Source of the DNA: a virus
Strand: one strand, 5' to 3'
Virus record (IMG/VR): IMGVR_UViG_3300009376_000098
Span: 1-21,455 of that record
DNA: 21,455 nt
The stretch's first letter is position 1. Each line of letters opens with the position of its first letter. This document shows positions 1 to 21,455 of this stretch, piece by piece. Under the pieces are notes generated by a model. It saw only the letters and a list, made by a program, of their open reading frames with translations, did no database searches and was not told the DNA's origin. The position numbers and the translations under genes were made by a program.

Positions 1-2036
1 CGTTCTAGTAGAAGTTCTTCTCTTTTAGCTTCTAATTTCTCTCTACGTTTATCTGTTACTTCAGGATCTACAAGCTTACTCTCAAGCTTATCAATCTTAC
101 GATTTACTTCTTGTTCTTCATCTACACTTAAAGCTACTCGATCAGGAGTAGACAGCTCCATAGTAGCCTGTAACAGGTTACGACGATGGATAGCATTACC
201 TGATCGTAAAGCCTGTACGACCTCTACAGGAGCACGTAAACCCGCACCACCTGCCATACCTAGATAGGTTTCATAAGCAATACCAGCTTTATCTAAAGCA
301 GCTAGATCGATCTCTTTTTGCTGAGCTAAGCGTTCTGCTGTACCAGTTATTCCTTCAGAGACGCCTTCTACAGTAGCTACAGCTCCAAGCTTACCTACAC
401 GTTTAATTACGTTATTTGTAATTGGATACTTAGCTGCTATCTTCTGAGTAGCAGGATCTACGACATGCTTAACAAGTTTTTCGATACCGGGAATTTTTCC
501 CATTAACGCTTCTACACCCAATCTCTCTGCAGCAATAGCAATGAAAGCTAATGCTTTATTTCTAGCACGAATCTCATCAGAAGGATCTTCACCATGTTCT
601 TTAATGTATTCCAGAGTCATATTCTGGTATGTACTAGAAACAAGGCTAGCTGCCATAGGGATATTTGCTACTGCAAACATGTACGGAATAGACTCAACCA
701 TTGCACCTACAGCAGCAGTAGGAAACTGTTCAGTAGTCTTAATTACCGCTTGGGAAAATGCTGTAGCATCTTCTCCATGGGTTTTAAATACGCTTTGAAA
801 GTACTTAGAGGCTCGCTCATCTAATGTACGATCAACGATCTCATCAACTTTCTGTAATACATTCTCGATCTGAGCAGCAGTATCACGATACTTTAATACT
901 TCGTTATGTAGACTCGCAATAGTTTTAAAAGCATGAGTCTTAACAAATGCGTACTGCTCTGGAGTAAGATTTTCTGGATCTTCCGCATTAATAATGCTGT
1001 CATACATCCGTTTATCTTGCTTGGAGATAGCATTTTGCTGCCCTCCTAATAGGTCTTTCGATGTACCATCAGGAAGCAACTTATCTAAACTTACTCCAAC
1101 TATCTTAGAATTATATGCTTCTATTTGAGCATTTAGCGTACTGTGTTGTCCTATAGTTTGGATAGGTCGTAGAACGTTTTCTCCTACCATTCTGGTAATA
1201 GTAGACATTACTCCAGCAAAGCTATTCATAGGAGTACCAGCTTCACCCCAAGGTTGCCAGTTATAATCTTCCGCTGAAAGCTTCTCTTTAAGCTCCTTAG
1301 CTCGCTGTTCTCTATTAAATGGAGAGTGATACCCTAGGTTGAGATCAGGGGTATTGAGAGCTTCTGCTAGGTCTACACCTGTACGAGGATTGATTACATC
1401 TGCAATCATCCCAGTATCACCTTCTAGCTTAGATTTTTCTCCTGAGTCTCTATACAGCACCTCAGGGAAATACATTTGAGGCTCTACTGAGGTATCAGGA
1501 ACATATTCACCAAAAGTTTCACTCTCCTCATCAGTATCTAAACGCTTACCTGAGTAGCGTTCTACTGTGAAAGTCTCTGGATCAAATACCCCCTGACCTC
1601 TTAGAATATTCTGAAGAGTAGCTTCTTTACCTAATTCACTATGAGCAAGAAGCAATTCATCAGTTATAGCTTCAGGATCTACTCCGTAAGTTTCAGCTAA
1701 AGAAGCTCTCTGAGCCGCTATACGGCGAGCATTAGCAGGAGATTTGCTAGCATAGTCTTCTAGAGAACCATAAGGCAGTTCCCCTGTATTAACGCCTCTG
1801 AGACGTACTCTAGGAATTTCCTGCCCAGTAGTGCTATCAATAACTGCTCCAGAATCCCCGTCATGCCAAGGTTCAGTAATATGCCCCAATCTCCAAGCAT
1901 TATCAGCTGCTATTGCAGTATCGGCTTGATCTTGCTTATCTTGGAGTAAAGCTTGTTTACTAATAGCGCTATCTAGTAATGACTCTTTTTTAGACGATAC
2001 TTTATTGTCTAAAGCAAACGGGTTTAGATAGCCCAT
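1..2036 (-). CDS. Giant virion/ejection protein, N-terminal 678 codons (3' end outside window)
   Basis: Open frame from ATG at 2036 to the window edge with no stop. AAGGA lies 5 nt before the ATG and overlaps the stop of the preceding gene. Visible parts: a polar helical leader (residues 1-45); a region resembling a staphylococcal-nuclease domain (about 57-170) with DGDS at 59-62, RLRGVNTGE at 78-86 and GKEAT at 136-140; a mixed region; a hydrophobic stretch with ESIPYMFA (about 439-475) of the kind seen in very large phage internal proteins; then charged helix/coiled-coil at the visible end. Position after two helical internal-protein candidates suggests a protein packaged in the head and ejected with DNA, comparable to T7 gp16 or the N4 virion RNA polymerase slot. 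This role is inferred from order; no lysozyme or RNA polymerase motif is visible. A tape measure is the main alternative. Confidence 0.8.
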   Translation of the reverse strand, partial: MGYLNPFALDNKVSSKKESLLDSAISKQALLQDKQDQADTAIAADNAWRLGHITEPWHDGDSGAVIDSTTGQEIPRVRLRGVNTGELPYGSLEDYASKSPANARRIAAQRASLAETYGVDPEAITDELLLAHSELGKEATLQNILRGQGVFDPETFTVERYSGKRLDTDEESETFGEYVPDTSVEPQMYFPEVLYRDSGEKSKLEGDTGMIADVINPRTGVDLAEALNTPDLNLGYHSPFNREQRAKELKEKLSAEDYNWQPWGEAGTPMNSFAGVMSTITRMVGENVLRPIQTIGQHSTLNAQIEAYNSKIVGVSLDKLLPDGTSKDLLGGQQNAISKQDKRMYDSIINAEDPENLTPEQYAFVKTHAFKTIASLHNEVLKYRDTAAQIENVLQKVDEIVDRTLDERASKYFQSVFKTHGEDATAFSQAVIKTTEQFPTAAVGAMVESIPYMFAVANIPMAASLVSSTYQNMTLEYIKEHGEDPSDEIRARNKALAFIAIAAERLGVEALMGKIPGIEKLVKHVVDPATQKIAAKYPITNNVIKRVGKLGAVATVEGVSEGITGTAERLAQQKEIDLAALDKAGIAYETYLGMAGGAGLRAPVEVVQALRSGNAIHRRNLLQATMELSTPDRVALSVDEEQEVNRKIDKLESKLVDPEVTDKRREKLEAKREELLLE

Positions 2037-2044
2037 GGGTATCC

Positions 2045-3553
2045 TTATTGATTTTTGTTGTGCTCTTCGATGACTCGCTCAATTGCTGCTTTTAGTAGTT
2101 TATACTGCTCGCTCACAGTCTGATCTATATCCACATATGAAGCAGGTTCTACACCTACAACCAACTCATCAGAGTCGCTTGTCATATCCTCATCTACATT
2201 AATACCAACGCGCTTAAGTGCTTTATTAAATAGATAGGGATTCTCTACTAATTCTGAAAAATATTTACTAGCATAAGTTCTTAGCGTATGGTAGTCAGCT
2301 AAAGCACCGTGACTCATCTTTCCGTCTACTTTCAGTTGAGAAGTTACGGAGCTATCTGTGTGTGTATCTAACTGCCCAGATAGCCATTTAGTTTTAGCTT
2401 TTTCCGCTTTATCCACCTTCTCTTGAGCAGTTAAGTCTAGTGCTGCTTTTTCTTTAATTCGAGTTTGTGCTGCAGAGATACCAAGACGAGCATCTACTAA
2501 TCCAATGACTTTTTGCTCGTGGGAACCAAGATTGTATTCTTTAACGGAATTATTAATCTTAGATAGCAGATCAGCATCTGAAGCAGCTCTGCGAGCAAAG
2601 TCTGCATCAGACTCACCGAGAGTCTTATACTTGTTTTGTACAATTCTGGATAGATGAGAAGTAAGTCCCCTCTCCATCTCTGAGAATGCTTCATTAGGAG
2701 TCAATCCTCCCTGTGCAGTAGCATTAGGGATAGCTGATTTCCAGAATTGAATATCATCCCCAGCTCCCTTAGCTTGCTGCCAGAAAGATGTCATGTAATT
2801 ACGCTTATCTGTATCAATAGCTTTCTCTATGGATTCAGTTGGGGTAACATCAAAACTAGCCATAGCTTGATTTACGATTCCCTGAATACGTTGCTCAGGA
2901 ACCTGCTGCTGTCTCAAATATGCAGTATATTTCTCACCTAATTCGTGAACACCTTTACGGTCAAGAGCTGTTACATCTGTAGGGTCAGTATCGCCTACAA
3001 GCTGATTAACCATTTCAGTATCTTTCTGTGTATAGAAGACAGGTTGCATCTCCTTATCTAGGAAAGCGCCTGCTGTATATGGAGCATCTTGGAATTGTTC
3101 TCCAGTAGCGCTAGTACCACCACCAAACATACTTTCAAGCATATTTTGCTTAAACGCACGAATAGGAGCATTTGCAGCAAACTCTTTTTGTTCCAGTGCA
3201 TGTTGCTGAGTTAATAGATCTAATTCCTTTCGTTGTAGACCTTGGGCAGATTGTTTTAATTGCCTGTCTAATGTTGATTCACGTAAATTGAATAAATCGT
3301 CAGCTTCTGGAGCAAAAGCATGTTGAGAGTATTTATCGAAGATTGCTTGCTGTGCTGTAGGATCTTCTCCAGCTTGGAGCATATCCATCATCATTTGATT
3401 TTTAGCAGTCCCCTGACGATCTTTTGAGTACTGCGTAATAGCGTCAAAGATTCCTTCTTTTGCTTTTGTAGCTTGGGCATTACTACGCGCCATAGCATCA
3501 AAGAGTCCTGCTGAACTAGATGGTTGAACATCTTTCCAAGTGAATACAGCCAT
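2045..3553 (-). CDS. Helical internal virion (DNA-ejection-type) protein, 502 aa
   Basis: ATG at 3553 has AGGAG 6 nt upstream. The protein is almost wholly polar and predicted helical, with no signal peptide or membrane segment. Its N-terminus (WKDVQPSSSAGLFDAMARS, then a short amphipathic helix to about residue 60) resembles the 'W-x-DV..P...' opening I associate with internal or ejection proteins of many podoviruses. A heptad-rich coiled-coil lies at about 88-128. The C-terminus is acidic, then basic (EEHNKNQ). It is followed after 8 nt by the giant protein and preceded by a 158-aa protein. This small-medium-giant series resembles T7 gp14, gp15 and gp16, so a role as the middle component of an ejection channel or internal core is a reasonable inference. 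Sequence identity to gp15 is not evident by eye. Confidence 0.72.
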   Translation of the reverse strand: MAVFTWKDVQPSSSAGLFDAMARSNAQATKAKEGIFDAITQYSKDRQGTAKNQMMMDMLQAGEDPTAQQAIFDKYSQHAFAPEADDLFNLRESTLDRQLKQSAQGLQRKELDLLTQQHALEQKEFAANAPIRAFKQNMLESMFGGGTSATGEQFQDAPYTAGAFLDKEMQPVFYTQKDTEMVNQLVGDTDPTDVTALDRKGVHELGEKYTAYLRQQQVPEQRIQGIVNQAMASFDVTPTESIEKAIDTDKRNYMTSFWQQAKGAGDDIQFWKSAIPNATAQGGLTPNEAFSEMERGLTSHLSRIVQNKYKTLGESDADFARRAASDADLLSKINNSVKEYNLGSHEQKVIGLVDARLGISAAQTRIKEKAALDLTAQEKVDKAEKAKTKWLSGQLDTHTDSSVTSQLKVDGKMSHGALADYHTLRTYASKYFSELVENPYLFNKALKRVGINVDEDMTSDSDELVVGVEPASYVDIDQTVSEQYKLLKAAIERVIEEHNKNQ

Positions 3554-3568
3554 AATTAGCTCCTAAGA

Positions 3569-4045
3569 TTAACCAACTTTTGTGAATTCAGGCCTAAATA
3601 CACTATCTGGTAGTTCATATACCGGAATATCAATACCTCTAGTAGCTAGATTATGTTTTCGGTTATCCAAAGCAACTTGTGCATCATAGTATTTCATAGC
3701 TGCATTAAGCTTATCCATCTCCATCCGATGCCCTAAATGCTGTTTCGTTGCATCTGTCTGCTCTTGTGCTATTTCATTAGCCCCATGCCCTACCCAGACT
3801 TTACCTAAAGCAGCAATAGTATCTAGAGTACCTTTATTCCACCCAAATCCTTCAGGCGTAATATCTTTATAAAAGCTGCCAAGAGTAGATGAAATACCTC
3901 CATCTGTACTTACAGCTGTAGGATCACCTGTATACTCCATAGTATTCATATTAGTTTCATTCATAGTATCAGGGACAGAAGGCCTCTTAAGACCGACAGT
4001 ATAGTATTTGATCTTATCCCATAGATTTAAGTCATCATCACCCAT
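3569..4045 (-). CDS. Small virion/ejection-associated protein, 158 aa
   Basis: I prefer ATG at 4045. A GTG nine bases upstream (4054) is in frame, but the GGAG ribosome site (4054-4057) lies 8 nt before the ATG and directly abuts that GTG, so it can only serve the ATG. The protein starts very acidic (MGDDDLNLWD), has a Gly/Thr-rich middle, then a long amphipathic helical part (about residues 85-135) with many Gln, Lys and Met, and ends in a Pro-containing tail. Lone small helical proteins ahead of larger internal proteins are typical of podoviral ejection sets (T7 gp14 is about 200 aa), so this is a candidate smallest member. No membrane segment is obvious. The exact function is not recognisable from sequence alone. 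Confidence 0.68.
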   Translation of the reverse strand: MGDDDLNLWDKIKYYTVGLKRPSVPDTMNETNMNTMEYTGDPTAVSTDGGISSTLGSFYKDITPEGFGWNKGTLDTIAALGKVWVGHGANEIAQEQTDATKQHLGHRMEMDKLNAAMKYYDAQVALDNRKHNLATRGIDIPVYELPDSVFRPEFTKVG

Positions 4046-4056
4046 GTTAATCACTC

Positions 4057-6294
4057 CTATATATATATGTAATCGTAGATAGTGTCATAGTAATTACTTA
4101 ATTTTACACTATTCTTATTTTCCTGTAAGTACGCTTTAGCACTCATAACATTTAGCTCATCTACTTTTTTGTATCCAAGTAAACTTTTTTTAGCATAGCC
4201 TCTAGTCTCTAGATTCTTATAATACCCTATATCCTCCATGATTTCTTGTAAAGCATCTAGGACTTTTTCTAACTCTTCTTTGAACTCATTATATGCAGAT
4301 ACTATTTGCTCAAACTCTTCTTGAATATACTCCATCTTAGTACGATTCATTAGATCACCTACAAATGTACCTATCTTAAGAGTTTGTTTATTAAACCCTA
4401 GTACAAATGTTGAAGGATTAAAGCTAATAACAAATAAGGTTACACTAGCAAATAGAGCAGCATCTTCTCCAAACACTCCAGTAGATGCTACCAATAATAC
4501 AGTAACCACCGCTTGTGCAGTAGCAACAGTCATACCTGCAGCAACTAATGTATCAGTTAAAGCAACAAACATCTCTGCAGCACAAGTAGGACACACAATA
4601 AATGTGACTACCACTATTACTATAGTTAGGAAACCCCAATCCCATACTTCTTCTTGTTCCCAATAAGCATAGTAGTTGATCATATATAGGCTAGAGGAAT
4701 ACAGTGAAGTTACTACTTGATTTGGGTAATTCTTAATGATTCTCCAATCTAGAGGAAAATATAGATCTCCATCAGTAGAGGTAAGATCTACATAAACTAC
4801 CTTGGTCTGTCCTGATTGGGTGTCTTTAACTATATAACTAGCAGTAGGATTAACTAAGGTATAACAATCCATATCCCCGTCAGCATTTACTGCAAAGTAT
4901 GTAATGATATTGTTAGGAATAAACCTAGAAGGCGCATCAAACTCCCCTGTTATCTGTTTAATCTTTGTAGGTAGAAAGGGGCTTTCCCATGCAATAGCTA
5001 ACGTAGTCAGCACATGATCCATACCATAGGATACTACTGAACCATACTTGTATGCTCCGTTTGCTATCCCATACTCTTCTGTAGGAGTATTCAGGATACT
5101 ATTCCGTATAGCTAGTAAATTCACATAGGCAGCAGAAGACTCTAGAGCATCGTTATGTACTGTAAATCGATTAACTCCTGCGTACTTGATAGTGTAATCA
5201 AAGTCGGCAAAATCACAAATTAACTCGATACCTAAACTATCTAAAGCTTCGGTATTGATACTAGGATTGAGGGCAGTGGCTGTACTGTTTGTGTAAGCAG
5301 CGGTAGCTCTTTTGTGTAGGATGGCATCTAGGTCATCATAGATAGTCGTAGGATAGGCATCATTTAATTCAGCCAGTTTCTTTACAAAGTCACTGCAGTA
5401 CCTAAGACTGTGTTTATCCCCATCCTGTAAGTTAACCCCATTGTAGATTACCACATTATCTAGTTTGTCTAGGTCGGTCTGCTGAGCGATACTGTCAGAT
5501 ATAGACTGTGGATCTAACCCTATCATTTCTACATATTCTGAATAATCAGAGTGTGTAGTTATATTAGGATAATTTACGTTGTTTACTCTAATAGGGATTA
5601 CAGGAAAGATCTTAAAAACTGCAGGATCTGTATCTGGAACTTGAGTATATAAACTTAGATCAGAATAACGATTTGTACTGATGTCATACGTCCATACGTA
5701 GTGTTTTTGACTAGGATCACTACTTAGATAGTACTTTGCCCATAGAGAATCTCCTATAGGCTCTACAGGGAGATCTAGAGTCGTTGTAATAAGCGTATCG
5801 GTGTTCTTATACTCAATGGTATTATTCTCACTGTCTAAGGTGGTAAAGTCGAAAGAGTAGGTAATACCATCTATAACAGCGGTAGCTGTTGCCTCATCAT
5901 ATTCAAATATCGAGGTTATGTAGGCAATAGCCCATTTCTCATAATCTAAAGGAGTAATATCACTTTCTATGATAATTACATCGGATGGGTTATTAGGATT
6001 GATTCTGTTCTTTACAAGATCTGTAGGAAAGGCGTTAGAACCTACTACTACCTTTCCAAAACCTCCATAGAATCCGTCTTCTTCAAATTTTCTAGCTAGT
6101 TTTTTGTAGGAAGCCTTCTTACCTGAGTTCTCTTCTAAGTAATCTAAGCTAGTGAAGTACTCAATATCATTGAGTACATCGTTTACCATAGCAAAATTAT
6201 GGAAACTGTCTGGGTCTACATCTGGGATAAGAGGTGTAGTTACAACATTCCAGTACTGATGAGTAACTGTTTTGCAAAATATGTAGCATCCCAT
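4057..6294 (-). CDS. Virion-module protein with C-terminal membrane-like hydrophobic cluster, 745 aa
   Basis: ATG at 6294 has AAGGA 7 nt upstream, overlapping the stop region of the gene before. Family not recognised. Residues 1-545 are mixed alpha/beta, rich in Tyr, Asp and Thr, with no signal peptide. Residues about 553-626 hold three hydrophobic stretches: 553-568 (LTIVIVVVTFIVC), 583-603 (Ala/Val/Thr-rich) and 612-626 (LFASVTLFVISF). They are long enough to span a membrane and include a CPTC pair. After them comes a highly charged coiled-coil (about 650-690) and a Tyr-rich end (YYDTIYDYIYI). Its place between the capsid genes and the ejection-type genes suggests a virion protein, perhaps one that enters the host envelope during DNA delivery. 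A tail-tube or nozzle component is an alternative. The assignment rests on context only. Confidence 0.65.
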   Translation of the reverse strand: MGCYIFCKTVTHQYWNVVTTPLIPDVDPDSFHNFAMVNDVLNDIEYFTSLDYLEENSGKKASYKKLARKFEEDGFYGGFGKVVVGSNAFPTDLVKNRINPNNPSDVIIIESDITPLDYEKWAIAYITSIFEYDEATATAVIDGITYSFDFTTLDSENNTIEYKNTDTLITTTLDLPVEPIGDSLWAKYYLSSDPSQKHYVWTYDISTNRYSDLSLYTQVPDTDPAVFKIFPVIPIRVNNVNYPNITTHSDYSEYVEMIGLDPQSISDSIAQQTDLDKLDNVVIYNGVNLQDGDKHSLRYCSDFVKKLAELNDAYPTTIYDDLDAILHKRATAAYTNSTATALNPSINTEALDSLGIELICDFADFDYTIKYAGVNRFTVHNDALESSAAYVNLLAIRNSILNTPTEEYGIANGAYKYGSVVSYGMDHVLTTLAIAWESPFLPTKIKQITGEFDAPSRFIPNNIITYFAVNADGDMDCYTLVNPTASYIVKDTQSGQTKVVYVDLTSTDGDLYFPLDWRIIKNYPNQVVTSLYSSSLYMINYYAYWEQEEVWDWGFLTIVIVVVTFIVCPTCAAEMFVALTDTLVAAGMTVATAQAVVTVLLVASTGVFGEDAALFASVTLFVISFNPSTFVLGFNKQTLKIGTFVGDLMNRTKMEYIQEEFEQIVSAYNEFKEELEKVLDALQEIMEDIGYYKNLETRGYAKKSLLGYKKVDELNVMSAKAYLQENKNSVKLSNYYDTIYDYIYI

Positions 6295-6303
6295 TATTAA
6301 TCC

Positions 6304-7398
6304 TTAGGAAGTAGGATCAGTAATAGTAAAGCCCGGAGTTATTACACCATCGTTGAGGACAAGGGCTTTCTCGTAATCAACCTTATTTTTATTATGAGTA
6401 TTCTTAGCATCCCACTCAAATCCATTAGCTTGCCTCTCGTATAGAGAACTCTGTCGTCCTATAATACTAGTAGTTGTAGGAGCAGATTTATCTGTTTTCT
6501 CAGTTTGTGCGTATTCAGTAATCTCTTTCTGAGCTAAAACAGCTACTTCTCCTTCTGCTTTCTGGATAGAAACTTCAGCTAAAGATGTACCTGCTGTTCT
6601 GATATTAGTTACTTGATTAAGAACTACAGACTGTACTGTATACCCTGCTACATGAGGGTCAAAATTACGTAAAGAGATAACATCATTTTCAGTTAGATTC
6701 TGAATAGTAGTAAATGTGTAGGTATTATCAGGATCTTCGGCATACTCGATTTCCCAGATATACTGATTAATCTCTTCACCATTAGTGATTTTCTCACTAA
6801 TTAGCTTTTGCTCAGAAATGCGCAATTCAGCTTTAGTGGCAAGTGTTTTATCAATGATATCTGCCTCTATTTTTACAGTATTTGCGCTAATATTAAGAGC
6901 TTGTTTAAGTTCAGTGTCAGCTTGGTTATCTGCTAGAGTTGTTTGCTCTTCGAATAATAATTTTTGTTGATCCTTAGTAGCAGTATCTGAAACAATATTA
7001 AGAGCCTTTTTAAGCTCCGTAGCACCTTGATTAGTGGTTAAGGTTGTCTGAGCTGTTTTAAGGGCTGTATCGTTTGTAGATTGCGTATTACGTACTGTTG
7101 TACTAGAAACTACATCGAGAGCTTTCTTCTCTTCTGTAGTAGCTTGTTTATCTATTAACGCAGCCTGTTTATTAGCATTTTGTTCACCTAATGTAAACTG
7201 TACAGCATTCTGGATAGCAAACTGCATTGCTCCTAGGTAGACATTAGCGTAATCAGTACCAGTGATGCGACCTAGATCGAATTGATTCTTAAGCTGAGTA
7301 TTCACAGCTTCCATCAAATCATCAAAAGCACCGTCTCCAGTAACTACTCCGTCAGTTGTAGTTAAATTGGAAGTTACATCACTGATACTGATAGCCAT
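6304..7398 (-). CDS. Repeat-containing helical virion-module protein, 364 aa
   Basis: ATG at 7398 shares its A with the TAA of the preceding gene (TAATG); AGGGG lies 9 nt upstream, so translation is probably coupled. Residues 24-80 form an amphipathic helical region (DDLMEAVNTQLKNQFDLGRI, then ANVYLGAMQFAIQNAVQF). Residues 88-190 contain three imperfect repeats starting TEEKKALDVVS (88), TELKKALNIVS (127) and TELKQALNIS (162), giving a Gln/Thr/Lys-rich coiled-coil-like rod. Residues 205-265 look beta-rich (NQYIWEIEYAEDPDNTYTF), followed by another helical segment and a polar C-terminus. Similar capsid-proximal proteins occur in N4-like and related phages, where they are virion components, but I cannot name a defined role. 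Confidence 0.68.
   Translation of the reverse strand: MAISISDVTSNLTTTDGVVTGDGAFDDLMEAVNTQLKNQFDLGRITGTDYANVYLGAMQFAIQNAVQFTLGEQNANKQAALIDKQATTEEKKALDVVSSTTVRNTQSTNDTALKTAQTTLTTNQGATELKKALNIVSDTATKDQQKLLFEEQTTLADNQADTELKQALNISANTVKIEADIIDKTLATKAELRISEQKLISEKITNGEEINQYIWEIEYAEDPDNTYTFTTIQNLTENDVISLRNFDPHVAGYTVQSVVLNQVTNIRTAGTSLAEVSIQKAEGEVAVLAQKEITEYAQTEKTDKSAPTTTSIIGRQSSLYERQANGFEWDAKNTHNKNKVDYEKALVLNDGVITPGFTITDPTS
6820..7137 (-). repeat. Three in-frame repeats in the 364-aa protein
   Basis: Three imperfect repeats start at residues 88, 127 and 162, a spacing of 39 and 35 residues. Each opens with T-E-x-K-K/Q-A-L-(D/N)-(V/I) followed by a Ser/Ala-Asn-Thr stretch and a Gln/Lys/Asp helical filler. 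The third copy decays after about residue 190. The pattern suggests duplication of a helical rod segment, so length could differ between related phages. Confidence 0.6.
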
Positions 7399-7973
7399 TA
7401 AGTATTGCCCCTAGATTTTTGAGCTGCTGCTAAGTCTGCAAGTTCCTTCTCACTAAGCGGAGGAAGAACCTGTACGTTGTACATTTTAGCGATATAAGGC
7501 TCCATAGCTGTATCGCCATTAGGCATTTTCACTGATTTAAACTTCTGCATTTGAGCATTCTCAATTTGCTTATAGACAGCATTGGGTACATGCCACCCTT
7601 CTTCATTATTGAAAGGTACGAATTTTTTAATAGATCGTCCCTTATTAATCTTCGAACTACAAACTGTAAAAATCCCACCGGGAAGAGCAGCTTTGACAGG
7701 GTCATTAGGACTTACAATAATCCTAACCAACCTCATAGCTTCCTGCTCCCGAGAAAGTTTTTTCTTTTTAGGTGCAGTTGTAGTAACTTTCACTTCTTCT
7801 TTGACTTCTACGGTATCCGTAGCTTTTGCCATTTTTTTCTCCTCATACGTACCATCCATTACTGCTTGTAGAGTAGTTTTAAGTTTAGCTACTCCAGTTT
7901 TATGATGCATAGTAACTCCGTGAGATTTCAACTCTTCACGTAGATCTTCTACTTCCATACTATCAATGTCCAT
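7398..7973 (-). CDS. Capsid-adjacent conserved protein with HeH/SAP-like N-terminus, 191 aa
   Basis: ATG at 7973 has AAGGA 6 nt upstream. Residues 4-40 (SMEVEDLREELKSHGV, then KTGVAKLKTTLQ) match the helix-extended loop-helix pattern of HeH/SAP/LEM-like domains, usually nucleic-acid or protein binding. A Lys-rich linker follows (45-75, with PKKKKL). The C-terminal part (80-185) has MRLVRIIVSPNDPVK, GGIFTV, KKFVPFNNEEGWHVP and QVLPPLSEKELADLAAAQ. I recognise this as a pattern of proteins encoded just downstream of N4-gp56-type capsid genes, though no precise role is known to me. A head-decoration, head-completion or capsid-assembly factor is a plausible inference. It is separated from the capsid gene by a hairpin, which may lower its expression relative to capsid protein. 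Confidence 0.7.
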   Translation of the reverse strand: MDIDSMEVEDLREELKSHGVTMHHKTGVAKLKTTLQAVMDGTYEEKKMAKATDTVEVKEEVKVTTTAPKKKKLSREQEAMRLVRIIVSPNDPVKAALPGGIFTVCSSKINKGRSIKKFVPFNNEEGWHVPNAVYKQIENAQMQKFKSVKMPNGDTAMEPYIAKMYNVQVLPPLSEKELADLAAAQKSRGNT

Positions 7974-7998
7974 ACTAGTTCCTTATGTGTTAAGTAAT

Positions 7999-8026
7999 GC
8001 CCCCTCTGGCTTACGCCTTCGGGGGC
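7999..8026 (-). terminator. Structured hairpin after the capsid gene, putative partial terminator
   Basis: On the minus strand the RNA reads GCCCCC, GAA, GGC, GUAA, GCC, AGA, GGGGGC. The outer stem has 6 bp (7999-8004 with 8021-8026) and the inner stem 3 bp (8008-8010 with 8015-8017), capped by a GNRA-type GUAA tetraloop. The symmetric 3x3 internal loop GAA/AGA could form sheared G-A pairs. It lies in the 69-bp gap between the capsid gene and the next gene. The downstream sequence AUUACUUAA is not a clean U-run, so it may be a leaky terminator or a 3'-end stabiliser that sets capsid expression above downstream genes. Confidence 0.6.
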
Positions 8027-8042
8027 TAGATTAGCTAACTAC

Positions 8043-9209
8043 TTATACAGCAGTCAGGCAAGTCCAAACGATACCAAGACGTTCAGGACGCAATGCCATG
8101 AAGCCATAGTACCACTTGATGCTGTAGAAGCCCTTCTCACCATAAGGGTCGTTCAGGTCAGCAATGTCCTTACCCGGCTTCTTATGGTTGATTACGAACT
8201 TCACACTCTTACCATCAGTCTGGAAACCGATAGTAGTGAATGCACCATCACCAACAACAAGCATTGGATAGATGTCAGCACCGTTACTACCGTTACCAGC
8301 AGTATCAGCAGCAGAAGCACCACCAGCTTCGTCATACTGCATCTCAGGTACTACAACGATACGGAACTGACGAACAGAACCGATCTCACCGTTGAGGATA
8401 GTTCCTGCAGAAGCATACTTCTCTACTGGGACGAAAGCAGGATTGTTATTAGCATCCAGCATATCTTCCACAACAGGAATCAGCTCAGAACCGATGAACA
8501 TGACTCGACCACCAGCGATAGTCTTCGTATCAATCATACGAGAACCAGCAATAATCTTGGTCTTCTTAGGAGTCTTGTTATCATCCAGAGCAATAGATAG
8601 CTGACGCAGATCGTTATAAGTAACAACCTCATCTACTTCAGTCTTAGCAGTACCACCCATGTAGTAAGCAGTACCATTAGAAGTAGCCTCAGTGATCAAG
8701 TCAGCCTGAACCTCAGCCTCACTCAACTCATTAGCACCAACTACAGCTTCCTCAGTGATGTGAGACAACAGCTCAGCATCAGAATCAAAGTCCATAGACT
8801 CCTGAGTATACTCAGTGAAGAAACCACGCTTATACAGTTCACCTTCGATTTGGAGGCGAGTGAAACCAACACGGTTAACTCGACCACCATTCTCAGTTAG
8901 AGCTGGGATCTTAGCCTTGATAGTACCGGTATCTTTAGAAGAGCCGTAGATATTACCGTCAGCAATGGTAGCACCAGAAGCGTTAAGACCTTGGTCATTA
9001 ACATTTCGGTCATCAAGCAGTGGAACGTAAACGTCCTGCTTAATCTTCTTACCCATATGCTTAGGCATTGCACGAACATCTGCCAAAGGCATGAAGTACT
9101 GTTCATCACGAACAGCAATCAGCGCCTTCTTATGATAGTAATCGGTACGAGCCTGTGAGCCGATAGTAGAAGCACTACCACCTGCCGGATCATTATAAAT
9201 ATGTGCCAT
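8043..9209 (-). CDS. Major capsid protein, N4-gp56 family, 388 aa
   Basis: This is the shell-forming protein of the head. The family signature is clear: YYHKKALIAVRDEQYFMPLA (24-43), MPKHMGKKIKQDVYVPLLDD (48-67), NVNDQGLNASGATI (69-82), GGRVNRVGF (108-116), GFFTEYTQESMDFDSD (129-144), and a C-terminal block YPMLVVGDGAFTTIGF (314-329) followed by DPYGEKGFYSIKWYYGFMALRPE (split here: 354-363 and 364-376). The length fits full-length members. ATG at 9209 is preceded by a short GAGG-like ribosome site lying in a weak 6-bp hairpin. The gene is visibly more GC-rich than its neighbours (29 of 60 bases at 8101-8160 against 15 of 60 at 6661-6720) and uses codons such as AAG, ATC and CGT, consistent with selection for very high expression. 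Scaffold lies directly upstream. Confidence 0.95.
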   Translation of the reverse strand: MAHIYNDPAGGSASTIGSQARTDYYHKKALIAVRDEQYFMPLADVRAMPKHMGKKIKQDVYVPLLDDRNVNDQGLNASGATIADGNIYGSSKDTGTIKAKIPALTENGGRVNRVGFTRLQIEGELYKRGFFTEYTQESMDFDSDAELLSHITEEAVVGANELSEAEVQADLITEATSNGTAYYMGGTAKTEVDEVVTYNDLRQLSIALDDNKTPKKTKIIAGSRMIDTKTIAGGRVMFIGSELIPVVEDMLDANNNPAFVPVEKYASAGTILNGEIGSVRQFRIVVVPEMQYDEAGGASAADTAGNGSNGADIYPMLVVGDGAFTTIGFQTDGKSVKFVINHKKPGKDIADLNDPYGEKGFYSIKWYYGFMALRPERLGIVWTCLTAV

Positions 9210-9244
9210 TTTTAAAACCTCATAGTTTTACGATAAAAAAATGC

Positions 9245-10393
9245 CTAGGGTGCCGAGAACTTCTTCATAAACTCTTCATCAGAAAGTCCTAAGAAATCAT
9301 CACTAGATTCTTTCTTGGCCGGTGCCCTAGACTTAGTCGTAGCTGCAGCTTTTCGTTTTTGTTTAAGCTTAGCATCCGACTTAGCCTTTACATCACTCGA
9401 TACAGTTGAATCAGATTGTGGAGGTTCTTTCCCGTCCTGTATTAGTGCTCCTGTTTGAGCTAAGTATTCAGCGGCTTGTCTGTAGGCAATTACATCAGGT
9501 ACACCGTTCAATCTACCTAATGCCTTTTCCTTTTGTACAAGCTCATTGACCCTCTCAAAAACACCATTTTGCATGTGAGTATCGATAACCCCAATAATTC
9601 CTGGGTTATCAGAAACAATGTTCTTACTTTCAGCATCCCAATCTTTAGACATTACATCAATGGTTTTACTAAAAGTCTCACTATCTTTAATGGCATCTAA
9701 GGCTTGGTCAAGTTCATACTCCTTATCAGTTACACCATATTGGTTAGGGTGATACTCCACATCTTTATCAGTATCAATATCTAAAGGATCTACCCCACTT
9801 TCTTTAATAAGCTTAGCAACTGCAGCAGGATCTTTCTTAGAGAGATCAATGAGATTATTTAGTTTGTGTTCATCTAGCAAACCATTATTCTCAAGCATCT
9901 TTACCATTTTTAAATTAGGCTTCATTGAAGCCATCTTTTTCTGGTAATTAGCACCCATCTGCATTAGACGGATTGCATCCTCTGGACTGTCAACCTGCAT
10001 TTCAATGCCATTGGCTTTGAAAGGAGACATCACCTTTCTATACGCACTTTCGTAGTCTACTTCTTTAGTTTCCGGGGTATCCCCCTCTGTGTCAGATTCA
10101 GTATCACTACTAGTATCAAGAGACTCTGGCTCGTTACTATCAGTTTCAGGTTCGTGCTCCGTCTGGGTATCCCCGTCTGGTTGGCCTACTTCTTCATCTT
10201 CAGCTTCTTGCTCAGGTTGCTCCTGTGCTCCACTATCCACTTCCTCTTCGGAAGCTTCAACATCTTCAGTAGATTCTTCATCTACTGTGTCAGTATTCTC
10301 TTCTTGTTCATCAACTAATTCTTCCTCAAAAGAAGAAGCAGGTTGATTTAAAAATTCTTCATCAGATAGTTCTAAGGCATTAGCTCCACTCAT
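9245..10393 (-). CDS. Capsid assembly scaffold-like protein, 382 aa
   Basis: ATG at 10393 overlaps the TGA of the preceding gene (ATGA), with GAGGAG about 8 nt upstream. The gene sits between portal and capsid genes, the usual place for a scaffold. Residues about 22-112 are extremely acidic (Glu/Asp/Ser/Thr). Residues 113-330 are mostly helical, and 336-362 form a basic tail (KAKSDAKLKQKRKAAATTK). A basic tail that binds the capsid's acidic inner face is known from P22-type scaffolds; here it is inferred. The motif LELSDEEFLNQP near the N-terminus (8-19) recurs at the C-terminus as LGLSDEEFMKKF (368-379). No protease triad is visible, so a fused protease-scaffold is unlikely. Confidence is high for the scaffold role by position and composition, lower for details. 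Confidence 0.82.
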   Translation of the reverse strand: MSGANALELSDEEFLNQPASSFEEELVDEQEENTDTVDEESTEDVEASEEEVDSGAQEQPEQEAEDEEVGQPDGDTQTEHEPETDSNEPESLDTSSDTESDTEGDTPETKEVDYESAYRKVMSPFKANGIEMQVDSPEDAIRLMQMGANYQKKMASMKPNLKMVKMLENNGLLDEHKLNNLIDLSKKDPAAVAKLIKESGVDPLDIDTDKDVEYHPNQYGVTDKEYELDQALDAIKDSETFSKTIDVMSKDWDAESKNIVSDNPGIIGVIDTHMQNGVFERVNELVQKEKALGRLNGVPDVIAYRQAAEYLAQTGALIQDGKEPPQSDSTVSSDVKAKSDAKLKQKRKAAATTKSRAPAKKESSDDFLGLSDEEFMKKFSAP

Positions 10394-10725
10394 GAGTTAA
10401 GCTCCTCTGCCAAAATCTCTTCTCTAGTATCCTCAGCCTCTTTAAGAGATTCTTCCATCTGATCACCTTTAGTAATCTGCCAATCCATATATGCACTAAA
10501 CGAGCTGATAGCATACAAGTCACGATCAATATTTGAGTTAATCTGATCTGTAATATTAGGCGCACTTTTTAAAAGTACAAGTCGAAGAGACTCATTTTTA
10601 ATATACCCCTCTAGGAATACTTTCTGGAAGTCAGCATTATTCTTTAGACGCAATAATGCATCACGTAGCCCTACTTCTTTTTTAGCTAATTCAATGCTCA
10701 CTTCAACCTCTTGCATTTCGCTCAT
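10390..10725 (-). CDS. Conserved small head-module protein between portal and scaffold, 111 aa
   Basis: ATG at 10725 has AAGGA about 8 nt upstream; the TGA stop overlaps the scaffold start. It is a small, charged, helical protein with the stretch LRDALLRLKNNADFQKVFLE (20-39) followed by GYIKNESLRLVLLKSAP. I have seen this pattern in unnamed proteins next to portal genes in many tailed phages. The C-terminal third is acidic (EESLKEAEDTREEILAEELN). There is no signal peptide or membrane segment. Its position between portal and scaffold corresponds to the gene 58 slot of N4-like phages. It may be a portal- or scaffold-interacting assembly factor, but this is inferred from position only. Confidence 0.75.
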   Translation of the reverse strand: MSEMQEVEVSIELAKKEVGLRDALLRLKNNADFQKVFLEGYIKNESLRLVLLKSAPNITDQINSNIDRDLYAISSFSAYMDWQITKGDQMEESLKEAEDTREEILAEELNS

Positions 10726-10772
10726 TACTAAAGTCCTTATGTGGTTGGTTGGTAAAAACTATATTACTACTG

Positions 10773-12800
10773 TTATATATTTAACGAATCTAAGGCTCTA
10801 TTGTCAAGTCCTTGTAATCGGTCAAATTCTTTTTGCTCCATAGTTTGTGCATGTGCCAACTTCATTTGCTCTTCTTTATTGGCATCAGCTACTCCAGACT
10901 CTTTAGTAACAAAGTCTAGATCATTAAGGTCTGATTTACTATGAAGATCCCTAGTCTTAGCTTGTTTAAGGGCAATATCTGCTTCATTCTCCTTAGCCTT
11001 AGCACTCTCATTAGCAACTTGAGCTTCTAATAAGGCAAGTTCCAATTGTGCTTTTTGCTGCATCATTGGATCTGGTTGGGGTTGATATTCCTCAATACGC
11101 TTAGCTAATTCAGGCATTTTACGTAGTTTAGCAATGTCAGCTAGAATCATTTTGGACATTGCTGGATCCATACTGTTACCCATAGTCTGTAGCATAAAGC
11201 TCAGTTCTTGGGCTTTATCGTTATCAGCTTCTGCAGTAGAGATATTTAACTTAATATCATACTTACCACTTAAGTCTTCACGATTAATCTCCACAAACTG
11301 TTCGTTAGTAACCCGAATGATTTCAGAATCATCTAAGAATTCTGAGTTCATGGACATTACTTTACGGCCAATCTTAATAATTCCATCAGCCAATCTACGA
11401 AGAATACCTAACTCTCGTTTACTTGTAGCATCTAGAGCAGAACGAATACCTGTAGCTGTATTACCTAAAGCTTGGCCTGAAATACCAGAACTAAATGCTT
11501 TAACCCCTGTAAGGCTTTCTGCATCTTCATTCTGCAATCCCAACATAGTAAGAGCACTTTGAGGAATCTCTGGATATGCACCCATATGGAAAGCCTGACG
11601 AGGATCTACGCTACTATTAAACTTGTAGTCATCACCATTCTCAAATTTACGAGCATTAATAACATCTAGAGCATCCTTACGAATACCCTGTTGACCATTA
11701 GCACTTCTACCTAAGATATCAATCATACCTCTGGTAACAGCACCAATAATCTTTTGGTTATCTTCTAAGAGATACCCATCAGGTTGCCCGTATACTTCCT
11801 TACGTACTGGTAGATACTGTTCTAGAATGAATGGAAGCTCTTTATCTGGGAATGGAGTCTCTTCTAAACGAATAAGAGTATTACCTATCCATGTAGCTAC
11901 AAAAGGCTCTACTTCGCCAGTACCGTGAATATCCCAATACCCCCAATACTCATAAGCAATAAGCTTCTTACGAGGTTCATCTTTAAACTCAAAGCTACTA
12001 TCACTATCATTTACTTTATGATCTGGGTCAGCTAACACACCATTGTCGTTAACATTAACTAAGTTTAAGTTCTTATACCTAGTATCCTTCTTGAGATCAC
12101 TCATAGATGTCTCAAAGCTGTAGATAATAAATTCAGCTTTAGAAATATCACCATTACAGGTAGGGTCAATAACTACATTGTTATAGTCACATACTTCAAG
12201 AGTAGGTTGATTCTTGATAGTAACCATTTTAGTTACCATCTCTACTCCAGTTTGTACTTGCTGCATTACCTCAGCATTTTGTTGAGGATCGAATACAGCT
12301 TTAGTCTCTACAGTAGGAACTTCAACTTCTCGTTCCTCTTCTTCAAATTCCCAACCGACTTTTACGATTACAGTACCTTCATCAACTGCAGTACGGACAT
12401 ACTCATCAATGAACTTAGTCTTATCGATCTTACAGTTAAACTGGTAGTTAAGAACTAAACCATTCTGTTCTGCAGCTTTCTTATCTTCAAAGGTTACTGG
12501 GGATGTATTGAAGAGGTCATCAGTAGACAGGAAAGGCTCTGATAAAGCTGCATAACGCCATTCAGCTTGCTTACGAATGACTTTAGGAACAATCTTAGAT
12601 CGTCCCTTTTTAGTCTTAATCTTTTGAGTACCTTTAAGATTATCTAACCAATTATCTACATCAGTGATGTGGGAATCATGGAAAGGTTTAGCTTCTTGGT
12701 AGTCCTGCTTAAGATCCAGTAGCTTAGGTGGGTTATCCCAATCTACTAACTTAGTTGATTCAGGTGCTTCTAAATCTAAATTTGTTTCATTAGTAGTCAT
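10773..12800 (-). CDS. Portal protein, 675 aa
   Basis: The portal is the dodecameric ring at the capsid vertex through which DNA is packaged and ejected. Supporting features: an N-terminal head-binding region with WRYAALSEPFLSTDDLF (81-97) and KAAEQNGLVLNYQFN (108-122); a beta region with DPTCNGDISKAEFIIYSFE (212-230); WGYWDIHGTGEVEPFVATWI (286-305); PFILEQYLPVRKEVYG (323-338); a helical crown with GVKAFSSGISGQALGNTATG (432-451) and a wing/stem helix (459-483). After a Pro-rich hinge (573-578) comes a long Gln/Ala/Lys coiled-coil (580-660), a barrel-like extension that podoviral portals often carry. The length fits podoviral portals. The ATG at 12800 lacks a strong ribosome site (only GGTAAG), and the leader carries a 10-bp direct repeat. 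Recognition is by pattern and gene order. Confidence 0.88.
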   Translation of the reverse strand: MTTNETNLDLEAPESTKLVDWDNPPKLLDLKQDYQEAKPFHDSHITDVDNWLDNLKGTQKIKTKKGRSKIVPKVIRKQAEWRYAALSEPFLSTDDLFNTSPVTFEDKKAAEQNGLVLNYQFNCKIDKTKFIDEYVRTAVDEGTVIVKVGWEFEEEEREVEVPTVETKAVFDPQQNAEVMQQVQTGVEMVTKMVTIKNQPTLEVCDYNNVVIDPTCNGDISKAEFIIYSFETSMSDLKKDTRYKNLNLVNVNDNGVLADPDHKVNDSDSSFEFKDEPRKKLIAYEYWGYWDIHGTGEVEPFVATWIGNTLIRLEETPFPDKELPFILEQYLPVRKEVYGQPDGYLLEDNQKIIGAVTRGMIDILGRSANGQQGIRKDALDVINARKFENGDDYKFNSSVDPRQAFHMGAYPEIPQSALTMLGLQNEDAESLTGVKAFSSGISGQALGNTATGIRSALDATSKRELGILRRLADGIIKIGRKVMSMNSEFLDDSEIIRVTNEQFVEINREDLSGKYDIKLNISTAEADNDKAQELSFMLQTMGNSMDPAMSKMILADIAKLRKMPELAKRIEEYQPQPDPMMQQKAQLELALLEAQVANESAKAKENEADIALKQAKTRDLHSKSDLNDLDFVTKESGVADANKEEQMKLAHAQTMEQKEFDRLQGLDNRALDSLNI

Positions 12801-12819
12801 AATACTTTGCTTACCATAT

Positions 12820-12951
12820 CTAGTTAATACTTTGTAAGTGCTTTCTTGATTTTAACACAGTAAATTTACGCTTTGCATTATTAGTCATATACAATAGATT
12901 ATTGTAGCGGATAAGGATATCCTCGCCAGTTACTTGTTTTATTTCATACAT
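12820..12951 (-). CDS. Possible small protein, 43 aa
   Basis: ATG at 12951 overlaps the end of the preceding gene by 8 nt, and the frame stays open for 43 codons to TAG at 12820-12822. The product starts MYEIKQVTGEDILIRY, has NNLLYMTNN in the middle, and ends in a basic stretch (KRKFTVLKSRKHLQSIN). It would fill an otherwise empty 143-bp gap before the portal gene, and the overlap is typical of this operon. There is only a weak purine-rich site (GAAAG) before the ATG. It could be a real small protein, or simply the leader of the portal gene. No family is recognised. Confidence 0.5.
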   Translation of the reverse strand: MYEIKQVTGEDILIRYNNLLYMTNNAKRKFTVLKSRKHLQSIN

Positions 12952-13420
12952 CGTCTTTCACATACTCCGTCTTATATAACAGCTCTTCTCCTGAATAAGT
13001 ATAACTCACTAGTCCTTTAGATAGCTCTAACACCTCATCATCCTCTAAGCAACTCCCATCAGGAGCACTGTATAAGGTATACCTATCCTCTCCTACAAGA
13101 ACTCCAGTAGCAACTATACAATAGTCTCTACTCTTTCCTAATGGATTTCCCCGAGAGTACCCTTTCCGACCTACTATCTCTCCAAGCGTATTATCTATTC
13201 TCACAGAGTACAAGTAATAATCTTCTTCAAAACAATCAGGTTTACAATCCCCAGGATAGTATAAGTAATACACATCTCCTTGCTTCCCTATCTTAGCAGG
13301 AGTTGGAACTTCATGATTAATCTCTTCAAATAGTTGAGAGAACTTCTCAAAGTTATCATAACGGTTGTACTCTGTTTTTCTTAAAACTCCATCAGTATAT
13401 AATTTGAGACCATTACTCAT
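12944..13420 (-). CDS. Unknown protein, 158 aa
   Basis: ATG at 13420 overlaps the TGA of the preceding gene (ATGA) and has GGAAG 5 nt upstream, so it is firmly part of the operon. The product is rich in Tyr and acidic residues, with beta-like segments (DVYYLYYPGD, EDYYLYSVRI, DRYTLYSAPD) and four Cys residues (CKPDC at about 79-83, then CIV and SCLEDD). The paired CxxxC could bind metal or form a disulphide, but no known zinc fold is evident. It lies between tail-surface genes and the portal, a place where podoviruses encode connector, fibre-attachment or chaperone proteins. I do not recognise the family. Confidence 0.62.
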   Translation of the reverse strand: MSNGLKLYTDGVLRKTEYNRYDNFEKFSQLFEEINHEVPTPAKIGKQGDVYYLYYPGDCKPDCFEEDYYLYSVRIDNTLGEIVGRKGYSRGNPLGKSRDYCIVATGVLVGEDRYTLYSAPDGSCLEDDEVLELSKGLVSYTYSGEELLYKTEYVKDDV

Positions 13421-13788
13421 TTCAACTTCCTTGATAAATCAATACTCGTAGGACTTACACTCCTAACATACAATCTTTTAGCAATATCGGGAAGGCTATC
13501 TATACACCTTGCTGCTACTATCTCTTGAGTGCTCTCTCTAATACTATTGACAGGGGTGGCGAGTAACTCTTCATCCTTCTCAATAATAATAGTCTTAGAA
13601 GGTGTCATCGCTTCCTCTGTATTATCAATAAGACTATTAAGAGGCGCTAACTCTTCTGGCAAAGGAGTATCTGAAAGGATAATGCTCTCCTGGTCAATTT
13701 TTACATCGACAACTACTTTGTTATCCATCTCTCTTTTCTCAATCTTACTTCTTATTATTGGAATTTCTTTTGCTGTATTAAATAACAT
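13417..13788 (-). CDS. Unknown small protein, 123 aa
   Basis: I choose ATG at 13788 (MLFNTAKEIP). It has AAGGA just upstream (13793-13797), and this sits immediately behind the stop of the preceding gene (13799). The longest frame would begin with a TTG at 13824 inside that gene with no ribosome site. The product is polar, rich in Ile, Glu, Lys and Pro, with a KIDQESIILSDTPLPEE stretch and a basic C-terminus (RSVSPTSIDLSRKLK). It has one Cys, no membrane segment and no obvious catalytic motif. Its stop overlaps the next start (ATGA), suggesting coupled translation with the 158-aa gene. Function unknown; a small assembly factor or fibre-associated protein is possible. Confidence 0.62.
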   Translation of the reverse strand: MLFNTAKEIPIIRSKIEKREMDNKVVVDVKIDQESIILSDTPLPEELAPLNSLIDNTEEAMTPSKTIIIEKDEELLATPVNSIRESTQEIVAARCIDSLPDIAKRLYVRSVSPTSIDLSRKLK

Positions 13789-13798
13789 ATCATCCTTC

Positions 13799-14779
13799 TT
13801 AATCGAAATCAGTTGAAGTAGCAATCATCGGGTAAACTGCCCTATATCCTGCTATATCGTTCTCCATTGGTAAATCTGTAGTAATGTCGATTGCCCAATG
13901 CCCTGAACTACTAAATAAGGTTCCTTCTTCTGTTTCACTAGAGCTTAAAGAGACATCGTCTCTAATAGGTATCCATCCACACCTAATTCCTGTAGGAGTT
14001 AAATGCATTCCTGCTCGATAGTAGACTCCATATTTGGCTATGGTCTCATAAACTACATCTCCCTGCCAAAGCCATTCAACCCAACTCCCACAATCACAAT
14101 GTCTATGACTGAAAGATTGAATTACCCCTGCTTGAGGTGTGGAATCAAAAGAGAACATATCACCGTAAGGATTTTCACGAAGAAACTCGTTATAAGTAGT
14201 ACTGGAGTTAAAGTCGTAAGTGCGTTTGTTTTTAATTCCAGACTCAGTAGTAACATACCCAGGGTCTACTCCTGGAATCTCTGAACCTCCATCAGTAGGA
14301 ATGCTCTTTGGATAAATATAAGTACTTCCAGGTTCTAAGGCTAAGGGTTTGAAACGTGTATCTAAAGAGATCTCATTATTTTCACCTGTAAATTTTAAAC
14401 CATAACCCTGAGAGGACTCGTCCCATATAGGAAGAGAAGTTGTGTGTATCTCCGCGAATATATAGAGGTCAGGGGCTACTGTATTAACGCCCTCACATAT
14501 AACATCGAACTCCCAGTTCCCCGAGACTAGCACTGATCCTAGGAGCGCATGCATCTTATTAGCATCATTAGGCTTAATGAAAACCTGAAACAATACATCA
14601 GAAGGAATACTTGTGGTCATCCTAAAGTTATACCTAGTACTACCTGAATAGTCTGAAAACACAACACCACCGCCTGTTAAATTTACTGATGTTAGTTTAG
14701 CCATTAAATGGGGGTACTTAATATCTGAAGATAAGAATAAAGAACCGAACCTAGACCTAACTGTCATTCCACTTGACAT
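13799..14779 (-). CDS. Beta-rich tail protein with YGL...DTRFKPLAL motif, 326 aa
   Basis: ATG at 14779 has AGGAGAG 4 nt upstream, overlapping the previous stop. The protein is predominantly beta, without signal peptide or membrane segment. Residues 126-148 contain YGLKF and then SLDTRFKPLAL. This resembles the 'YGL-x(n)-D-S/T-R' motif of small tail-tip proteins encoded near fibre genes of many tailed phages. Further on are an unusual SHRHCDCGSWVEWLWQGD segment (224-241), with His/Cys close together that could bind a metal, and IRCGWIPI (265-272). It lies directly downstream of a 535-aa protein that carries a related RRKPLAL motif. A minor tail or adhesion component is the best inference; the exact role is not recognisable. 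Confidence 0.68.
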   Translation of the reverse strand: MSSGMTVRSRFGSLFLSSDIKYPHLMAKLTSVNLTGGGVVFSDYSGSTRYNFRMTTSIPSDVLFQVFIKPNDANKMHALLGSVLVSGNWEFDVICEGVNTVAPDLYIFAEIHTTSLPIWDESSQGYGLKFTGENNEISLDTRFKPLALEPGSTYIYPKSIPTDGGSEIPGVDPGYVTTESGIKNKRTYDFNSSTTYNEFLRENPYGDMFSFDSTPQAGVIQSFSHRHCDCGSWVEWLWQGDVVYETIAKYGVYYRAGMHLTPTGIRCGWIPIRDDVSLSSSETEEGTLFSSSGHWAIDITTDLPMENDIAGYRAVYPMIATSTDFD

Positions 14780-14780
14780 A

Positions 14781-16388
14781 CTACTCTCCTGTAATTACTA
14801 ATCTAGTGTTTGAACTATAATCAGGGTGAGGAGATAGAGTTACAGTTGAAGTACTAACATCCCAGTCTACAGTGTGTAGCTCTTTTCTAGAAAAATCAGG
14901 AGACTCTCCTACAAAAGATGTATGAAAATATAAGCGAGAGAAGCCTGTTAGATTTAAGACTTTAGAGTTTGTGTTATTAGCAGTTGCCTCGAACCAATCG
15001 ATGAAATTAGTAGCTCCTTTCTCAGAATCTACCATAACTCTCTCAGAGTTTCCGCTCCAAAGCATTACACCATGCCCTATAGCAGTACCTTTTTTCACAT
15101 ACTCCACAAAGAAAAGCAACCCATTTACGGAACCATCCACTGCAGTCAAGTAGGCGGAAGACCCTAACCCCCCGCTTAAACTTCCTGATACTATATAGAA
15201 GTTATCGGTACTAACATCACTGTAGGGGCAATTTATAGTAATAGTGTCAGAGTATTCACCAAAAGAATTACTAAAGTAACTACCTGACACTACTCTCCAA
15301 AGAATATCGTAATCATTTGAAGATGTTCTATCAGCTACAGGAGAGACGTATTCAGCTTCTCCTGAGAAGTTTGAGATAACTATTACGTGTTGTATCGTAG
15401 ACATTCCATCAGAAACTTCTATCATCGCCTCTATCTTCTCTTCTGAAGTTGCCCTACAAACAAAGACCTCTTGGTCCAAATAAGCCTCACCTAAAACAGG
15501 TGTTATGCTTAATATATTCAAAGTAGAATCTGAATAAGATGTAAACAAGTTTGTTATTGATTCTTTAGAGAGACTAATTATAGAGTAGTTAAAAGAAGTA
15601 TTTGTAAGTGAAAGTGAAGTAACTCCCGTCTCACTTACAGGTTTAAGAGCTGGCGCTTGCCAGTCTCCAAAAAGCTGCTCATTGTTGATGAGAGCTAGCG
15701 GCTTTCTCCTACCTCTAATAAAATAACCGTCTACCTTTTCATAATAGAACTGATAAAAAGCTTCGTTATCACACGCAAGTTCATACCAATAATTAGTTGC
15801 AGTACTATTCATATAGATACTTCTAGGAAGGATCCCCCTTCTGGCAAAGCTTTCTAAATAAGTTGTATTAATAGTAGGAGTGTAATTATCTACATCAGAA
15901 TTCCAAGCGCTGTTTACATTACCGTAAAAGTATTGTATTTCCCTAGTGCCATTATTGTATCTAATCCTGCTAGACAGTAACTCATGCGGCACAACGCCTG
16001 TTATATTTGTAGGAGGGTAAACGCTGGAACCTATTATAGTAGTAAAAGCCTTAATAACAAAAGTAGCTGTTGCTACTATAGTGTCCCCTATATACCTCAT
16101 TTCGTAATAAGGAATTTCTTTAGAGTTTACACCTGCTTCTATTCGCTCTAGGTCATATTCTAAATCTATCCTGATTAAGTCTAATTCAACAGTAGTATCA
16201 AAGTCTAACCACGCACCTGGCTCGGCGGTAATAGTAGGATTATATGTATATTCATTGTCAAGAGAAACACCTTTTGGTAGCACACCTGCCTTAAGGTTTA
16301 GTTTATATAACTCTGTGCAACTACCATCTGAGTTAACATCGCCAAAGGAAAACTCCACCTTATGATTGCTGTTAAAGTCTATATCCAT
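14781..16388 (-). CDS. Beta-rich tail-surface protein, 535 aa
   Basis: ATG at 16388 has AGGA 7 nt upstream; the stop lies 1 nt before the next gene. It is rich in Ser, Thr, Asn, Tyr and Val, with predicted beta structure throughout and no membrane segment. The region 205-233 (NEAFYQFYYEKVDGYF, then RRKPLAL) resembles the motif in the next protein. The middle part (about 250-345) looks like one or two Ig-like sandwiches (TSLSLTNTSFNYSIISLS; MIEVSDGMSTIQHVIVISN). The C-terminal part (about 360-535) is a further beta domain with repeated short strands. Lying between the S8 protease and another tail protein, it is probably a structural tail or fibre-associated protein that could bind the host surface. 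No enzymatic motif is seen. Confidence 0.66.
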   Translation of the reverse strand: MDIDFNSNHKVEFSFGDVNSDGSCTELYKLNLKAGVLPKGVSLDNEYTYNPTITAEPGAWLDFDTTVELDLIRIDLEYDLERIEAGVNSKEIPYYEMRYIGDTIVATATFVIKAFTTIIGSSVYPPTNITGVVPHELLSSRIRYNNGTREIQYFYGNVNSAWNSDVDNYTPTINTTYLESFARRGILPRSIYMNSTATNYWYELACDNEAFYQFYYEKVDGYFIRGRRKPLALINNEQLFGDWQAPALKPVSETGVTSLSLTNTSFNYSIISLSKESITNLFTSYSDSTLNILSITPVLGEAYLDQEVFVCRATSEEKIEAMIEVSDGMSTIQHVIVISNFSGEAEYVSPVADRTSSNDYDILWRVVSGSYFSNSFGEYSDTITINCPYSDVSTDNFYIVSGSLSGGLGSSAYLTAVDGSVNGLLFFVEYVKKGTAIGHGVMLWSGNSERVMVDSEKGATNFIDWFEATANNTNSKVLNLTGFSRLYFHTSFVGESPDFSRKELHTVDWDVSTSTVTLSPHPDYSSNTRLVITGE

Positions 16389-16396
16389 AAGAAGTC

Positions 16397-18190
16397 CTAC
16401 TGCTTTATGCTAAAACCAACGTTCGTAGTTGTTACGTAAGGGTTGTAAGCCATTAAATTAGAAGTAGAAACATCATCATGATAAGTTAAATCTTTAGTCA
16501 AAAGAGGTGGTGTTGCAGAGCTAAACTCAGACCTATCTACACAAACCACATACCAATTCGTAGCTCCTGTTCCATCTAAATCAAAGTACCAACCACCCCT
16601 AACCGCTTCTCCTTCAATAGATTTAACTATATAGTATCTACCCCCGTAGATTGGTCCATTTGGGGGGAGTCGTCTATGTAGCGTGAAGTCTAAGGCTATA
16701 TAGTGATTCGGAAGATAATAACCTGCACCGGTAAAGTTTCCTGCAGCATCATAGTCTCGATAACCATAAGTTCTTTCACTGGTATTTACTGCTACACAAC
16801 TATTGCCTGCGCTATTCTGATAAGTAACGAACGGGTCTATAGTATGCTCATAGCTCCCTATGTTGTCTATTACCCCCGATGTCGCATTAGTAACTAACCA
16901 CTTAGCCACCTCTTGAGAAGTACAAGTAGAAGAGATACCGCTAGCAGTAGGCACTGCCTTGTCCTGTAAGAATAAAGCAATTAAACCAACTACTATCGGT
17001 GACGAGTAACTACTCCCACTTATATATCGCCACCAATGGGTACCATTTAACCAACTTGCCGCATCTAATGAAGCATTGGCGCTAGGCACTACAAGACTTT
17101 CACCTGGAGCTTGTAACATCAACGCCTTTCCATAAGCAGCCCATTCAGCAATAGTGTCTGTTTTAGTAGATACCCCTATAGTAAATGAAGGGAGTCCAAG
17201 TTGATTGTCTCCTTCCGTTCTATTCCAAGCAGTAGTAGTATAGCCTCCATTAAAAGTTCCAAATGGGGCATGATGTCCTACCCCTTTATAGAAGTCTCCA
17301 TCATCTGTATTACCCGCTGACTTAACAACAGGGATACCGTAACTCTCTTGAATATCCATAAACAAATGTTTAAAGGTGTAGTTGTCTGCAGTAGCAGGAT
17401 CACCCTCGTGAGGAACTACATTATTAATAGGGTTAAAGGAAGAACCTATTGAGAAGTTTATAACTGCATTTCTTCTTGGGGATTGCCTAAGGTGATGATT
17501 TACAATAGCCTCTAGCCCTAATTCTATATGAGGAGTAGAAATACTGCCTATATTATCGCTACAAGGTACTGTTACTATACTAGCACCAGGCGCAACTCCC
17601 ATACTAGTACCAGCAGCACACATGGCAACAAACAATCCGTGCCGATGGCTACTCTCATTAGCAATGGTTAGCTCACTGTTATCTGGATAGAACTCACCAT
17701 CAGGGGGTGTATACCAATCAGCATGTGTATCATTAGGCAGCCCATCATTAACATCAGTAACTCTACCTACTATTTCAGGATGGTCTTGTATTAAGGTAGT
17801 ATCTAAGATATAGATATTAACATCAGCACCATCCCTAGAGCTTGTATAACTTCCTGAAGCTTCTTTGTTTCCTCTACTATGTACAGCATTTAAATGCCAT
17901 ATAAGCGAAGGATCTGCAGGCGTGCTAGGGTATCCTACTGTATTAGTCCAATTAGTACTTACTTCTTCTGAGTCAGATTCTACAGGCTCATCTGAATTAA
18001 ATGCACAATTAGAGAATTCTACACCATCATCCTGAGAAACAGTATAGTCACCATCATAGTCGTAAGGATTGTCTACATCTATATGTACTAAGTATTTCCA
18101 TATTTTAAATCTATGAGTAACTGATTCAGTTAATTTGTTTCTCTCAAGAAACGCATCAACGTCTTCATTAATCTTAATACTATAAATCAT
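16397..18190 (-). CDS. Subtilisin-family (S8) serine protease in the tail-fibre operon, 597 aa
   Basis: ATG at 18190 overlaps the TGA of the gpJ-like gene (ATGA) with no good ribosome site, implying coupled translation. The S8 catalytic set is complete and in order: Asp130 in VNIYILDTTLIQDHPE, His184 in HRHGLFVAMCAAG, followed by MGVAPGASIVTVP as in subtilases, oxyanion Asn294 in VVKSAGNTDDGD, and Ser394 in GSSYSSPIVVGLIAL. The usual HGTHVA and GTSMASP are varied to HGLFVA and GSSYSSP. Residues 1-80 (YSIKINEDVDAFLERNKL; FKIWKYLVHID) could be an I9-like propeptide, followed by an acidic linker; the WHLNAVHSRG segment opens the catalytic domain. Residues about 465-597 form an extra beta domain that may anchor it. 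No signal peptide, so it is more likely virion-borne than secreted. The substrate (host surface protein or phage protein) is unknown. Confidence 0.9.
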   Translation of the reverse strand: MIYSIKINEDVDAFLERNKLTESVTHRFKIWKYLVHIDVDNPYDYDGDYTVSQDDGVEFSNCAFNSDEPVESDSEEVSTNWTNTVGYPSTPADPSLIWHLNAVHSRGNKEASGSYTSSRDGADVNIYILDTTLIQDHPEIVGRVTDVNDGLPNDTHADWYTPPDGEFYPDNSELTIANESSHRHGLFVAMCAAGTSMGVAPGASIVTVPCSDNIGSISTPHIELGLEAIVNHHLRQSPRRNAVINFSIGSSFNPINNVVPHEGDPATADNYTFKHLFMDIQESYGIPVVKSAGNTDDGDFYKGVGHHAPFGTFNGGYTTTAWNRTEGDNQLGLPSFTIGVSTKTDTIAEWAAYGKALMLQAPGESLVVPSANASLDAASWLNGTHWWRYISGSSYSSPIVVGLIALFLQDKAVPTASGISSTCTSQEVAKWLVTNATSGVIDNIGSYEHTIDPFVTYQNSAGNSCVAVNTSERTYGYRDYDAAGNFTGAGYYLPNHYIALDFTLHRRLPPNGPIYGGRYYIVKSIEGEAVRGGWYFDLDGTGATNWYVVCVDRSEFSSATPPLLTKDLTYHDDVSTSNLMAYNPYVTTTNVGFSIKQ

Positions 18191-21100
18191 GAAAGTAAGT
18201 TACCAATCCTAACCCTCTCAATACCATTACTGAAAACAGAGATGTGGTCGCTAGAAATGTCTAACCTGTTAGAAGCATTGGAGTTAGATGTTCCAATCAA
18301 AGGACTCCAATAAGAGGCGTTAGGGGGTTCTACATCTGTATGAGTACTATTACAAACATAAATATTTCCATTTACAAACACCTGAACTCCAGGTGTATAC
18401 TCAGTATCTGATGACCAAGCCGCTCCCCCTGGGGGAGAAACTGAAATAATGTGAGTATTTAACGATTCAGAGTCTAGTCTATTTACATTGATACTACCTG
18501 TAGTAATATTACCACCGTTAATAGTTGTAGTATCCTCAGAATATAGTGAGGTTGGTAATGCACCTACAGTACCTGCATTAACCGCATTTGTACCTGTTAC
18601 AACTATATGTGTTGAATCAATAGAAGCAGAGTTTATATGGTCGCCTGTAATCTCATCAGCACCTATATGATCAGCACCAATACTTTCAGCAACAATAGAA
18701 GCAGCATTCATAGAACCATCTAAAACTAATGCACCCTGTATACCTACTACAGAAGTATTTGCAGCTACCCATGAACCTCCTGCTGTATTACCACAAGTAG
18801 TTTCATTTAAAGCAGTATTTGCTACCCCATTAACATAACAAGTACCTGTTTCACCTCCTGTACGTACAATGAAAGGAATTACATGAGGTTCATTAGTACC
18901 TGTAATTGCAAAACTATCAGCAGCTACTAAGAAAGTACTAGACGCTTCTGCCCATACTTTACCAGTACCTGTGCAATCTGTTTGTGCAATACTTGTGTCT
19001 ATTATTCCATCTACCCAACACACACTGTCACTACTAGATAGACCAAAGCCACTTACATTACCATTATTATCAATCTTAACTGAGTACTCTGCTTCTAACC
19101 CATTAATAGATGTAGCTTGCTCACTGATAGTAGTAGTGTGCTCTCCTACTGTTGTGCTAACAGTATCTGTACGTTTAGCTAAAGCACCCATCCCCTCCCA
19201 CTGAAGAGTCCAAGTTTCATCTTGGTTATCTAAGGATGTAATTGTTCCTGTGCAATCGGCTTCTTTGTAACTATTTAGGTATGTACCTACTTTAGTGTCA
19301 TCTGTTAATGTAGATGCAGATATCTTACATATACCCTTCTGTTCAATAATCTTGGTATCTACACTAGCTAATGTAGCCACTGAAAGTAATACCCAATCAG
19401 TACCGTTGTATCTATAAACCTCATCATCCTTATCTGTAATAACCCATAAATCACTTATCTCAGGTTGTATAGGAGCAACACAATCATCATCTGAAGTAAT
19501 AGATGAATCTACTTCCCCTAAGACTGTACAAGTAGCTGTTGCGCTATCCCAAATAGCAGAACCTGGGGGAGTAGCAAAGGTATTAGTATTTTCATCATAC
19601 TCACCACCAGGTTGATAGAATATATAAACAGTTCTATCACTTAGAGCTAAAATATCTGCTGAGTATCTTGATGCTAAATCCCATACACTACCTGTCCAAG
19701 TATACATTTCACCTTGGTTATATGTAGTACTACCATCAATAACATTATCAGTAGGTATCCATAAATCATTAGCAAGTAAAGGTTGTGATGTACCAGCAGG
19801 AACAGTTTCTCCGCCATAAATAGTACGTTTATTATCTACTAACTCAGATAAAGCAGTTGTTATGTCAGCTTTAATAGCCCATTTATAATCGTAATTATCG
19901 CCATTATCGATATTAACTGTTTTTGAGTATTCATAATAACTACCTTTACTATGAGTTACTACAGGAGGGTTCGCAGTATTATAAATATCAGCAGTACACA
20001 ACCATAAATCACCAATTTTCTTATCTAAAATTAAATCAGAAGATATATTTATACTATCTACATAAGGCAGAGTAGCTTGTGCGTAAGTCTGAATCTTATT
20101 ATCTATTTGCGCCTGTAAATTCTCATCTAAAGCTTCAATTAGGTCGTGATATATTGTTGCAACAACAAACACAGGATGTGTAGTAATTGTACCATCAGCA
20201 GCATATACAGTTTCTACGGTACACCTATATATTTCTTCTGCCCTATAAGCTATTGATGAACCGTATGTACCACAGGGAACTACATCTCCAGAACTATCAG
20301 CAGTACATATAGTAGCAATAGGTATCCATAGGTCATTAATCTTAATAGTAAGATTGCCTTGTGCATCTGTATCCTTAGGAACTCCTGGGGTAGTATAAAT
20401 TGTACGTTTACCATCAGTTAGATCAGCTAATGCTGCTACATTAGAAGACCCTTCAATTTCCACCCACCCTTGTGTTACAGGAGTAGTATCTAGGTTACTA
20501 TATCTAAAGGTAGTTACAACACCAGCAGCATTAGTTTCAATATATAAATCACCTTCTACCATTCCAGTCTGTGTAGTACGATCACTACCAGAGAAGACGT
20601 GCACCATGTTATTAGTAGTACCAGTAATATAACTAACTAGGTTAGTTCCATCGATTACAGCATCATCTAAAGCTGTTTCACCTGTAAGAATATCTGTAAT
20701 AGCAGCATCAGCGTTATAAGCCTTAATAAAAGATATACCTAAAGCATTTCCGGGAGCAGTCCTCCAACTTAGAGTACCAGTACTACTACCATCATCAGCT
20801 TCATACCTATAGATAGCTGTAACAGTTAGTGGTGTAGCTTGTGAGGTATCAATCCATAAATCCCCGAAATTCATACCTGCTACAGGTTCGGTAATCTGGA
20901 AGAATCCCCTAATTTGGCCATCCGCTACTTCTTGGGTATCAACAAGAGATTGAACTGCGTCTATTGTTTCTTTATCTGTTACCGCTAACCAAGCAGGGGG
21001 TACTTGTGACGTATCCCAAACATAACGTTGACTATCATCTGAGTCTATCCAAGTATCACCACTAACCAAAGCATCACCATTAGATTTAGTAGTAGGAGCA

Positions 21101-21455
21101 GTAGCTTGGTAAAAGCTAGAGTTTATATTTGTACGTAATGAGCTAAATATAGTTGAGTTATAGATATCCTCTTGTAAATCATCTAGTACTTTCCCCGGAT
21201 CTTGGGATGTTTGTGCAAATTTACCTGAAGTACTAAACCAATTTCCAGTTACATCATTCTTATTTCTAAATCTAATCCAGTAATAGACTGCAGCATCATT
21301 ACCTAACGAGTGACTGTATACAGCAGCTTGCGTAGTATCTAAATAAGAAGCTGTCTCTAGATTATCTACAGTATTAACCCATATTTCAGTTACATTATGG
21401 CAAGTGTAATTAGTACCCTCCCAGCTTAAAATAATAGTTGTGAATGCCCCTGTAA
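18187..21455 (-). CDS. gpJ-like central tail fibre / host-specificity protein, C-terminal 1089 aa (5' end outside window)
   Basis: The frame is open without stop from the window edge to TGA at 18187. An in-frame TTG at 21069 is not a likely start, because coding sequence continues upstream. The upstream part ends a fibronectin-III-like domain (AAVYYWIRFRNKNDVTGNWF, about 21300-21230). Then come seven beta repeats (residues 4-560 counted from 21069). Next is a DUF1983-like gpJ C-terminal domain: TVSTTVGEHTTTI (637-649), AEYSVKIDNNGNVSGFGL (660-677), STFLVAADSFAI (711-722), PFIV, then VGIQGALVLDGSMNAASI. Repeated SIGADHIGADEITGDHI follows. A CBM5/12-like module lies at 884-923 (WSSDTEYTPGVQVFVNG, then YVC and YWSPL), and the end is RVRIGNLLS. 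gpJ proteins bind the host receptor. A J-like fibre beside podovirus-type head genes is unusual. Confidence 0.88.
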   Translation of the reverse strand, partial: TGAFTTIILSWEGTNYTCHNVTEIWVNTVDNLETASYLDTTQAAVYSHSLGNDAAVYYWIRFRNKNDVTGNWFSTSGKFAQTSQDPGKVLDDLQEDIYNSTIFSSLRTNINSSFYQATAPTTKSNGDALVSGDTWIDSDDSQRYVWDTSQVPPAWLAVTDKETIDAVQSLVDTQEVADGQIRGFFQITEPVAGMNFGDLWIDTSQATPLTVTAIYRYEADDGSSTGTLSWRTAPGNALGISFIKAYNADAAITDILTGETALDDAVIDGTNLVSYITGTTNNMVHVFSGSDRTTQTGMVEGDLYIETNAAGVVTTFRYSNLDTTPVTQGWVEIEGSSNVAALADLTDGKRTIYTTPGVPKDTDAQGNLTIKINDLWIPIATICTADSSGDVVPCGTYGSSIAYRAEEIYRCTVETVYAADGTITTHPVFVVATIYHDLIEALDENLQAQIDNKIQTYAQATLPYVDSINISSDLILDKKIGDLWLCTADIYNTANPPVVTHSKGSYYEYSKTVNIDNGDNYDYKWAIKADITTALSELVDNKRTIYGGETVPAGTSQPLLANDLWIPTDNVIDGSTTYNQGEMYTWTGSVWDLASRYSADILALSDRTVYIFYQPGGEYDENTNTFATPPGSAIWDSATATCTVLGEVDSSITSDDDCVAPIQPEISDLWVITDKDDEVYRYNGTDWVLLSVATLASVDTKIIEQKGICKISASTLTDDTKVGTYLNSYKEADCTGTITSLDNQDETWTLQWEGMGALAKRTDTVSTTVGEHTTTISEQATSINGLEAEYSVKIDNNGNVSGFGLSSSDSVCWVDGIIDTSIAQTDCTGTGKVWAEASSTFLVAADSFAITGTNEPHVIPFIVRTGGETGTCYVNGVANTALNETTCGNTAGGSWVAANTSVVGIQGALVLDGSMNAASIVAESIGADHIGADEITGDHINSASIDSTHIVVTGTNAVNAGTVGALPTSLYSEDTTTINGGNITTGSINVNRLDSESLNTHIISVSPPGGAAWSSDTEYTPGVQVFVNGNIYVCNSTHTDVEPPNASYWSPLIGTSNSNASNRLDISSDHISVFSNGIERVRIGNLLS
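18301..18420 (-). other. CBM5/12-like carbohydrate-binding module in the gpJ C-terminus
   Basis: Residues 884-923 counted from 21069 show AWSSDTEYTPGVQVFVNG, then IYVCNSTHTDVEPPNASYW and SPL. The pattern W-x(4-6)-Y-x2-G-x2-V-x3-G-x-(I/V)-Y-x-C-x(4)-H-x4-P-P-x3-Y-W fits family 5/12 chitin-binding modules found in many phage tail proteins. It lies between the helical SIGADHIGADEITGDHI region and the terminal RVRIG strand, so it could be exposed near the fibre tip and bind surface glycan. Assigned by pattern only. Confidence 0.6.
19390..21060 (-). repeat. Seven 'GDLW' beta repeats in the gpJ-like fibre
   Basis: Copies begin at residues 4, 69, 173, 245, 353, 434 and 539 counted from 21069. The core is (G/N/S)-D-(L/T)-(W/Y)-(I/L/V), followed after a variable loop by a Tyr-x-Tyr/Trp strand (for example VYRYNGTDWV). 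Copies 4 and 6 share a longer unit in which KRTIY precedes NDLWIP by about 20 residues (KRTIY at 221 and 414). Loop lengths vary greatly. Repeats of this kind are common in tail-tip proteins, where they probably form stacked beta modules along the fibre. Confidence 0.75.

Follow-up and report, generated by a model that had tools for sequence, protein, structure and literature searches.

A gene for an apparent S8 subtilase embedded in a phage tail-fibre cassette raises the question of whether the encoded protein is a competent protease and, if so, whether it acts on the surface of the host, on the proteins of the phage itself or after lysis. The DNA analyzed here (the window, 21,455 nucleotides) is a 21.4-kb viral contig which, on the basis of its gene content, is part of an N4-like (Schitoviridae) phage, with the portal serving as the anchor of this assignment. 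The order of genes from the portal to the virion RNA polymerase (vRNAP) position is the same as in the Salmonella phage FSL SP-058 (Schitoviridae). The gene at the vRNAP position itself (3-2036) is cut by the contig end and assigned by position only, its N-terminal 678 aa having no sequence match in the searched regions of two Schitoviridae. Upstream of the portal the window encodes, in order, a truncated tail fibre, the S8 protein and proteins of 535, 326, 135 and 158 aa. As a separate observation, another N4-like contig (L166) carries a ketoacyl-synthase-like gene (1838-2851; PF00109 above cutoff) just upstream of its portal region, next to a gene for a small protein that is acyl carrier protein-like by eye and has no Pfam match.

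Features of the window discussed in the text, with strand and the evidence for each assignment
Feature	Coordinates	Strand	Evidence
Major head protein	8043..9209	-	phrog_1357 E 2e-121; 54% identity to FSL SP-058
Portal, SU10/N4-like	10773..12800	-	Pfam SU10_portal E 6e-151; 57% identity to FSL SP-058
Approximate breakpoint upstream of portal gene, beyond which L163 genes differ	12834	.	L163 comparison
326-aa cassette protein	13799..14779	-	relatives not found apart from L002
535-aa cassette protein	14781..16388	-	relatives undetected except in L002
S8 (proteinase K-like) protease, 597 aa	16397..18190	-	ORF, Pfam, PHROG, fold
C-terminal domain, residues 456-597	16400..16825	-	L002 comparison
Peptidase_S8 catalytic domain, residues 122-443	16862..17827	-	Pfam range; structure alignment spans 100-443
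Nucleophile Ser394 codon	17009..17011	-	homologue alignment; PDB alignment
Oxyanion-hole Asn294 codon	17309..17311	-	homologue alignment
Catalytic His184 codon	17639..17641	-	homologue alignment
Catalytic Asp130 codon	17801..17803	-	homologue alignment
N-terminal region, residues 1-95, possible prodomain and acidic linker	17906..18190	-	inferred from position before mature-like start 'IWHLNAV'
ATGA overlap, fibre-gene stop/S8 start	18187..18190	-	sequence
Tail fibre gene, >=1088 aa, 5' end off contig, repeated 'GDLWI/NDLWI' units	18187..21455	-	PHROG tail fiber families, best E 7e-22

An earlier note on this DNA had delimited the protease gene correctly; it lies on the minus strand, opening with an ATG at 18190 and ending at 16397, and the plus-strand translation of the same segment is riddled with stops. 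The note had further read a complete S8 triad and oxyanion asparagine in the protein, and had named a profile search and structure prediction as ways of checking it. The protein matches the Pfam Peptidase_S8 model (PF00082) with an E-value of 2.1e-16 and 60.6 bits against a cutoff of 21.8, over the catalytic range given in the table, and the PHROG family phrog_3677 ('protease') with an E-value of 4e-19 over residues 77-412, while its sequence matches in the PDB are keratinase, aqualysin and proteinase K-like enzymes. In an alignment of viral and bacterial homologues D130, H184, N294 and S394 fall in the catalytic columns, exactly at the positions proposed, and these columns are invariant in every homologue that covers the position (D 51/51, H 52/52, N 53/53, S 53/53), although certain motif neighbours in the window protein are non-canonical (HRHGLFVA, GSSYSSP). 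An AF2 model, built from a domain-trimmed homologue alignment, has a pLDDT of 85-95 in the catalytic blocks of the core, and its core (residues 100-443) aligns with proteinase K-like and subtilisin structures with a VIA-align Z of about 26 (26.6) and an rmsd of about 3 Å over about 245 residues; the best matches of the model in the viral structure library (BFVD) are proteins of Agrobacterium phage Atu_ph07 and Prochlorococcus phage MED4-213. A chance S8 assignment of this 597-aa frame is excluded. With the profile, the order of the triad together with the oxyanion Asn, and the modeled subtilisin fold all in agreement, the protein is an intact S8 subtilase by sequence and model, and is predicted to be proteolytic.

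The regions flanking the catalytic domain are more elusive. The absence of a signal peptide, as previously noted, holds, the most hydrophobic 15-residue window within residues 1-75 averaging just 0.53 on the Kyte-Doolittle scale. The N-terminal region has no match to the Pfam I9 inhibitor domain, and its hhalign comparisons with phage and bacterial pro-regions were not significant; one viral locus (L079) did seem to match the viral pro-region profile, but L079 is itself a member of that profile, and the match was disregarded. Similarly, no relatives of the C-terminal domain turned up when it was compared with the phage collection, with sequences from the PDB and with the proteins of the cassette. 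AF2 confidence is low over the N-terminal 95 residues, and pLDDT is about 30 across the C-terminal 140 residues. Since neither region is resolved in the model, the propeptide and the extra C-terminal beta domain that had been proposed were not confirmed and are treated here as suggestions.

Comparison with an independent 6.4-kb contig (L002), which is 98% identical to the window and has the same cassette order, offers a different view of the protease. Over S8 residues 231-597 the two differ by eight replacements and one inserted codon, with no synonymous change, and all nine codon changes lie at residues 466-555 (16795-16526), residues 231-465 (235 codons compared) being identical. Clustering of this kind would arise by chance with a probability of about 8e-5; the portal genes of the same pair, with five synonymous changes and no replacements in 582 codons, contrast with the S8 gene at a Fisher P of 0.0008, both figures being those of two sequences. 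This comparison shows that, between these two sequences and within residues 231-597, variation is confined to the C-terminal domain and the catalytic domain is unchanged. A diversity-generating retroelement was considered as the source of the variation and set aside: no reverse transcriptase was found among the window genes searched, and bases other than adenine are substituted as well. The 326-aa gene also differs between the two contigs, with V-E-W at residues 234-236 (14072-14080) becoming Y-E-Y in L002 through four clustered substitutions in two codons, inside a small hotspot at 14042-14135.

The setting of the gene is that of a fibre cassette. The S8 gene and the upstream fibre gene do overlap translationally by ATGA, the 535-aa frame starts 8 nt after the S8 stop, and in GC content and GC3 the S8 gene resembles its neighbours. 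The fibre had been described as gpJ-like, of which the PHROG tail fiber matches sustain a tail fibre and go no further than that family level. It contains seven repeats ending in GDLWI/NDLWI-like motifs, and its residues 1012-1042 give a sub-threshold match to the carbohydrate-binding CBM_5_12 model. The 535-aa and 326-aa proteins have no match among the phage records and no confident PHROG, Pfam or NCBIfam model. In searches of IMG/VR for close relatives, the S8 and 535-aa proteins recovered only L002 and the fibre none; close relatives of the S8 protein were likewise absent from GTDB genomes.

Evidence regarding the mobility of this cassette comes from a third contig (L163), which is 99.7% identical to the window over 7234-12834 (5.6 kb, including the portal and head genes), but whose positions 1-1386 are unrelated to 12834-21455 of the window; the similarity stops abruptly a short way upstream of where the portal gene begins. 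In its unrelated part L163 encodes a protein of 287 aa that weakly matches a phage family with no assigned function. The S8-bearing cassette therefore looks exchangeable, with the evidence for exchange being this one, possibly chimeric, contig that ends short of any S8 position; the arrangement in the window itself is backed by two contigs (L162 and L002). Moreover, S8 was found in none of the 79 portal-bearing loci searched; 18 of these reach 4 kb or more upstream of the portal, and 10 reach 6 kb or more. From the difference in L163 and this absence, we conclude that the subtilase is part of an accessory, probably exchanged, adsorption cassette outside the conserved head/tail core.

Tail proteases had been described as uncommon in phages, and a survey for S8 genes beside tail genes qualifies this view. 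A direct tblastn search with the S8 protein recovered Atu_ph07, Sinorhizobium phage Phosso and cyanomyoviruses, a broader query found S8 relatives in 50 phage records, and an alignment query found them in at least 105 IMG/VR contigs, from which 80 loci were kept; those complete enough to judge encode large multidomain proteins with the S8 domain near the N-terminus. The S8 genes lie beside or among tail or baseplate genes in P-HM1, MED4-213, S-BM3, S-T4, S-CREM1, Atu_ph07, Phosso and Mallos, that is, in modules of cyanomyoviruses, Agrobacterium/Sinorhizobium jumbo phages and a Xanthomonas phage, with the triad intact, and the catalytic residues were intact in the phage S8 relatives checked. 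Two cyanophage S8 proteins (L006 8263-13761 and L009 8737-16683) have cupredoxin-like segments beside the S8 domain together with many Ig-like repeats, and that of P-HM1 gives a sub-threshold copper-bind match. In Bacillus phage Goe3, Moorella phage MTATph1, Staphylococcus phage PSU4 and the archaeal virus vir520 the S8 genes are situated elsewhere than in tail modules; hence, the fold alone leaves the role unfixed. Nevertheless, given their presence in the tail modules of several unrelated phages, subtilases of tail modules form a kind that recurs and has been annotated before but has apparently not been studied. The window protein adds one to it and is the first that we found in an N4-like phage. 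Literature searches, with partial coverage, brought up no experimental work on phage tail subtilases.

Proteomics of Atu_ph07 provides a further clue. Its virion proteins cluster in CDS 31-76, 170-215 and 284-329 (PMC6102473), and by gene count between the anchors gp288 (tail fibre), gp292 (ClpA) and gp327 (tail fibre) the S8 gene is gp329. That the last virion cluster ends exactly on the S8 gene implies, short of proof, that gp329 was detected in the virion.

Delivery on the virion had been proposed for the window protease, and a virion or adsorption role indeed gains support from a cassette that differs in a near-identical genome, a variable C-terminal domain, and homologues in tail modules, one of which closes a virion cluster defined by mass spectrometry. 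We therefore favor, with a probability of roughly 55%, the reading that it is a catalytically competent proteinase K-like subtilase of the adsorption cassette, associated with the fibre and cutting host surface protein, its virion location and substrate being inferred. Under this proposal, the protease would be assembled onto or beside the tail fibre, with its variable C-terminal domain docking it to the fibre or the target. Upon host contact it might cut surface or capsule-associated proteins, and the cleavage would expose a receptor or clear a path, as a proteolytic counterpart of the tailspike depolymerase. Proteinase K-like enzymes need calcium, and the cytoplasm of the host could be spared either through low cytoplasmic calcium or through the N-terminal 95-residue region acting as a zymogen domain, both of which are candidate safeguards.

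The main rival, which we regard as rather unlikely, is a processing protease whose substrate during assembly would be the fibre, the 535-aa protein, the 326-aa protein or just the protease itself, with no need for action on the host. The coupling to the fibre gene and the co-linearity with two cassette proteins lacking known homologues fit such a role, and a cassette-specific processing enzyme would likewise be swapped along with its cassette. However, no S8 is seen in relatives that share the portal family, homologues in other phages adjoin unrelated fibre proteins, and a varying C-terminal domain joined to a fixed catalytic domain resembles target binding more than recognition of a co-inherited substrate. 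Less probable still is an enzyme that builds up in the cell and, once freed at lysis, breaks down extracellular or biofilm protein without being stably attached to virions. Release by lysis needs no signal peptide, the close structural relatives are secreted extracellular proteinases, and in Mallos the S8 gene directly precedes the lysis genes; yet the window gene sits not among lysis genes but in the middle of the fibre cassette, coupled to the fibre gene. Its Atu_ph07 homologue borders a cluster of virion proteins, and in many homologues the S8 part is joined to a long structural protein of Ig type. An inert or purely structural scaffold with a subtilase fold, to which the non-canonical motif neighbours might point, is highly improbable, as a scaffold would not need the four catalytic positions, and these are preserved both in the window protein and in every viral homologue that aligns there.

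Extending the adsorption reading beyond this locus, we tentatively raise the possibility of a general, undescribed class of virion-borne subtilases, in which a proteinase K-like enzyme would have entered the exchangeable adsorption cassette independently in several unrelated phage families, acting there as a protein depolymerase whose targeting domain evolves rapidly. To our knowledge, phage tail enzymes are known almost only as glycan- or peptidoglycan-degrading; if true, such subtilases would be the protein equivalent of the polysaccharide-degrading tailspikes. A protease travelling in a host-range cassette would make possible a direct attack on proteinaceous surface layers, pili or matrix, and a tail-protease role would explain the annotated but unstudied 'extracellular serine proteinase' genes of jumbo phages and marine cyanophages. 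The single active-site serine offers a testable handle on this role.

Among known systems, the window protein is like the proteinase K-like subtilases (ProteinT 8c4z, keratinase 5wsl, aqualysin I 4dzt and proteinase K 2prk) in fold, triad, oxyanion Asn and order of motifs, but unlike them it lacks a signal peptide, is encoded in a phage tail cassette, and has its own N-terminal region and a 140-aa C-terminal domain without relatives. Close to it in size, in stand-alone S8 architecture and in tail-fibre/baseplate setting are two proteins of phrog_9158, a family absent among the PHROG matches listed for the window protein: S-T4 gp070 (588 aa), which adjoins Hep_Hag and tail fibre genes, and S-CREM1_165 (559 aa), which has intact catalytic residues, is flanked by baseplate genes and has a further match to a PHROG tail fiber family (E 4e-10). 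They come, however, from T4-like cyanomyoviruses, their N- and C-terminal regions cannot be aligned with those of the window protein, and the core alignment consists of short stretches only, with S-T4 about 30% identical. Xanthomonas phage Mallos (Mesyanzhinovviridae) gp45, and a similar gene of Variovorax phage V45iii that adjoins a Mallos-type tail gene, likewise encode a stand-alone S8 protein with intact residues, and gp45 overlaps its upstream tail gene (gp44) by 4 nt, just like the window gene; it differs in being 400 aa long, in lacking a large C-terminal domain and in being followed by lysis genes. Finally, Atu_ph07 gp329 and the Phosso protein (phrog_3677), P-HM1 PHM1_104 and the S-BM3 protein have an N-terminal S8 domain with intact residues and are encoded beside tail fibre or neck genes, and the Atu_ph07/Phosso and giant cyanophage S8-Ig proteins are the best phage and BFVD matches of the window protein. 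These are multidomain proteins of 1,251-2,648 aa with Ig-like repeats, whereas the window encodes the protease as a protein apart from the other structural parts.
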